Shown here: piece after piece, positions 1 to 64,000 of the stretch
How the letters are laid out: each line of letters begins with the position of its first letter
Position numbering within the stretch: the first letter of the stretch is position 1
From: Crossiella cryophila
GTDB taxonomy: Bacteria; Actinomycetota; Actinomycetes; Mycobacteriales; Pseudonocardiaceae
Reading direction: 5' to 3'
NCBI RefSeq assembly: GCF_014204915.1
Contig: NZ_JACHMH010000001.1
Coordinates: forward strand, 868,001 to 932,000
DNA: 64,000 nucleotides
Notes under the pieces: generated by a model
Database searches by the model: none
Told to the model about the DNA's origin: nothing
The model's input: only the letters and a program-made list of their open reading frames with translations
Translations under genes and position numbers: made by a program

Positions 1-612
1 GAGGTGGGCGAGCGCTACGGCCGGATCAAGGTGGCCAGCGAGAACGCGGTGCGCGAGGTCTTCGGCGAGGACGCGTTCATCCCGCGGCCAGGGCTGATCA
101 CCGGACCGGGCGATCTTTCCGACCGGTTCGGGTACTGGCCTGCCCGGTTCGCCCGCGGCGGCCGGGTGCTGCTGCCGGATGTGCCCGGCCTGCCGTTCCA
201 GCACATCGACGCCCGTGACTTCGCCGCCTGGATCGTGCTGGCCGCCGAGGCGCGCCTGGGCGGCACCTTCGACGCGATCAGCACCCCGTCCTCGCTGCCG
301 GAGTTCCTCGGCGAGATCCGGGCGGCGGTGGGCACGCCGATCGAGCCCGCGCTGGCCGACGAGGCCAGGCTGACGGAGCTGAAGGTGGCGCCATGGGGCG
401 GACCGCGCTCGCTGCCGCTGTGGCTGCCCGCGAACTACCAGGGCATGGCCTCGCACCAGGCCCAGCCCGCACTGGACGCGGGCCTGACCATCCGGCCGGT
501 CGCGGAGACCGCGCTGGACACCCTGGCCTGGGAACGCGAGCTGGGGCTGGACCGGGTGCGCAAGGCCGGGCTGAGCGCGGCCGAGGAGGCCGAGGTGCTG
601 GCACAGCTCTGA
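1..612 (+). CDS. NAD-dependent epimerase/dehydratase family protein (3' part; start lies outside the window)
   Basis: The reading frame is open from base 1 and ends at a TGA. The first residues contain Y-G-R-I-K, which fits the catalytic YxxxK of extended short-chain dehydrogenases. The window therefore holds the substrate-binding C-terminal part, and the N-terminal Rossmann GxxGxxG region lies upstream. The following R-P-G-L-I-T-G-P-G-D stretch is typical of epimerase-like reductases, where it lies after the active site. The substrate cannot be told. The gene converges on the secreted protease downstream, with a strong hairpin between the two. Confidence 0.8.
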   Translation, partial: EVGERYGRIKVASENAVREVFGEDAFIPRPGLITGPGDLSDRFGYWPARFARGGRVLLPDVPGLPFQHIDARDFAAWIVLAAEARLGGTFDAISTPSSLPEFLGEIRAAVGTPIEPALADEARLTELKVAPWGGPRSLPLWLPANYQGMASHQAQPALDAGLTIRPVAETALDTLAWERELGLDRVRKAGLSAAEEAEVLAQL

Positions 613-617
613 GCGCG

Positions 618-653
618 GGCCCGCCCGGCCGATGGGGGTCGACCGGGCGGGCC
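618..653. terminator. Bidirectional hairpin between convergent genes
   Basis: A perfect 11-bp inverted repeat (GGCCCGCCCGG, 14-nt loop, CCGGGCGGGCC) lies just after the epimerase stop and just past the convergent protease gene. There is no T tract on either strand, which is common for actinobacterial terminators. Confidence 0.65.
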
Positions 654-675
654 GTGTCTCAGCACAGTCGGAGCC

Positions 676-1818
676 TCAGAGCAGGTTGCCGATCTTCTGC
701 GCCACCAGGTCGATGCGCACGCCCTGGTTCGGGCAGCCGCCGAAGTGGTGCAGGCCGATCACCTTGTGCGTGTTGCCGGAGAGCACCGGCGAACCGGAGG
801 AGCCGCCCTCGGTGTCGCACATGTAGGAGATGTCGCTCTGCGGGCTGCTGCCGTTCACCCGCACCGCGCGGACCTGGCAGTTGCCGCTCGGGCTCTGGTC
901 GTCCTTGAGCGAGAGCTTCTTCAGCTTGCCGGCCGGGTGACCGATCACGTACATCCGCTCACCGACCGCGGGCACCCGGACGTCCAGCTCCAGGAAGCCG
1001 AAGCCGGAGATCGCGGCGAAGTTGTTGACCTCGAACAGGGTGTAGTCCAGACCCGCGTCGGTGCTGAGCACCTTGGCGGCCAGCACCTTGGTCGGCGTGC
1101 TGGTGGTGCCGTTGCAGGTCGGGCACTGGTAGTTGAACCACATCTCGATGCCCGCGGTGCTGGTGAAGCAGTGGTTGTTGGTCAGGGACCGGTTGTTGGG
1201 CCCGACCCGCCAGGCGGTGCACAGCGAGGAGCCGTTGCGCAGCAGCTTGGCCACCGGCTTGGTGCGGGCGAACTCGGTCGGGTTCGAGGTCTGGTAGCAG
1301 GCCACGTCCTGGTAGTTGTTGGTGCCGCAGATGCTGCGGGTCTGCTTGTCCTGCACCGCCTTGAACTCCGCCGGGGTGAAGCCGCGGGTCAGCTTGTCCA
1401 CGGTGGCGGTGGAATCGGGCGAGGCCGGGCCGCCGTCCTTGCCGGACAGGGTCAGCACCGCGGCCTCGCCGGTGACCGACATGGCCCAGAACCCGGTCGC
1501 GTCCGGGCTGGCGTCCAGGTCGTCAACGCCGGTGTAGGTGTAGCTCTCCCGGCCGCTGGGGTCGGAAATGCGCAGCACATCACCGGATCGCAGTTTCAGG
1601 CCGGTGACGTGTGCCTTGACGTAGCCGGATTCCGCGCGCCGCAGGGTCAGCGCGCCCTCGCCACCGGCAATTGTGTGCGCCACGTTTTCCTCGGCGCCGA
1701 CCTTCTCGTCCTGGGGCACACTCGCCGCGGCTGCCGGGGCCGGGGCGGAAAATCCGAACGAGCCCGCCGCCGGGATGGCCATGGCGGCAACCAGGAACAA
1801 TTTCGTAATTCTGTTCAT
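676..1818 (-). CDS. Secreted V8-like (S1-fold) serine protease
   Basis: About 380 residues. A short basic N-terminus is followed by a hydrophobic stretch and an Ala-rich cleavage region, as in a Sec signal peptide. After a propeptide of roughly 140 residues comes a trypsin-fold domain. Its candidate triad is His near 216 (N-N-H-C-F), Asp near 258 (G-L-D-Y-T-L) and Ser near 341 (G-S-S-G-S-P, the V8/glutamyl-endopeptidase form). Several Cys residues suggest disulfides after export. A GTG lies two codons upstream, but GGTGAGG sits 5 nt before the ATG at 1818, so the ATG is preferred. Its target is unknown. Confidence 0.85.
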   Translation of the reverse strand: MNRITKLFLVAAMAIPAAGSFGFSAPAPAAAASVPQDEKVGAEENVAHTIAGGEGALTLRRAESGYVKAHVTGLKLRSGDVLRISDPSGRESYTYTGVDDLDASPDATGFWAMSVTGEAAVLTLSGKDGGPASPDSTATVDKLTRGFTPAEFKAVQDKQTRSICGTNNYQDVACYQTSNPTEFARTKPVAKLLRNGSSLCTAWRVGPNNRSLTNNHCFTSTAGIEMWFNYQCPTCNGTTSTPTKVLAAKVLSTDAGLDYTLFEVNNFAAISGFGFLELDVRVPAVGERMYVIGHPAGKLKKLSLKDDQSPSGNCQVRAVRVNGSSPQSDISYMCDTEGGSSGSPVLSGNTHKVIGLHHFGGCPNQGVRIDLVAQKIGNLL

Positions 1819-1902
1819 ACGCACCTCACCGCAGGGTTGGGAGGGGACGATCTCGATCGTCCGGTGCGGTGATTGGCGCCGTCACTCGTTCAAGCGCCGT
1901 AA

Positions 1903-2658
1903 TTATCCGGCGTTCAGCCCACGACGTTCGGCGATACGGCCCAGACCGGGGTCTGCATATGTCCCACCGAACGCGCCCAGCGCCAGCGCGCCGCTGATCG
2001 CGCCGAGCACCGCGCGGGCCGGTTGCGGCCGGGACAGCTCGGCCGCGTCCACCGCGATCCGGACCAGTCCGCCACGCCGCCCACCGCGCAACGCCGCCCG
2101 CGCCCACAGCTCGCCCCGGCCGACCTCGTGCACCCGGCCCCGGTGCAGCACCCCGGTGCGCAGGTCGTGCACGCCCGCGGCGTCCGCGCAGACCTCGAAC
2201 CCCCTGCGCCGCAACGCCTGCACCGTGCCGGCGGAGGCCAGCCAGCTCGGCGGCGCGAAGCACCTGGTGCGCAGTTCCAGACGGTCCAGCACCGCGGTGG
2301 CGGCCAGCAGCCGCAGCCCGGCCTCGTGCGCCGGCAGGTCGGCGAACTCGGCCCGCCGCCAGATCCGGCCACCTGCCCAGCTGGCCGCCGGGGCCAGCCT
2401 CGGCAGTGGCAGCCGGGCCCCGCTGGGCTGGGCCACGTGGTCGAAACCGTGCAGCACCAGGGCGTCCCCGGCCTGCTCCCGGGCCCTGATCCAGTCCAGC
2501 ACCGGCGAGTCCCTGGTGGGGCGCTCGCTGTTGGGTTTGGGGGTCAGCAGCAGGGACAGCGGCAGGCCGCGCCGGTCCAGCGCGGCGGCGAACGCGGCGC
2601 AATCGGCCAGGGTCGCTCGGCCGATGCCCGAGAGCGAGACGAGCAGTCTGGGGCGCAT
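1903..2658 (-). CDS. DUF2334 polysaccharide deacetylase-like protein
   Basis: About 251 residues with no signal peptide. The N-terminus (P-R-L-L-V-S-L-S-G-I-G) followed by H-G-F-D-H and a late F-A-P-P-S-W motif matches the DUF2334 branch of the NodB/polysaccharide-deacetylase superfamily. Family members use a TIM-like barrel and may hydrolyse acyl or acetyl groups; the substrate is unknown. The ATG at 2658 gives the family-like start. A GTG ten codons upstream (2688) is possible. The gene lies downstream of purC on the same strand with a 67-nt gap and may be co-transcribed. Confidence 0.75.
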   Translation of the reverse strand: MRPRLLVSLSGIGRATLADCAAFAAALDRRGLPLSLLLTPKPNSERPTRDSPVLDWIRAREQAGDALVLHGFDHVAQPSGARLPLPRLAPAASWAGGRIWRRAEFADLPAHEAGLRLLAATAVLDRLELRTRCFAPPSWLASAGTVQALRRRGFEVCADAAGVHDLRTGVLHRGRVHEVGRGELWARAALRGGRRGGLVRIAVDAAELSRPQPARAVLGAISGALALGAFGGTYADPGLGRIAERRGLNAG

Positions 2659-2725
2659 GACCCTATTGCGCCATGGCCGCGTGACCACGACCTGCCGCTG
2701 AGGTTGCGCGCAGGCGCAACTCTGC

Positions 2726-3619
2726 TTAAGCCTCCGGGGACGGCCAGTCGGCCAGCGAGCGGCCGGTGATCCGCTCGTACGCCTCGACGTAGCGGGCCCT
2801 GGTCGCGGCCACCACCTCGGCCGAGAGCGGAGGCGGCGGGGTGTCCGAGGCCCGGTCCCAGCCGGAGGCCGGCGAGGTCAGCCAGTCCCGCACGTACTGC
2901 TTGTCGAAGGAGGGCTGGACCTGGCCGGGGGTGTACCCGTCGGCCGGCCAGAACCGGGAGGAGTCCGGGGTTAGCACCTCATCGGCCAGCACCAGCTGCC
3001 CGGCCTTGTCCACGCCGAACTCGAACTTGGTGTCGGCCAGGATCAGGCCCCGGCTCTCCGCGTGCTCGGCCGCCCGGCCGTAGACCGCCAGGGTCAGCTC
3101 GCGCAGCTGCTCGGCCTGCTCGGCGCCCACCGTGTCGACCACGGCGGCGAAGGAGACGTTCTCGTCGTGCGCGCCGATCTCGGCCTTGGTGGCCGGGGTG
3201 AAGATCGGCTCCGGCAGCCGGTCGGACTCGACCAGACCGGCAGGCAACTCGACCCCGCACACCGCGCCGGTGCGCCGGTAGTCGGCCAGCCCGGAGCCGG
3301 TCAGGTAGCCACGGGCCACGCATTCCACCGGCGCCATCGCCAGCCGCCGGACCAGCAGCGCGCGGCCGCGGACCTCGGCGGGGATGCGCGGATCGTCCCA
3401 GGCCACCACGTGGTTGGGCACCACGTCGGCGAGCAGCTCGAACCAGAACACGCTCATCGCGGTGAGCACGCGCCCCTTGTCCGGGATGCCGTTGGGCAGC
3501 ACGAAGTCGAAGGCCGAGATCCGGTCGGAGGCGACGAACAGCAGGTGCTCGTCGTCGACGGAGTACAGCTCACGAACCTTGCCCGCGGCGATCAGCGGGT
3601 AGTCGGCGAGGGAGGTCAC
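2726..3619 (-). CDS. purC: SAICAR synthetase (phosphoribosylaminoimidazole-succinocarboxamide synthase)
   Basis: 297 residues, the usual size for the family. It joins CAIR and aspartate with ATP to give SAICAR in purine synthesis. Family hallmarks are the N-terminal G-K-V-R-E-L-Y nucleotide-binding loop, S-D-R-I-S-A-F-D, the G-Y-L-T-G-S-G segment and D-T-K-F-E-F-G near residue 190. The start is GTG with no well-placed Shine-Dalgarno sequence; a TANNNT -10 element sits 6 nt upstream, so the mRNA is probably leaderless. purB and purD lie nearby on the same strand. Confidence 0.97.
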
Positions 3620-3625
3620 GGCCTC

Positions 3626-3631
3626 ACCCTA
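3626..3631 (-). promoter_or_regulatory. Predicted purC -10 element (leaderless start)
   Basis: Read on the minus strand, TAGGGT is followed by 6 nt and then the purC GTG. This places the likely +1 at the start codon. No clear -35 is visible. Confidence 0.45.
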
Positions 3632-3746
3632 GGCAATGCACCGCACGTGACCTGCGTCGCACCACAGGTGTCAAGAACCGACAGACCGTGGCATCATCTC
3701 GGTAACAGTTTTCCGCCACCTTCTCGGGGACAGTTCGGCGGACTCG

Positions 3747-3781
3747 GGATCGCCCAGCTCGGGGGCTGGGCGATCCTTTTT
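3747..3781 (+). terminator. Intrinsic terminator with T tract on the + strand
   Basis: A perfect 12-bp stem (GGATCGCCCAGC / GCTGGGCGATCC, 6-nt loop) is followed by five Ts on the + strand. On the minus strand the same hairpin directly follows the TetR stop codon and can end that transcript. No + strand gene precedes it, so either it is simply the TetR terminator or it ends an unannotated + strand RNA. Confidence 0.7.
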
Positions 3782-4373
3782 ATTGCCGGACCATCGCGAT
3801 CGCCAGGTCCAGCACCATCGCTTCCGGCACCGCCTCGCCACGCAGCCGCCGCTGCTCGAAGCCCAGCACCAGCGCGCGCACGCCCAGTGCCAGGTAACCG
3901 GCCCGCCGCTCGTCCACCACCAGGCCGCGCTCGTCCCGGCGGCCGGTCAGCGATTCGGCGAACTGGCGGTCCGAGCGCACCGAGATCTCCCGTAACCGGG
4001 TGCTGACCACCGGATCGCTCTGCGCCAGCCCGGACAGCTCGGTCTCGAAGGCCAGCAACGGCGCGGCGTCCTTGGCATCGGCCGCGCGCAACCGCCCGGC
4101 CACGTAGACCGCGATCACCTGTTCCAGCGAAAGTCGTGGATCGCTGAGCTGTTGCAGGTCGGCAATGACACGTCGGTGAATGTCCTCGATGACCGCAATC
4201 AACAGGTCGCGCTTGCTGCCGAAAATCGAGTAAATGGCGCCGGTGGTGAGGCCGGCCCGGCCCGCGATCACGCCAAGGGAGGCCCCGCGATGCCCTTCCT
4301 CGACGATGACTTCCCTGGCTGCTTCCAGTAGCGCGGTGCGGTTTCGGGCCTTCCCCTCCATCCGTGCGACCAA
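3780..4373 (-). CDS. TetR family transcriptional regulator
   Basis: About 197 residues. The N-terminal helix-turn-helix follows the TetR pattern (A-R-E-V-I-V-E-E-G-H-R-G-A-S-L, then A-G-L-T-T-G-A-I-Y-S-I-F-G-S-K). The ligand domain is unspecific. The start is probably TTG at 4373, because GGGGAG lies 6 nt before it. The ATG four codons further in lacks a ribosome site. The gene sits between purB and purC on the same strand. A link to purine genes is possible but unproven. Confidence 0.85.
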   Translation of the reverse strand: MVARMEGKARNRTALLEAAREVIVEEGHRGASLGVIAGRAGLTTGAIYSIFGSKRDLLIAVIEDIHRRVIADLQQLSDPRLSLEQVIAVYVAGRLRAADAKDAAPLLAFETELSGLAQSDPVVSTRLREISVRSDRQFAESLTGRRDERGLVVDERRAGYLALGVRALVLGFEQRRLRGEAVPEAMVLDLAIAMVRQ

Positions 4374-4439
4374 AGTTCACTCCCCAGTGACCCCGACGTG
4401 TTGTCTCGCGAGTCATTCTCAGGGGCGAATGTGCCTAAT

Positions 4440-4474
4440 GCCCCGGTACTTAGAGGGTTCCGAAGTACCGGGGC
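4440..4474 (-). terminator. purB terminator hairpin
   Basis: Perfect 12-bp inverted repeat (GCCCCGGTACTT / AAGTACCGGGGC, 11-nt loop) 27 nt beyond the purB stop codon, lying between purB and the TetR gene. Confidence 0.7.
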
Positions 4475-4500
4475 GGCAGTTCTGCCGGTCGAAACCGGAC

Positions 4501-5934
4501 TCAGAGGATGGCGCCGGGGCTGTACTTGGCCGCCTCCGGGTAGCGCGCCACCACCGCCTCGATCAGCGTCACCACCGCGCTGACCTGCGCGGCCGCCGCA
4601 CCGGTGAACGGCAGCCGGTCGGCGAGCAGCGCGTCGAGCGCGGCCCGGTCCAGCGGCAGCCGGTCATCGGCGGCCAGCCGGTCCAGCAGATCGTTTCGTT
4701 CCAAACCTTCACGCAGCTCCAGCGCGGTGGCGACCGCGTTCTCCTTGATCGCCTCGTGCGCGGTCTCCCGGCCCACCCCGGCCCGCACCGCGGCCATCAG
4801 CACCTTGGTGGTGGCCAGGAAGGGCAGGTAGCGGTCGAGTTCGCGGCCGATCACCGCGGGGAAGGCGCCGAACTCGTCCAGCACGGTCAGGAAGGTCTCC
4901 AGCAGCCCGTCGAAGGCGAAGAAGGCATCCGGCAACGCGACCCGGCGCACCACCGAACAGGACACGTCGCCCTCGTTCCACTGGTCCCCGGCCAGCTCGC
5001 CGACCATGCTGGCATGCCCGCGCAGGATCACCGCGAAGCCGTTGACCCGCTCGCAGGAGCGGGTGTTCATCTTGTGCGGCATGGCCGAGGAGCCCACCTG
5101 ACCGGGCTTGAAGCCCTCGGTGACCAGCTCGTGCCCTGCCATCAGCCGGATCGTCTTGGCCAGGCTGGACGGCCCTGCCGCCAGCTGCACCAGCGCGGTG
5201 ACCACCTCGAAGTCCAGCGAACGCGGGTAGACCTGGCCGACACTGGTCAGCACCTGGCCGAACCCGAGGTGCCCGGCGACCGCGGTCTCCAGCCGGGCGA
5301 GCCGGTCGGCGTCCCCGTCCAGCAGGTCCAGCATGTCCTGCGCGGTGCCCACCGGGCCCTTGATGCCACGCAGCGGATAGCGCGCGAGCAGGTCCTCCAG
5401 CCTGCCGAACCCGGTCAGCAGCTCATCGGCCGCGGTGGCGAACCGCTTGCCCAGCGTGGTGGCCTGCGCGGCCACGTTGTGCGAACGCCCGGCCATCACC
5501 AGCTCGGCGTTCTCCGCCGACAGCGCACCGAGGCGGGCCAGCACCGCGACCACCCGGTCCCGCACGTGCTCCAGGCTCAGCCGGATCTGCAGCTGCTCCA
5601 CGTTCTCGGTGAGGTCCCGCGAGGTCATGCCCTTGTGCACGTGCTCGTGCCCGGCGAGGGCGTTGAACTCCTCGATCCGGGCCTTCACATCGTGCCGGGT
5701 GACCCGCTCCCGCTCGGCGATGGAGGCCAGGTCGACCTGCTCCAGCACCCGCTCGTAGTCGGCAAGGGCACCGGCAGGCACCTCGATGCCGAGATCCACC
5801 TGGGCCCGCAGCACGGCCAGCCAGAGCTGCCGTTCCAGGACCACCTTGTGCTCGGGCGACCACAGGCGGGCCAGCTCGAGCGAGGCGTACCGGGAGGCCA
5901 GGACGTTGGGAATGCGCGGCTTGGTCGAGGTCAC
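4501..5934 (-). CDS. purB: Adenylosuccinate lyase
   Basis: 477 residues. It cleaves SAICAR to AICAR plus fumarate and adenylosuccinate to AMP plus fumarate, acting twice in purine synthesis. The fumarase/lyase signature G-S-S-A-M-P-H-K-M-N is present near residue 280, together with the T-S-R-D-L-T-E-N region that contributes active-site residues. The frame is open further upstream, but the GTG at 5934 gives the family start (T-S-T-K-P-R-I-P-N-V-L). A TANNNT element lies 8 nt before it. Confidence 0.97.
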   Translation of the reverse strand: MTSTKPRIPNVLASRYASLELARLWSPEHKVVLERQLWLAVLRAQVDLGIEVPAGALADYERVLEQVDLASIAERERVTRHDVKARIEEFNALAGHEHVHKGMTSRDLTENVEQLQIRLSLEHVRDRVVAVLARLGALSAENAELVMAGRSHNVAAQATTLGKRFATAADELLTGFGRLEDLLARYPLRGIKGPVGTAQDMLDLLDGDADRLARLETAVAGHLGFGQVLTSVGQVYPRSLDFEVVTALVQLAAGPSSLAKTIRLMAGHELVTEGFKPGQVGSSAMPHKMNTRSCERVNGFAVILRGHASMVGELAGDQWNEGDVSCSVVRRVALPDAFFAFDGLLETFLTVLDEFGAFPAVIGRELDRYLPFLATTKVLMAAVRAGVGRETAHEAIKENAVATALELREGLERNDLLDRLAADDRLPLDRAALDALLADRLPFTGAAAAQVSAVVTLIEAVVARYPEAAKYSPGAIL

Positions 5935-5942
5935 GTCTGGAT

Positions 5943-5948
5943 AGCCTA
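5943..5948 (-). promoter_or_regulatory. Predicted purB -10 element
   Basis: On the minus strand TAGGCT is followed by 8 nt and then the purB GTG. There is no ribosome site, so a leaderless transcript is likely. Confidence 0.45.
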
Positions 5949-5969
5949 GTTGACCAGCGCGTATATGAG

Positions 5970-6034
5970 CACGTGGCGGTCGGCACCCCCAGTGTCGACC
6001 GCCACGTGGCCGACGCTGAAGATCAGCGTCGGCC
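5970..6034 (-). terminator. Tandem hairpins ending the first sigma-factor operon
   Basis: Two adjacent perfect stems: 13 bp (CACGTGGCGGTCG at 5970-5982 with its complement at 5996-6008) and 12 bp (GGCCGACGCTGA at 6008-6019 with its complement at 6023-6034). They lie beyond the stop codon at 6071 and upstream of the purB promoter, and would insulate purB from the sigma operon. Confidence 0.7.
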
Positions 6035-6070
6035 ACTGTGAGATGTCCGCAACGAGCGGTTGGTTCCCGG

Positions 6071-6913
6071 CTAGTTCAGGTTCAGCCCCGGATTGGCCAC
6101 CAACCGGATCAGCTGCTCGTCGGTGAGCGCCTCGGTGTGCTTGTCCACCGGGTTCTCGAACAACTGCACCACCGTGCCGTCGATGCGGAAGTGATAGACA
6201 TTCAGGCCCCGCTGCACCGGCTTCGCTGGCTTCTGGCCGGGGGCGCTGATGGCCATGCTCATCTCAACGACGCCCCCCGCCTTGACCACCACGGTGCTGC
6301 CGTCTGGCTGCGGGATCCGGTCACAGCGGCGACGCTCCTTCACCGCGAGGTCGTCCTGCGGCTTTCCCTGCGCGTCGACCACCACCGCGCACTGCTCACG
6401 GAGCTGGAGCTGTTGCATGATCACGGCGTCCTTGCCGTAGATGTGCAGGTTGAAGCTCTGTTGCCCATCCGGAGCAGTGAACTTCACGGTGTTCGCGAGG
6501 TAGTCCCACTTGTTCGGCCCGCCGTACTGGTCGAACGTGGTGGCCGTCATCTGCACGTCCGGCTTGACCTTTTTGATGATCCCCGGCAGCTCGCGCTCCA
6601 GCCGCTCCTTCTGCCTGCTGAGGTCCACCTGTGGGTCGGGCACCTGGGGCAACACGCTCTTGGTCACGGTGGGCCAGGGCGTCGGCGTCGGCGCCGCGAC
6701 CGAGATGCCGTCCGCCTCGCCCGGCAGCAGCAGGCTCACCGAGAAGGCGGTCGCGGCCACCGCCACGGTGACGCCGAGGCTGACCCCGATCAGGGCCCGC
6801 CGTCGCTTGTGCAGTTTGGCCGCGGTGTCGGCCACCCGGTCCGGGTCGAAGCCCAGCGGCGGCTCCGCCCCGCCGAGTCCACGCAGGTCGTCGATCAACT
6901 GGTTCTCTCGCAT
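6071..6913 (-). CDS. Single-pass membrane protein coupled to ECF sigma factor (possible anti-sigma)
   Basis: 280 residues: a cytoplasmic segment of about 40 residues (acidic, with a K-R-R-R stop), one transmembrane helix (about 42-63), then a large extracytoplasmic domain not recognised as any family. The ATG overlaps the sigma-factor stop by one base (TGATG) and GGAGGA lies 7 nt upstream, so translation is coupled. The position suggests an anti-sigma or sensor role. The zinc anti-sigma motif HxxxCxxC is absent, so that role is only an inference. The 8166-8924 product has the same layout. Confidence 0.75.
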   Translation of the reverse strand: MRENQLIDDLRGLGGAEPPLGFDPDRVADTAAKLHKRRRALIGVSLGVTVAVAATAFSVSLLLPGEADGISVAAPTPTPWPTVTKSVLPQVPDPQVDLSRQKERLERELPGIIKKVKPDVQMTATTFDQYGGPNKWDYLANTVKFTAPDGQQSFNLHIYGKDAVIMQQLQLREQCAVVVDAQGKPQDDLAVKERRRCDRIPQPDGSTVVVKAGGVVEMSMAISAPGQKPAKPVQRGLNVYHFRIDGTVVQLFENPVDKHTEALTDEQLIRLVANPGLNLN

Positions 6914-7455
6914 CACACGCTCCTCCCGGCGACTGGCACGTACTCGACGCCCAGCCGCTCGACGACCGCGCGCAGGGCGTCCAGCCCCCGCGCGGCCTGG
7001 CTCTTGACGGTCCCTTCCGAGCAGCGCAACGTGATCGCGGCATCCGTGATGGACAGGTCTGCCCAGTAGCGGAGGACCACGGCGGCGCGCTGCCGCGGTG
7101 GGATCTCGGTGAGCGCGCGCAGCAAAAGGTCCCGTGTCCCCGTGGCCGAGCCGGCCAGTGCGGGATCAAGATCGGTGCCGGGCTGGTCGGGCACCTGGCC
7201 GTCGCGGTTCTCGACGGTGCGCCAGGGTTTCCTTCGTTCGTCCAGCCAGCAGCGGAGCAGGACCTGCCGCGCGTAGTTGTCGACGGTGTTCTTCCGGTGC
7301 ACCTTGGGCCAGGCCCGGTACATTTTGATCAACGCTGTCTGCGTCAAATCCTCCGCGAGGTGCCAGTCCGCGCACAACAGATAGGCCAGCCGCCGTAGCG
7401 ACATGGCTTTCGCTCTGGCGAACTCCCGATAGCTCGCGTCATCCTCGGCTCGCAT
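6913..7455 (-). CDS. SigE-family ECF RNA polymerase sigma factor
   Basis: 180 residues with sigma region 2 (R-R-L-A-Y-L-L-C-A-D-W-H-L-A-E-D-L-T-Q-T) and region 4 (P-P-R-Q-R-A-A-V-V-L-R-Y, then C-S-E-G-T-V-K-S-Q-A-A-R-G-L). This matches the actinobacterial SigE-family type. It would direct RNA polymerase to its own regulon, probably including its own promoter, which carries a TGCAACC element shared with the second sigma gene here. It forms an operon with the membrane protein downstream. Confidence 0.92.
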   Translation of the reverse strand: MRAEDDASYREFARAKAMSLRRLAYLLCADWHLAEDLTQTALIKMYRAWPKVHRKNTVDNYARQVLLRCWLDERRKPWRTVENRDGQVPDQPGTDLDPALAGSATGTRDLLLRALTEIPPRQRAAVVLRYWADLSITDAAITLRCSEGTVKSQAARGLDALRAVVERLGVEYVPVAGRSV

Positions 7456-7487
7456 CCAGCGCCTCCCATCACCCAGATCCGCCTTTA

Positions 7488-7517
7488 CTCACGGAGCGGG
7501 CCGGGAACAGGTTGCAC
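7488..7517 (-). promoter_or_regulatory. Probable autoregulated ECF promoter of sigma factor 1
   Basis: On the minus strand GTGCAACC (7510-7517), 16 nt, then CGTGAG (7488-7493), upstream of the ATG at 7455. The same TGCAACC - 16/17 nt - CGT arrangement lies before the other sigma gene (9507-9538). Confidence 0.5.
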
Positions 7518-7521
7518 GGTT

Positions 7522-8139
7522 TCAGCCGCGGCCGGGCAGGTTTGCCCGCAACATCCGGCGGGCGCCGTCCCTGGGGTCGGGGTTGCTCTCGATCAGCGCG
7601 TTCACCACCGCGCCGTCCACCAGCGCGACCAGCTCGTTCAGCCGCTCCCGGCTCACCGGGGTGCCCGAATGCGCGAACAGCTCGGTGAGCAGGGCCATCA
7701 GCTCCTCGCCGAGGCCGCGCATCAGCTCGGTGAGGAAGGGCCGCCGGGCGCTGCCGACCAGGCGTTCGTAGCGCAGCAGCACCGGCTCCAGGCCGCCGTC
7801 CCTGGAGGCGCGGCCGAGCAGCAGGTCCAGCATCAGCTCGACCAGGTCATCCGCGCACACCGGACCGTCCCGGTCGGCCAGCTCGTCCAGGCAGGTCCGG
7901 CCGAAGAGCAGCTCGGCCCGGGAGCTGTGCTCGATGGCGGCCGCCACCAGATCGTCCAGCGAGCTGAAGTAGTAGGTGGTGGAGGCCAGCGGCAGTTCGG
8001 CCCGCTCGGCCACCGCGCGATGCCGGATCGCGTCGAAACCCCCCTCGGCGAGCAGCGCGGCGGCCGCCTCGATCAGCGCGTGCCGCCTGCGCTCGCCCTT
8101 GGGCGTGCTCGCGGGATGTCTGCCGGGGATCTCGGACAT
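7522..8139 (-). CDS. TetR family transcriptional regulator
   Basis: 205 residues. The N-terminal TetR helix-turn-helix is clear (A-A-A-L-L-A-E-G-G-F-D-A-I-R-H-R-A-V-A, then L-P-L-A-S-T-T-Y-Y-F-S-S). The H-R-A-V-A form is typical of a TetR subgroup with a C-terminal dimer and ligand domain. The gene lies between the two sigma-factor modules on the same strand. No target is evident. Confidence 0.87.
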   Translation of the reverse strand: MSEIPGRHPASTPKGERRRHALIEAAAALLAEGGFDAIRHRAVAERAELPLASTTYYFSSLDDLVAAAIEHSSRAELLFGRTCLDELADRDGPVCADDLVELMLDLLLGRASRDGGLEPVLLRYERLVGSARRPFLTELMRGLGEELMALLTELFAHSGTPVSRERLNELVALVDGAVVNALIESNPDPRDGARRMLRANLPGRG

Positions 8140-8165
8140 AACCCGCGATCGTGCCAGAAGCGGGC

Positions 8166-8924
8166 TCAGAACACCTCGGAGAGCGCCTTGGCCAACCGTT
8201 CCAGATCAGCGGCATAGGGCGCGGTGGGCTTGCCCTTGGCCGGTTTGCTCTGCACGGTCAGCGGCCCGCCGTTGCGCGTGATCGCGGTGTAGCCCTGCGT
8301 GCTGCCGGGTTCGCCGAAGGCCTGGCCCTGGCGGCTCATCGCGCCCATGCCGGGCACCAGCACCACGGACAGCTCGCCGTCCGGGAGCTTCAGCGTGACC
8401 GCCCGTGCTCCCGGCGTGGTGCACAGCTCGGGCGGGCCCTGCTCGGGGTTGCGGGAGGCGACGGCCGGAAGCTCGGCGGCGAGGGCAGCTGCGAGCTTCC
8501 GGTCCGCCATCCCGCACCCTTCGGTGCCGCCGGCCGAGGGGCCGGCGCTCGCTGATGTTTCCCCCTGCTTGGAAACATCAGGCGAGGACTTGGAGGTGGG
8601 CCTGCCGGCGCCGGGGGCGCCGGAGTTGCCCGGGTCCGCGGTGGAGGCATCACCGCCGGGGCCGCGCAGCACGCCGCCCTCCGCCGTGGCCTCACCCGAG
8701 GACGCCGTGTTCGCCGCGGTCGGCTCCGGTCCGAGCAGGTTGGTCACCACCAGCGTGCCGCCGAGCAGCAGCGCCGCGCCGAAGGTCGATCCGGACAGGA
8801 TCAGCCTCCGTTGCCGCGCGCTCGCCCGGTGCGAGGCGATGACCACGTCCTGCTCGTTGAAGGACGGCGGTGGCACCTCGCGCACGGCATCGCGGAGGGC
8901 GTCCGCGAGTTTGTGCTCGTCCAC
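8166..8924 (-). CDS. Single-pass membrane protein next to ECF sigma factor (possible anti-sigma)
   Basis: 252 residues: a cytoplasmic part of about 40 residues, one transmembrane helix (about 42-64), a Ser/Gly/Pro-rich extracytoplasmic linker and a C-terminal domain of about 120 residues. The GTG start is preceded by GGAGG and lies 32 nt after the sigma stop. The layout and N-terminal pattern (L-A-D-A-L-R-D, P-P-x-F) resemble the product of 6071-6913. No zinc anti-sigma motif is seen. Confidence 0.72.
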   Translation of the reverse strand: MDEHKLADALRDAVREVPPPSFNEQDVVIASHRASARQRRLILSGSTFGAALLLGGTLVVTNLLGPEPTAANTASSGEATAEGGVLRGPGGDASTADPGNSGAPGAGRPTSKSSPDVSKQGETSASAGPSAGGTEGCGMADRKLAAALAAELPAVASRNPEQGPPELCTTPGARAVTLKLPDGELSVVLVPGMGAMSRQGQAFGEPGSTQGYTAITRNGGPLTVQSKPAKGKPTAPYAADLERLAKALSEVF

Positions 8925-8956
8925 CTACATCCACCTCCTCGACCCGATGATCCCGC

Positions 8957-9475
8957 TCATGTGGCGGACCTCAGATCGTCCAGTGCGTCACCCAGCGCCT
9001 CCCGCAGGGCATCGAGCCCGCGGGCGGTCTGACTTTTCACGGTCCCCTCCGAACACCCGAGCGCCTTGGCCGCGGCCGAGACGTCCAGACCTTCCAGGAA
9101 CCGCAACACGAGCACCGCGCGCTGACGCGGCGGGACCCGCCGCAAGCCGTCGAGCAGAGCCGACCTGGTGGCCACCGAGTCACCGACCTCCGGTGTGCTC
9201 ACCGGGGTCTCCGGCAGCTCGTCCACGACGCGTTCGCGCCGCCACGGCCGCCGGGACTCGTCGATCGACGCGCGCACCAGCGTGCGTCTGACATAGGCAT
9301 CCAGGGCACCCTTGTCCCTGACCTTGCGCCAGCGCCGGTGCAACGCGACGAACGCGGTCTGGGCCAGGTCATCCGCCCGGTGCCAGTCGCCGCAGAGCAG
9401 GTAGGCCGTCCGTCGCACCGCATCGCGCCTGGCGAGGAAGTACTCGGCGAACTCCTGCTCCTCGTGATGGTCCAC
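8957..9475 (-). CDS. SigE-family ECF RNA polymerase sigma factor
   Basis: 172 residues with region 2 (R-R-T-A-Y-L-L-C-G-D-W-H-R-A-D-D-L-A-Q-T) and region 4 (P-P-R-Q-R-A-V-L-V-L-R-F, C-S-E-G-T-V-K-S-Q-T-A-R-G-L). It is a paralogue of the sigma factor at 6913-7455. The frame is open further upstream, but GTG at 9475 has GGAGAG 6 nt before it and removes an unconserved leader that would overlap the promoter. The membrane protein gene follows directly. Confidence 0.92.
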   Translation of the reverse strand: MDHHEEQEFAEYFLARRDAVRRTAYLLCGDWHRADDLAQTAFVALHRRWRKVRDKGALDAYVRRTLVRASIDESRRPWRRERVVDELPETPVSTPEVGDSVATRSALLDGLRRVPPRQRAVLVLRFLEGLDVSAAAKALGCSEGTVKSQTARGLDALREALGDALDDLRSAT

Positions 9476-9506
9476 GCGGAACTCTCCGCTCGTCTGCTTG
9501 CACCTA

Positions 9507-9538
9507 CTGGACGAAACAACTGCGCACAACGGTTGCAC
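9507..9538 (-). promoter_or_regulatory. Probable autoregulated ECF promoter of sigma factor 2
   Basis: On the minus strand GTGCAACC (9531-9538), 17 nt, then CGTCCAG (9507-9513), upstream of the GTG at 9475. It shares its -35-like octamer exactly with the promoter at 7488-7517. Confidence 0.5.
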
Positions 9539-9637
9539 GAGCCGGGCAGGAGATCCACGTCACCCCCCGCGTGTCCGAGCCCGCGAGCTGGGCATTCGCC
9601 GCTCGATCCGCGGCGGCGAGTGTGGTGTGATCGTATC

Positions 9638-10684
9638 GTGACCTACTCGGCTCCGATTGACCTGCGGTCGGACACCGTCACCAAGCCCGATGACCGGATG
9701 CGCGCGGCCATGGCCGCCGCCGAGGTCGGTGACGACGTCCTGGACCGCGACCCGACGATGCGCGCGCTCGAGGAACGCGCCGCCGACCGGCTCGGCATGG
9801 CCGCCGCGCTGTGGGTGCCCAGCGGCACCATGGGCAACATCATCGCGTTGATGATCCACCTCCGCCGCGGCGACCGCTTCCTGGCGGCCAAGGACGCGCA
9901 CGTGCTGCAGAACGAGCTGGGCGCGCCGGCCTGGCTGGCCGGCGGCATGCCGACCGAACTGCCCTGCGAGCTGGGACCCGGCCGGATGTCGCCGGAGACC
10001 GTGCGCGCGGCGGCGGGCACCGCCGGTCCGTACTACTCGCTGCGCACCTCGCTGCTGTGCCTGGAGAACACGCACAACGCGGCCGGTGGCGCGGTGGTGC
10101 CGATCGAGGAGCACACCCGGCTGGTGGCCACCGCGCGGGCGACCGGCCTGCGGGTGCACCTGGACGGGGCCCGGATCTGGAACGCCGCGGTGGCCCTTGA
10201 GGTGCCACCGGCGGCACTGACCGTTGGCGCGGACTCGGTGCAGTCCTGCCTGAGCAAGGGCCTTGGCGCGCCGGTGGGTTCGGTGCTGGCCGGGTCGGCG
10301 GAGTTCGTCGAGGAGGCACGGCGGGTGCGCAAGATGCTCGGCGGCGGGGTGCGCCAGGGCGGGGTGCTGGCCGCGGCCGGGCTGGTCGCGCTGGAGCGGG
10401 TGGGCGAGCTGGCCGAGGACCACGCCAACGCCCGGCTGCTGGCCGACGGGCTGGCCGAGCAGGGCTGGCTGGTCCAGCGGCCGCAGACCAACATCCTGCT
10501 GGCCGGGGTGCCGGACCTGGACCTGGCGTTGCAGCGGCTGGCCGGCGCGGGTGTGCTGGCCACGCCGATGGCCGGGCAGGTCCGGTTCGTCACGCACCGG
10601 GATGTGGACCGGGCCGGGATCGTGGAGGTCCTGCGCCGGATCGAGAAGGAAGACGTGCTCCGCAACCAGACCGCGGCGCGATAG
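9638..10684 (+). CDS. Threonine aldolase family (beta-eliminating lyase) PLP enzyme
   Basis: 348 residues, fold-type I PLP enzyme. The N-terminus (I-D-L-R-S-D-T-V-T-K-P) and G-D-D-V-L-D-R-D-P-T are hallmarks of low-specificity L-threonine aldolases. The cofactor lysine lies in C-L-S-K-G-L-G-A-P near residue 207, preceded by H-L-D-G-A-R. It would split threonine or allo-threonine into glycine and acetaldehyde. GTG at 9638 fits the family length; the open frame upstream overlaps the divergent sigma promoter. A HAD gene follows after 13 nt. Confidence 0.9.
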   Translation: MTYSAPIDLRSDTVTKPDDRMRAAMAAAEVGDDVLDRDPTMRALEERAADRLGMAAALWVPSGTMGNIIALMIHLRRGDRFLAAKDAHVLQNELGAPAWLAGGMPTELPCELGPGRMSPETVRAAAGTAGPYYSLRTSLLCLENTHNAAGGAVVPIEEHTRLVATARATGLRVHLDGARIWNAAVALEVPPAALTVGADSVQSCLSKGLGAPVGSVLAGSAEFVEEARRVRKMLGGGVRQGGVLAAAGLVALERVGELAEDHANARLLADGLAEQGWLVQRPQTNILLAGVPDLDLALQRLAGAGVLATPMAGQVRFVTHRDVDRAGIVEVLRRIEKEDVLRNQTAAR

Positions 10685-10697
10685 GGGAAGGGAACAC

Positions 10698-11309
10698 ATG
10701 TACTGGGTGGTTTTCGACTACGGCGAGGTGCTCAGCCGCAAGACCGCGGCGCTGCCCGCGCTGGCCCAGCAACTCGGCGTGTCCGTGGCGGAGTTCGAGC
10801 CCGCCTACTGGGCCGAGCGGGAGGCATATGACCGCGGTTGCCCGGACGCGCAGTACTGGCGGGCGGTGGGCGAGCGGCTGGGCGTGCCGGTGGACGAGGA
10901 GACCGTGGTCGCGCTGACCAAGGCCGACGGCGAGGGCTGGCTGGTCTTCGAGCCGGAGGCGGAGGCGTTGCTCGACGAGCTGCACGCGAGCGGGGTGCCG
11001 CTGGCGCTGCTGTCCAACGCGCCTGCCGCCTTCGGGCGTGCGGTGGAGCAGCGGGACTGGTCGGCCAAGTTCCGCACCCTGATCTTCTCCGGCGACCTGC
11101 ACTACGCCAAGCCCGACCCCGAGATCTGGGCCGAGCTGGTGCGCAGGCTGGACGCCCGGCCGGAGCAGTGCGTGTTCTTCGACGACCGCCAGGTCAACAT
11201 CGACGGCGCGCTGGCCGCTGGACTGGACGCCAGGCTGTGGGCAGGGGCGGCGGACGCCCGCGCCTACCTGGCCGGGAAACTCAGTGGATCTGGCGGTTCT
11301 GCTTCTTGA
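10698..11309 (+). CDS. HAD-superfamily hydrolase (YihX-like)
   Basis: 203 residues. HAD motif I is V-V-F-D-Y-G-E-V-L-S at the N-terminus, motif II is L-L-S-N-A-P and motif III/IV is K-P-D-P-E-I-W followed by V-F-F-D-D-R. The second Asp of the usual DxD is replaced by Gly, as in the YihX/sugar-phosphatase branch. GGGAAGGGAA precedes the ATG. It is probably co-transcribed with the aldolase. Its 3' end overlaps the convergent small membrane protein gene by 29 bp. Confidence 0.85.
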   Translation: MYWVVFDYGEVLSRKTAALPALAQQLGVSVAEFEPAYWAEREAYDRGCPDAQYWRAVGERLGVPVDEETVVALTKADGEGWLVFEPEAEALLDELHASGVPLALLSNAPAAFGRAVEQRDWSAKFRTLIFSGDLHYAKPDPEIWAELVRRLDARPEQCVFFDDRQVNIDGALAAGLDARLWAGAADARAYLAGKLSGSGGSAS

Positions 11310-11442
11310 CCCAGGCCACCGCGGTGGCCCCGACGAAGATCACGCCACCCACGATGGCCAGCCAGAACAGTCCCTTGATCAGGAACCCGATCACGGACAG
11401 GGCGATCCAGCCGACCAGCAGGATCCCGATGATCATCAACAT
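11281..11442 (-). CDS. Small hydrophobic membrane protein
   Basis: 53 residues with two hydrophobic stretches that can span the membrane and a short basic C-tail (K-K-Q-N-R-Q). The ATG at 11442 is preceded by AGGGGAGAG at good spacing, so the longer open frame upstream is not used. It overlaps the end of the HAD gene on the opposite strand. Small proteins of this shape are common upstream of actinobacterial regulators; the function is unknown. Confidence 0.65.
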   Translation of the reverse strand: MLMIIGILLVGWIALSVIGFLIKGLFWLAIVGGVIFVGATAVAWVKKQNRQIH

Positions 11443-11528
11443 AACGCTCTCCCCTCGCGAACCTCTCGGTCGATGAACGATCGAGCGGCCGACGGAGTTC
11501 CATCCGGCCTTTTGGGAATAATGGCCAG

Positions 11529-12047
11529 GTGAGCGAACCACGCTGGCTGAGCGAAGCCCAGATGCGTGCCTGGGTCCACTTCCTGGACGCCAGCCGCCTG
11601 GTGGAGGAACGGGTGGCCCAGCAGCTGCGCCGGGACCACGGCATCACGCACTTCGAGTACGAGGTGCTGGTGCGGTTGTCCGCGACCCCGCAGCGGCGGA
11701 TCAGGCTGGCGGACCTGGCGGCGCAGGTGGTGGCCGCCAGGCCGCGGCTCACCCACGTCATCGACCGGTTGCAGCAGCGCGGCTGGGTGCGCCGGGAGGC
11801 GGTGCCGGATGACGCCCGCGGGTACTTCGCGGTGCTCACACCAGAGGGCTTCGCGGCTTTGGAGAGCTTCGCGCCCAGTCATGTGGAGACGGTGCGGGCC
11901 GCGCTGATCGACCAGCTCACCCCGGGGCAGATCGACGCGCTGGGCGATGTCATGTCGCACCTGTCGGTCAAACTGCGCTCGGACCGCGAGGGCGGTTGCG
12001 GCTGGCCGTCGGCGGGTGTGCGCGGCACCGGCACCGAATCCGGCTGA
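11529..12047 (+). CDS. MarR family transcriptional regulator
   Basis: 172 residues with a winged helix-turn-helix (R-I-R-L-A-D-L-A-A-Q-V-V-A-A-R-P-R-L-T, then the D-D-A-R-G-Y wing). It would bind DNA as a dimer. GTG start at 11529. It diverges from the small membrane protein gene, which may be its target. The last 25 or so residues are Gly/Arg-rich and probably disordered. Its stop abuts the stop of the next, convergent gene. Confidence 0.88.
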   Translation: MSEPRWLSEAQMRAWVHFLDASRLVEERVAQQLRRDHGITHFEYEVLVRLSATPQRRIRLADLAAQVVAARPRLTHVIDRLQQRGWVRREAVPDDARGYFAVLTPEGFAALESFAPSHVETVRAALIDQLTPGQIDALGDVMSHLSVKLRSDREGGCGWPSAGVRGTGTESG

Positions 12048-12470
12048 TCAGCAGTCGTTGTACTTGGCCCCGATCGGCGGGAACTCCTGCAGGTCGGCCC
12101 ACAGCGCGAGACAGCGCCCGTTGGGGTTGAACGGCGAGGCGACCAGGGTCACCACGAACTTGGCCACCGGCCCGCACAGCGCGTTGGCCGGGGCGGGCAC
12201 GATCACGCTGCAGCCCAGTGAGACCAGGGTTTCACCGCCGGTCTTGGCCGCGTCGTAGAGGAACTTGGTCTCCTCCTTGGTGAACTGGTGCCGCAGGCCC
12301 TGCTGGGCGACGGACAGTTCGTCTCCGGAGAGCTGCTTGGTCAGGCTCGACCCTGACACGGACAACGTCATCACGGGCTCGGCGCTGGCCGGGGCGGACA
12401 GGCCGAGGCCGGCGACCACGGTGACCACGGCGGTGGCGGCCAGGCGGCGGAGGAAGGTCGAGGCGCGCAT
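12048..12470 (-). CDS. Small secreted protein of unknown function
   Basis: 140 residues. Signal peptide of about 30 residues ending in A-S-A. The mature part is about 110 residues with four Cys, suggesting two disulfides after export. A central hydrophobic segment (residues about 85-110) follows. AAAGGA lies 7 nt before the ATG and a TAGCGT -10 lies further upstream. No family is recognised; a small toxin- or lipase-like exoprotein is possible but unsupported. Confidence 0.7.
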   Translation of the reverse strand: MRASTFLRRLAATAVVTVVAGLGLSAPASAEPVMTLSVSGSSLTKQLSGDELSVAQQGLRHQFTKEETKFLYDAAKTGGETLVSLGCSVIVPAPANALCGPVAKFVVTLVASPFNPNGRCLALWADLQEFPPIGAKYNDC

Positions 12471-12571
12471 CCGTTCGTCCTTTCTGGACGGTGAGGGAAG
12501 GACGCCCCGACGCTAGGCGCGGGTTTTCCGCGGCTGCCGCCCCGTTGGTCGGGTATCGGCTATGTCCAGGG

Positions 12572-13747
12572 TCACAGCGTGGGCAGCCAGTTCCCGATGC
12601 GCTGCACGGCCTCGGTGATGGTCGCGGTGGCCGAGGCGAAGGAGAGCCGGACGAACCGGTTGCCGTGCACCGGGTCGAAGTCGATGCCCGGCACCACCGC
12701 GACCCCGGTGTCGGCCAGCAACTTCCGGCAGAAGCCCATCGAGTCCTCGGTGAGGTGGCCGATGTCGGCGTAGACGTAGAAGGCGCCGTCGGCCGGGGCC
12801 ACCCGGTCGATGCCCAGTCCGGCCAGGCCGGACAGCAGCAGGTCCCGGTTGGTGCGGTAGCGCAGCACGTGCGCGTCCGCCTCGGCGTAGGACTCCTGGG
12901 TGAAGGCGGCCACCGCGGCGTACTGGGACAGCGCGGGCGGGCACAGGGTGAAGTTGCCGGTCAGGCAGTCCACCGCGCGGCGCAGTCCGGCAGGCAGCAG
13001 CAGCCAGCCCAGCCGCCAGCCGGTCATCGCGAAGTACTTGGAGAAGCTGTTGGCCACGATGGCTTCCCGCGAGGTCTGCCAGGCGCAGCCGAGCGGCTGG
13101 CCGTAGCTGATGCCGTGGTAGATCTCGTCGCTGACCAGCCGCACCCCGTTGGCCGCGCACCACTGCGCGATCCGGGCCAGCTCGGCCGGGTCCAGCCCGG
13201 TGCCGGTGGGGTTGGCCGGACTGGCCACGATCAGCCCCTTGATCGGCTGCTCCAGCGATTCCAGCAGCTCGACGGTGGGCTGGAACCTGGTCTCGTGCTC
13301 ACACGGCAGCTCGACCACCTCACAGCCCAGCGCCCGCAGGATGTTGCGGTAGGCCGGGTACCCGGGCCTGGTCAGCGCGACCCGGTCACCTGGATCGAAG
13401 GCGGCCAGGAAGGCCAGCAGGAACCCGCCGGAGGACCCGGTGGTGACCACCACGTCCTCCGGGCTGACGTCCAGGTCGTAGCTGCGCCCGTAGTGCCCGG
13501 CGATGGCACTGCGCAGCTCCAGGATGCCGAGCTGCTCGGTGTAGCCCAGGGTCTGCTTGGCCAGCGCCTCGGCCGCGGCCGCGCGCACCGGGGCGGGCGC
13601 GGGGCTGGACGGCTGACCGGCGGCGAGGGAGAGCACGTCACCGCGTTCCCGTTGCCGCTTGGCCGCCGCGGAGACCACGTCCATGACGTGGAACGGCGGG
13701 ATGTCGGCGCGGGCTGCGACGGAGAACAGCGAGGTCGGCTGGGCCAT
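12572..13747 (-). CDS. Class I/II PLP-dependent aminotransferase
   Basis: 391 residues, fold-type I. The PLP lysine lies in N-S-F-S-K-Y-F-A-M-T-G-W-R-L-G near residue 233. The A-S-P-A-N-P-T-G-T motif and the C-terminal R-L-S-F arginine that binds the alpha-carboxylate are present. The sequence resembles aspartate/alanine-type aminotransferases; donor and acceptor are unknown. It is the last gene of a long minus-strand run and starts 20 nt after the WXG-transglycosylase stop. Confidence 0.92.
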   Translation of the reverse strand: MAQPTSLFSVAARADIPPFHVMDVVSAAAKRQRERGDVLSLAAGQPSSPAPAPVRAAAAEALAKQTLGYTEQLGILELRSAIAGHYGRSYDLDVSPEDVVVTTGSSGGFLLAFLAAFDPGDRVALTRPGYPAYRNILRALGCEVVELPCEHETRFQPTVELLESLEQPIKGLIVASPANPTGTGLDPAELARIAQWCAANGVRLVSDEIYHGISYGQPLGCAWQTSREAIVANSFSKYFAMTGWRLGWLLLPAGLRRAVDCLTGNFTLCPPALSQYAAVAAFTQESYAEADAHVLRYRTNRDLLLSGLAGLGIDRVAPADGAFYVYADIGHLTEDSMGFCRKLLADTGVAVVPGIDFDPVHGNRFVRLSFASATATITEAVQRIGNWLPTL

Positions 13748-13767
13748 GGCCGCAGCCTAAACAGCAC

Positions 13768-14880
13768 CTAGTAGCCGCGGTAACCCGATCCGGTCTTGAC
13801 TCCCACCACACCCGGCACGTTGGACACCGAGCCGTAGCGCTCCACCGAGTACCGGATCCCGGCGATGATGTTGTCCACCGGGTTCCAGATGTCCTTGTGG
13901 CCTGGCAGGGACCAGCGGTTGAAGGTCGGGTCGATGGTCTGCATCAGCCCCTTGGACGGGGTGCCCTTGGCCGCGTTGGAGTCCCAGTTGTTGATCGCCT
14001 GCGGGTTGCCGCCGGACTCCTTCTGGATGATCATCCAGATGTCGTTGGGGTTCATCTTGTCCACCGGGTAGCCCTGGGCCTTGAGGATCTCGACGGCCTG
14101 GTTGATCCACTCGGCCACCTGGCCCTGGGGCGCGGGTCCGCCGCCGGGCGGTGGGCCGCCGCTGGGCCCCAGGCCGCCGCCTCCGCCGGTGCCGCCGCCA
14201 CCACCGCCGCTGGAGCCGGATCCGCCGCCGCTCTCTCGCGGGCGTTCGGCCGGGCGTTCCTCCTTCTTCGGCTCGGGGCTGGGCTGCCATTCGACCTTCT
14301 TGCCCGGCGCGGGCGCGAAGGGCTGGCCGTCGGGGGCGTCGAGCTTGGCGAACTTGGGTTCGGCCGACCGGCCGCGCAGCGCGCCCAGTGCGCCGCGCAG
14401 GGCTGATTCGGCCTCGGTGACCTTGGGCTGGGCGTCGGCGACGGCCTCCTTGACGAAGCCCTCGATCGCCGGGCGCACGTCCTCCTCCGGCTGGTTCCGG
14501 TTCTGCTGCCGGAACGCGCGCACCCGGCTGAGCAGGTTCTCGCAGATGGTGTTCACCGACTGCTCGGCCCCGGCCAGCGCGTCCGCGGCGGCCCGGAGAT
14601 CGCCCGCGGCCTGGGTGAGGGTGGTCCGCGCGGCGGTGGCGGCGGTGTCGAACTTGCCCATGTAGCCGACGAAGCCGTCCGCGGAGCTGCCCTGCCAGGC
14701 GGCGTCCAGCCCGCTCACCGACTTGCGCACCGCGCCAGCGCACTCGCCAGCCTTGCCGGCGGCCTCGGTCCACCGGGTGGCGACCGCGCGGATGGCCTCC
14801 GGATCGCCGTTGACCTTGTCGCAGATGTCCGCGAGGGCCTGGCCGCCGGGCAGGCCTGCGACCGCGTCCCTGGCGCTCAC
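13768..14880 (-). CDS. WXG-like exported protein with C-terminal lytic transglycosylase (SLT) domain
   Basis: 370 residues without signal peptide. Residues 1-170 are helical with a W-Q-G turn at about 62-64, as in ESX/type VII substrates. Residues about 200-255 form a Pro then Gly-rich linker. Residues 256-370 are an SLT domain with the catalytic Glu in Q-K-E-S-G-G-N-P (about 288) and the G-L-M-Q-T-I motif. It would cut peptidoglycan after type VII-like export. The start codon overlaps the upstream gene by 4 nt (GTGA), so the two are translated together. Confidence 0.82.
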   Translation of the reverse strand: MSARDAVAGLPGGQALADICDKVNGDPEAIRAVATRWTEAAGKAGECAGAVRKSVSGLDAAWQGSSADGFVGYMGKFDTAATAARTTLTQAAGDLRAAADALAGAEQSVNTICENLLSRVRAFRQQNRNQPEEDVRPAIEGFVKEAVADAQPKVTEAESALRGALGALRGRSAEPKFAKLDAPDGQPFAPAPGKKVEWQPSPEPKKEERPAERPRESGGGSGSSGGGGGGTGGGGGLGPSGGPPPGGGPAPQGQVAEWINQAVEILKAQGYPVDKMNPNDIWMIIQKESGGNPQAINNWDSNAAKGTPSKGLMQTIDPTFNRWSLPGHKDIWNPVDNIIAGIRYSVERYGSVSNVPGVVGVKTGSGYRGY

Positions 14881-15179
14881 CGGCGCACCCCGTCGGCGTT
14901 GGCGCGCTCGGTGTCCTCCACCGTGCGCTGCACCGCGTCCAAGGCCCGCTCGATCTTGCCGAGCAGCACCTCGGCCGCGTTGAAGTCCTCGTTCATCGAC
15001 CTGTCGAGGGCGTCCATGGCCTGGGCGAACGCGCCGGAGTCGGCGAGTTTGCCGAACATGGCCGCGTTGCTCGCCGCCTTGGGGAAGCCGTCCCCGACTG
15101 CGCCGAACTGACCGGCCTGGCCTGCCACCGTGGTGCGGCAGCCCTCCAGCGCCTCCCGGTTGAACCTGACCATCCCCAC
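14877..15179 (-). CDS. Small helical WXG/ESX-like partner protein
   Basis: About 100 residues, fully helical by composition, with no signal peptide. It has the size of ESX-type or T7SS-associated proteins, though no W-x-G turn is present. The GTGA overlap with the WXG-transglycosylase gene suggests that the two proteins are made together and may form a heterodimer. The start may be GTG at 15179 or ATG at 15173. The gene lies 18 nt after purD. Confidence 0.65.
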   Translation of the reverse strand: MGMVRFNREALEGCRTTVAGQAGQFGAVGDGFPKAASNAAMFGKLADSGAFAQAMDALDRSMNEDFNAAEVLLGKIERALDAVQRTVEDTERANADGVRR

Positions 15180-15197
15180 ACTGGGGAGGGTAGGACG

Positions 15198-16445
15198 TCA
15201 GCGGGCTGCCTGGGCTGCCTTCAGCGCAATGTCCGTTCGGTGGTGTGAACCGGTGAGGTGCACCCCGGCCACCCGCCGGTACGCCTCGGCGCGCGCGGCG
15301 TCCAGGTCGTCCCCGGTGCCGACCACCGACAGCACCCGGCCGCCCGCGGAGACCACCGCGCCGTCGTCCCGGCGCCGGGTGCCCGCGTGCAGCACGCCCT
15401 CGGCGTCCGCGCCGGTGATCACGTCGCCGGTGCGCGGCAGGCTCGGGTAGCCCTCGGCCGCGACCACCACGGTGACCGCGGCGCCCTCGGCCCAGTCCAG
15501 CTCGGCCTGCTCATCCAGCCTGCCCTCGGCCACCGCGAGCAGCAGACCCGCCAGCGGGGTGCGCAGCAGGGCCAGCACGGCCTGGGTCTCCGGGTCGCCG
15601 AACCGGCAGTTGAACTCGATCACCGACGGGCCCTCGGAGGTGACCGCGAGGCCCGCGTAGAGCACGCCCTGGAACGGGGTGCCGCGCTTGGCCAGCTCGT
15701 CCACCACCGGCTGGGCCACCGTGGTCACGATGGTCTCGACCAGGTCGGGGGCGGCCCAGGGCAGCGGGGCGTAGGCGCCCATGCCGCCGGTGTTCGGGCC
15801 GCTGTCGTTGTCGCCGACCCGCTTGAAGTCCTGCGCGGGCAGCAGCGCGCGCACGGTCCGGCCGTCGGTGAGGCAGAACAGCGACACCTCGGGACCGTCC
15901 AGGAAGGACTCCAGCAGCACCGGGTGGCCGCCGTCGAGCAGCCGCATCGCGTGCGCGCGGGCCGCGTCCAGGTCCCTGGTGACCACCACGCCCTTGCCGG
16001 CGGCCAGCCCGTCGTCCTTGACCACCCAGGTCGGGCCGAACCGGGCCAGCGCGGCGTCCAGCCGGGCCGGGTTGTCCACGATCTCGCTGTGCGCGGTCGG
16101 CACACCCGCTGCGGCCATGACCTCCTTGGCGAAGGCCTTGGAACCCTCGATCCGGGCGGCCTCCTTGGACGGCCCGAAGCAGGGCACGCCCGAGGCGCGC
16201 ACCGCGTCGGCCACCCCGGCCACCAGCGGGGCCTCCGGGCCGACCACGACCAGGTCGGCCTTCCACTCCGCGGCCAGCGCGGTCACCGCGGCCGGGCTGG
16301 TCGCCTCCACGCCGTAGTTCTCCGCGACCGAGGCGGTACCCGCGTTGCCGGGGGCGCAGGCCAGGGCGGTCACCCCGGGATCACGGGACAGACCAAGCAG
16401 CAGGGCGTGCTCTCGGGCACCGGAGCCAATAACCAGGACGCGCAC
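15198..16445 (-). CDS. purD: Phosphoribosylamine-glycine ligase (GARS)
   Basis: 415 residues, ATP-grasp fold. It joins 5-phosphoribosylamine and glycine in the second step of purine synthesis. The N-terminus [12 protein letters not shown] and the F-G-D-P-E-T-Q signature near residue 285 are diagnostic. The start is GTG without ribosome site; TAAACT lies 8 nt upstream, so the gene may have its own leaderless promoter inside the operon. Confidence 0.97.
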
Positions 16446-16453
16446 GGAGCGGC

Positions 16454-16459
16454 AGTTTA
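16454..16459 (-). promoter_or_regulatory. Predicted internal purD -10 element
   Basis: TAAACT on the minus strand, 8 nt before the purD GTG, overlapping the stop codon of the preceding gene. Confidence 0.45.
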
Positions 16460-17611
16460 GAGGGTGCGGGGGCGGCGGGCGGAGCCGCGGTCGTCGAAGC
16501 CCGCCCGCTCCAGCAGGGCCGCCGACTCCAGCGCCAGCCAGCCCGCGAGCTGCACGGACAGCTCCCGCTCGGCCCGCGGCCCCGGCGCGGGGGCCTCCCC
16601 GGCGACCGGGCGTTCAGTGGGTGAGATGGCCGGCACCGTCCACTCCGGACCGAACAGCGGGCCGCCCCTGGCCACCGCCCGGTTGCGCCAGGCCGCCTCG
16701 GCCGAGGCGAAGACCACCCGCGCGGCCAGGTTCGCCGCCGGGTCATCGCGCAGGGCCAGTGCGGCCGAGGCCAGGTTGCGGGACAGGATGCCCAGCGCCG
16801 GACCGGGTTCCCGGCCACGCAGCACGTCGTCGGCGTCGGCCAGCTTCTCCGCCACCGCGCCGACCAGCCCCGCGGTGACCTCCGGCCAGCCGCGTTCGCC
16901 GGTGCTGACCGCCAGCCGGGCGCAGGCGCCGAGCACATAGGCGTTGCCGGTCAACGAGATCGCCCGGTCCAGCGCGCCGGGCCCGCCGTCCGGGGCCACG
17001 CTCAGGCCGGTGACCACCAGGCCGTCGTCGAGCAGGTGCTGCAACATCCAGTCCACTGTGGACCTGGCGCGGTGCAGGTCGGCCTTTTCCCCGCCCTCGG
17101 TGGCCAGCTGGGCGAACAGCAGCGCGGCCGCGCCGTTGGCGATCGCGCCCTTGCGCCCGGCCGGTTCGTCCGACCACAGCCCGCCACCGGCGTGATCGCT
17201 CCAGCTCTCCCGCAGCCTGCGCAGGGCCAGCCTGGCCAGCGCGGGCCGGACGGGTGCGGCGGCCCTGCTGTGCGCGCGGTGCAGGGCCAGCGCGAGCGCG
17301 GCCAGTTCAGCGTTGCCCAGCTGTTTGGGACGCGCGCGCAGCCCGCGGACCAGGCCGGTCAGCCGGGCCTGCCGGTCGGCGGTCGGCGCGCGCAGCCAGG
17401 CGTCCACCGCGCAGTCCAGCAGGGTGGCCCGCCACGGCGAGCGGTGCGGCGGCCGCAGCCGGCCGGCAGGCCAGACGTCGAGTTCGCGCAGGCGGCCGGT
17501 CAGCAGGCAGCGGCGCAGCTGGCGGGCGCAGACCGCGCGTTCGGCCACCGCCGCACGCGCCGCCCACAGCTCGGGCCGGTCATCGCCCCGGCCGATCCGC
17601 CTGCCACTCAT
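16457..17611 (-). CDS. Hypothetical protein with alpha/alpha-toroid-like helical repeats
   Basis: About 384 residues, Arg- and Ala-rich, with no signal peptide. Motifs such as [14 protein letters not shown] and S-L-T-G-N-A-Y-V-L recall the alpha/alpha barrel of GH76-type glycosidases, but no catalytic Asp pair could be confirmed. The longest frame starts at 17650; the ATG at 17611 is preferred because the upstream codons look like intergenic sequence. It lies 11 nt before purD. Confidence 0.6.
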
Positions 17612-17674
17612 CCGCCCATGGTCCGGGCCGCCGGGGACGGATCGGCGCAACCGCGACCCGACGCACCGGGAATC

Positions 17675-18325
17675 TCACCAGGCCGTGTCCAGATCAGCGT
17701 GCGCCCGCACCCAGGCGTGCATGACGATGCCCGCGGCCACTCCCGCGTTGATCGAGCGGGTGGAGCCGAACTGGGCGATCGACACGGTCAGCTCGGCCGC
17801 CTCGGCCGCCGCCGGGGTCAGCCCCGGTCCCTCCTGGCCGAACAGCAGCACGCAGTTCCTTGGCAGGGTCACCGTCTCCAGCCGGGCCGCGCCGGGGGTG
17901 TTGTCCACCCCGACCACCACCAGGCCCTGCTCGCGGGCGTGCGCGGCCAGTGCGGCGATGTCCTCGTGGTGGCGCACGTGCTGGTACCGGTCGGTGACCA
18001 TGGCCCCGCGCCGGTTCCATCGTTTGCGCCCGACGATGTGCACCGCGCGGGCGGCGAAGGCGTTGGCGGTGCGCACCACGGTGCCGATGTTGTGGTCGTG
18101 CTGGAAGTTCTCGATGGCCACGTGGAAGCCGTGCCGCCGGGTGTCCAGGTCGGCCACGATCGCCTCCCGCCGCCAGTACCGGTAGGCGTCCACCACGTTG
18201 CGGCGGTCGCCCTCGGCGAGCAGGTCGGGGTCCAGGTGCGGATCGTCAGGGATCGGCCCCGCCCACGGACCCACCCCGACCTGCTCGGCGCCCCATTCGG
18301 TGGGACCCGGTTCGTCGACGAACAC
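17675..18325 (-). CDS. TrmH/SpoU-family RNA 2'-O-methyltransferase
   Basis: 216 residues, SPOUT fold. The three motifs are present: N-I-G-T-V-V-R-T-A-N-A-F (motif 1), L-L-F-G-Q-E-G-P-G-L (motif 2) and the S-I-A-Q-F-G-S-T-R-S-I-N-A-G-V-A knot (motif 3). It would methylate a ribose 2'-OH of tRNA or rRNA; the site is unknown. It starts 5 nt after the pyrE stop. A methylase next to pyrE is a conserved actinobacterial arrangement. Confidence 0.92.
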   Translation of the reverse strand: MFVDEPGPTEWGAEQVGVGPWAGPIPDDPHLDPDLLAEGDRRNVVDAYRYWRREAIVADLDTRRHGFHVAIENFQHDHNIGTVVRTANAFAARAVHIVGRKRWNRRGAMVTDRYQHVRHHEDIAALAAHAREQGLVVVGVDNTPGAARLETVTLPRNCVLLFGQEGPGLTPAAAEAAELTVSIAQFGSTRSINAGVAAGIVMHAWVRAHADLDTAW

Positions 18326-18330
18326 CGTGG

Positions 18331-18894
18331 TCAGAGCCCCAGGTCTGCCAGGTCGAGCAGGTAGCGGTAGGGCAGCCCCTCGGCCTCGATCGCCTCCCGC
18401 GCGCCGGTGCCCCGGTCCACCACGGTGGCCACGCCGATGACCTCGGCGCCGACCTCGCGCAGGGTGGTCACCGCGGTCAGCACGCTGCCGCCGGTGGTGG
18501 AGGTGTCCTCCACCGCGAGCACCCGCTTGCCGACCACGTCCGGGCCCTCGACCGAGCGCTGCATGCCGTGCGCCTTCTGCGCCTTGCGCACCACGAAGGA
18601 GTCCACCGTGCGCAGCTCGGGATCAGCGGCGCTGGCGTGCATCATCGCGGTGGCCACCGGGTCGGCGCCCAGGGTGAGCCCGCCGACGGCCGCGTAGTCC
18701 CAGTCCGCGGTGAGCTGGGCGAGCAGGCGGCCGATCAGCGGCGAGGCCGCGTGGTGCAGGGTGGCCCGGCGCAGGTCGACGTAGTAGTCGGCCTCCTTGC
18801 CGGAGGACAGCGTCACCTTGCCGTGCACCACGGCCAGTTCACGCACGAGAGCGGCCAGCTCGGCCTTGGCCTGAGGGTTGATCTGGGAGGTCAC
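18331..18894 (-). CDS. pyrE: Orotate phosphoribosyltransferase
   Basis: 187 residues. It converts orotate and PRPP to OMP in pyrimidine synthesis. The PRPP loop V-L-A-V-E-D-T-S-T-T-G-G-S and the D-Y-Y-V-D-L-R segment identify the family. The GTG start overlaps the upstream membrane-protein gene by 4 nt (GTGA), so translation is coupled. Confidence 0.96.
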   Translation of the reverse strand: MTSQINPQAKAELAALVRELAVVHGKVTLSSGKEADYYVDLRRATLHHAASPLIGRLLAQLTADWDYAAVGGLTLGADPVATAMMHASAADPELRTVDSFVVRKAQKAHGMQRSVEGPDVVGKRVLAVEDTSTTGGSVLTAVTTLREVGAEVIGVATVVDRGTGAREAIEAEGLPYRYLLDLADLGL

Positions 18895-19556
18895 GAAGGG
18901 TCAGCTAAGCACATCAGCTCGCCGGCGTACTCGGCGAGCCACCGCACCGCGGGCAGCTCGAAGCGCCCCGGCCACCACACCACCAGATCACCCGGCCCCC
19001 AGCGCAGGCTGACCTCACGGGCGTGCGGGTGGTGCAGCAGCCAGTGCCGCAGCCGCGGGTTGAGCAGGTGCGGCACGAACTCGGGGACCTGGCACTCGAC
19101 GAAGAAGGCCGCGTCGAAGGCGGGATCGCCGGTGGGCTGACGCCGGGTGCCGAACAGCCGCAGCAGCCCCTGCCCGGCCCGCCGCTGGACCAGGGTCAGC
19201 TCGGGAGCCGGAGCCCGCAGCGGCAGGGCGAGCACCACGAAGTCGATGGTGGACTGGGCGTCGTGCACCTGCTGGCTGACCTGGGCGCGGAAGGCCACCA
19301 GCGGCAGCCCGCGGTGCGTGCCGGTGATCGACTCACCGCTGGGCAGTCCAGGCCCGAACGGCGAGTTGCGCACGGTGAACCGGTCCCGCAGCACCTTGGG
19401 CGGACTCCAGCCGTGCTGCCAGCCGAGCTGGGCCGCGGCCACGGTCAGCTCGGCCTGCCGCGCCTGCTCCCGGCGATGCGCCCACACCAGCAGGACCGGC
19501 ACCCCGATCACCACCGCGGCCACCAGGACCAGGACCAGCACCACCAGGAAGGCCAT
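18891..19556 (-). CDS. Membrane-anchored protein of unknown function
   Basis: 221 residues: an N-terminal transmembrane helix (about 4-26) followed by a cytoplasmic alpha/beta domain. The layout (anchor, then R-R-E-x-A-R, a W-x-H-G-W motif and late W-W-P-G-R-F) is similar to the product at 22724-23425, which lies before clpB. Membrane proteins of this kind sit between clpB and pyrE in other actinobacteria. No function is known. Confidence 0.75.
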   Translation of the reverse strand: MAFLVVLVLVLVAAVVIGVPVLLVWAHRREQARQAELTVAAAQLGWQHGWSPPKVLRDRFTVRNSPFGPGLPSGESITGTHRGLPLVAFRAQVSQQVHDAQSTIDFVVLALPLRAPAPELTLVQRRAGQGLLRLFGTRRQPTGDPAFDAAFFVECQVPEFVPHLLNPRLRHWLLHHPHAREVSLRWGPGDLVVWWPGRFELPAVRWLAEYAGELMCLADPS

Positions 19557-19562
19557 CGCGGA

Positions 19563-20342
19563 TCAGGTGCGGCCGCGGCCCCCGCCGACGCGGGAGGCCA
19601 TCCGGCGGAGCAGGGTGCGCGGCAGGAACTTGGTGATCGCGACCAGCGCCTTGTACTGGATGCTCGGCACCGAGACGATCTTGCCGGCCCGCAGGTCGGC
19701 CAGGCTGTCGTGCACCAGGCGGTCCGCGTCGAGCCAGAAGAAGTTCGGCGTGCCGGACATGTCGATCTGCGCCCGCTGGTGGAACTCGGTGCGCACGAAG
19801 CCCGGACACAGCGACATGACCTTGACCCCGGTGCCCGCCAGGCTCATCGCCAGGCCCTCCGACAGCAGGGTCACGTAACTCTTGCCCGCGCTGTAGGTGG
19901 AGCCGCGACCGGGGAAGAACCCGGCCACGCTGGACACGTTGATCACCGCGCCGCTGCCGCGCTCGCGCATGCCGGGCAGCACCGCGTGGGTCAGCCGCAG
20001 CACGCTGGTCACGTTGACCTCGTGCTGGTGCAGCAGTTCCTCGGGCGTGTTGTCCAGGAAGTCCTTGCCGGTGCCCAGTCCGGCGTTGTTGACCAGCAGG
20101 TCGATCGGCGCGGCGGTGTCCCGCAGCCGGGTCTCCACCGCTTCGCGCTGCGCCGGGTCGGCCAGGTCGGCGACCAGCACCTCGGCCTTGATCCCGTGCC
20201 GCGCGGAGAGCTGATCGGCGAGTTCACCCAGCCGGGTGGCATTGCGCGCGACCAGCACCAGGTCGTGCCCCTCGGCGGCCAGGCGTCGGGCGAAGGCAGC
20301 GCCGATACCTGCGGTGGGCCCAGTTACAAGCGCGATCGGCAT
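19563..20342 (-). CDS. Short-chain dehydrogenase/reductase
   Basis: 259 residues, classical SDR. The N-terminal nucleotide motif is T-G-P-T-A-G-I-G, then N-N-A-G near residue 89, the catalytic Ser in N-V-S-S-V-A and Y-S-A-G-K (YxxxK) near residue 152. It prefers NAD(P)H. The basic C-terminal tail may bind membrane. It is probably the first gene of the minus-strand run that continues through pyrE and purD; the next gene starts 6 nt later. Confidence 0.92.
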
Positions 20343-20447
20343 AACTGCAACCTACCGGGCTGCGCTCGGCGTAGAGAACTGGTAACGAAGTGGATATAAC
20401 GGGACGAAGTCACCCGTGTAGGTGATCAAGCACTCGGGGGGACGTGC

Positions 20448-20981
20448 ATGCGAACGACCATCACGGCGCTGGTGATCGTCTCGATCGGCTTCCTGGGCGG
20501 GTGCGGGCTGACCCTGCCAGCGCCGCCGACACCGACCACCCAGTCCACCTCGACCACCCCGCCGCTGCCGAGCTTCGGCGGCCGGTTCGCCTGGCCGAGC
20601 GGCCTGGAGATCACCCTCGGCCCGGCCACCCCGCACACCCTGTCCGAGCAGGCCCGCGGGCTGTACCCGAATATCGGCCGGGTGATGTCCTTCGCGGTCA
20701 CCCTGGTCAACCGCACCGACCGGCCGGTCAAACCGGCGATCATGGTCTTCTCCGCTCGCCGCACCGGGGTGCCCGATCCGGAGGCGGCCAAGGCGCCCAG
20801 CATCCGCGACCGGGCGGCCAACGTCGGCATCGGCCTGGACACCCCCGACCTGGCGCCGGGCCAGACCTTCCAGGGCACGGTCGCCTTCGGCCTGCCCGAA
20901 CAGCCCGGCCCACTGCGGGTGGAGATCTCCCCTGACCTGGTCGGGGCGCAGCCGAGGGCGGTCTTCGAAGGCACCGCCTGA
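20448..20981 (+). CDS. Lipoprotein, paralogue 1 of 4
   Basis: 177 residues. Lipobox L-G-G-C near residue 19, a Thr/Pro-rich spacer, then a beta-rich domain of about 130 residues (F-G-G-R-F-A-W, V-T-L-V-N-R-T) like DUF4352/telokin-type domains. It is anchored on the outer face of the membrane. First of four tandem copies sharing the lipobox, the spacer, an F-G-x-x-F/Y strand, a V-T-(V/L)-x-N core and a C-terminal F-x-G ending. Confidence 0.82.
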   Translation: MRTTITALVIVSIGFLGGCGLTLPAPPTPTTQSTSTTPPLPSFGGRFAWPSGLEITLGPATPHTLSEQARGLYPNIGRVMSFAVTLVNRTDRPVKPAIMVFSARRTGVPDPEAAKAPSIRDRAANVGIGLDTPDLAPGQTFQGTVAFGLPEQPGPLRVEISPDLVGAQPRAVFEGTA

Positions 20982-21098
20982 GCCGTCAAGCCCCGGCGGG
21001 GAGGTCTGCCCATTGGGGCCGAATATGGTGACCAGGAAGTTGATCAGCGGGACAATGACAGTTGGGGGGCGATCATTGTTGATCGAGGGGGACACACC

Positions 21099-21620
21099 AT
21101 GAAGCGTGCGGCATTCGCCACCGCTGTCTGCGGGCTGACGCTGGGCGCCACCGGCTGCCTGCCGGCACTGCCGGAGCAGCACGGCGCGAGCGGGCAGTAC
21201 ACCGCGAGCGTGCCGCGCACCGCGCAGTTCGGGCAGCGCTACAGCTGGGCCGACGGCGTGTCCGTGGAGTTCTCCCGGCCCACCACGCTGAGTTCGCCGC
21301 TGATCGGCCCCGGCCGCCGCGGCGTGCAGCTCACCATGACCGTCAGCAACGGCGGCAGCGCGCCGCTGCGGCTGCCGATGACCAAGCTGGACGGCACCTT
21401 CTCCGAACGCGGCACCGGCCGGATCGTGGACGCCGAGCCGCTGGTGGACAAGGTCGGCAAGATCGGCATCAGCCCGGACGCGCCGGAACTGCCCGCGGGT
21501 CGCAGCGTGCACTGGCAGATCGGCTTCTCCGTCAGCGACCAGGCGGGCACCCTGCTGGTCGCGGCCTCGCCCGAGCAGGGCACGAAGTACCAGGACGTCA
21601 CCTTCGCCGGCGAGGTCTGA
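21099..21620 (+). CDS. Lipoprotein, paralogue 2 of 4
   Basis: 173 residues. Lipobox G-A-T-G-C near residue 20, then a beta-rich domain with F-G-Q-R-Y-S-W, M-T-V-S-N-G-G and the ending T-F-A-G-E-V. The same architecture as its neighbours suggests tandem duplication and divergence. GAGGGGGA precedes the ATG. The 117-nt gap to the previous copy has repeated TTGATC motifs and may hold a promoter. Confidence 0.82.
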   Translation: MKRAAFATAVCGLTLGATGCLPALPEQHGASGQYTASVPRTAQFGQRYSWADGVSVEFSRPTTLSSPLIGPGRRGVQLTMTVSNGGSAPLRLPMTKLDGTFSERGTGRIVDAEPLVDKVGKIGISPDAPELPAGRSVHWQIGFSVSDQAGTLLVAASPEQGTKYQDVTFAGEV

Positions 21621-21655
21621 CCGGCAACTCGAGCGCATCTCTGGGGGAGATCAAC

Positions 21656-22186
21656 TTGCGCGCAATTTCCATCGTTGTAACCGGCACGCTCTTACTCGGT
21701 TCGGCGGGCTGCACGTTCATCCCGGTGCCGGTCCCCGTCCCCGGGATGACGAGCGGGCGGCCGGTGCCCACCTCGGCGGCACCGCTGACCGGCAAGTTCG
21801 GCGAGGCGGTGGAGACCCCGGGCAAGGTGAAGATCGAGTTCGCCAAGCCGGAGCCGTACAAGCTGGACCAGGTCCTCGACGAGGATGACCGCAAGCACGC
21901 CCGCGGCGTGCTGCTCGCCGTGACCGTCACCAACAACTCCAACAAAACCCTCACCGAACTCCACCTCAGCGGCTTCGGCTCCTTCACCGAGAACGGCAAC
22001 CAGGAGGTCGTCAAGCTGAGCGCGCTGGTCGCGCACGACACCACGATCGGCGTGCCGGACCTGCCGCCCGGCAAGCTGGCCAAGCTCCGGATCGCCTTCG
22101 GCCTTGGCGCGAAACCGGGTCTGCTCCGGCTGGACCTGCGCGACCTGGCCGGGCGCACCCAGGTCTACTTCGAGGGAGAGGTATGA
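21656..22186 (+). CDS. Lipoprotein, paralogue 3 of 4
   Basis: 176 residues. Lipobox G-S-A-G-C near residue 19, a short Pro/Val repeat, then the beta-rich domain (V-T-V-T-N-N-S-N) ending Y-F-E-G-E-V. The start is TTG, supported by GGGGGAG 6 nt upstream. The stop overlaps the next gene by 4 nt (ATGA). Confidence 0.82.
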   Translation: MRAISIVVTGTLLLGSAGCTFIPVPVPVPGMTSGRPVPTSAAPLTGKFGEAVETPGKVKIEFAKPEPYKLDQVLDEDDRKHARGVLLAVTVTNNSNKTLTELHLSGFGSFTENGNQEVVKLSALVAHDTTIGVPDLPPGKLAKLRIAFGLGAKPGLLRLDLRDLAGRTQVYFEGEV

Positions 22187-22722
22187 GCGCCCGGCGCGGC
22201 GCACTGCCGCTCGCCCTGGCCGTGCTCGCCCTGGCCGCCTGCACCCCGGCGCCGCCCGAACCACCGGCGCCCGCACCGCCCACCAGCACGGTGGTCCGCT
22301 TCGGCAACCCGCCCGGCACCGCCTTCGGCACCGAGGTGATCGTGCCAGCGGGCTACCGGCTGACGATCTCCGAGCCCCGGCCGATCCCGCCCGCCGAGCT
22401 GGCCGAGGACGCCCCGCGTCCCGGAATGCGTGCACTGGTGTTCACCGTGACCGTGATCAACACCAGCCCCGCGCCGCAGCGCTTCCTTGATCCGACCTTC
22501 ATCGGCTCATTCGCCGCGCACGACTCGGCCGAAGTGGTCACGACCCGCAACCTGCCCGGCTCAGAGTTGCTCAAGCTACTCATCGAGGGCAAGCCGATGC
22601 CCGCAGGCAGCACGGTGCGGGTGGACCAGGGGCTGGTGCTGCCTGACCGGCCAGGCGTGCTCCAACTGAAGGGGCTCCCCTTCGGCAGCGGGAACACCTT
22701 CACCTACGAGGGCGAGGTCTGA
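22183..22722 (+). CDS. Lipoprotein, paralogue 4 of 4
   Basis: 179 residues. Lipobox L-A-A-C near residue 20, a Pro/Ala-rich spacer and a beta-rich domain (F-T-V-T-V-I-N-T-S) ending T-Y-E-G-E-V. It is translationally coupled to paralogue 3 by an ATGA overlap. It ends one base before the convergent gene at 22724. The ligand or partner is unknown. Confidence 0.82.
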   Translation: MSARRGALPLALAVLALAACTPAPPEPPAPAPPTSTVVRFGNPPGTAFGTEVIVPAGYRLTISEPRPIPPAELAEDAPRPGMRALVFTVTVINTSPAPQRFLDPTFIGSFAAHDSAEVVTTRNLPGSELLKLLIEGKPMPAGSTVRVDQGLVLPDRPGVLQLKGLPFGSGNTFTYEGEV

Positions 22723-22723
22723 G

Positions 22724-23425
22724 TCAGTGCGGGGTGTGCTGGGTGCCGTCGGCTGAGGGCGCCGCGGTGTCGTCGGCGGCGTCCACGTCGAACGGGTCGA
22801 CGAAGTCGGCCACCTCGCCCAGATCGCTGAGCAGCCGCTCCAGCCGGGCCGGGTCGGCGTTCGGCGGGGCGGCGGCCAGCACCCAGGAGCCTTCCAGCCA
22901 GACCACCATGATGTCGTCGCCGATCTCGTCGATGGTGTCGACGAAGTCCGGCGTGATCAGCGGGTGCACGATGGCCATGTCGGTGGTGAAGCCGTAGCGG
23001 TTGCCCACCGGGCCGTACAGGTCCAGCTCGGCCTCGCGTTCGCGGGCGAACGGGACGCTGGGCTCCCACAGCTCCAGGATGGTCGGCACGGTGCGGCGCA
23101 TCCGGACCGCGGCGATCACCATGGTCACCTTGTTCGACTGCTGGTGGTCGAGCACCTGCACCAGGCGGCGGCCGTCGGCGGTGAACATCGAGCCGGTCAC
23201 CACGTCGACCGCGACACCCTGCTTGGAGTAGGCGAGCCCGCCGTGCTTCCACTGGGTGAGCAGCACCTGGTCCTCATCGGTGAACCGCCAGCCGCGCAGG
23301 GCGGCCCAGCGCCGGCGCTCCCGATTGCGCGCTGTGCGTTGCGCCCGGTCCGTGCCCAGCAAGACCGCGCCGGCGATGGCCGCCAGTACGGCCACCGAGA
23401 ACCAGATCCACGCAGGTATGCCCAC
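22724..23425 (-). CDS. Membrane-anchored protein of unknown function
   Basis: 233 residues: an N-terminal transmembrane helix (about 5-24), then a cytoplasmic alpha/beta domain with G-W-R-F, a short basic stretch (R-M-R-R-T-V) and a C-terminal acidic Asp-rich tail (D-A-A-D-D-T). The overall layout resembles the gene at 18891-19556. Function unknown. The 133-nt gap to clpB on the same strand holds the clpB terminator. Confidence 0.75.
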   Translation of the reverse strand: MGIPAWIWFSVAVLAAIAGAVLLGTDRAQRTARNRERRRWAALRGWRFTDEDQVLLTQWKHGGLAYSKQGVAVDVVTGSMFTADGRRLVQVLDHQQSNKVTMVIAAVRMRRTVPTILELWEPSVPFAREREAELDLYGPVGNRYGFTTDMAIVHPLITPDFVDTIDEIGDDIMVVWLEGSWVLAAAPPNADPARLERLLSDLGEVADFVDPFDVDAADDTAAPSADGTQHTPH

Positions 23426-23511
23426 AGTCGCAGCCTAGCGGTGCGAGCCGTCATAGCCGAGATCACATTCGGTCCAGTAGGCACCAATTGGCCCTGAAGT
23501 CGGACCCGGAA

Positions 23512-23549
23512 CGGCGTAGCCCACCCGTCTGGCGGAGTGGGCCACGCCG
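23512..23549 (-). terminator. clpB terminator hairpin
   Basis: Imperfect stem: CGGCGT-GCCCAC pairs with GTGGGC-ACGCCG around a single mismatch, about 10 nt beyond the clpB stop. Confidence 0.6.
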
Positions 23550-23558
23550 ATTCCTGCC

Positions 23559-26141
<2,583 letters not shown>

Positions 26142-26190
26142 CCCTCACCTCATCGGCACGTTCGTCCAGTCACAGGGATAACGTCAGAAA

Positions 26191-26213
26191 AGTTGAGCGT
26201 GTTCCGCTCAACT
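26191..26213. promoter_or_regulatory. HspR operator (HAIR) of clpB
   Basis: Perfect 8-bp inverted repeat AGTTGAGC - N7 - GCTCAACT, close to the HAIR consensus CTTGAGT-N7-ACTCAAG. It lies about 50 bp upstream of the clpB start and about 44 bp before the divergent phosphatase ATG. Confidence 0.8.
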
Positions 26214-26256
26214 CCACATTCGGCAACCGAGATCCGGGCCACACGTCCCACAAGAT

Positions 26257-26853
26257 ATGGCGAACCGACTGCTGTACCTCCTCCGGCACGGCGAGGCGGC
26301 CGAGGACGACTCGCTCACCGAGCTTGGCCGCAGGCAGGCCAGGCTCACCGCGGCCCGGCTGGCGGAGGTGTCCTTCGCCGCGGTGCACCACAGCACCGCG
26401 ACCAGGGCGGTGCAGACGGTCAAGGTGCTCGCGGAGGTTCTCCATGACGTCCCGCGCTACCCGTCCGACCTGCTACGGGAGTGCGTGCCGAGCATCCCTG
26501 GCCACCAGTACCTGACCCCGGCCCAGGCCGGGTTCTTCACCGGGTTGTCGCCCCAGGTGCTGGCGGATGAGGGGCCGGGGCAGGCAGCGGCGGCGCTGGC
26601 CCGCTACGCCGGGACCTCGGCGGCGGACCGGCGGGAGCTGGTCGTCACGCACGGGAACCTGATCCGGCACTTCGTGGCCGCGGCCCTGGGCGCGCCCAGC
26701 CACGCCTGGCTGAACCTGGCCGACTACAACTGCGGGCTCACCGTGATCCTCTACCGGCCGGAGCGGCCGAGCGTCGTGGTGGTCTACAACGACGTCGGCC
26801 ATCTGCCGCCGGAACTCCGCGGCACCGAGTTCCCGGCCGAGCTGCGGGTGTGA
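26257..26853 (+). CDS. Histidine phosphatase (phosphoglycerate mutase-like) family protein
   Basis: 198 residues. The catalytic L-L-R-H-G-E-A is near residue 9, a second Arg lies in S-T-A-T-R-A and the second catalytic His in V-V-T-H-G-N-L-I-R. It is a cytoplasmic phosphomonoesterase, and the substrate is unknown. It is transcribed divergently from clpB. Confidence 0.88.
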   Translation: MANRLLYLLRHGEAAEDDSLTELGRRQARLTAARLAEVSFAAVHHSTATRAVQTVKVLAEVLHDVPRYPSDLLRECVPSIPGHQYLTPAQAGFFTGLSPQVLADEGPGQAAAALARYAGTSAADRRELVVTHGNLIRHFVAAALGAPSHAWLNLADYNCGLTVILYRPERPSVVVVYNDVGHLPPELRGTEFPAELRV

Positions 26854-26876
26854 ACAGCGGGAAAACGGCGGGTTAT

Positions 26877-27070
26877 TTGTCCACAGGTGGCTCATCCCCA
26901 GCTCAGAGCGGTTTTACACAGGGTTGTCCACAGCCTTGTCCACCGTCCGCCGACAGCCCTCCACAACCTGGGCAAACCTGCCCCCAGCTGCACTGATGGG
27001 CCGCGCGGGCGTCAACAGCCTGTCCACCGGCGTTGAGCGGTTGTCCACAGGTTTCCCAGGGTTGTCCACA
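26877..27070 (+). repeat. Cluster of DnaA-box-like repeats (TTGTCCACA)
   Basis: Exact TTGTCCACA at 26877, 26924, 27041 and 27062; near-matches TTGTCCACC at 26936 and CTGTCCACC at 27020. All point the same way. The boxes at 26936, 27020, 27041 and 27062 fall on multiples of 21 bp. The first lies outside any gene; the rest lie in the 3' end of the MFS gene, where they encode P-V-D-N heptads. The sequence equals the actinobacterial DnaA box consensus. No other exact copy was seen in the window by eye. Confidence 0.75.
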
Positions 27071-28554
27071 GGTTTCACCGGGGCTGTGTGTTCACCTGTG
27101 GAGCCTGGCGTGTTGTTGCGCAGCGGGACTTCCTTGATCAGCGCGATCGCGACCAGGGCGACCAGCGCGAGTCCGGCGGCGATCAGGAAGACCAGGCCGC
27201 TGGCATCGCCCTGGGCGTCCCGCACCGGCTCACCGTGCCCGACCAGCGTGCCGACCCGCCCGGCCAGCACCGCGCCCAGCACCGAGACCCCGGCCGCGCC
27301 GCCGAGCGAGCGGAAGAACATCACCGAGGAGCTGGCCGCGCCGAGGTCGGTGGCCGGCACCGCGTTCTGCACCGCGAGCACCAGGTTCTGCATGGTCAGG
27401 CCCATCCCGATGCCGACGATCAACAGGTAGCAGGCGAGCAGCCAGACCGGGCTGGTGTGCGTGATGGTGGCCAGCAGGGCCAGGCCGGCGAAGAGCGCGA
27501 CCGCGCCGGTGACCAGGTAGATCTTCCACCGGCCGGTCTTGGTGATCCGGCGGCCGGACCAGGTCGAGGTGAGCACGTAGCCCAGGGCCAGCGGCATGCC
27601 GAGCAGTCCGGCCACGGTCGGGCTGAAGCCGCGGGCCTGCTGGAAGTACTGGCCGATGAACACCGATGCGCCGAACATCGCGGTGCCGATGCCGAGGCTG
27701 GCCAGCACGGACAGCAACACGGTGCGGTCCCGGAACAGCCGCGGCGGCACCACCGGCTCGGCGGCCTTGGTCTCCACCAGCACCGCGAGTCCGAGCGCGA
27801 GCACCGCGCCCAGCAGGTAGAGCCCGCTGGCCGGGGAGATCCAGCCGAAGTCCTTGCCGGCGAAGGAGACCCACAGCATCAGCAGGCTGACCCCGCCGAT
27901 GATCAGGGTGGCGCCCAGCCAGTCGATCCGGACCTTGCGGCGCAGCACGGGCAGGTGCAGCGTCTTGTGGATGACCGCCATCGCGGCCAGCGCCAGCGGC
28001 ACGACCAGGAAGAAGCAGTACCGCCAGCCCAGCCACGGGGTGTCCACGATGAAGCCGCCGACCAGCGGTCCGCTGACCGTGGCCACCGCGATCACCGCCC
28101 CGGTGTAGCCGGCGTAGCGGCCGCGTTCGCGCGGGCTGACCATGGCCGCGATGACCACCTGGGCCAGCGCCTGCAGGCCGCCCACGCCCAGGCCCTGCAC
28201 CGCGCGGTAGGCGATCAGCTCGGGCATGGAGCTGGCGATCCCGGCCAGGATCGAGCCGAGGGCGAAGAGTCCGATGGCCACCTGGTAGAGCAGCTTCTTG
28301 CTGAACAGGTCGGCGAGTTTGCCCCAGATCGGGGTGGTCGCGGTGGCGGCCAGCAGGGTCGCGGTGACCACCCAGGTGTACTGCCCCTGGCTGCCGTGCA
28401 GGTCCTTGAGGATGGTGGGCAGCGCGTTGGCCACGATGGTGGAGCTGAGGATGGCCACCAGCAGGGAGAGCAGCAGGCCGGTCAGCGCCCGCAGGATCTC
28501 CCGGTGCGACATCGGCGCCAGCGCCTCGGGGTCCCTGGGTTCGGGCGGGCTCAC
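26914..28554 (-). CDS. MFS drug:H+ antiporter (DHA2/EmrB-QacA type)
   Basis: About 546 residues with the 14 hydrophobic helices expected of DHA2 exporters. Motif A is near the first loop (G-K-L-A-D-L-F-S-K-K). GTG at 28554 overlaps the MarR stop by 4 nt (GTGA), showing translational coupling; the frame upstream is a shadow of that MarR gene. The last 60 or so residues are a hydrophilic tail with P-V-D-N-type heptads, encoded by DnaA-box-like DNA. It is likely induced through the MarR operator upstream. The substrate is unknown. Confidence 0.9.
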   Translation of the reverse strand: MSPPEPRDPEALAPMSHREILRALTGLLLSLLVAILSSTIVANALPTILKDLHGSQGQYTWVVTATLLAATATTPIWGKLADLFSKKLLYQVAIGLFALGSILAGIASSMPELIAYRAVQGLGVGGLQALAQVVIAAMVSPRERGRYAGYTGAVIAVATVSGPLVGGFIVDTPWLGWRYCFFLVVPLALAAMAVIHKTLHLPVLRRKVRIDWLGATLIIGGVSLLMLWVSFAGKDFGWISPASGLYLLGAVLALGLAVLVETKAAEPVVPPRLFRDRTVLLSVLASLGIGTAMFGASVFIGQYFQQARGFSPTVAGLLGMPLALGYVLTSTWSGRRITKTGRWKIYLVTGAVALFAGLALLATITHTSPVWLLACYLLIVGIGMGLTMQNLVLAVQNAVPATDLGAASSSVMFFRSLGGAAGVSVLGAVLAGRVGTLVGHGEPVRDAQGDASGLVFLIAAGLALVALVAIALIKEVPLRNNTPGSTGEHTAPVKPVDNPGKPVDNRSTPVDRLLTPARPISAAGGRFAQVVEGCRRTVDKAVDNPV

Positions 28555-29036
28555 CCGGTGGCCGCCACCCGCTTCGGACTCAGTCCGCCACGCAGGTCGC
28601 AGGTCAGCCGTTCGATCAGTCGGCTCGCTTGGGCGAGATCCTCGTCCGTCCAGTCCGACAGCGCGCTCCGCATCCACTCGATCTGCTCCTGTTTCCACTG
28701 CTCGATCAGCGTGATCCCGGCCGGGGTCGCGCTGAGCAACATGGCCCGCCCGTCCGCCGGCGAGATCCGGCGTTCCACCAGACCGGCGCGTTGCAGCTGG
28801 GCCACCTGCCTGCTCACCACGGAGGGATCGACCGCGCGGTCCTGGGCGATCTCGCCGGAGCGGCGCGGTCCGTTGACCACCAGCTCGGCGAGCAGGCCGA
28901 CCGCGGCGAGGTGCAGCTCGCGCTCGTCCCGCCAGACCCGGTGCGCGACCGCGTGCCGGATCTGGACCAGGTTCTTCACCTGCCGGAGCAGTTCGAAGAC
29001 GGAATCGGGTCGTGGGTCCACGTTGACCACCCCCAT
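28551..29036 (-). CDS. MarR family regulator of the MFS exporter
   Basis: 161 residues with a winged helix-turn-helix (S-G-E-I-A-Q-D-R-A-V-D-P-S-V-V-S-R-Q and the D-G-R-A wing). The ATG at 29036 is preferred; an ATG five codons upstream would lie inside the operator. It forms an operon with the exporter and probably represses it and itself through the inverted repeat 12 bp upstream. Confidence 0.88.
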   Translation of the reverse strand: MGVVNVDPRPDSVFELLRQVKNLVQIRHAVAHRVWRDERELHLAAVGLLAELVVNGPRRSGEIAQDRAVDPSVVSRQVAQLQRAGLVERRISPADGRAMLLSATPAGITLIEQWKQEQIEWMRSALSDWTDEDLAQASRLIERLTCDLRGGLSPKRVAATG

Positions 29037-29047
29037 GGTTGCCTGAC

Positions 29048-29069
29048 GCAACTATATCTCGTTAGTTGC
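29048..29069. promoter_or_regulatory. MarR operator overlapping the exporter promoter
   Basis: Perfect inverted repeat GCAACTA - N8 - TAGTTGC, flanked by further half-sites (GTTGC at 29038, GCAAC at 29075). On the minus strand TATAGT (a -10) and TTGCTA (a -35, 16 nt before) overlap the repeat, so binding would block transcription of the MarR-MFS operon. Confidence 0.65.
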
Positions 29070-29131
29070 AGATAGCAACCTTTTTACGGTCGGTAGCCGC
29101 TGAGGTCTCGATCACACCTTCGTGGAGTGGG

Positions 29132-29578
29132 TCAGAGATCCTGGTTGAGCCTGCCGAGCAGACCCGACAGCGATTCGAGGTCGCCGGTGCTCCAGGTGCG
29201 GAAGTGCTCGCGCAGTTTCCCGCGCCGTTCGGTCCGCACCTCGGACAGCCGCTGACGGCCGGAAGCGGTCAGTTGCACCAGCCTGGCCCGGCCGTCGTAG
29301 GGGTCGGCCACCCGCTCCACCAGCTCCAGCCGGTGCAGCTGGGCGATCTGCCTGCTCAGCGTGGACTTGTCCAGGCCGAGCTGTTCGACCAGGTCAGTGG
29401 CGCGCACCGACTCCCGGTCGTCGATCAGCAGCAGCAACGCGTAGGCCGCGGAGTCCAGCTCGGGGTGGATCCGGGCGGCCAGGGACATCGACATGCTCCT
29501 GGCCCGGCGCATCAGCAGAGCCAGCTCACGCTCCACCGCCTCGGCGGCCTTCTGGCGCACCGGGTCGTCGCTATCCAC
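29132..29578 (-). CDS. MarR family transcriptional regulator
   Basis: 148 residues with a winged helix-turn-helix (R-A-T-D-L-V-E-Q-L-G-L-D-K-S-T-L-S-R-Q-I, wing D-G-R-A-R). ATG start. It lies upstream of the other MarR gene on the same strand and downstream of the PPOX gene, about 56 nt from its stop. A separate inverted repeat sits before it, so it may be autoregulated. Confidence 0.87.
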   Translation of the reverse strand: MDSDDPVRQKAAEAVERELALLMRRARSMSMSLAARIHPELDSAAYALLLLIDDRESVRATDLVEQLGLDKSTLSRQIAQLHRLELVERVADPYDGRARLVQLTASGRQRLSEVRTERRGKLREHFRTWSTGDLESLSGLLGRLNQDL

Positions 29579-29592
29579 TTTGCTCCCCTAAA

Positions 29593-29623
29593 TACGGTCT
29601 GCCCCAGAACCAGACATACCGTA
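29593..29623. promoter_or_regulatory. Inverted repeat upstream of the second MarR gene
   Basis: TACGGT with GTCTG (29593-29601) mirrors CAGAC and ACCGTA (29611-29623) with a 2-nt bulge. It lies 15 bp before the MarR start and is a candidate operator. Confidence 0.45.
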
Positions 29624-29634
29624 CCCAGTGCAGG

Positions 29635-30603
29635 TCAAGACCCGGTTGAGTCCCGCCACGGCTTCGGCATCGCCTTGGCCTCGAAGTAGTCGCCGCCCTT
29701 GCGCTTGACGTCGTCGGTGCCCCAGTCCCGGTCCCGCAGCACCGGCACCATCCGCGGGATGTGCTTGCGGCAGTGCACGTAGGCCTCCTCGACCTCGACC
29801 ACCACCCAGCGTTCCGGGGTGCGGCCGCGCTCGAAGTCCGCGGGCAGCCGCGGATGCTCGGCACGCAGGTCGGCGTCATCGACGATCCGGGCCCGGCCGT
29901 TGACGTGCAGACCGATCACGTCATCCACGAAGTCGATCATCATCAGGCCGACGTGCGGGTTCTCACTGATGTTGCCGAGACTGGCCAGCACCCCGTTGCC
30001 CCGGTACTCCGGGTAAGCGACGTGCTTGTCGTCCAGCACCTGGATAAACCCACGCGGCCCAGCCCGGAGGGAAGAATCACACTCTCCGTGACCATCGGCA
30101 GTGGCGACAAACAGCATCTCCATCCGCCCGACGAACTCGGTCATCACCGGATTGAGGTGATCCAGCACCTGATCCGAGTAGAACCGGGCCGCCCTGGACT
30201 CGGTGCCGAAGGCCCGCTGCAACAGGTGCTCGCCGCGGGATCCGGGCAGGCCGGCGGGGGCGGGCGGCAGTGGATCGGCCGGGCCGGACAGGCTCCGCGG
30301 GGGCAGTTCGATCCGCCTGGTGGCGTCCATGCCGAGGCCCAGTTGCTGGGCGGGCCGGGCGATGACCCGGGTGGGGGCATCCAGTTGGCGGGTACGCGCG
30401 GCTGAAGTGTCGTTACCGCTCGTCGCGCTGCGAGCGGAATCCGCAGATTCCTCGACTGGCACACTGGACGTGACGGCCTGCTGCCGTGTGTGATCACCGG
30501 GTACGACCGCCGCCACCTCGGTGACACGGGCCGGTGAATCGGACAGCTCCAGTAGCAACAAGTCAGGATCGGCAGTGCCGGTCGGGACCGGAGTGTCGGG
30601 CAT
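29635..30603 (-). CDS. Pyridoxamine-5'-phosphate-oxidase-fold (FMN/F420-type) protein with long disordered N-terminus
   Basis: About 322 residues. Residues 1-120 are low-complexity and charged; the rest is a PPOX split-barrel (F-V-A-T-A-D-G-H-G-E-C-D-S-S, N-G-V-L-A-S-L-G-N-I-S-E-N-P-H-V-G). Such proteins bind FMN or F420 and reduce small molecules. The start may be the ATG at 30603 or ATGs further upstream. It is divergent from a globin-reductase gene, so the pair may act together on reactive nitrogen or oxygen species (inference). Confidence 0.75.
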   Translation of the reverse strand: MPDTPVPTGTADPDLLLLELSDSPARVTEVAAVVPGDHTRQQAVTSSVPVEESADSARSATSGNDTSAARTRQLDAPTRVIARPAQQLGLGMDATRRIELPPRSLSGPADPLPPAPAGLPGSRGEHLLQRAFGTESRAARFYSDQVLDHLNPVMTEFVGRMEMLFVATADGHGECDSSLRAGPRGFIQVLDDKHVAYPEYRGNGVLASLGNISENPHVGLMMIDFVDDVIGLHVNGRARIVDDADLRAEHPRLPADFERGRTPERWVVVEVEEAYVHCRKHIPRMVPVLRDRDWGTDDVKRKGGDYFEAKAMPKPWRDSTGS

Positions 30604-30750
30604 CACGGTGCCCACCGTGTCACGAGATGGTGTGGTCACGCACATCGCACTGCCAACGGTCGCCCGTTGTGCGGAGCACATGTACACACGCAGTAAGCAA
30701 ATTGCACTCGAACGTGGCATCAAGGCTCCGATGACCCGAGGGAGGGGTTA

Positions 30751-30840
30751 ATGTCCAACTCTGTCGGGGGATGCTGGTCACCATCGGTGCGTCGGATGGG
30801 CGTGCCGAACAACGTGGAGAAGACTGCGCCCGGACTATGA
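30751..30840 (+). CDS. Short coupled ORF before the globin-reductase gene
   Basis: 29 codons, ATG at 30751. It is preceded by GGAGGGG, 3 nt before the ATG. It holds one Cys, one Trp and two adjacent Arg and ends with an ATGA overlap on the globin-reductase ATG (30837). GC at third positions is lower (about 70 percent) than in neighbouring genes. It could encode a small peptide or serve as a translational coupler. No homologue is recognised. Confidence 0.45.
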   Translation: MSNSVGGCWSPSVRRMGVPNNVEKTAPGL

Positions 30841-32009
30841 CCGCGAACGCCGTGCTCAACCCGACCCAGCCCCCGCACCGGGAACCGCCGCCAGGGGTCA
30901 CCGCGATGGTGCGCCTGATCCGCGAGAGCTTCGCGGTGATCGAGCCGCGTGCCGAGGAAGTCGCCCAGTTCTTCTACGGGATGCTCTTCAGCCTCGCACC
31001 GACCACTCGTGAGCTTTTCCCGGCCAATATGGAGGTGCAGCGCAGCCGTTTGCTGCGCGCCCTCGTCCACGTCGTGCAGATGGTGGACCGCCCAGACGAT
31101 CTGGTGCCCTTCCTCAAGCAGCTCGGCCGCGACCACCGCAAGTTCGGTGTGGTCTCGGTGCACTACGAGGCGGTGGGCACCGCGCTGCTCGCCGCGATCA
31201 AGCGGTTCGCCGGCGACGCCTGGACGCCCCCGGTGGAGCGCGCCTGGGCCGAGGCCTACACGATCATGGCCCAGACCATGCTCGAGTCGGCGGCCTCCGA
31301 CGACAACCCGGCGTTCTGGACCGCCAGCGTGATCGAGCACCAGCGGCTGAGCTGGGACCTGGCCGTGGTCCGGCTCAAGCCCGACCACCCGGTGCCCTAC
31401 CGCGCCGGGCAGTACCTGAGTGTGGAGACCCCGCAGCGCCCCCGGCTCTGGCGCTACTTCTCCCCGGCCAACGCGCCCAGCCCTGACGGCGTGATGGAGT
31501 TCCACGTCCGCGCGGTGACCAACGGCTGGGTGAGCCGGTCCGTGGTGGGCCACACCCAGATCGGCGACACCTGGCGGGTCGGCCCGCCGATGGGCCGGAT
31601 GGGCATCGACCGCACCAGCAAGCGGGACATCCTGATGGTCGCCGGCGGCACCGGCATCGCGCCGATGCGGGCGATGCTGGACGAGATGGCCGCCTACGGG
31701 GAGAACCCGAAGGTGCACCTGTTCTACGGCGGCCGGGCCCGCGGCGACCTGTACGACCTGGACACCGTGCAGCGGCTGGCCATGGGCAACCCGTGGCTGA
31801 CCGTGGTGCCGGTGCTGGAATCCGACCCCGGCGCCCGCGGCGTGGAACACGGCACCCTGGCCGATGTGGTCACCCGCTACGGCGCCTGGAACGACCGGGA
31901 CGTGCTGGTGTGCGGCTCCCCGGCGATGATCAGGGCCACCGTGTCCCGGATGCTGGTGGCCGGCACGCCGCTGGACCGGATCCGGTACGACCCGTTCACG
32001 CTGGACTGA
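30837..32009 (+). CDS. Flavohaemoglobin-like protein (globin plus FAD/NAD(P) reductase)
   Basis: 390 residues from ATG 30837. The N-terminal globin domain (about 15-150) has a proximal-type F-G-V-V-S-V-H-Y region. It is followed by a reductase domain with an FAD-binding R-Y-F-S-P motif (about residue 210) and the NAD(P) motif G-G-T-G-I-A-P near 275. Two-domain globin-reductases turn nitric oxide into nitrate. The longer frame from 30771 would replace the short coupled ORF. A hairpin follows the gene. Confidence 0.82.
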   Translation: MTANAVLNPTQPPHREPPPGVTAMVRLIRESFAVIEPRAEEVAQFFYGMLFSLAPTTRELFPANMEVQRSRLLRALVHVVQMVDRPDDLVPFLKQLGRDHRKFGVVSVHYEAVGTALLAAIKRFAGDAWTPPVERAWAEAYTIMAQTMLESAASDDNPAFWTASVIEHQRLSWDLAVVRLKPDHPVPYRAGQYLSVETPQRPRLWRYFSPANAPSPDGVMEFHVRAVTNGWVSRSVVGHTQIGDTWRVGPPMGRMGIDRTSKRDILMVAGGTGIAPMRAMLDEMAAYGENPKVHLFYGGRARGDLYDLDTVQRLAMGNPWLTVVPVLESDPGARGVEHGTLADVVTRYGAWNDRDVLVCGSPAMIRATVSRMLVAGTPLDRIRYDPFTLD

Positions 32010-32016
32010 TGCCGGA

Positions 32017-32045
32017 CGGTGCCGCCCACTGCTGGGGCGGCACCG
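32017..32045. terminator. Shared terminator of convergent globin-reductase and metG
   Basis: Perfect 11-bp stem (CGGTGCCGCCC / GGGCGGCACCG, 7-nt loop) in the 60-nt gap between the two stop codons. Confidence 0.65.
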
Positions 32046-32069
32046 GCGCCAGGATCATCCGGCGTTGAG

Positions 32070-33587
32070 CTACTCGGCGGCAGCCAGTTCCAGGCGCGGG
32101 AAGACCGGCTTGGGCTCGGCCACGGTGTCGCCGCCGTCGCCGACCTGCTGCGCGATCCGCGCGGCGGCCGCGGGCAGGAACGGCACCAGGTGCTCCGCCA
32201 GTTCGCCGACGGTGGCCACCAGCTCGGCCAGCACCGCGTCCAGTGCGGCTGGCGGGGCGTCGTCCTTCTTCTCCGCCTTGGCCAGCGCCCACGGCGTGGT
32301 GGCCTCGACGAAGCGGTTGGCCTCATCGCCGATCCGGCTGATCGACTCGACCGCGCGCCGGAAGTCGAAGTTGGCCAGTGCCTCGTCAATGGCCGGCCCG
32401 GCCTCGGCGCGGGCGGCCCGCAGCGCGGCCGCGGCCGGGTTGTCCTGCGCCACCGGCGGGATCACGCCGTCGCGGTACTTGCGCACCATGGACACCGCGC
32501 GGTTGACCAGGTTGCCCATGTTGTTGGCCAGGTCCTCATTCGCCCTGGTGACCAGCCGCTCGGCGGTGTAGTCGGTGTCCCCGGCCCTGGCCACGTCACG
32601 CAGCATCCACCAGCGCATCGCGTCACTGCCGTAGGCGGCCACGATGTCGGCCGGGTCCTCGGCGTTGCCCAGCGACTTGCTGATCTTCTGGCCACCCGCG
32701 GTCAGGTACTCGTGCACGAAGATCGTCGAGGGCAGCGGCAGCCCGCCGGAGAGCAGCATGGCCGGCCAGTACACCGCGTGGAAGCGGATGATGCCCTTGC
32801 CGATCACGTGCACCTGCTCGACGTCCGCGGACCACCAGTGCCGGTAGCCCGCCTCGTCGGTGCCGAAGCCGGGTGCGGTGATGTAGTTGGCCAGCGCGTC
32901 GAACCACACGTAGACGACCTGCTCGGGGTCGCCCGGCACCGGGATGCCCCAGCCGCGCGCCCTGGCCATGCTGCGCGAGCAGCTGAAGTCCTCCAGGCCG
33001 GACTCGATGAAGGCCAGCACCTCGCGCTTGCGGTGCGGCGGCTCGACCCGCAGCTTGTCGGTGGAGATCAGCTCGATGAGCTGGTCCTGGTACCGGGAGA
33101 GCCGGAAGAACCAGTTGTTCTCCTCGATCTCCTCCGGCACCGTGCCGTGCTCGGGGCACTTGCCCTCGTTCAGCTCGGCCTCGGCGTAGAACAGCTCGCA
33201 GCCAACGCAGTACAGACCGGTGTAGCTCTTGCGGTAGAAGTCGCCCTGCTTGGCGCACAGCTCCCACAGCTTGTCCACGCCCGGCTTGTGCCTGGGGTCG
33301 GAGCTGGTCTTGATGAAGTCGTCGAAGGACAGCTCGAGCGCCTCGCCGAGCTTGAGGAAGTTCTGCGCCACCCGCTCGACGTAGTCGGCCGGGGTGATGC
33401 CCTCGACCTCGGCGGCCTGCACGTTCTTCAGCGCGTTGTCGTCGGTGCCGGTCTGCGCGCGCACCTCGTCGCCGCGCTGCCTGCGGTGCCGGGCCAGCAC
33501 ATCGGCCTGGATCAGCTCCAGGGCGTGGCCGACGTGCGGCTTGCCGTTGACATACGGGATGGATGTCATGACGTTGTAGCGGCTCAT
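32070..33587 (-). CDS. metG: Methionyl-tRNA synthetase
   Basis: 505 residues, class I synthetase. It charges tRNA-Met and so feeds initiation and elongation. The HIGH-type motif is H-V-G-H-A near residue 18 and the KMSKS-type motif is K-I-S-K-S near residue 295. A zinc knuckle (C-V-G-C ... C-P-E-H) is present at about 127-147. AGGAAGG lies 5 nt before the ATG. Upstream is a methionine-rich leader with alternative hairpins, so expression probably senses charged tRNA-Met. Confidence 0.97.
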   Translation of the reverse strand: MSRYNVMTSIPYVNGKPHVGHALELIQADVLARHRRQRGDEVRAQTGTDDNALKNVQAAEVEGITPADYVERVAQNFLKLGEALELSFDDFIKTSSDPRHKPGVDKLWELCAKQGDFYRKSYTGLYCVGCELFYAEAELNEGKCPEHGTVPEEIEENNWFFRLSRYQDQLIELISTDKLRVEPPHRKREVLAFIESGLEDFSCSRSMARARGWGIPVPGDPEQVVYVWFDALANYITAPGFGTDEAGYRHWWSADVEQVHVIGKGIIRFHAVYWPAMLLSGGLPLPSTIFVHEYLTAGGQKISKSLGNAEDPADIVAAYGSDAMRWWMLRDVARAGDTDYTAERLVTRANEDLANNMGNLVNRAVSMVRKYRDGVIPPVAQDNPAAAALRAARAEAGPAIDEALANFDFRRAVESISRIGDEANRFVEATTPWALAKAEKKDDAPPAALDAVLAELVATVGELAEHLVPFLPAAAARIAQQVGDGGDTVAEPKPVFPRLELAAAE

Positions 33588-33599
33588 CGCTACCTTCCT

Positions 33600-33705
33600 G
33601 GCCCCGGACGGATGGTGTCGGCCCGGTGAGGGGCCGCCGGTTGGGGGGCCTCCTCAGCAGTGGTCAGGACATGCGGAGGAGGCCGGAGAACATCATCATC
33701 CGGCC
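33600..33705 (-). promoter_or_regulatory. Attenuator-like hairpins of metG
   Basis: Three successive pairings in the RNA. (A) GGCCGGA / TCCGGCC (33699-33705 with 33681-33687), its loop holding the leader's three consecutive Met codons. (B) GGCCTCCTC / GAGGAGGCC (33676-33684 with 33647-33655), which uses the 3' arm bases of A, so A and B exclude each other. (C) GGCCCC / GGGGCC (33630-33635 with 33600-33605), which ends right at the metG ribosome site. This is the form expected of leader-peptide control. Confidence 0.6.
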
Positions 33706-33738
33706 GCGCATGGTCATGCTGTCGCACGTCCTCAGCAT
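33664..33738 (-). CDS. Methionine-rich leader peptide of metG
   Basis: 24 codons from ATG at 33738 to TGA at 33664. Seven Met, at positions 1, 8, 10, 14, 15, 16 and 23; the triple Met sits inside a hairpin loop. No ribosome site precedes it; TACCCT lies 6 nt upstream of the ATG, so the mRNA appears leaderless and starts with this peptide. A ribosome waiting for Met-tRNA at codons 14-16 would cover the downstream arms and change the folding before metG. Confidence 0.65.
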   Translation of the reverse strand: MLRTCDSMTMRGRMMMFSGLLRMS

Positions 33739-33744
33739 GGGAGC

Positions 33745-33750
33745 AGGGTA
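33745..33750 (-). promoter_or_regulatory. Predicted -10 element of the metG leader transcript
   Basis: TACCCT on the minus strand, 6 nt before the leader ATG. It lies just after the hspR stop codon, so metG appears to have its own promoter. No -35 is evident. Confidence 0.45.
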
Positions 33751-33769
33751 CACCCGGGGCCCGCTGGAT

Positions 33770-34222
33770 TTACCGCTGCGGGGGCTTCCACACGACCAGG
33801 GCGGTCTGCTGCGGGCGGAGCGGGACCAGGTCACGGCGGTAGGAGGCGTGCACGGCGGCGGCCGCGTGGTCGGCTGCGGCGTGTGCGGCGGCCAGCTGGC
33901 GGTGCAGGTCCTCGAGTTCGGCGCGGAGGCGTTCGGCCTCGGTGGCGAGTTCGATGATCCGCTTGACCCCGGCCAGGTTGACGCCCTCCTCCTGGGAGAG
34001 CCGCTGGACCTCTTTGAGTAAGGCGATGTCCCGCGCGGAGTACCGGCGCCCCCCGCCCGCGGTGCGGCCGGGGGACACCAGACCTAGCCGGTCGTAGGTG
34101 CGCAGGGTTTGCGCGTGCAGTCCGGACAGCTGGGCCGCGACCGAGATCACGAACACCGGGCTGTCCTCGGATGCTCCTGGCGGGAACGGGATCCCGCCGC
34201 CCTGCTCACCGAACTGGCTCAT
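33770..34222 (-). CDS. hspR: Heat-shock repressor HspR (MerR family)
   Basis: 150 residues. MerR-type helix-turn-helix (V-F-V-I-S-V-A-A-Q-L-S-G-L-H-A-Q-T-L-R-T-Y-D at about 23-44) with G-G-G-R-R-Y-S, then a coiled coil. HspR represses by binding HAIR repeats and is helped by DnaK. The ATGA overlap with dnaJ shows coupling. HAIR sites lie before dnaK and clpB in this window. Confidence 0.95.
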   Translation of the reverse strand: MSQFGEQGGGIPFPPGASEDSPVFVISVAAQLSGLHAQTLRTYDRLGLVSPGRTAGGGRRYSARDIALLKEVQRLSQEEGVNLAGVKRIIELATEAERLRAELEDLHRQLAAAHAAADHAAAAVHASYRRDLVPLRPQQTALVVWKPPQR

Positions 34223-35406
34223 GGCTCATCCCGTCCCAACAGTGCGGTCAGCGCCGGTCGTGGGTCGAAATCCGCGGTCGCCGCCGCGTACGCCTCGAGT
34301 GCGGCGCGGGCTTGTTCGTCCACAGTGGACGGAACCGCCACCTGCAGGGTGACCAGCAGGTCGCCGAAGGTGCCGTCCTTGCGGGCAACGCCCTTGCCGC
34401 GCACCCGGAGCGTGCGGCCGCTCGTGGTGCCTGCCGGCACCCTTACCGACACCTTGCCCTCCAGCGTGGGCACGGTCAACGTGGTGCCAAGCACCAGTTC
34501 CGGGAAGGTGCACGGGATGGTGACGGTGATGTCGTCGCCGTTGCGGCCGAACAACTCGTGCGGGGCCACGTGCACCCGGACGAACAGATCGCCCGCCGGC
34601 GCGCCGTTGCGGCCGGGTTCGCCCTGGCCTGCCAGCCGGATGCGCTGGCCGTCGTCAACGCCTGCCGGGATCCGCACGGTCAGCGAGCGGGTGCGGGTGC
34701 TGACCCCGTCGCCGCCGCACTCCCCGCACGGGTCGTCCACGATCCGGCCGGAGCCACGGCAGTCCCGGCAGGGCTCGCTGAAGGCGAAGGCGCCCTGGCT
34801 GCGGCTGACCACCCCGGCGCCCGCACAGGTCGTGCAGGTGCGCGGCGCGGTGCCCGGCCGGGCGCCGTTGCCGCCGCAGGTGCCACAGGTGGCCGGGCTG
34901 GACAGGCGCAGCGACACGGTGGCTCCCCGGACGGCCTCGGTGAAGTCGATCCGGACCTCGGTCTCCACGTCCTTGCCGCGCTGGGCCCTGCTGGCCCCGG
35001 CGGCCTGGCCGCCACGACGGCCGAACAGCCCGCCGAGGATGTCGCCGATCCCGCCGGAACCACCGGCCTGGGCACTGCTGCTCGCCCCGCCGAAGAGGTC
35101 GCCGAAGTCGAACCCGCCGGAGCCGGAGCCGCCGCCGAAACCGCCACCGCCCGGCCGGAACCCGCCGGAGCCGAACAGCCTGCGGGCCTCGTCGTACTGC
35201 TTGCGCTTGTCGGTGTCCGACAGCACGCCGTAGGCCTCGGAGACGGACTTGAACCGGGCCTCCGCCTTGGCGTCACCCGGATTCGCGTCCGGGTGCAGCT
35301 CACGGGCGAGCTTGCGGTACGCCTTCTTGATGTCCTCACCCGGCGCGTCGGGAGGGACACCCAGCTCGGCGTAGAAGTCCTTCTCGATCCAGTCCCTCGC
35401 GCTCAT
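34219..35406 (-). CDS. dnaJ: Chaperone DnaJ (Hsp40)
   Basis: 395 residues: J-domain with the H-P-D tripeptide (E-L-H-P-D-A-N), a Gly/Phe-rich region at about 70-130, then a zinc domain with four C-x-x-C-x-G-x-G-like repeats and C-terminal substrate domains. It stimulates DnaK ATPase and delivers substrates. It stands third in the dnaK-grpE-dnaJ-hspR operon. Confidence 0.96.
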   Translation of the reverse strand: MSARDWIEKDFYAELGVPPDAPGEDIKKAYRKLARELHPDANPGDAKAEARFKSVSEAYGVLSDTDKRKQYDEARRLFGSGGFRPGGGGFGGGSGSGGFDFGDLFGGASSSAQAGGSGGIGDILGGLFGRRGGQAAGASRAQRGKDVETEVRIDFTEAVRGATVSLRLSSPATCGTCGGNGARPGTAPRTCTTCAGAGVVSRSQGAFAFSEPCRDCRGSGRIVDDPCGECGGDGVSTRTRSLTVRIPAGVDDGQRIRLAGQGEPGRNGAPAGDLFVRVHVAPHELFGRNGDDITVTIPCTFPELVLGTTLTVPTLEGKVSVRVPAGTTSGRTLRVRGKGVARKDGTFGDLLVTLQVAVPSTVDEQARAALEAYAAATADFDPRPALTALLGRDEP

Positions 35407-35438
35407 CCGGACGCCCCTCCCTTCCCGCTGGTTGTCAT

Positions 35439-36100
35439 CTACTGCTGGGTGTGTTCACCGGCGCCGGCCTCCGGCGCGGCATGCCGCCCGGTGGCCTCCG
35501 GCGTGGCCGCGCCTGGCTCGTGGTCGGTGACCCCGACCATGGCCGGGCGCAGCACCCGCTCGCCGAAGCGGAAACCGCGGCGCAGCACCGTGGTGACCGT
35601 GGGCCCGGCCACCTCGGGCGAGGTGTCGTGCTGCACGGCCTGGTGCACCGAGGGGTCGAACTCCTCGCCGTGCTGGCCGAATGCCTCCAGGCCGGCCTTC
35701 TGCAGCGTGGCGACGACCTTGTCCGCCACCGCCTTGAAGGCGCCGGTCAGATCGCCGTGCTGCTCGGCCCGCTCGAAGTCATCGAGCACCGGCAGCAGTT
35801 CGGAGACCACGCCTGCCTTGGCGTTGGCCACCACCAGCTCGCGGTCGCGGTCGACCCGCTTGCGGTAGTTGGCGTACTCGGCCTGCAGGCGCTGCAGGTC
35901 GGCGGTGCGTTCCTCGAGCTGCTTCTGCAGCTCCACCAGGGCATCGACCTCGACCGGCGCCGCCGGGACGGCGGCTTCAGCGACCGCCTCCGCGGCGGCC
36001 AGCTCCTCGCTGGCCGCCGCGGAGCGAACCTCGCCGGTCTCCGGGTCGACGCGACGGCGGTCTCGGACCACCACGCGCTCGGATTCTGGCTGCTGTTCGG

Positions 36101-36104
<4 letters not shown>
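35439..36104 (-). CDS. grpE: Nucleotide exchange factor GrpE
   Basis: 221 residues: an acidic, Ala-rich N-terminal tail, a long coiled coil (about 55-100, [15 protein letters not shown]) and the beta domain ending [18 protein letters not shown]. It releases ADP from DnaK. The GTG start overlaps the dnaK stop by 4 nt (GTGA). Confidence 0.96.
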
Positions 36105-37954
<1,850 letters not shown>

Positions 37955-38010
37955 GAATCTTCCCTCCACTGCTGGTCACGCTGTCCGTAGGCGGATCACT
38001 CGAGGCAACC

Positions 38011-38031
38011 CTTGAGTGATCCTGACTCAAG
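38011..38031. promoter_or_regulatory. HspR operator HAIR-1 of the dnaK operon
   Basis: Exact consensus CTTGAGT - N7 - ACTCAAG, 57 bp before the dnaK ATG. An outward half-site (ACTCGAG at 37998) is next to it. The 370-bp gap between dnaK and the next gene (37955-38324) holds the two HAIR sites and the hydrolase terminator; nothing else is seen between 38088 and 38276. Confidence 0.92.
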
Positions 38032-38066
38032 TCTGAGCGTAAGCGTCGCTCCTCGTCAAATGCGAG

Positions 38067-38087
38067 GTTGAGTCCGCCACACTCAAG
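38067..38087. promoter_or_regulatory. HspR operator HAIR-2 of the dnaK operon
   Basis: GTTGAGT - N7 - ACTCAAG, one mismatch from the HAIR consensus, 56 bp (centre to centre) from HAIR-1. Confidence 0.8.
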
Positions 38088-38276
38088 CTTCTGACTGCTC
38101 CAACGGACGGCGTCCCGGCTTTGTTCCGGCCTCGTTTTCGGCTGTGTCCCGGGCCACAGCGGGAGGCGGGTCGGGGATGACGCACAAGGACGCACAAGAC
38201 AGCACGGACGGGCAGCGGCACCGGCCACGGGTGGGAGTACGGGGCGAACCTGCTGGAGCGGGCCCGCGGGCGCGAT

Positions 38277-38316
38277 GCTGGGGACGGCCGTCCGGGCGGT
38301 GAAGGCCGTCCCCAGC
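38277..38316 (-). terminator. Terminator of the secreted hydrolase gene
   Basis: Perfect 13-bp stem (GCTGGGGACGGCC / GGCCGTCCCCAGC, 14-nt loop), 8 nt beyond the hydrolase stop. Confidence 0.7.
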
Positions 38317-38324
38317 GAGCCGGT

Positions 38325-39374
38325 CTAGCGACCGACCATCTCCTCAGCCCACCTCGCGGTGGCCTGGAAGAACTCCGAGGCGTTCGGCGCGTAGTTGAAG
38401 GAGTGCCCGTAGTCGGGCAGCACGAACGTGCGCAGCCTCGCCGCCGGGGCGAAGTTGGGCGCCTCGAACTGCCGGAGCGCCTCCGAGGAAGAGCAGTCGC
38501 TGCCCAGCAGGCCACCGCAGAACACCTGGTCGTTGCCGCCCATGGCGAGCAGCACCGGCACCTTGATCAGCTTGCTCAGCGGCAGGATGGTGCCGAGCAG
38601 GATGCCGTCCACCGCCTCACCGGCGGCCAGGCCGTCCTTGTTCGCCTCGTCCTCGGCCACCGCGGCCTCCACCAGCGGGCCGCCGCGGTGGAAGGCGGTG
38701 TAGCGCTGCCCGACCGCGGTGGTCAGGAAGGTCGGGTCCAGCAGCCGGAACGCCGGCTTGGGGTCCAGCAGCACCGGGGTCAGCGTGGTCAGGGTGGGGA
38801 TGATGCCGGTCAGGTTCAGCCGGTGCAGCTGACCGGCGATCAGCACGCCGTCCACGTTCTGGTGCTTGGCCGCCACGATCACCGAGATCGCCGAGCCCAG
38901 TGAGTGCCCGCCGAGGATGATCTTGCCGAACCTCGGCCCGAGCGAACCGGAGCGCATTGCCTTGACCACGTGGTTGACCGCGTTGGCCTGGGTGAAGGCG
39001 GTCAGCAGCGCACTCAGCGGCTTGGAGCTGCGGCCACTGCCGATCCGGTCCAGCGCCAGCGTGGCGAACCCGGCCTTGTTCTGCGCCTTCCGGTACGAGC
39101 GGGTCTCCGGCGAGTGCGCGATGTCCCAGTAGGAGCTGTTGTAGGTGCCGCCGGGGATCAGCACCTGCACGGTGTTGCTGCCACCCGCCGGGGTGCACAG
39201 CCGGCCGTACATGGTCTGGTCCAGGCTGAGCAGGGGCAGGTCGAGCAGGGAGACCGGGATGGACAGGTCCCGGCAGGCCGGCTCGGCGGCGCCGGCCGGG
39301 ATGGGGGCGATCAGCGTGCTCAAACCCAGGCAGGCGGCGGTGGCCGCACCGATCCGGCGCCAGAACAAACGCAC
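38325..39374 (-). CDS. Secreted alpha/beta-hydrolase
   Basis: 349 residues. Signal peptide (R-R-I-G-A-A-T-A-A-C-L-G-L-S) cleaved near A-G-A-A. Nucleophile elbow G-G-H-S-L-G-S-A near residue 160, an acid Asp in G-G-N-D-Q-V-F and the catalytic His in D-Y-G-H-S-F-N. GTG at 39374 has GGAGGT 7 nt upstream; the long frame beyond is rejected. Esterase, lipase or peptidase activity is possible. Confidence 0.85.
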   Translation of the reverse strand: MRLFWRRIGAATAACLGLSTLIAPIPAGAAEPACRDLSIPVSLLDLPLLSLDQTMYGRLCTPAGGSNTVQVLIPGGTYNSSYWDIAHSPETRSYRKAQNKAGFATLALDRIGSGRSSKPLSALLTAFTQANAVNHVVKAMRSGSLGPRFGKIILGGHSLGSAISVIVAAKHQNVDGVLIAGQLHRLNLTGIIPTLTTLTPVLLDPKPAFRLLDPTFLTTAVGQRYTAFHRGGPLVEAAVAEDEANKDGLAAGEAVDGILLGTILPLSKLIKVPVLLAMGGNDQVFCGGLLGSDCSSSEALRQFEAPNFAPAARLRTFVLPDYGHSFNYAPNASEFFQATARWAEEMVGR

Positions 39375-39409
39375 GGGAAGAACCTCCGAATGGATGATTT
39401 GCGAAGCAA

Positions 39410-40726
39410 CTAATGACGTGGAACTGCCGTCATCGGCAGTGCGCTCGGGTACGGCGCGTTGGTGAACTTCACCCGCACGGGCCGATCCGGCACCGGAACG
39501 AGCCGCCATTGCGCGGCGACCGTGGCGATCGCCGTCAGCAGCTCGGTCAGCGCGAAAGAGTTTCCGATGCACTGCCGGATACCGGCGCCGAACGGGATGA
39601 ACGAGCCATCCGGCACCGCGGCCGTCCGTTCGGGCGACCACCGGTCCGGGTCGAAACGATCAGGATCAGGGAAGGATCGCTCGTCGAAATGCATGGTGTA
39701 CGGGCTGACGATGATCTCGTCACCCGGCCGCAGCCGCAGTCCGCCGAGGTCGACCTCGCGGTTGGCCCGCCGCATCAGCAGCCACAGCGAGTACATCCGC
39801 AGGCCCTCGGTGGCCACCCGCCGGGTGTACTCCAGCCGGGGCAGGTCGGCGAAGGTGACCGGACGACCGCCCAGCACCTCGTCCAGTTCGGCGTGCAGCT
39901 TCGCCTCGACCTCGGGGTTGCGGCCCAGTTCGTGGAAGATCCAGCCCAGCGCCAGCGCGCTGGTCTCGATGCCTGCCGTGAGCAGCGTGATGACCTCGTC
40001 GAAGACCTGCTGCTCCGTCATGCCCTCGCCGGTGTCGGCGTCCCTGGCCAGTAGCAGCAGGGACAGCAGATCACCGTGGTCGACGCCGTCCCAGCCGGTG
40101 ATCACCCTGGTGACCACCTCGCGCATCCGGCTGATCGCGGCGTCGAAGGCCCGGTTGCCCGGGATGGGCAGGCGCTCGACGAAGCCTGGTGAGAGCGCCC
40201 GGATGATGCCCTGTTTGACGATCACCGGGATGGACCGGCGGGACTCCTCGATCGCGCTGCCGCCCAGTTCGGTGGCGAACAGCGCGGCGCCGACGATGGT
40301 GACCGCCAGGCCCTGCATGTCCTCGTCCACCAGCCGGACCTCGCCCGGCCGCCAGGAGCCGGTCAGCTCGGTGGCGGCGCGCACCATGTTCCCGGCGTAG
40401 TGCTCGATCCGCCCCTGGCGGAAGGCGGGCAGCATGAGCCTGCGCTGCCGCCGGTGGAACGCGCCGTCCGACATCGCCAGCCCGTTACCCATGTAAGGGC
40501 GGAACTTGTCGAACATGGCGCCTTTGCCGAAACTCACGCCGTCCGTTACCAGTACGCGATGGACCAGTTCAGGACTTGTGATGAAATAAGCCTGGAGTGG
40601 TCCCAGATAGAGCTTGACAACGTCGCCGTGCTCGCGGAGTCCGGCGGTGAATCGGAATTTTCTGCGCAGCAAGGCCGGTGTGTGCCCGAGTAACGGCCAC
40701 TGACCGGGTGCCACCCGGACGGGCAT
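39410..40726 (-). CDS. Cytochrome P450
   Basis: 438 residues. I-helix A-G-I-E-T-S, the K-helix ExxR as E-G-L-R, and the haem-binding F-G-A-G-I-R-Q-C-I-G near residue 388. ATG at 40726 has AAGGAG 5 nt upstream. It lies 35 nt upstream of the secreted hydrolase on the same strand and may form an operon with it. Substrate unknown. No ferredoxin gene is near. Confidence 0.92.
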   Translation of the reverse strand: MPVRVAPGQWPLLGHTPALLRRKFRFTAGLREHGDVVKLYLGPLQAYFITSPELVHRVLVTDGVSFGKGAMFDKFRPYMGNGLAMSDGAFHRRQRRLMLPAFRQGRIEHYAGNMVRAATELTGSWRPGEVRLVDEDMQGLAVTIVGAALFATELGGSAIEESRRSIPVIVKQGIIRALSPGFVERLPIPGNRAFDAAISRMREVVTRVITGWDGVDHGDLLSLLLLARDADTGEGMTEQQVFDEVITLLTAGIETSALALGWIFHELGRNPEVEAKLHAELDEVLGGRPVTFADLPRLEYTRRVATEGLRMYSLWLLMRRANREVDLGGLRLRPGDEIIVSPYTMHFDERSFPDPDRFDPDRWSPERTAAVPDGSFIPFGAGIRQCIGNSFALTELLTAIATVAAQWRLVPVPDRPVRVKFTNAPYPSALPMTAVPRH

Positions 40727-40888
40727 TCGCACTCCTTGCGCCGGGAAAGGGGAAGTGGCCACACTAGGGCCCATTCGGCCGCAGGCGACAGTACCCGTCC
40801 GAGTGGGGTGTCATCCCATTGGTCGATCACCAACTCGGCGGAGAAATCTCGCTATGCTGGGCACCGCTACGAATCGAGGTGTTTGTCC

Positions 40889-41704
40889 GTGACGCGGACG
40901 CAGGACTGGATCCCGCCCGGCGTCGACATAACGACGCCGAGCATTGCCAGGGTCTATGACTACGTACTCGGCGGTAGCCACAACTTCGCCGTGGACCGCG
41001 ACACCGCCGAGACACTCAAGCGCATCGCGCCCGGCCTGCGCCGGGTGGCCAGGCTCAACCGCGCCTTCATGGCCAGGGCGGTCCGGTACCAGATGGCCCA
41101 GGGCATCCGGCAGTTCCTGGACATCGGCTCCGGCATCCCGACCGTCGGCAACGTGCACGAGATCGCGCAGCGGATCGACCCGGCCTGCCGGGTGGTCTAC
41201 CTGGACCGCGATCCGGTCGCGGTCGCGCACAGCGAGCTGATGCTGGAGCAGACGCCCGGCACCGGGGTGGTGCACGCGGACATGCGCGACTTCGAGCGGG
41301 TCATCGGCAGCGCGGCGGTCCGGCAGCTGATCGACTTCGACGAGCCGGTCGGCCTGCTGTTCATGCTGGTGCTGCACTGGCTGCCGGAGGAGTCCAAGCC
41401 AGTCGAGCTGATGGGTGATTACCGCGATCTGCTCGCGCCCGGCAGCTACCTCGCGCTCACCCACGCCACCCACGACGAGCAGAAGCAGGACCTGGAAGAC
41501 CTCGGCGACGCGATCCGGATCTCCCGCAGCGCGGACCAGGTCACCCCGCGCACCTACGAGGAGATCCTGGCCCTGATCGGCGACTTCGAGCTGGTCGAGC
41601 CGGGGCTGGTCGGCTGTGCCGACTGGCGGGCCGACGGCCCTGGCGCCATCGCCGACCCGTCGAGCAACGACTACACCTACGCCGGCGTGGCCAGGAAGAC
41701 CTGA
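40889..41704 (+). CDS. DUF574 SAM-dependent methyltransferase
   Basis: 271 residues. The N-terminal P-S-I-A-R-V-Y-D-Y-V-L-G-G-S-H-N-F signature identifies the actinobacterial DUF574 group. SAM motif F-L-D-I-G-S-G-I-P-T and Y-L-D-R-D-P-V-A-V follow. The substrate is not known for the group. GTG at 40889 follows GAGGTG. It stands divergent to the P450 and 7 nt before a sensor-like GGDEF-EAL gene. Confidence 0.88.
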   Translation: MTRTQDWIPPGVDITTPSIARVYDYVLGGSHNFAVDRDTAETLKRIAPGLRRVARLNRAFMARAVRYQMAQGIRQFLDIGSGIPTVGNVHEIAQRIDPACRVVYLDRDPVAVAHSELMLEQTPGTGVVHADMRDFERVIGSAAVRQLIDFDEPVGLLFMLVLHWLPEESKPVELMGDYRDLLAPGSYLALTHATHDEQKQDLEDLGDAIRISRSADQVTPRTYEEILALIGDFELVEPGLVGCADWRADGPGAIADPSSNDYTYAGVARKT

Positions 41705-41711
41705 GCCACCC

Positions 41712-43883
41712 ATGGCCGATCTCAGCCTGCGGGCAAGCCAGGCGCCGCCGCCGGAGGACTCGCGGCGCAAACGCCGCACCCTGGCGCGCAAATGGGCTTA
41801 CGTGCTGGCCGAGACCGACTACGTGCCACTGGTGCACACCGAGTTCGAGGACGAGCTGGCCGGACTGCTGGACACCCTGTGCGAGGCGGTGCACCGCGAG
41901 CGGGCCGAGCCAGGCACGGCCGGGGCGGCCGGGGCGGCCGGGGCCCGGCTGGTCGAGCTGAACTGCGCGAGCCAGCAGTCGCTCGCGGCGACCATGGACA
42001 TCCTGGGCAAGGGTCTGCTGGCACTGCCGGAGTTCCGCGGCGGCAAATCGGCCGAACGCGTGGTGGGCACGCTCGGCGCGCTGGCCGCCGGTTTCCTCGC
42101 CGCCGCGCAGCGGGCCACCCTGGAACAGCAGGAGAGCATGAAGCTCTCGCTGCTCAAGGCGGTGCGCGATGCCAAGTGGAACCTGCGCGCGGCCGAGGCC
42201 AGGTTCGAGGAGGTCGCCACCTGCTCGGCCAGCGGCATCCTGATCACCGACCTGGACGGCACGCTGCTGCGGGTGAACGGTTCGGTCGGCGCCATCCTCG
42301 GGCACACCCCGGCCGAGCTGACCGGCCGCAACCTGTTCGAGCTGATCCCGCCCGAGCACGCGCCCGCGCTGCGCGAGGACTACGCGGCCCTGCTCAGCGG
42401 CCGGATCCAGCGGATCAAGCAGTCCCAGAAGCTGTTGCTGACCGACGGCGACCACGCGGTGGTCACGCTGACCGCCTCTTTACTGCGCGGCGAGGACGAG
42501 GCGCCCAGCCAGTTCGTCACCGTGGTGGAGGACGGCACCGAACTGCGGCTGCTGCAGAGCGAGCTGAGCAGGCAGGCGCTGCACGACGTGCTGACCGGGC
42601 TGCCCAACCGCCAGTACTTCGGCACCCACCTGGAATCCGTGCTGCGCCAAGCGGATCCGCGCTACGGCGTGACCCTGTTCCACCTCGGCCTGGACGCCTT
42701 CGCGGTGGTCCGCGACGGGCTCGGCGAACACGCGGGCGAGCACCTGCTGGTGATGGTCGCCCAGCGGCTCAAGGCGGTGGTGGCCGGGGAGAAGGCCATG
42801 GTGGCGCGGATCGACGGGTCCGAGTTCGCGGTGCTGGTGGAGAACTGTTCCAGCACCCCGCCGCCGGTGGCCATGGTGCACATGATCCGGTGCGAGCTGG
42901 CCGAACCGACCTACGTGGACGGGCACGGGCTGGCCGCCTCGGTCAGCATCGGCGTGGTGCACCAGCCGCCGCCGGAGAGCACGCCTGCCGAGCTGCTGCG
43001 CGGCGCGCATCTGGCCTTGCGCCGGGCCCGCGGCAACGGACCTGGGCAGTGGGAGCAGCTGCACCCCGAGCAGGACCGGCTGGACCGGGAGCGGGACGCG
43101 CTGGCCGCCTCGATGCCGGGCGCGTTCGAGAACGGCGCGGTGGAGCCGAGGTACCGGCCGCTGGTGCGGCTGGCCGACGGCCGGGTGCACGGGGTGGAGG
43201 CGTTGCTGTGCTGGGAGCACCCCGAACTCGGGCCACTGCCGGACCAGCGCTGCCGGGAGCTGGCCGAGTCGACCGGGCTGATGGCCAACCTCGGCGAGTG
43301 GCTGCTGCGCACCGGGTGCCGGCAGACCGGCTGGTGGCGGCAGCGGCTGGGCCGGGACCTGTCGCTCGCGCTGAGCCTGACCCCGCACCAGGCCGCGGAC
43401 GCGGACCTGGTCACCAGGGTGGTCGGCGTGCTCAAGGAGACCGCGTTCCCGGCGACCAAGCTGCTGGTCGAGCTGCCCGCGCCGGTGCTGACCGCGGACC
43501 GGGGCGAGGCCAGGGACAACCTGCGCACGCTGGCCGACCTGGGCGTGCGCACCGTGCTCAGCGACTTCGGGCTGGGTGCGGGCGACCTGTCCACGCTGAC
43601 CGAACTTCCGGTGAACTCGGTCCGGCTCAACCGTGAACTTCTCGGCCGGGCGGGCTCGGCGGGTCCGGCGGTGGCCGACTCGCTGCGCGCGCTGCCCGGA
43701 CTGGCGCACCGGGCCGGTGCCACCGAAGTGATCGCGGACGGTGTGTCAACCGCTGAGCAGGCAGAATTCTGGCTGGCAGCCGAAGCCGATCTTGCTGTCG
43801 GTGATCATTTCGGACTGCCGTGCAGGCCAGACGAGCTGGCGGCGGCCTTCGGCAGCCCGGCCTGGCGGGTCAAATCTTCGTAA
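41712..43883 (+). CDS. PAS-GGDEF-EAL protein with degenerate catalytic motifs
   Basis: 723 residues: N-terminal helical region (1-150), PAS domain (about 163-275), GGDEF-like domain (about 283-450) and EAL-like domain (about 470-715). The GGDEF loop reads D-G-S-E-F. In the EAL domain, G-V-E-A-L-L-C-W keeps E-A-L but the metal-binding Asn of the N-x-S strand is L-A-L-S and D-D-F-G is S-D-F-G. It is more likely a c-di-GMP sensor than an enzyme. It probably forms an operon with the DUF574 gene. Confidence 0.85.
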   Translation: MADLSLRASQAPPPEDSRRKRRTLARKWAYVLAETDYVPLVHTEFEDELAGLLDTLCEAVHRERAEPGTAGAAGAAGARLVELNCASQQSLAATMDILGKGLLALPEFRGGKSAERVVGTLGALAAGFLAAAQRATLEQQESMKLSLLKAVRDAKWNLRAAEARFEEVATCSASGILITDLDGTLLRVNGSVGAILGHTPAELTGRNLFELIPPEHAPALREDYAALLSGRIQRIKQSQKLLLTDGDHAVVTLTASLLRGEDEAPSQFVTVVEDGTELRLLQSELSRQALHDVLTGLPNRQYFGTHLESVLRQADPRYGVTLFHLGLDAFAVVRDGLGEHAGEHLLVMVAQRLKAVVAGEKAMVARIDGSEFAVLVENCSSTPPPVAMVHMIRCELAEPTYVDGHGLAASVSIGVVHQPPPESTPAELLRGAHLALRRARGNGPGQWEQLHPEQDRLDRERDALAASMPGAFENGAVEPRYRPLVRLADGRVHGVEALLCWEHPELGPLPDQRCRELAESTGLMANLGEWLLRTGCRQTGWWRQRLGRDLSLALSLTPHQAADADLVTRVVGVLKETAFPATKLLVELPAPVLTADRGEARDNLRTLADLGVRTVLSDFGLGAGDLSTLTELPVNSVRLNRELLGRAGSAGPAVADSLRALPGLAHRAGATEVIADGVSTAEQAEFWLAAEADLAVGDHFGLPCRPDELAAAFGSPAWRVKSS

Positions 43884-43888
43884 CGAAG
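43876..43888. promoter_or_regulatory. Palindrome CTTCGTAACGAAG before the S1 protease
   Basis: Near-perfect 13-bp palindrome across the stop of the GGDEF-EAL gene, 117 bp before the protease ATG. The core recurs at 46179 before the paralogue. Confidence 0.4.
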
Positions 43889-44004
43889 TTCGCACCTTTT
43901 TTCACAAACTCGGTCCCAAGTAGACGGAACTACAGCTAGCTTCCCTGCGTCACCCCTCCGAGGTAACCCAATCGGGTCATGGTGGGGTCTGGGGAAGGAG
44001 CTCG

Positions 44005-46104
44005 ATGAGTAAGGCAAGCCTCCGCCGGAGGGTGGGCGCCGCGGTTTCGGTGGCGGGTGTGCTGGTGCTGGGCACCGCGCTGGGCACGGGCATCGTGTCC
44101 GCGCAGCCGACCGAGGTCACCGCCGACGCGGTCGTGCAGTCCATGCCGGCCGAGCTGAAGGAAGCGATCCGTCGCGACCTCGGCAAGGACGCCAAGGAGT
44201 ACGTGGCGACCGCTCGGGCCGCGGACAAGGCCGCGCTGGCGGGTACGCGACTGCGCAAGGAGCTGGGCGAGAAGTTCGGCGGCGCGTGGTTCGACAAGAA
44301 CAGCAAGAAACTGCACGTCGCGGTCACTGACGCCGCCGTGGCCGCCAAGGTGCGGGCCGCCGGTGGCGAGGTGCACCAGCGCGGGGTCTCCGAGGGCGCC
44401 CTCGACCGCGCCGCGACCACCATCACCAACTGGGTCAAGGCCCTGCCCGCCGAGAAGAAGGCCGCGTTCCAGGCCGTCGCGGTGGACACCAAGGACGGCA
44501 AGCTTGGCGTGACCCTGTCCAGCTCGGAGGCGGGCAAGGCCCTGGCCGCCGAGCTGCCCAAGGTCAACGTCGAGGTCGAGGTCGGGCACAAGCAGGAAGA
44601 GCTGCAGGCCGAGAAGGACCTCCGCGGTGGCGACGGCTACACCGTCTCCGGCGCGGGCAGCAGCCTCCGGCTCTGCTCCCTCGGCTTCAACGCCGTGGAC
44701 AAGCTCGGCCGCGGCCAGATCATCACCGCCGGTCACTGCTTCGACGGCTTCGACGGCCGCAAGGTCAACGTCGAGATCAAGGGCGCGGGCAACCCGGTCG
44801 GCGAGGCCATCGGTCTCGGCGAGAACGTCCGGTTCGACAACGCCCCCGACGGCGACGACTCGGCCACCATCAAGGTGACCAACGGCGGCAACAAGCTGCT
44901 GCCCGAGGTCAACCGCTACAACGGCAGCGGCCTGAAGCTGGACGGCGTCACCGACCCGATCCAGGGCCAGGAGATCTGCAAGTCCGGCCGCACCACCGGC
45001 TGGCAGTGCGGCAACGTGGTCAACGTCGACGTGCAGGTGCGGATCAGCAACCACCTGCTCTCGCTGTTCCAGCACGACGCCTGCAGCATCCCCGGTGACT
45101 CCGGCGGCGCCGTGGTCCTGGGCTCCAAGGCCCTGGGCATCACCTCCGGCGGCGCCGCCAACCCCGGCGACAAGTGCCCCACCGCCGGCCAGCCGAAGGA
45201 CCGCTCCTACGCCGAGTTCGTCGGCCGGGACATCCTGCCCGACCACAAGGGCGACGCCCAGCTCACCGTGCTGACCAGCAACGGTGACGTGGACGAGGAC
45301 GGCGTGCTCGACATCGACGAGCTGAACGCCGACATCACCAAGATCAAGGACACCAACAACAACGGGGTCGCCGCCTACCGCGACGCCGACGAGCCGAACC
45401 TGTCCGCGCCGAAGCTGACCAGCCCGGCCGACAAGTCCCGGATCACCGAGCGCAAGCCGGTGCTCACCGGCACCGCCAAGCCCAACGCCGCGGTCTCCCT
45501 GTCCTACAAGGGCCAGACCACGGAGATCAAGGCCGACGCGAGCGGCAAGTGGACGCAGACCACGGGCGCGGAACTGGCCTACGGCGACCACGAGATCAGC
45601 CTGAAGCAGAAGGTCGGCGAGCTGACCTCGCGCGAGGTCAAGTCGAAGTTCACCGTCGTCCCGGCGGCTCCGGTCATCACCGAGCCCAAGGAAGGCGTCA
45701 AGAGCGAGAACGCCCGTCCGGTCATCTCCGGCACCGGCACCGCCAAGGCCACCGTCACGGTGACCTCCGGCGAGACCAAGCTGGGCGAGGCCACCGTGGG
45801 CGCCGACGGCAAGTGGACCGTCACCCCGGCCGCGGACCTGGCCAAGGGCAAGCACACCATCTCCGCCAAGCAGACCATCGACAAGGTGGACTCGGACGCG
45901 GACACCGTGGCCTACGAGCTGACCAAGGGTGGCGCGGCCCCGCCGACCACCAGCCCCGCCGGCAACGGTGGCGGTAACGGCGGTCTGGCCAAGACCGGTG
46001 TGGACGGCGTGGTGCCGATGCTGATCGGTGGCGCCGTCGCGGTCGCCGGCGGCATCGCGCTGCTGGTGTTCTTCCGCCGCCGCAAGGCTGGCGTGCAGTC
46101 CTGA
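44005..46104 (+). CDS. Secreted, cell-wall-anchored S1 serine protease
   Basis: 699 residues: Sec signal peptide (1-33), alpha-lytic-type propeptide (about 40-205), trypsin-fold domain with His 244 (T-A-G-H-C), Asp near 285 and Ser 366 (G-D-S-G-G), an Asp-rich EF-hand-like segment (about 430-465, D-V-D-E-D-G-V-L-D), two Ig-like repeats, then L-A-K-T-G, a transmembrane helix and an R-R-R-K tail. The LAxTG motif is the class E sortase signal, so the protein is expected on the cell wall. The sortase is not in the window. Confidence 0.88.
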   Translation: MSKASLRRRVGAAVSVAGVLVLGTALGTGIVSAQPTEVTADAVVQSMPAELKEAIRRDLGKDAKEYVATARAADKAALAGTRLRKELGEKFGGAWFDKNSKKLHVAVTDAAVAAKVRAAGGEVHQRGVSEGALDRAATTITNWVKALPAEKKAAFQAVAVDTKDGKLGVTLSSSEAGKALAAELPKVNVEVEVGHKQEELQAEKDLRGGDGYTVSGAGSSLRLCSLGFNAVDKLGRGQIITAGHCFDGFDGRKVNVEIKGAGNPVGEAIGLGENVRFDNAPDGDDSATIKVTNGGNKLLPEVNRYNGSGLKLDGVTDPIQGQEICKSGRTTGWQCGNVVNVDVQVRISNHLLSLFQHDACSIPGDSGGAVVLGSKALGITSGGAANPGDKCPTAGQPKDRSYAEFVGRDILPDHKGDAQLTVLTSNGDVDEDGVLDIDELNADITKIKDTNNNGVAAYRDADEPNLSAPKLTSPADKSRITERKPVLTGTAKPNAAVSLSYKGQTTEIKADASGKWTQTTGAELAYGDHEISLKQKVGELTSREVKSKFTVVPAAPVITEPKEGVKSENARPVISGTGTAKATVTVTSGETKLGEATVGADGKWTVTPAADLAKGKHTISAKQTIDKVDSDADTVAYELTKGGAAPPTTSPAGNGGGNGGLAKTGVDGVVPMLIGGAVAVAGGIALLVFFRRRKAGVQS

Positions 46105-46126
46105 TGTGACTGAGTGAGTACCGCGG

Positions 46127-46163
46127 AACGGGCGGTCGTCCTTCGGGACGGCCGCCCGTTTCT
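46127..46163 (+). terminator. Terminator of the S1 protease gene
   Basis: 15-bp stem with one G-T pair and a TTCG tetraloop (AACGGGCGGTCGTCC at 46127-46141), followed by a T-rich stretch (TCTTT). Confidence 0.75.
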
Positions 46164-46178
46164 TTGCCATACCGCGAC

Positions 46179-46190
46179 CTTCGTAACGAA
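46179..46190. promoter_or_regulatory. Repeat of the TTCGTAACGAA palindrome before the pseudoprotease
   Basis: CTTCGTAACGAA, the same 12 bases as at 43876-43887, 98 bp before the ATG of the paralogous gene. Confidence 0.4.
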
Positions 46191-46287
46191 CCCGGCAGCG
46201 ACCGGCGGAACTGCCCCTTCGGGCGGCTAGCGTTTGCCTGCCCCCGTTCTCACGGGCGGGTTGTGGTGGTGGCGAAGAAGGTGCGGG

Positions 46288-48273
46288 ATGCGCAGGGCGC
46301 TTGGGTTGTTCGGAGCCGCCTGCCTGCTCGTGCTGGGCGCGATGCCTGCGCAGGCCGCGCAGCAGCCCGGTGAGCAGGCGCTGCTCGCCGCGCACGCCGA
46401 GGCGTTGCCGCCACAGCTGAAACAGGCGCTGCGCCGCGATCTCGGCCTGGACCCGGTGACCTACCTGGCCAACGGCCGCGCGGCCCGGCAGGCCGCTGCC
46501 GCCGCCGACCGGCTGCGCGCCGAACTGGGTTCGGCCTTCGGCGGGGCCTGGTTCGAGTCCGGCAACCGGCGGCTGCGGGTCGCGGTCACCGACGAGGCCG
46601 CCGCGGACCGGGTCCGGATCGCCGGGGCCGGTGCGCAGGTGCGGCCGGTCAACGCCGAGGCCCTTGACCAGGCGGTGGACGCGGTGGCCCGCTGGTCGGC
46701 CGCGCTGCCACCGGCCGAACGGGCCGCGGTCTACGGCATCACCCCGGACGTGCGGGCCGGGAACCTGCGCCTGCTGCTGGCCGACTCCGCGACCGGCCGC
46801 CGACTCGCGAACTCCTTGCCCCGCCCCGGTGTCTCGCTCCGGGTCGAGCACACCGACCTGCCGCCGCAGCCGCCGGCGGTGCGTGCCCAAGGCTGCGGCT
46901 ACGGCCTCAACGCGCTGGACCGCCTCGGTCGCGCGGTCTCCCTCGGCCCGGCCCACTGCGCGCCGCTGGGCTCGGTGGACAGGTTCACCCTGGCCTCGCT
47001 GGACGGCGACGGCCCCGGCGACGACCTGGCCTCGATCCGGATCGCCGACCAGCACGCCACCCCGCTGCCCGAGGTGGCCGGACCCGGTGGCGCGCAACGG
47101 GTCGAGTCGATCGCCGCGGCCATCCCCGGCGCCCAGGTGTGCGCGGCGGGCCGGGCCGGTTACTCCTGCGGCACGGTGTTCGCGCCGCGCTCGGTGTGGC
47201 GGCTCGGCGAGTCCGGCGCGATGGCCTTGCGCGGCTTCGAGGTGCACGGACTGTGCGTGGACGGCGGCGGCGCACTGCTGGCCGGTGGCGCGGCACTGGG
47301 CTGGACCTCGGCCGCACACCTGGGCTCACCGGCCGGTCGCTGCCGGCCCGCGCCCGGACCCGGCGGGCTGACCACGCTGGCCCTCGGCGAATCGCTGACC
47401 ACGGATGTGCTGCCCAGCTTCGGCGGCGAGCTGCGGCTGCTGACCACCGAGGGCGACGCGGACGCCGACGGCGTGCGTGATGTGGACGAGCTGGCCCCGG
47501 ACCGGACCCGGCCGCGCGATGCCAACCAGGACAAGCTGGTCGCCTACCTGGACCCGGACGAGCCGCGGCTGCGCGCGCCCACCCTGCTGGGCCCGCTGGA
47601 CGGCAGCCGGGGCACCGAGGCGCTGCCGGAGGTGCACGGCACCGCCCGGCCCGGCGCGCGGGTGAGCGTGCGGCTGGACGCCAAGCCACCGGTGCAGATC
47701 ACCGCCGACAGCGAGGGCCGCTGGAAGCTGACGCTGCCGGAGAAGCTGTGCCTCGGCGGGCACCAGGTGGCGCTGCGGCAGAGCGTGGACGGGCAGGAGT
47801 CCCCGGAGACGGTCGGCAACTTCACCGTGATGCCGCCGCCCCCGGTGATCACCGCGCCCGGTCAGGGCGATCGCGGCGACCTGCCCCGGCCGCAGATCGC
47901 GGGCACCGGCAAGCCCAAGGCGCTGGTGACCGTGTCGGTGGACGGGGTGCCCGCCGGGTCGACCACGGTCGGCGCGGACGGCCAGTGGCGGCTGCGGCCC
48001 GGCGCCGACCTCAAGCCAGGCGCGCGCTCGATCACCGCGCGGCAGACGGTGACCAGGGTGGACTCGGCGGAGGCGAGCGTGCGCTACCTGGTCGGCGGCG
48101 TGAGCGCGCCCAGTCAGGACGTGCTGGAGACCGGCGCGAACCCCGGACTGGCCGCCGAACTCAAGGGCGGCGGGCACCCGGTGGCGGTGGCGGTGACGCT
48201 CGGCGGCGGGCTGCTGGTGCTCGGCCTGGCGCTCGGGCTGCGCAGGCTCCGGCGGCGGGCCGACGCGGATTAG
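46288..48273 (+). CDS. S1 protease paralogue lacking the catalytic serine (pseudoprotease)
   Basis: 661 residues with the same layout as 44005-46104: signal peptide, propeptide, trypsin-fold domain, Asp-rich segment, two Ig-like repeats and a C-terminal T-G plus transmembrane anchor. His 223 and Asp near 245 remain, but the G-D-S-G-G loop is V-D-G-G-G with the Ser replaced by Gly and the loop shortened. The sorting motif reads V-L-E-T-G. ATG at 46288 with AAGAAGG upstream. A binding or regulatory role is more likely than proteolysis. Confidence 0.82.
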   Translation: MRRALGLFGAACLLVLGAMPAQAAQQPGEQALLAAHAEALPPQLKQALRRDLGLDPVTYLANGRAARQAAAAADRLRAELGSAFGGAWFESGNRRLRVAVTDEAAADRVRIAGAGAQVRPVNAEALDQAVDAVARWSAALPPAERAAVYGITPDVRAGNLRLLLADSATGRRLANSLPRPGVSLRVEHTDLPPQPPAVRAQGCGYGLNALDRLGRAVSLGPAHCAPLGSVDRFTLASLDGDGPGDDLASIRIADQHATPLPEVAGPGGAQRVESIAAAIPGAQVCAAGRAGYSCGTVFAPRSVWRLGESGAMALRGFEVHGLCVDGGGALLAGGAALGWTSAAHLGSPAGRCRPAPGPGGLTTLALGESLTTDVLPSFGGELRLLTTEGDADADGVRDVDELAPDRTRPRDANQDKLVAYLDPDEPRLRAPTLLGPLDGSRGTEALPEVHGTARPGARVSVRLDAKPPVQITADSEGRWKLTLPEKLCLGGHQVALRQSVDGQESPETVGNFTVMPPPPVITAPGQGDRGDLPRPQIAGTGKPKALVTVSVDGVPAGSTTVGADGQWRLRPGADLKPGARSITARQTVTRVDSAEASVRYLVGGVSAPSQDVLETGANPGLAAELKGGGHPVAVAVTLGGGLLVLGLALGLRRLRRRADAD

Positions 48274-48351
48274 CGCGTTGTCCGGCCGATGCCGCCTGTT
48301 CGGGGGTACCGTTGGCCTCCTGAACCTGGTGGGAGACAGGGAAGGAAGGCC

Positions 48352-49110
48352 ATGGCGGCGGTCGTGCTCACGCCTATGGAGTTCTTCGTGAGCTGGGAAG
48401 ACCTCGCACCGGGGGCCCGGCCGCTGGTGCTCGACGTCGTACCCGATCCGGCCTCCGACGAGGAGGCCGAGCAGATCCGCAGGTCGGCCTGGGTGGGCCT
48501 GGCCGACAAGGGCCTGGGCTGGCCCGGTCAGCTCAACTCCTGGTACACGGATCTGCTGCACCAGTTCGCCCGCCCGCGCACCGCCATCGACCTGCGCTTC
48601 AACCTGGACCGGGAACGCTCGCTGCGGGCCATGGTCACCGGCAGCGGCGAGTTCGTGGCCTGCGGCAGTGTGATGGACAACCAGATCCGGATCTCCGAGA
48701 TCGGCCCCACCACCATGCCGGAGGCCGCGGTGGAGCTGCTGCCGGAGCACCCGCCCGGCCACGGCGACTCGATCACCGTGCCCAACGATCTGCTGCAGTA
48801 CGCCGCGGCCCGCGCCGGCAAGTCCTACGACGCCTTCGCACACCAGCTGGAGCTGGGCGGCATGCCGGCCGGACCGGCTCGCGCGCTGGCCCAGACGGTC
48901 AGCGCGGAACGACTGCGCGGCGGCCAGTTCGGTGCCACCGGCTGGGACCACTGGGGCGAGCGCAACCGCGCTGAGCACGTGGTTTCCGTGGTGGACAACA
49001 TCGAGGGCCGCTACTCGGTGCGCGCGATCGGTCAATACACGACGGTCGCCCCGGCGGACACCGAGCGCTTGGTCGAGAATCTGTCCGAACTGCTGATCTC
49101 GGTCAACTGA
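48352..49110 (+). CDS. ESX secretion-associated protein EspG-like chaperone
   Basis: 252 residues with no signal peptide. The N-terminal L-T-P-M-E-F-F-V-S-W-E and the late S-V-V-D-N-I-E-G-R-Y motif match EspG proteins, which bind PE/PPE-type substrates and keep them soluble for ESX export. GAAGGAAGG precedes the ATG at 48352. No ESX membrane genes are near, so this is a detached copy. Confidence 0.82.
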   Translation: MAAVVLTPMEFFVSWEDLAPGARPLVLDVVPDPASDEEAEQIRRSAWVGLADKGLGWPGQLNSWYTDLLHQFARPRTAIDLRFNLDRERSLRAMVTGSGEFVACGSVMDNQIRISEIGPTTMPEAAVELLPEHPPGHGDSITVPNDLLQYAAARAGKSYDAFAHQLELGGMPAGPARALAQTVSAERLRGGQFGATGWDHWGERNRAEHVVSVVDNIEGRYSVRAIGQYTTVAPADTERLVENLSELLISVN

Positions 49111-49223
49111 CGCCAACCGGTGCGACACCGGACACGCCAGGTGGTTACTGGTGAGTAATATGGCGTAGTCTCCCGGGCGGGGCAGGATACCGACGCCGCT
49201 ATCACCTGGGAGGACTGCCGAGC

Positions 49224-51449
49224 ATGGGTGCTGTGCATATCGTGTTGGGCCTGATTTCTCTGGCCGCCACCCTCGCCTGGGTCGTCCTGCTCTCCAGGGC
49301 CGTGGTCCAGATGGTGCGCACCGTGCGGCTGGGCCAACCCGACCCGACCCGCAACGGGCCGCTGTTCGGCCGCCTGAAGACCATGCTCACCGAGATCCTC
49401 GGGCACACCAGGATGCTCAAGTGGGGCGTGGTCGGCGCGGCGCACTGGTTCGTCATGGTCGGCTTCGGCTCGCTGGTGCTGACCCTGGTCGAGGCGCACG
49501 GCGAGGTCTTCGACCCCTCCTTCGAGCTGCCCATCATCGGCGGCTGGCCGATCTGGGGCCTGTTCGTCGAGCTGATCGGCCTGACCACGGTGATCGGCAT
49601 CCTGGTGCTGATCGGCATCCGCCAGCGCAACCACCCGCGCCGCGCGGACCGCCAGTCCCGGTTCCAGGGCTCCAACTTCTGGCAGGCCTACTTCGTCGAG
49701 GGCGTCATCCTCAGCGTCGGTGTCTGCATCTTCGCCATCCGCGCGTTCAAGGCCTCCAGCGGGCTGTTCCACTACCCGGTCTGGGCCACCCCGATCTCGC
49801 ACGGCCTCGGCGCCATCCTGCCCAGCGCGGCGATCATGGTCTCCATCTTCGCGGTGCTGAAGATCTTCATCTCGGCCGCCTGGGCGATCACCATCTCGCG
49901 CAACCTGAACATGGGCGTGGCCTGGCACCGGTTCACCGCCTTCTTCAACATCTACTTCAAGCGCGAGGCCGACGGCGGCGTGGCGCTGGGCGCGGCCAAG
50001 CCGATGATGAGCGGCGGCAAGCCGCTGGACTTCGAGGAGGCCGACCCGGAGAAGGACGTCTTCGGCGCCGGCAAGGTCGAGGACTTCTCCTGGAAGGGCT
50101 GGCTGGACTTCACCACCTGCACCGAGTGCGGGCGCTGCCAGTCCCAGTGCCCGGCCTGGAACACCGGCAAGCCGCTCTCGCCCAAGCTGGTGATCACGGC
50201 GCTGCGCGACCACGCCTACGCCAAGGCCCCGTACCTGCTGGCCGGCGGCCGCAAGGACATGGGCGGCGACGAGGTCGGCATCACCGGCGACGACGCCGAG
50301 GCCAGGCTGGCCAAGATCGATGTGCTGGCGCTGGCCGAGTCCGAGCGCCCGCTGATCGGCGGCCCGGACGAGCTGGGCGTGATCGACCCCGAGGTGCTGT
50401 GGTCCTGCACCACCTGCGGCGCCTGCGTCGAGCAGTGCCCGGTGGACATCGAGCACGTGGACCACATCGTGGACATGCGCAGGTACCAGGTGCTGATCGA
50501 GTCGAACTTCCCGAGCGAGCTGGGCGGGATGTTCAAGAACCTGGAGAACAAGGGCAACCCCTGGGGCCAGAACGCCAAGGACCGGCTGGCCTGGACCGAG
50601 GGCCTGGACTTCGAGGTGCCGGTCTTCGACGGCGAACTGGGCGACACCGAGTACCTGTTCTGGGTCGGCTGCGCGGGCGCGTTCGAGGACCGGGCGAAGA
50701 AGACCACCCGCGCGGTGGCCGAACTGCTGCACCTGGCCGAGGTCAAGTACACCGTGCTCGGCCCCGAGGAGACCTGCACCGGTGACCCGGCCCGGCGCGC
50801 CGGCAACGAGTTCCTGTTCCAGATGCTGGCCCAGCAGAACGTCGAGGTGCTGAACTCGGTGTTCGAGGGCAGGCCCAAGGGCAAGCGCAAGATCGTGGCC
50901 ACCTGCGCGCACTGCTTCAACTCGCTGGCCAACGAGTACCCGCAGCTGGGCGGCGAGTTCGAGGTCGTGCACCACACCCAGCTGCTCAACCGCCTGGTCC
51001 GGGAACGCCGCCTGGTCCCGGTCGCCCCGCTGGCCGAGGACGTCACCTACCACGACCCCTGCTACCTGGGCAGGCACAACAAGGTCTACACCCCGCCGCG
51101 CGAGCTGATCGGCGCCACCGGCGCGGCCCTGCGCGAGATGCCAAGGCACGGCGACCGCTCCATGTGCTGTGGCGCCGGCGGCGCCCGGATGTGGATGGAG
51201 GAGCGGATCGGCAAGCGGATCAACGTCGACCGCGTGGACGAGGCCCTTGGCACCGCCCCCACCAAGATCGCCACCGGCTGCCCGTTCTGCCGCGTGATGC
51301 TCACCGACGGCGTCACCCAGCGCCAGAGCGAGGGTCAGGCGGCGGCGGTCGAGGTGGTGGACGTGTCCCAGCTGCTGCTCAGCGCGGTGAAGCGGAGCGT
51401 GCCGACGGCGGCCGAGCCGGAGAACGCGGAGCAGCCCAGCGCGGGGTAA
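49224..51449 (+). CDS. Membrane Fe-S reductase (heterodisulfide reductase-like, CCG domains)
   Basis: 741 residues: an N-terminal NarI-like membrane part with about five helices (1-250), two 4Fe-4S clusters (C-T-E-C-G-R-C-Q-S-Q-C-P near 298 and C-T-T-C-G-A-C-V-E-Q-C-P near 397), then two cysteine-rich CCG domains in the C-terminal half (C-A-H-C-F, C-C-G-A-G-G, C-P-F-C). It resembles the conserved actinobacterial Fe-S oxidoreductase related to HdrD/GlpC. The electron partner is unknown. Confidence 0.9.
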   Translation: MGAVHIVLGLISLAATLAWVVLLSRAVVQMVRTVRLGQPDPTRNGPLFGRLKTMLTEILGHTRMLKWGVVGAAHWFVMVGFGSLVLTLVEAHGEVFDPSFELPIIGGWPIWGLFVELIGLTTVIGILVLIGIRQRNHPRRADRQSRFQGSNFWQAYFVEGVILSVGVCIFAIRAFKASSGLFHYPVWATPISHGLGAILPSAAIMVSIFAVLKIFISAAWAITISRNLNMGVAWHRFTAFFNIYFKREADGGVALGAAKPMMSGGKPLDFEEADPEKDVFGAGKVEDFSWKGWLDFTTCTECGRCQSQCPAWNTGKPLSPKLVITALRDHAYAKAPYLLAGGRKDMGGDEVGITGDDAEARLAKIDVLALAESERPLIGGPDELGVIDPEVLWSCTTCGACVEQCPVDIEHVDHIVDMRRYQVLIESNFPSELGGMFKNLENKGNPWGQNAKDRLAWTEGLDFEVPVFDGELGDTEYLFWVGCAGAFEDRAKKTTRAVAELLHLAEVKYTVLGPEETCTGDPARRAGNEFLFQMLAQQNVEVLNSVFEGRPKGKRKIVATCAHCFNSLANEYPQLGGEFEVVHHTQLLNRLVRERRLVPVAPLAEDVTYHDPCYLGRHNKVYTPPRELIGATGAALREMPRHGDRSMCCGAGGARMWMEERIGKRINVDRVDEALGTAPTKIATGCPFCRVMLTDGVTQRQSEGQAAAVEVVDVSQLLLSAVKRSVPTAAEPENAEQPSAG

Positions 51450-51481
51450 GGCAGTACGCTTGCCGCAGGAGGTGCTGGCGG

Positions 51482-52081
51482 ATGGTTGCCGAACTGGTTG
51501 GACAGCCTTTTGACCCACTCGTTGAGTTCAACGGGATGTGGGACACGCAGCTGGCCGAACACTACCTGCCATTGCCGCACGTTCCGGCGGCCAAGTACGA
51601 GTGCCTGGACGGTAAGCTGATCATGAGCCCATATGAGGCTTCGCAGAATTCTTATGCGGAAGGTCAGTTGATCTTCCTTGCGAAGCTGGCGGCCAAGCAG
51701 ACCCCGTTCCGGGTGTATGGCACGGTCAACCTGCTCTTCGAGCCCAAGCGGTGGATCCAGCCGGATCTCACGGTGCTCAACAGCTCACCGGAAGGCGCCC
51801 TCTGGGTGGATCCCGGCCTGGTCACGCTGGTCGGCGAGGTGGTCTCGCCCAGCAGCCGCCGCCGGGATCGCATCGACAAGCCCGCCCTGTGCGCGGCCGT
51901 GGGCATCCCGTACTTCCTGGAGGTCCAGGTCGACCACGAGCAGGAGCGGGCCTCGGTCAACCTGCTCAAGCTGGGTGGCAAGGGCTACCGGCCGTACGCC
52001 AGCGCGCTGGCCGGGCAGAAGTTCGAGACGGACCTGCCGTTCCCGATGTCCTTCGACCCGGCCGAGCTGCTCGACTACTGA
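51482..52081 (+). CDS. Uma2-family (DUF820) restriction-endonuclease-like protein
   Basis: 199 residues. The D-G-K-L-I-M-S-P motif near 45, P-D-L-T-V near 97 and E-V-V-S-P-S-S with a later Y-F-L-E-V are marks of the Uma2/DUF820 PD-(D/E)xK fold. AGGAGG lies 8 nt before the ATG. Such genes are numerous in actinobacteria; the role is unknown. Confidence 0.85.
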   Translation: MVAELVGQPFDPLVEFNGMWDTQLAEHYLPLPHVPAAKYECLDGKLIMSPYEASQNSYAEGQLIFLAKLAAKQTPFRVYGTVNLLFEPKRWIQPDLTVLNSSPEGALWVDPGLVTLVGEVVSPSSRRRDRIDKPALCAAVGIPYFLEVQVDHEQERASVNLLKLGGKGYRPYASALAGQKFETDLPFPMSFDPAELLDY

Positions 52082-52082
52082 G

Positions 52083-53168
52083 CTAGGGCCTGCGGCCCAC
52101 CCACAGGTAGCCGTCGTCGTTGCCGGGGTCGCGGTCGCCGCCGACCTCGGGGCGTTGCCGGAACTGCAACGGCTCGGTCAGCGGGCGCTCCAGCACCACG
52201 GTCAGCGTGAGCGCGCATTCCCTGGCGCCGGGTTCGATCGCGTGCACCGAGTTGGCCAGCACGGTCGGGCCGGTGGAGACCACCGTCCAGTCGCCGCTGA
52301 CCCCGGAGATCCGCACGCCGGCCGGTGGGTACAGCGAGACCGCCACCCGCTGGCCGGTGTCGCCGCGGTTGGCCAGGTGCACGGTGATCTTGAGCGGTTC
52401 GCCGACCGCCACCGTCTGCGGGTCGCGGTCGGTGCTGATGGCCAGGGCGCCGTCGTAGCGGGACTCGGCGTAGCCCGCGTCCACCCCGCGCACCGTCTCG
52501 CCGGGGCGGACCCGCAGTTCACGGGTGGTGTAGCTGCCCCAGGTGAAGGCGTTGTCCCGGCCGGGGCGGGTCAGGGTGAGCTGGGCTGGGCCCGCCACCG
52601 AGCTGGCCTTGAGCTGGAAGCGGCCTGCGGGCAGGTCCTCCAGGCGGTAGCGGCCGTCCGGACCGGAGACCGCGTACCGGGTGATCGGCTTGACCGAGGA
52701 GACCTGCACCTCGGGCAGCGCTGGTTCGCCCTGGTCACGGCGGCCGTCCCGGTCGGTGTCCTGCCAGATGAGGCCGGTGACGGTGGCGCCGCGGATGCCG
52801 AAGTCGGCCGGGCGGATGCCCTCGGCGGAGACCAGCGCGAAGCGGACCGGGCTGGTGGTGGCCGCGTACTCGGACCGGTGGTGGCTGATCTTGTACAGCC
52901 CGAACCGCAGTGCGGGTGAGCGGTACCGGCCGTCCTCGTCGGTGGCCGCCTTGCCGGCCGGGCGCTGCCGCAGCACGTCGTAGAAGCTCACCTCGGCCTC
53001 CCCCGCGCCGGGTTCGCCGGGCTGGGCCGCGCCGTCGGCGTTCCGGTCGAACCAGACTCTGCCGGTGACCACGCCGGTCGGGGCGATGTCCTCGGCTTGG
53101 GCGGGCATTCCGGTCAGGGACAGCAGACTCACACCGGCCAGGACCACGGCAGTGCGCCGCAGGTTCAT
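52083..53168 (-). CDS. Secreted SdrD-B/Cna-B-type repeat protein
   Basis: 361 residues. Signal peptide (1-25, ending A-Q-A). Two SdrD-B-like domains (G-R-V-W-F-D-R-N-A-D-G and G-L-I-W-Q-D-T-D-R-D-G) followed by a DUF11-like beta domain. The Asp-rich loops probably bind calcium. No sorting signal is present, so it may be free or bound to another surface protein. It ends 1 bp from the convergent Uma2 gene. Confidence 0.82.
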   Translation of the reverse strand: MNLRRTAVVLAGVSLLSLTGMPAQAEDIAPTGVVTGRVWFDRNADGAAQPGEPGAGEAEVSFYDVLRQRPAGKAATDEDGRYRSPALRFGLYKISHHRSEYAATTSPVRFALVSAEGIRPADFGIRGATVTGLIWQDTDRDGRRDQGEPALPEVQVSSVKPITRYAVSGPDGRYRLEDLPAGRFQLKASSVAGPAQLTLTRPGRDNAFTWGSYTTRELRVRPGETVRGVDAGYAESRYDGALAISTDRDPQTVAVGEPLKITVHLANRGDTGQRVAVSLYPPAGVRISGVSGDWTVVSTGPTVLANSVHAIEPGARECALTLTVVLERPLTEPLQFRQRPEVGGDRDPGNDDGYLWVGRRP

Positions 53169-53316
53169 CTGGACTCCCAATCGACCTCGAAGTTCGTTGA
53201 CATCCAACACACGTGCGATGTTGCCCGTTGGTTGTCCACGACACCGCGGATTCACCCCTCCGGCGGCACCGCGTGCCCGGTGTGCCGGAAAGCGCTCTGG
53301 AGAGCACGATGTGCGC

Positions 53317-54312
53317 ATGGCGCAGGAGAGCGAACCGGGCGGCGAGAGCACGCTCACCGTGGTGCTGGCACTGATCGTCAACTTCCTGATCGGCATCATG
53401 AAGGCGGTCGCCGGGGTGCTCACCGGCTCGGCCGCGCTGCTGGCCGAGGCCGGGCACTCGGTCGCGGACACCTTCACCGAGGGCCTGCTGCTGACCGCGC
53501 TGCGCCGCTCCGGCAAACCGGCCGACGCCCGCCACCCGTTCGGCTACGGCAAGGAGCGCTTCTTCTGGTCGCTGATGGCCGCGGTGGCGATCTTCGCTTC
53601 GGGCGCGGTGTTCGCGGTTGTGGAGGGCGTGCACACGCTGATCAGCGGTGATGACGCGCAGACCCGGCCGTGGGTGGCCTACCTGGTGCTGGGCCTGGCC
53701 TTCCTGCTGGAGTCGGTCTCCTTCGTGCAGGCCTCCCGCCAGGTCCGGCGGGAGGCCAAGGCCGAGGGCCGCCCGATCCCGGCCTACCTGCGGCATTCCG
53801 ACGATCCCACGGTGAAGACGGTGTTCTTCGAGGACACCGCCGCGCTGATCGGCCTGGTGCTGGCCTTCCTCGGCGTGCTGCTGCACCAGCTCACCGGCTC
53901 CGCGGTCTGGGACGCGGTGGCCTCGCTGGCCATCGGCGTGCTGCTGGCCGGGGTGGCCTACCTGCTGGGCCGCACCAACCTCGGCCTGCTCATCGGCCGC
54001 CAGGCCGATCCGGTGCTGGTGCGCGCGGCCTACCGGCGGATCGAGGCGCAGCCCGAGGTGGAGGTGGTGGTGGACATCCTGAGCATGGTCACCGGCACCG
54101 ACCGGGTGCTGCTGTGCGCCCGGCTGGACTTCGACGACAACCTGGGCGCGGCCGACCTGGAACGCGCCTGCGTGCGCATCTCGGCCGAGCTGCGCGCCGA
54201 GTTCGCCGAGCTGGACGAGGTCTTCCTGGAGCCGGTCCCGCGGGCCGATCCTGAGCTGCGGGCCAGGGTGCTCGCCCGCTACGGCGAGCTGTTCCCCCGG
54301 CCCGAGCGCTGA
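53317..54312 (+). CDS. Cation diffusion facilitator (CDF) transporter
   Basis: 331 residues with six transmembrane helices. The metal sites are H-S-V-A-D (helix 2) and F-E-D-T-A-A-L (helix 5). A cytoplasmic C-terminal domain follows (about 220-310). It exports Zn, Fe or Co/Ni by H+ antiport; the metal is not certain. ATG at 53317 is used; the longer frame overlaps the divergent gene. Confidence 0.88.
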   Translation: MAQESEPGGESTLTVVLALIVNFLIGIMKAVAGVLTGSAALLAEAGHSVADTFTEGLLLTALRRSGKPADARHPFGYGKERFFWSLMAAVAIFASGAVFAVVEGVHTLISGDDAQTRPWVAYLVLGLAFLLESVSFVQASRQVRREAKAEGRPIPAYLRHSDDPTVKTVFFEDTAALIGLVLAFLGVLLHQLTGSAVWDAVASLAIGVLLAGVAYLLGRTNLGLLIGRQADPVLVRAAYRRIEAQPEVEVVVDILSMVTGTDRVLLCARLDFDDNLGAADLERACVRISAELRAEFAELDEVFLEPVPRADPELRARVLARYGELFPRPER

Positions 54313-54313
54313 C

Positions 54314-57300
54314 TCAGCTCCGGCGACGCCGGGTTCCGGCGACCAGCACCACGCCGAGCACCACCAGGGCCAGCCCCGCCCACAGGAACACCGTGGGCGC
54401 GGCGCCGGTCTGGGCCAGCGGCGGCCGCGGCGGGACCGGCCCGCCGGGCACCCGCACCGAGGCGGAATCGGTGTCGGTGACCGGGTTCCCCGGCCGTTCG
54501 GTGTCCGGCTGACCGGTCGCGGTGGCGGTGTTGACCAGGGTGCCGCCGCCGGGTGCGGCGGTGGTGCAGGTCCAGGTCCGGCTGTCGTTGACCGGCAGCC
54601 GGTCGATCCGGCGGTCGCAGCCGGGCAGGCTCGGGTCGGCCACGGTGACGCCGATCAGGTCGACGGTGCCGGTGTTGCGCACGGTCAGCTTGAACGTCAC
54701 CGTGCGGCCGGGCGCGGCCTCGTCCTGGTCGGCGGTCTTGGTCAGGTCGATGCCGGGCTTGCCGACCTTCGCGGTGGCCTGGTCGGTGTCGGTCACCGGA
54801 CGCCCGGTGGGGTCGGTGCCGGTGGCGGTCACGGTGTTGGCGATGTCGTTGTCCCGCATGGTCACCACGCAGGTCACCGGCTTGCTCGACTCCCCGGGCG
54901 CCAGGTTCCCGACGGCCACCGAGCAGCCGGGCGCGACCGGATCGGCGAGCACCACGTTGGTCAGCGGCACGTCGCCGGTATTGCGCACCACCACGGTGAA
55001 GGTGGCCTCCTGGCCGCTCAGCAGTGGTTTGGCCGGGCCGGTCTTGGTCACCTCGATACCGGGGCCGATCACGTCCAGCACCGCGTTGTCGGTGTCGGTC
55101 ACCGGGCGGCCGGTCGGGTCGGTCCCGGTCACCGTCGCGGTGTTGGTGACGTCCTGGGCCGCGGTGATCACGCAGGTCCGGGTCTCGGTCCCGCCGACCG
55201 GCAGCAGCGGCAGGGTGAATCCGCAGCTCGCCTGCCTGTCGTCGGTGACCCGGACCTCGGTGAGCGGCACATCGCCGGTGTTGCGGATGACGATCGTGTA
55301 GGTCACCTGGTCGCCGGGCCGGGCGGTGGCCGGGCTGACCGACTTGTCGATGTCCACCCCCGGGTGCAGCACGTCAACCGGGGCATCGTCCACATCGGAC
55401 ACATCAGGTCCGGTCGGCGGTTTTCCGTTGGCAGTGGCCGTGTTCACCACATCGTCCGCGGGCGCGACCATCGTGCACGGGTAGGTCTCGGCCGCCCCGA
55501 CGGCCAGTTCCGGGAAGCTACGGCGGCATTCCGGCGCGAGCTGGTCGGTCACCGTGACGCCGGTCAGCGGCACGTCGCCGGTGTTGCTGACCTTGATCCG
55601 GAAGGTCACCGAGTCCCCGGCCCGGAACGGCCCGCCCTCCACGTCCTTGGTGATGCTGATGCCCGGGTGCTGCACGTCCACCCGCACGGTGTCCTCATCC
55701 CGCACCGGCGGCCCCACCGGCGGGGTGCCGGTGCCGGTCGCGGTATTGGCGAAGTCGTTGCCAGGCGCGGTGATCACGCAGGTGATCCGCTGCTCCGCAC
55801 CCACGGCCAGCTGCGCGATGGTGCCGCCGCAGCCGGGTGCGGCGGGGTCGCTGACCACCACGTTGGTCAGCGGCACATCGCCGGTGTTGCGCACGATCAC
55901 GGTGAAGGTGACCTGATCACCTTCGCGCACGGTCTTCTTGTTCGCGGTCTTGCTGACGTCCAGGGCCGGGTGGATCACGTCCACCCGCGCGTCGCCGGTG
56001 TCCGTGACCGGCGGACCCACCGGCGGCGTCCCGGTCACCGCGGCCGTGTTGACCAGGTCTTCCTGCCCCGCGGTCCAGGTGCACGTGTAGGTCTGGGTCT
56101 CCCCGGCGGCGAGCTTGTCGATGACGCGGGCGCAGCCGGGCACGGCCTGGTCGGTCACGGTGACCGCGGTCAGTTCGGTGTCCCCGGTGTTGCGCACCCG
56201 GATGGTGAAGGTGACGGTGTCCCCGGCCCGCACGGTCTCCGGCGCGGCGCTCTTGTCCAGTTCGACGCCAGGGTGCACCACATCGACCTCTGCACCGTCC
56301 ACATCGGACACCGGTGGCCCGGTCGGCGGGGTGCCGGTGGTGCTCGCGGTGTTCTGGATGTCGTTGGCCGGCGCGGTCATCGTGCAGGTGTAGGTCTGAC
56401 TGGCGCCCGGCGCGAGGTCGGGCAGCGTGCGCGCGCAGTCCGGGGCCACCTGGTCGGTGACCGAGACCGCGGTCAGCGGCGCGTCGCCGGTGTTGGTCAC
56501 GGTGATGCCGAAGGTGACGGTGTCGCCTTCCCGGAACGGCCCGCCACGCACGTCCTTGGCGATGTTGATGCCGGGGTGCAGCACCGAGACGACCACCTTG
56601 CCGTCATCGCTGACCGGCGGCCCGACCGGCGGCGTGCCGGTGGCGGTCGCGGTGTTGGTGAACTCCTGCGCGGGCGCGGTCACCGTGCAGGTGATCTCCC
56701 GCTCGCCGCCGACCGGCAGTTCCGCGATGGTGGCGCCGCAGCCCGGCGCGACCGGATCGCTGACCACCACGTTGGTCAGCGGCACGTCCCCGGTATTGCG
56801 CACCACCACGGTGAAGGTGACCTGATCACCCTCGCGCACGGTCTTCTTGTCCGCGGTCTTGGTGACCTCGATCGCCGGATGGATCACGTCCACCCGCGCG
56901 TCGTCGGTGGCGGTCACCGGGCGGCCGGTCGGGTCGTTCCCGCTGACCGTGGCGGTGTTGACCAGGTCCGCACTGCCCGCGGTCCACATGCAGGTGTAGC
57001 TCTGGCTCGCCCCCGGCGCCAGGTCCGGCAGGGTGCGGGCGCAGGCCGGGACAGCCGGGTCGGCCACCGTGACCGAGGTCAGCGGCGCGTCGCCGGAGTT
57101 GGTGACCTTGATCGTGAAGCTCACCTGGTCGCCGACCCGGACGGTGCCGGGCTCGGCGGACTTCTCGATGTCCAGCCGCGGGTTCACCACGTCCACCACG
57201 GCATCGTCGGTGGCGGTGACCGGCGGGCCGACCGGTGGCGTGCCGGTCACGGTGGCCACGTTGGTGAGGTCCTGGGTGGCGGTCAGCACGCAGGTGTAGG

Positions 57301-60133
57301 TCTGGCTCGCGCCGCTGGCCAGGCTGGCGAACACCCGGTCACAGGCCGGGGTCAGCGGATCGGCCACCCGCACGTCGGTCAGGTCCACGTCGCCGGAGTT
57401 GGTGACCTTGATGGTGAAGGTGACCTGCTCACCGGCCCGCACCCGGCCGGGTTCGGCGTCCTTGGTGATCCGCACCGCCGGGTGCTGCACGTCCACCCGC
57501 GCGGTGTCCACATCGGACACCGGCGGACCCACCGGCGGCGTACCGGTGGCGGTGGCGGTGTTGGCGAAGTCCTCCTGCGGCGCGGTCACCACGCAGCTGA
57601 ACCGCTGCTGCGCGCCCACGGCCAGCTGCGCGATGGTGCCGCCGCAGCCGGGTGCGTCCTGGTCGGCCAGCACCACGTTGGTCAGCGGCACGTCGCCGGT
57701 GTTGCGCACCAGCACGGTGAAGGTGACCTGGTCGCCAACCCGGACGACGCCGGGCTCGGCGGTCTTGGTGACCTCGATCGCCGGGTTGATCACGTCCACC
57801 CGCGCGTCGTCGGTGTCGGTCACCGGCGGCCCGACCGGCGGGGTGCCGGTGACGGTCGCGGTGTTCACCAGGTCCGCGCTGACCGTGGTGCTGCACGTGT
57901 AGGTCTCGCTCGCCCCGGCCGCGAGCCGCTCGAACTCCTTGGCGCACAACGGCAACGCCGGATCGGCCACGGTGACCCGGGTCAGATCGCTGTCCCCGGT
58001 GTTGGTCACCTTGATGGTGAAGGTGACGGTGTCCCCGACCCTGGCGGTCTCCGGCGAGGCGGTCTTCTCGATGTCCACCGCGGGTTTGAGCACCTTGACG
58101 GTGGCCTGTGCGCTCGCCGTGACGTCCTGCCCTGACCTGTCCCGCCCGGTCGCGGTCGCGGTGTTGGTGGTGGTCTCACTCAGCCGCGCGGTGCAGGTGT
58201 AGGTCTGGCTGCCGCCCGCTGGCAGCGCTCCGGACAGCGTGCGCGCGCACTCCGGGGTGCGGTCGTCGGCGATCCGCACCGGGTCCAGCGGGGAGTCGCC
58301 GGTGTTGCGCACGGTGATGGTGAACGTGGTCTGGTCCCCGGCCCGGATGGTGCCAGGGTCGGCGGACTTGGTCAGCTCGATGCCGGGCCGCACGATCGGC
58401 ACCGGGGCGTCGTCACTGGCCTGCACCTTGAGCCCGAGCGAGTCGAAACCGCTGGCGGTGGCCGTGTTCACGCCGTCGGCCACCGGCGCGGCGGTGGTGC
58501 AGGTGAAGGTGCGGCTGGCCCCGACGGCGAGCACCCCGGCGAGGTTGCGCGCGCAGTCGGGGACCTTGGCGTCGGCGACCTGGAGCCGGGTCAGCGGCAC
58601 GTCGCCGGAGTTGGTGACCTTGATGGTGAAGGTGACGGTGTCGCCCGCGCGGTAGGCGGGCTTGTCCGCGTCCTTGGCCACCGTGATCGCCGGGTGGATC
58701 ACGTCCACCTTGGCGCTCGCACTGCCCTCCAGTGGATCGCCGAGGCTGCTGGTGCCGCTGACGTTGGCCGTGTTGGTGACGTCAGCGGCCGGCGCGGTCC
58801 CGGTGCAGGTGTAGGTGGTGGACCGGCCCGCGGCCAGCGCGCCGATCTCCCGGTCGCAGGCGGGGAAGGCAGGATCGCTGACCCGGACCCCGCTGGCCGG
58901 TGCGCCACTGGGATTGGTCACCTTGATGGTGAAGGTGACCTGCTCGCCCGCGTGCACCACGGACGGGTCGGCGGCCTTCTCGATCTGCAGTTCGGGCACG
59001 GCGACGGAGAACACCAGGTTCTGCGCCAGGTAGGAGTCGCCGTTGGTCACGAAGGACAACTCGGCGCTGGTCGCCCCGGAGCGGATCGCGGTGGTGCTGA
59101 AGGACTTGGCGTCCACGCTCCAGTTGTTCACCGAGTCGGGGCTGGACCGCCCGTCGGCCAGCGAGACGAAGAAGTTGTCGGTGTTGCCGGTGCCCGGTTC
59201 CGGGATCGAGGTGTTGTTGACCTTGAACTCGTCCCTGGGGATGTTCCGGTCACCCTCGTAGGCGGTGACGCCGATCCGGGTGGTCGCGGCGGCGGAGCGG
59301 AAGCCGGTGACGGTCACCGTGGTGGCCGGGTCGGTGCTGTTCTGCCGCACGTGGCCGTCGTAGACGAACACCTCGCGCTTGCTTGGCGCGTTGACCGGAT
59401 CCCGCTCGGCGTACTTGTAGACCACCACCAGCGACCAGCCGGCCATGCAGCCGAACCCGTTGACACCCCACACGTTGCCGGTGGTGATGCTCAGGTCGGA
59501 CCCGGTGGTGACGCCGGCGAACGCGCTGGTCACATCGGCGTAGGCGGAGTAGTACTGGCCGCCGGTGTAGGTCCGGGCCGGATCCCTGGTGACCGCGACG
59601 GGGGCGATGTCGGTGGCCTCCGCGCCCACCGCGAAGCGCACCTTCTGCTGCTCAGGACTGGCCGCCGCGCCACTGGGCACGGTGGCCGCGACCCGCCCGC
59701 GGTCCTGGCACATCAGGCCGGTCTGCCCGACATAGGTGCCGGTGTTGCCCGCCCAGTTCAGCCGGGCGAAGTCGATCGTGGCGCCGGGCGGGATGCGCAG
59801 GGTGGCCCGGGAGGAGTTGAACGTGTCCGCGTCGGCGTCCACGTCGGCCTGCAGCATGAAGTAGTCGTCGTTGTAGTTGCCGGTCGAGCCGGGGACGGTG
59901 CTGCCGCCTGCCACCGTGGCGCAGTTGGCCGGGGACGCGGTGGAGTACTGCGGGGCCCGGTCCGCCGTGGTCGGGCAGCGCAACGAGCCGTTGCCGACCT
60001 CCAGGAAGTCGCCGTAGACCACCTGGTCGTAGTTCAGCGTGAACGCCTTGACCACGCCCGCCTGCGCGGAGGCACCGGCCAGCAGTGCGCCGAGGGCGAG
60101 GAGCAGGGCGAGCAGGACCCGGAGCAACCGCAT
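54314..60133 (-). CDS. Giant DUF11-repeat cell-wall protein with LAQTG anchor
   Basis: About 1940 residues: signal peptide (1-28), an N-terminal domain of about 370 residues, fifteen DUF11 repeats of about 100 residues each (T-F-T-I-K-V-T-N-x-G-D core; many with T-G-T-P-P-V-G-P-P-V), then L-A-Q-T-G, a hydrophobic helix and R-R-R-R. It is displayed on the wall by a class E sortase. Each repeat has paired Cys, probably forming disulfides. The ATG at 60133 or GTG at 60142 has no ribosome site. Confidence 0.9.
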   Translation of the reverse strand: MRLLRVLLALLLALGALLAGASAQAGVVKAFTLNYDQVVYGDFLEVGNGSLRCPTTADRAPQYSTASPANCATVAGGSTVPGSTGNYNDDYFMLQADVDADADTFNSSRATLRIPPGATIDFARLNWAGNTGTYVGQTGLMCQDRGRVAATVPSGAAASPEQQKVRFAVGAEATDIAPVAVTRDPARTYTGGQYYSAYADVTSAFAGVTTGSDLSITTGNVWGVNGFGCMAGWSLVVVYKYAERDPVNAPSKREVFVYDGHVRQNSTDPATTVTVTGFRSAAATTRIGVTAYEGDRNIPRDEFKVNNTSIPEPGTGNTDNFFVSLADGRSSPDSVNNWSVDAKSFSTTAIRSGATSAELSFVTNGDSYLAQNLVFSVAVPELQIEKAADPSVVHAGEQVTFTIKVTNPSGAPASGVRVSDPAFPACDREIGALAAGRSTTYTCTGTAPAADVTNTANVSGTSSLGDPLEGSASAKVDVIHPAITVAKDADKPAYRAGDTVTFTIKVTNSGDVPLTRLQVADAKVPDCARNLAGVLAVGASRTFTCTTAAPVADGVNTATASGFDSLGLKVQASDDAPVPIVRPGIELTKSADPGTIRAGDQTTFTITVRNTGDSPLDPVRIADDRTPECARTLSGALPAGGSQTYTCTARLSETTTNTATATGRDRSGQDVTASAQATVKVLKPAVDIEKTASPETARVGDTVTFTIKVTNTGDSDLTRVTVADPALPLCAKEFERLAAGASETYTCSTTVSADLVNTATVTGTPPVGPPVTDTDDARVDVINPAIEVTKTAEPGVVRVGDQVTFTVLVRNTGDVPLTNVVLADQDAPGCGGTIAQLAVGAQQRFSCVVTAPQEDFANTATATGTPPVGPPVSDVDTARVDVQHPAVRITKDAEPGRVRAGEQVTFTIKVTNSGDVDLTDVRVADPLTPACDRVFASLASGASQTYTCVLTATQDLTNVATVTGTPPVGPPVTATDDAVVDVVNPRLDIEKSAEPGTVRVGDQVSFTIKVTNSGDAPLTSVTVADPAVPACARTLPDLAPGASQSYTCMWTAGSADLVNTATVSGNDPTGRPVTATDDARVDVIHPAIEVTKTADKKTVREGDQVTFTVVVRNTGDVPLTNVVVSDPVAPGCGATIAELPVGGEREITCTVTAPAQEFTNTATATGTPPVGPPVSDDGKVVVSVLHPGINIAKDVRGGPFREGDTVTFGITVTNTGDAPLTAVSVTDQVAPDCARTLPDLAPGASQTYTCTMTAPANDIQNTASTTGTPPTGPPVSDVDGAEVDVVHPGVELDKSAAPETVRAGDTVTFTIRVRNTGDTELTAVTVTDQAVPGCARVIDKLAAGETQTYTCTWTAGQEDLVNTAAVTGTPPVGPPVTDTGDARVDVIHPALDVSKTANKKTVREGDQVTFTVIVRNTGDVPLTNVVVSDPAAPGCGGTIAQLAVGAEQRITCVITAPGNDFANTATGTGTPPVGPPVRDEDTVRVDVQHPGISITKDVEGGPFRAGDSVTFRIKVSNTGDVPLTGVTVTDQLAPECRRSFPELAVGAAETYPCTMVAPADDVVNTATANGKPPTGPDVSDVDDAPVDVLHPGVDIDKSVSPATARPGDQVTYTIVIRNTGDVPLTEVRVTDDRQASCGFTLPLLPVGGTETRTCVITAAQDVTNTATVTGTDPTGRPVTDTDNAVLDVIGPGIEVTKTGPAKPLLSGQEATFTVVVRNTGDVPLTNVVLADPVAPGCSVAVGNLAPGESSKPVTCVVTMRDNDIANTVTATGTDPTGRPVTDTDQATAKVGKPGIDLTKTADQDEAAPGRTVTFKLTVRNTGTVDLIGVTVADPSLPGCDRRIDRLPVNDSRTWTCTTAAPGGGTLVNTATATGQPDTERPGNPVTDTDSASVRVPGGPVPPRPPLAQTGAAPTVFLWAGLALVVLGVVLVAGTRRRRS
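54455..58995 (-). repeat. Fifteen tandem DUF11 coding repeats
   Basis: About 300-bp units encoding DUF11 domains. Several are close to each other (for example those starting with K-T-A-D-K-K-T-V-R-E and K-D-V-x-G-G-P-F-R), so recent amplification or recombination within the gene is likely. Boundaries are approximate. Confidence 0.8.
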
Positions 60134-60208
60134 ACCGGGCACACTGGGGCCGCGCCGTTGATCTCACCACCGGAGCACGCTGGACGTTCCACCGATGTGG
60201 GGAACGAG

Positions 60209-60790
60209 TTACCTCTTGGTGGTGGCCCGGTGGAAGTTCAGGTAGGCCCGCGAGGGCGTCGGCCCACGCTGCCCCTGGTAGCGGGAGCCGACCGCGGCCG
60301 AGCCGTAGGGGTTCTCCGCTGGCGAGCTGAGCCGGAACAGGCACAGCTGGCCGATCTTCATCCCCGGCCACAGCGTGATCGGCAGATTGGCCACGTTGGA
60401 CAGCTCCAGCGTGATGTGCCCGGTGAAGCCGGGGTCGATGAACCCCGCGGTGGAGTGGGTCAGCAGCCCGAGCCGTCCGAGCGAGGACTTGCCCTCCAGC
60501 CGCCCGGCGAGGTCATCCGGCAGCCCGACCCGCTCGAAGGTGGAACCGAGCACGAACTCACCGGGGTGCAGCACGAAGGCCTCGTCGTCCTCCTTCTCCA
60601 CCAGCGAGGTCAGCTCGTCCTGCTGCAACGACGGATCGATGTGGGTGTACTTGGTGTTGTCGAACACCCGGAAGAACCGGTCGAGCCGGACGTCGATGCT
60701 GGAGGGCTGGACCAGGTCGGCGTCGAACGGATCGAGGTTGAGCCGACCGGCCTCGACCTCCTTGCGCAGGTCGCTGTCACTGAGGAGCAC
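60209..60790 (-). CDS. dcd: dCTP deaminase
   Basis: 193 residues. It turns dCTP into dUTP (or dUMP) for thymidylate synthesis. The trimer motif S-S-I-D-V-R-L-D and the catalytic [11 protein letters not shown]-x-G-H-I-T-L-E-L are present. The C-terminal [19 protein letters not shown] is the lid. GTG start at 60790 with TACGCT 7 nt upstream. Confidence 0.96.
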
Positions 60791-60797
60791 GTGCCCC

Positions 60798-60803
60798 AGC
60801 GTA
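60798..60803 (-). promoter_or_regulatory. Predicted dcd -10 element (leaderless)
   Basis: TACGCT on the minus strand, 7 nt before the GTG of dcd. No ribosome site. Confidence 0.45.
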
Positions 60804-60840
60804 ACCCGGCCCGGCTGGACACAGCTGGGGCGAGTCCCTG

Positions 60841-60846
60841 TATGCT
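60841..60846 (+). promoter_or_regulatory. Predicted tRNA-Gly promoter -10
   Basis: TATGCT 17 bp before the tRNA 5' end. TGGACA at 60816-60821 may be a -35, with a long 19-bp spacer. Confidence 0.4.
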
Positions 60847-60863
60847 CGACGGCGCACGATCAA

Positions 60864-60934
60864 GCGGGTGTAGTTCATTGGTAGAACGACAGCTTCCCAA
60901 GCTGTAGAGGCGGGTTCGATTCCCGTCACCCGCT
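60864..60934 (+). tRNA. tRNA-Gly (anticodon CCC)
   Basis: 71-nt cloverleaf: acceptor stem GCGGGTG/CACCCGC, anticodon stem ACAGC/GCTGT with loop TTCCCAA giving anticodon CCC at 60896-60898, and a T arm with GGTTCGATTCC. CCA is not encoded. It decodes GGG. Confidence 0.95.
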
Positions 60935-60942
60935 CCGACACG

Positions 60943-60973
60943 AAGGCCCGGATCTCGGCGAGATCCGGGCCTT
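60943..60973 (+). terminator. tRNA-Gly terminator
   Basis: Perfect 14-bp stem (AAGGCCCGGATCTC / GAGATCCGGGCCTT, 3-nt loop) 8 nt after the tRNA. Confidence 0.8.
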
Positions 60974-61002
60974 GTCGCTTGTCTGGCTTGGGTTCGCGGG
61001 GG

Positions 61003-61203
61003 TCAGCGGCCGCCGTTGCGGGAGTACTCGGCGCAGGCGTCGACGTCGTCCACGGTGATGCTGGGGTGTCGGGCGACGATCTCGGTCGGCGAGAGTCCCT
61101 CGCTCAGCAGGGCGTTGACCACCGCGACGGGCACGTTGGTGCCGGTGACGAACGGGACGCCGTGCGCTACCCCCGGGTCATGGGAGATCTGCTCTAGAGC
61201 CAC
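61003..61203 (-). CDS. DUF433 protein (antitoxin-like)
   Basis: 66 residues. The DUF433 core (D-P-G-V-A-H-G-V-P-F-V-T-G-T, E-I-V-A-R-H-P-S-I-T) is complete. DUF433 proteins often pair with PIN-domain toxins, but no PIN gene is adjacent. GTG start. A palindrome and a hairpin lie upstream. It is paralogous to 61416-61613. Confidence 0.78.
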   Translation of the reverse strand: MALEQISHDPGVAHGVPFVTGTNVPVAVVNALLSEGLSPTEIVARHPSITVDDVDACAEYSRNGGR

Positions 61204-61278
61204 CGCGTCAGTCTGCTTCCGAGGTCCGGGGTCGTCAATGACCCGGGCGGCGGGTTTCGTGGCTCGCGAAGATCGCGC

Positions 61279-61291
61279 TCACACAGTGTGA
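61279..61291. promoter_or_regulatory. Palindrome TCACACAGTGTGA upstream of DUF433-1
   Basis: Perfect 13-bp palindrome with a single central base, 76 bp before the DUF433 start. Possible operator. Confidence 0.4.
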
Positions 61292-61312
61292 CCGGGCTTA
61301 CCGGATATGGCG

Positions 61313-61345
61313 AAGACCACATTTTCGGTCCGGAAAAATGGTCTT
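61313..61345 (-). terminator. AT-rich hairpin between the two DUF433 genes
   Basis: AAGACCA and TGGTCTT (7 bp) flank T and A runs that can pair after a short internal loop, 71 nt beyond the stop of DUF433-2. It may end that transcript. Confidence 0.45.
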
Positions 61346-61415
61346 GGGCCACCCGGTTTGCCCGATCCGAATTACGGTCCCAGCCAGGGGAGAAATGCGG
61401 TTGCCGCGTGTTTGA

Positions 61416-61613
61416 CTACGCTCCGCCGCGCAGATATTCAAGGCAGAAGTCCACGTCGCCGATCTCCAGGTCCGGGTGCTTCAGCACGATCTCCGCTGCG
61501 GTCAGACCCTCGCAGACCAGGGCAACCACCGTGGCGACCGCGATCTTGGTGCCGGTGACGACGGGAACCCCGCGGAGCACAGCGGGGTCCTGTGAGACCT
61601 TGAGAAAAGACAT
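61416..61613 (-). CDS. DUF433 protein (antitoxin-like), second copy
   Basis: 65 residues. Core D-P-A-V-L-R-G-V-P-V-V-T-G-T and E-I-V-L-K-H-P-D-L match DUF433. ATG at 61613 has AGGA 8 nt upstream; the longer frame is not needed. Again no toxin gene is adjacent. Confidence 0.75.
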   Translation of the reverse strand: MSFLKVSQDPAVLRGVPVVTGTKIAVATVVALVCEGLTAAEIVLKHPDLEIGDVDFCLEYLRGGA

Positions 61614-61681
61614 GAAAATATCCTGCGCCTTCGACCGGATTGATGTCGACTGCACATGGTAGCGAAAATTCTCTGCCCACT

Positions 61682-61721
61682 GGGGCGGTCCTGATCCGCC
61701 AACCGGCGGATCAGGACGCCC
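61682..61721 (-). terminator. Symporter terminator hairpin
   Basis: 18-bp stem with one bulge (GGGGCG-G-TCCTGATCCGCC with GGCGGATCAGGA-CGCCCC, AACC loop), 17 nt beyond the symporter stop. Confidence 0.75.
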
Positions 61722-61738
61722 CGGAAACCCGAAACCAA

Positions 61739-63262
61739 TCAGGCCTTGGCCGCGACCGTCTCCGGTCCGGTGGGCTTGTCGGCCTCGTCGGAGTTCAGCG
61801 AGTCGATCAGTTCGTCACGGTCCGTGGTGCGCTCCGGCTTGACCAGGCCGACCACCAGGAACAGCACCACCGAGGTCAGCAGCGGGTAGGCGACCAGTGC
61901 CTCCTTGGCCACCGTGGTGCCCATCTGCTGCGAGATGTAGAGCACCGCCCACACCCCGAGTCCGCCAAGGGTGGAGGAGATCGCGGAACTCGGGCCCATC
62001 CGGCGGAACCAGGGCAGCATGCCCAGCATCAGCGGCACCGCGATCGGGCCCATGGTGGCGGCCACCAGGTCGACCACGACCTTGAGCACGCCGTCGGTGG
62101 TATCCAGGGACACCGCCATCAACATGCTCAGCCCGATGAAGCTGAACGTGGTCGCCCTGGCCAGTTTGAGCTGGGCGGCGCCGGTCATCCGTTTGGCGCC
62201 CTTCCAGATCCTGGGCAGGATGTCCCTGGTGATCACCGCGGTGATCACGTTGGCGTCCGAGGAGACCATCGCCATGGTGTGCGAGAAGAACCCGGCCAGC
62301 ACCAGACCGATCATGCCCGCGGGCAGCATCACCTTGCCCAGCTCGATGTAGGCATCGCCCGCCCTGGCGGCCAGGTCCGGCACGATCAGCGGCGCGGCCC
62401 ACATCGGGAAGAACAGGACCAGCGGCCACACCAGCCACAGCACGCTGGACAGGATCGCCGAGCGCTTCGCCTCGCGGCCGGAGGGCGCGGCCATGTAGCG
62501 CTGCGCCAGGTTCCACATGCCGCCGTTGTACTCCAGCGTCTTGATCACGAACAGCGCCATGAAGAAGGTCGCGGTGTAGGGCTCGCGCAGCGGCTCGCTG
62601 TTGGCGGCCGGGAGCTTGTCCCAGATCTCCCACATGAACTGGATGCCACCGAAGTGCGCGGCCACCGCCACGAACATCACGATGCCCGCGGCGCCCTGGA
62701 TGATGAACTGGCCGAAGTCGGTGAGCGCGTCCGCCCACAGGCCGCCGAGCACCGAGTAGATCATCGTGACCACGCCGACGATCAGGATGCCCCAGGCGAT
62801 CGGCACCCCGGCGAAACCGCGCAGCAGGATGGCCACCGCGGACCACTTGGCCGCGATGTCGACCACCTTGAGCAGCGAGCCGGACCAGGCCATGAGCTGC
62901 TGGGCTGGCACGTTGTAGCGCCGGGCCAGGTACTCCAGCGGCGAGGCCACCCCGTGCTTGGAGCGCAGCCGGTTCCAGCGCGCGGCGAACAGGAACGCCC
63001 CGATGCCGATACCGATGCCGATGGTCAGCGCCCACCAGACGTAGACGGTCAGGCCCAGCCGGTATGCCTCGCTGGCGAAGGCCACGAACATGACGGCGCT
63101 GTAGCCGGACATGTGGTGACTGATGCCGGAAAGCCACCACGGCATCTTGCCGCCTGCGGTGAAGAAGTCGACGACGTTGGCGATCCGGCCGCGCGACCAC
63201 CAGCCGATCGCCACCATGACGAAGAAATACCCAGCGACCACAACCCAGTCGAGGGTGCCCAT
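61739..63262 (-). CDS. Sodium:solute symporter family transporter
   Basis: 507 residues with about 13 transmembrane helices and the SSS core (G-G-K-M-P-W-W-L-S-G-I-S, G-L-W-A-D-A-L-T-D-F-G-Q-F). It takes up a solute with Na+; the substrate could be a sugar, amino acid or carboxylate. ATG at 63262 has GGAGG 4 nt upstream. The region before it holds a palindrome and several TGTGA motifs. Confidence 0.88.
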   Translation of the reverse strand: MGTLDWVVVAGYFFVMVAIGWWSRGRIANVVDFFTAGGKMPWWLSGISHHMSGYSAVMFVAFASEAYRLGLTVYVWWALTIGIGIGIGAFLFAARWNRLRSKHGVASPLEYLARRYNVPAQQLMAWSGSLLKVVDIAAKWSAVAILLRGFAGVPIAWGILIVGVVTMIYSVLGGLWADALTDFGQFIIQGAAGIVMFVAVAAHFGGIQFMWEIWDKLPAANSEPLREPYTATFFMALFVIKTLEYNGGMWNLAQRYMAAPSGREAKRSAILSSVLWLVWPLVLFFPMWAAPLIVPDLAARAGDAYIELGKVMLPAGMIGLVLAGFFSHTMAMVSSDANVITAVITRDILPRIWKGAKRMTGAAQLKLARATTFSFIGLSMLMAVSLDTTDGVLKVVVDLVAATMGPIAVPLMLGMLPWFRRMGPSSAISSTLGGLGVWAVLYISQQMGTTVAKEALVAYPLLTSVVLFLVVGLVKPERTTDRDELIDSLNSDEADKPTGPETVAAKA

Positions 63263-63326
63263 GACACCTCCAGCATCAGTACCCGCCACGGGCTGGCGGT
63301 CCCTAAGTTGTGCTCCGTCTTACGAG

Positions 63327-63342
63327 GTAACCCTTGGGTTAC
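63327..63342. promoter_or_regulatory. Inverted repeat GTAACCC-TT-GGGTTAC before the symporter
   Basis: 7-bp arms with a 2-bp centre, 65 bp before the symporter ATG. CGAGGTAACCC also occurs at 43959-43969 before the S1 protease. Confidence 0.4.
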
Positions 63343-63365
63343 GGAACGATTTCCCATGAACCGAG

Positions 63366-63408
63366 TCACATCTGTGACGAACAGTCAGATATGTGAACAT
63401 GAATGTGA
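63366..63408. promoter_or_regulatory. Group of TGTGA motifs in an AT-richer intergenic stretch
   Basis: TCACA at 63366 and TGTGA at 63373, 63392 and 63404 between the divergent symporter and LysE genes. TGTGA is half of a CRP site, but no full TGTGA-N6-TCACA is present. Confidence 0.3.
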
Positions 63409-63456
63409 TAAAGCGCCGCGGATCTCGCCCACTCGGTCGCTTGCGGTGACACTGTC

Positions 63457-64000
63457 ATGGTGGACCTCGTGACCTGGCCTTTCGTACTCACCTGCATCGC
63501 GGTGGTGGTCTCTCCCGGGCCGTCACTGGCGGTCATCGTCAATCAGGCGCTGCGCGCCGGGCGCACCACCGGCCTGGCGACCATCGCGGGCAACACCAGC
63601 GGGCTGGTGTTCTGGGCCGCGGCCTCCGCGCTGGGGCTGACCGCGCTGGTGCGCACCTCCGAGGTGGCCTTCGTGGCACTCAAGGTGGCAGGCGCGCTCT
63701 ACCTGTGCTGGCTGGGCGTGCAGACCCTGCTGCGCTCACGCAGGCACCAGGAGCAGCCGCCGGAGGACCTGGCCGCCGGGGAGCGCCCGCGGGGCCTGTG
63801 GTCGGCCTACCGGGCCGGGCTGCTGGCCAACCTGAGCAACCCCAAGGCCGCCGCGCTCTACCTCGCGCTGCTGCCCCAGTTCCTGCCGCCGGACGGCTCG
63901 GTGCTCTCCGGCACCGCGGTGCTGACCGTGGTGCAGATGGCGATCAGCGCGGGCTGGTACGTGCTGGTGGTGCTGGCCGTGGGCGCGGTCCGCCGGGTGC
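63457..64000 (+). CDS. LysE/RhtB-family exporter (5' part; continues beyond window)
   Basis: 181 codons to the window edge. The V-V-S-P-G-P-S-L-A motif near 20 and later L-S-N-P-K-A-A-A-L-Y-L are diagnostic of LysE-type amino-acid exporters. At least five helices are seen. ATG at 63457, divergent from the symporter. Confidence 0.88.
   Translation, partial: MVDLVTWPFVLTCIAVVVSPGPSLAVIVNQALRAGRTTGLATIAGNTSGLVFWAAASALGLTALVRTSEVAFVALKVAGALYLCWLGVQTLLRSRRHQEQPPEDLAAGERPRGLWSAYRAGLLANLSNPKAAALYLALLPQFLPPDGSVLSGTAVLTVVQMAISAGWYVLVVLAVGAVRRV

Follow-up and report, generated by a model that had tools for sequence, protein, structure and literature searches.

A conserved leader peptide with methionine codons precedes metG in Crossiella and actinobacterial relatives and probably forms part of a ribosome-mediated attenuator

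Introduction

Can a leader peptide report the supply of charged methionyl-tRNA, when a shortage of methionine also blocks the start of every protein, the leader peptide included? A Met-codon attenuator is for this reason an odd sensor, and the question is raised by a short reading frame rich in Met codons that lies between hspR and metG, the gene for methionyl-tRNA synthetase (MetRS), in the 64 kb stretch of Crossiella cryophila DNA analysed here (the window).

For actinobacteria, the part of PMC1262725 that was available describes attenuation of trp, trpS and leuS, terminators together with leader peptides at ilvB, and leader peptides at cys genes, and reports no attenuator or leader peptide for methionine operons. 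Eight leader peptides of Streptomyces lividans TK24 are given in the available part of PMC8079986, including those before alaS, thrS, leuS and trpS and one, metL, before metNIQ. Here we combined analysis of the window with a survey of metG loci in the family and the class, and conclude with a probability of about 0.82 that metG is preceded by a ribosome-mediated attenuator which reads the supply of charged elongator Met-tRNA.

Results

A methionine-rich reading frame between hspR and metG

The gap and its flanks contain the following elements:

34222-33770, minus strand: hspR, matching NF047375, on the other flank of the uORF gap
33745..33750, minus strand: -10 element TACCCT of a putative leaderless promoter, ending 6 nt 5' of the uORF ATG
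33664..33738, minus strand: uORF (ATG 33738, TGA 33664) for the predicted leader peptide MLRTCDSMTMRGRMMMFSGLLRMS, with putative regulatory Met codons 14-16
33593..33598, minus strand: GGAAGG, Shine-Dalgarno-like site of metG
32070..33587, minus strand: metG, methionyl-tRNA synthetase of 505 aa (TIGR00398), the putative regulated gene

Both flanking assignments are well above their cut-offs (hspR, NF047375, 139.1 bits vs 105; the metG product, TIGR00398, 435.3 bits vs 336.35), and the window metG is the sole TIGR00398 match in the Crossiella genome at E values up to 1e-20. A preliminary description of this DNA had pointed to a 24-codon frame with seven Met, three of them consecutive, and to a -10-like hexamer close to its ATG. 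That observation is real, and understated: the frame can be read on the minus strand with its three consecutive Met at codons 14-16, TACCCT (33750-33745) stands 6 nt from the ATG, and among the 463 short ORFs (10-40 codons, six frames) of the window just this one has at least five internal Met, the runners-up having four. Counted from the longest start, an in-frame upstream GTG, its internal Met number seven. A sigma-70 scan that required both hexamers found no promoter, and a terminator scan found no terminator.

The leader is present in five Crossiella genomes, that of the window included, and the MetRS of Crossiella sp. S99.2 and SN42 are 97% and 95% identical to that of the window. When the window is compared with the most distant Crossiella considered (90% MetRS identity), the uORF is 97.3% identical at the nucleotide level; identity falls to 79% in the spacer and to 45% in the DNA that precedes the -10 element. 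Since the four-fold sites of metG are 65% identical in the same pair (186 sites), the uORF is under tighter constraint than the synonymous sites of the gene that follows it.

Distribution of the leader among relatives

MetRS protein searches were run over 297 family genomes, retaining the best 5 candidates per genome, and over 394 class genomes, retaining the best 3; further copies are possible. At the loci examined, two kinds of metG were distinguished, an IPYVN/IAYVN type with at least 46% identity to that of the window and a conventional type at about 40%. All 36 class rows at 54% identity or more were examined, the window's own being excluded, and 13 conventional metG controls were taken from class rows at 38-43% identity. 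Rows left out were L059 (a fragment of uncertain start), L013 and L014 (named copies of L009 and L010) and several second copies in the family search.

Conservation of the Met codons in relatives had been set beforehand as a test of the preliminary description, and it was borne out: a leaderless uORF with in-frame Met codons precedes metG at 63 of the 85 IPYVN-type loci and is absent at 22. All 36 IPYVN-type loci of the class sample carry it, as do 27 of the 49 in the genus and family samples. These leaders fall into five family groups, to which a covariance model adds two leaders in a sixth. With f and g denoting family and genus groups, examples of the peptides are VSTTRVNAEATSSRMMLMHMPSGLLRAS (f20), MTQCTQPMMRPVQGPLRVR (f22), MTAQVMMTR and MNAQVMMAR (f19), MNWVASALTAAEMMPR (f10) and, from the window's own family f1, MRKSVALMMWPLPGSVSVH (g27) and MSSSSPVMAPRHAGRPTLHG (g21). 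A TAnnnT element stands 6-8 nt 5' of the uORF start at 58 of the 63 leader loci, and in all 63 a distance of 59-104 nt separates the uORF stop from metG. At the leader-less loci L018-L022 (g19, in the window's family), a TAGCCT-like box is found just 5' of the metG start codon, an arrangement like that of a leaderless gene.

The methionine codons are in frame and are found by a detector blind to methionine

Over 58 distinct uORFs, 139 internal ATGs are in the uORF frame and 4 are out of it, and Met is enriched 17.6-fold over shuffled composition, followed by Thr at 1.63-fold with no other residue above 1.65-fold, in a set of uORFs that had been picked partly by their Met content. Tandem Met-Met occurs at 46 of the 63 leader loci, and the other 17 retain at least one single Met codon.

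Because of this way of picking the uORFs, a Met-blind detector was run, which asked for any ORF that starts with ATG or GTG, is 8-40 codons long and has TAnnnT 6-8 nt 5' of its start, within 220 nt before metG. At the 85 IPYVN-type loci it returned 58 uORFs, all at loci already called as bearing a leader and all 58 with internal Met, and it returned none at the 22 leader-less IPYVN-type loci and none at the 13 conventional metG loci. It missed the leaders at L042, L046, L048, L056 and L076, which have a weaker -10 element; under a looser -10 rule, a one-Met GTG ORF was also returned at the conventional locus L104 and at the leader-less loci L029 and L035.

Mutually exclusive stems in the window and their conservation

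The RNA between the start of the uORF and metG can form the following pairings:

33681..33705, minus strand: stem A, GGCCGGA/TCCGGCC (33705-33699 with 33687-33681), a predicted fold with Met-Met-Met in its loop
33647..33684, minus strand: stem B, anti-terminator-like, GGCCTCCTC/GAGGAGGCC (33684-33676 with 33655-33647), exclusive with A and with C
33627..33656, minus strand: stem C, a terminator-like hairpin without U run (-17.4 kcal/mol, z -3.25)
33600..33635, minus strand: alternative pairing D, GGCCCC/GGGGCC (33635-33630 with 33605-33600), read from the sequence and adjoining the ribosome site

Stems A and B overlap in GGCC, as the preliminary description had claimed for a stem with Met codons in its loop, and stem C reuses the 3' arm of stem B, GAGGAGGCC. 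A pairing that ends at the metG ribosome site had been described as well, under the name stem C; this is probably pairing D, which abuts GGAAGG.

In the window, the leader RNA through C is more stable than dinucleotide shuffles (z -4.25, 0/200 as good), and so are the B-forming RNA (z -2.85, 2/200) and stem C alone (z -3.25, 1/200), both of the latter measured on stretches trimmed to the helix, which favours them. A fixed 65-nt stretch 3' of the uORF stop did not differ significantly from shuffles (p 0.135). As a duplex, stem B reaches -20.1 kcal/mol, and 0/300 shuffles were as good.

We then asked which of these stems are kept. In 15 leaders of the window's clade, RNAalifold picked stem B unprompted and 86.7% of the cells of stem A are paired, both stems being so nearly invariant that they have no covariation support, and for stem C 0/500 shuffles matched its pairing or its covariation score. 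In f22, the consensus fold of 15 leaders contains A and C together with stems that cover the ribosome site of metG, and these jointly beat 500/500 shuffles on all five measures, the changes on both sides of a pair being confined to C and the ribosome-site stems and A varying on one side only. The expectation that the stems would be kept in relatives thus holds for C in the window's clade, and for A, C and the ribosome-site stem taken jointly in f22, and lacks covariation for A and B in the window's clade. An outer stem of 10 pairs can also be drawn in the window (33666-33732, minus strand) between uORF codons 3-6 and the last codons, and may explain the constraint at both ends of the uORF.

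Over 58 leaders, the stretch with hairpin C is on average more stable than shuffles (mean z -2.2; 31/58 at p 0.05 or less). The stem A stretch does not go beyond shuffles (mean z -0.5; 7/58 at p 0.05 or less), in a test that cuts off the 5' arm of A in the window's clade. Stem B has a mean of -14.0 kcal/mol vs -11.1 for the shuffled null, with only 14 of 52 leaders at p 0.05 or less. A scan for hairpin C with loose limits was rejected, as it took the wrong hairpin in many leaders, including that of the window; the T counts after C and the equilibrium folding given below use a compact-hairpin rule, of which some picks in other clades are doubtful.

A predicted ribosome-controlled switch

How such stems could govern metG was modelled by equilibrium folding with ribosome footprints, the edge of the ribosome being assumed to lie 13 nt past the first base of the A-site codon. 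With a ribosome stalled at Met14 of the window uORF, the calculated probability of C is 0.00 and that of the upstream pairing 0.73. Placing the ribosome at the stop codon instead raises C to 0.63, and leaving it out altogether raises C to 0.91. In this model the RNA of the window goes through the states of a classical attenuator, predicted super-attenuation without translation included. Comparing the released with the stalled state over 58 leaders, a shift of at least 0.3 took the expected direction in 12 and the opposite one in 7, so the switch has the support of equilibrium folding in Crossiella but, as a rule, lacks it in other clades, where kinetics or another output may be at work.

From the arrangement of these elements we infer the following chain of transcription start, uORF translation, stall and rise of metG. 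Transcription would start at or beside the uORF ATG, so that a ribosome would load at once on the leaderless RNA. With plentiful Met-tRNA the ribosome would reach the stop codon and cover the 5' arm of B, C would form and metG expression would be curtailed. With scarce Met-tRNA it would wait at Met14-16, where it would break A; the 3' part of A would then pair, as B, with the 5' arm of C, and with C blocked metG would be expressed. Low levels of charged Met-tRNA would in this manner induce metG. Initiation requires formyl-Met-tRNA, and deep Met starvation should therefore also halt translation of the leader, which counts against an attenuator.

Specificity of the leader and other methionine regulators

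Two covariance models of the leader were used. In the Crossiella genome, model R1, built on the window's clade, matches once at E up to 1, at the window leader, itself a training sequence. It matches in 7 of 197 class genomes, each time directly before metG by coordinates; 6 of the 7 were in the model, so G334 alone is independent. At E up to 0.05, model R2, from f22, has matches in 38 of the 296 class genomes searched, and its 17 matches below E 1e-7 all lie before metG, 13 of them having built R2. Of the four outside the training set, two (G470 and G371) were already known as metG leaders and two belong to a new family group, f31, with the peptides VRRDDRMMRPSPGPFGVR (G342) and VRTCVELMMSPSPGPLGVR (G389). 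As assembled, the gene behind the G342 leader has a broken frame and of the gene behind the G389 leader (L140) only the first and last parts of a MetRS are present. Among 150 family genomes, R2 has its six best matches before metG; the weaker matches L141-L144 and L160-L162 do not.

Known RNA regulators were also sought in the metG gap of Crossiella. No T-box or other Rfam family matched there at gathering score; at E up to 5 there were four matches, to other families and all far below their cut-offs. SAM and cobalamin riboswitch models had no match in the gap, and the same library detects both elsewhere in the genome, a SAM riboswitch before a metN-like gene and cobalamin riboswitches before two metE-like genes (L121, L122 and L123; C1:333900-335200, 5279700-5280900 and 8124200-8125400). 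A Met leader of the metG kind was not found before the metN-like gene or the two metE-like genes. As these genes are under SAM or cobalamin riboswitches, a tRNA-charge sensor on metG would not duplicate them.

Alternative explanations

With the same sensor, the output could be another one: the stalled ribosome might free the metG ribosome site, or expose or hide a Rho site, instead of preventing intrinsic termination at C. We hold this to be a serious possibility, if somewhat short of an even chance. In its favour, the U run expected of a terminator is absent after C in most leaders (at least 5 T within 12 nt in 3/58 only), the ribosome site of metG is covered in f22 by a hairpin that includes covarying pairs, and the mean unpaired probability of the ribosome site is below 0.3 in 31 of 58 leaders, a raw value with no shuffled or gene-wide control. 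Yet GGAAGG in the window is mostly unpaired (0.70), and some f22 C hairpins are followed directly by short T stretches. In the relatives, the output may be a masked metG ribosome site instead of, or besides, termination, and for Crossiella we lean towards premature termination. In f22 leaders such as that at L077:2971-3134, the sequence GCGGGGG of the 3' arm of C complements CCCCCGC in the 5' arm of the ribosome-site stem. Once B has formed, these two arms could pair with each other as a second alternative and so leave the ribosome site free.

The sensor itself might be of a different kind. That the uORF encodes an arrest peptide sensing a drug, such as a macrolide, or another ligand rather than the Met-tRNA supply is very improbable: drug-sensing leader peptides are a known kind and the C-terminus SGLLRxS, with near variants, is conserved in the window's clade, but stems A and B, joined in the window by the outer stem, can account for this constraint, the peptides of other clades share little beyond Met codons before a GC hairpin (MMxP..G...VR, VMMTR, VMAPRHAG), and the cognate synthetase lies downstream in 17/17 R2 matches below E 1e-7. 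Only marginally more credible is it that the ATGs act as RNA letters, as start codons or a binding motif, and are not decoded as Met, or that the uORF merely boosts metG by re-initiation, for which the 59-104 nt between the uORF stop and metG in 63 leaders is far. As Met has one codon, synonymous changes cannot tell codon from motif; the bias of internal ATGs to the uORF frame (139 to 4) and the varying spacing of Met (MMM, MMLMHM, MTM, single M) nevertheless speak against RNA letters. Bacterial leader genes have been proposed as sites of re-initiation, according to the available part of PMC4833913. As for chance, which would have placed a Met-rich stretch in the gap together with GC-rich hairpins such as are common in GC-rich DNA, hairpin A alone does lie within it, but the conservation refutes this explanation, and the frame bias, the tree distribution and the model matches outside the training set likewise oppose it. 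We therefore retain an attenuator that reads charged elongator Met-tRNA as the preferred reading.

History of the leader and second MetRS genes

A MetRS tree was built by a quick method from 59 rows, 44 with and 15 without leader, omitting loci with short DNA. The leader requires 3 changes on this tree vs a mean of 13.5 for shuffled labels, and under the midpoint root used for drawing the simplest reading is one old leader with three losses. At L035 (G260), a loss in the tree, and at L057 (G239), outside the tree, metG follows directly behind the leader's -10 element; judged from their sequences, these loci look like deletions of the leader that left metG leaderless, and would represent natural leader-free alleles. 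The Crossiella side of the deepest fork holds the f20 rows, along with two rows from f19 and 8 from the window's own family; of the 25 rows that this family has outside the genus, 17 are on the other side of that fork from Crossiella. From these positions, gene and leader seem to have moved together.

Among 20 chosen leader-bearing genomes, 15 have another MetRS over the TIGR00398 cut-off, and the leader-type enzyme is the sole one in five (two Crossiella, two f20 and one f19). The 15 include G355 and G342, in which the leader-type gene is below the cut-off, with its frame broken in the assembly, and another, intact MetRS is found elsewhere in the genome. In the two-copy genomes G355, G420, G097, G114 and G201, the leader stands at one copy only (in G114 the leader is called by model match alone). 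The frequent second MetRS and the restriction of the leader to one copy suggest an auxiliary enzyme under attenuation, like the auxiliary tryptophanyl-tRNA synthetase (TrpRS) discussed below. Leaders followed by a broken or mostly missing metG were seen at G355:C1:4127262-4128676, G342:C9:547748-548722 and L140 (G389).

A wider proposal, which we put forward as speculative and rather unlikely to hold as a whole, is that the leader and the IPYVN-type MetRS together make up a backup module, mobile and self-sensing. Most genomes would have it as a second MetRS, which the attenuator keeps off until failure or inhibition of the housekeeping MetRS turns it on, and in Crossiella and f20 it would have replaced the housekeeping enzyme while retaining the switch. 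Because MetRS also feeds initiation, such a module would respond only to a middle range of Met-tRNA shortage.

Discussion

The metG leader is real and conserved. It belongs to a known kind of regulator, to which it adds a new amino-acid specificity, and is unreported within the open-licence PMC matches listed. Among the matches listed from open-licence PMC papers, none describes a leader peptide of metG or MetRS; an earlier prediction elsewhere is possible, for instance in the comparative study by Lopatovskaya and colleagues.

One related system is reportedly that of Streptomyces coelicolor, connected with indolmycin. By its title, the work of Vecchione and Sello (2010; cited in PMC4787780) concerns ribosome-mediated transcriptional attenuation of the gene for an auxiliary, antibiotic-resistant TrpRS, and the likeness to the metG leader, as far as the title conveys it, lies in the ribosome-mediated attenuation of an auxiliary aminoacyl-tRNA synthetase gene. 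That system senses Trp, whereas the metG leader would sense Met, and in Crossiella metG encodes the sole MetRS found. Cognate-codon leaders stand before other synthetase genes too, namely alaS, thrS, leuS and trpS in S. lividans (PMC8079986) and trpS and leuS, with attenuators, in Streptomyces (PMC1262725), to go by the available parts of both sources; of the eight S. lividans leaders given in the former, none precedes a MetRS gene. The ilvB-II motif of Corynebacterium, in the portion of PMC10272879 at hand, is likewise a conserved actinobacterial uORF attenuator enriched in cognate amino acids, but it serves a branched-chain biosynthesis operon and not a synthetase.

If it works as proposed, the leader would mean that cells can read the charge of elongator Met-tRNA apart from initiation, and metG would join the synthetase genes under leader-peptide control. 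The leader is also a conserved and easily recognised element for the annotation of actinobacterial genomes, and it suggests a reason why many of these genomes have two MetRS genes.

The metL leader of S. lividans TK24 resembles the metG leader in being leaderless, actinobacterial and provided with Met codons, and its mode of termination is unclear too in the available part of PMC8079986. It differs in that its target is the methionine importer metNIQ and in that its Met codons are near the end and not in tandem. Where S. lividans metNIQ has the metL leader, according to the same part of PMC8079986, the metN-like gene of Crossiella has a SAM riboswitch.
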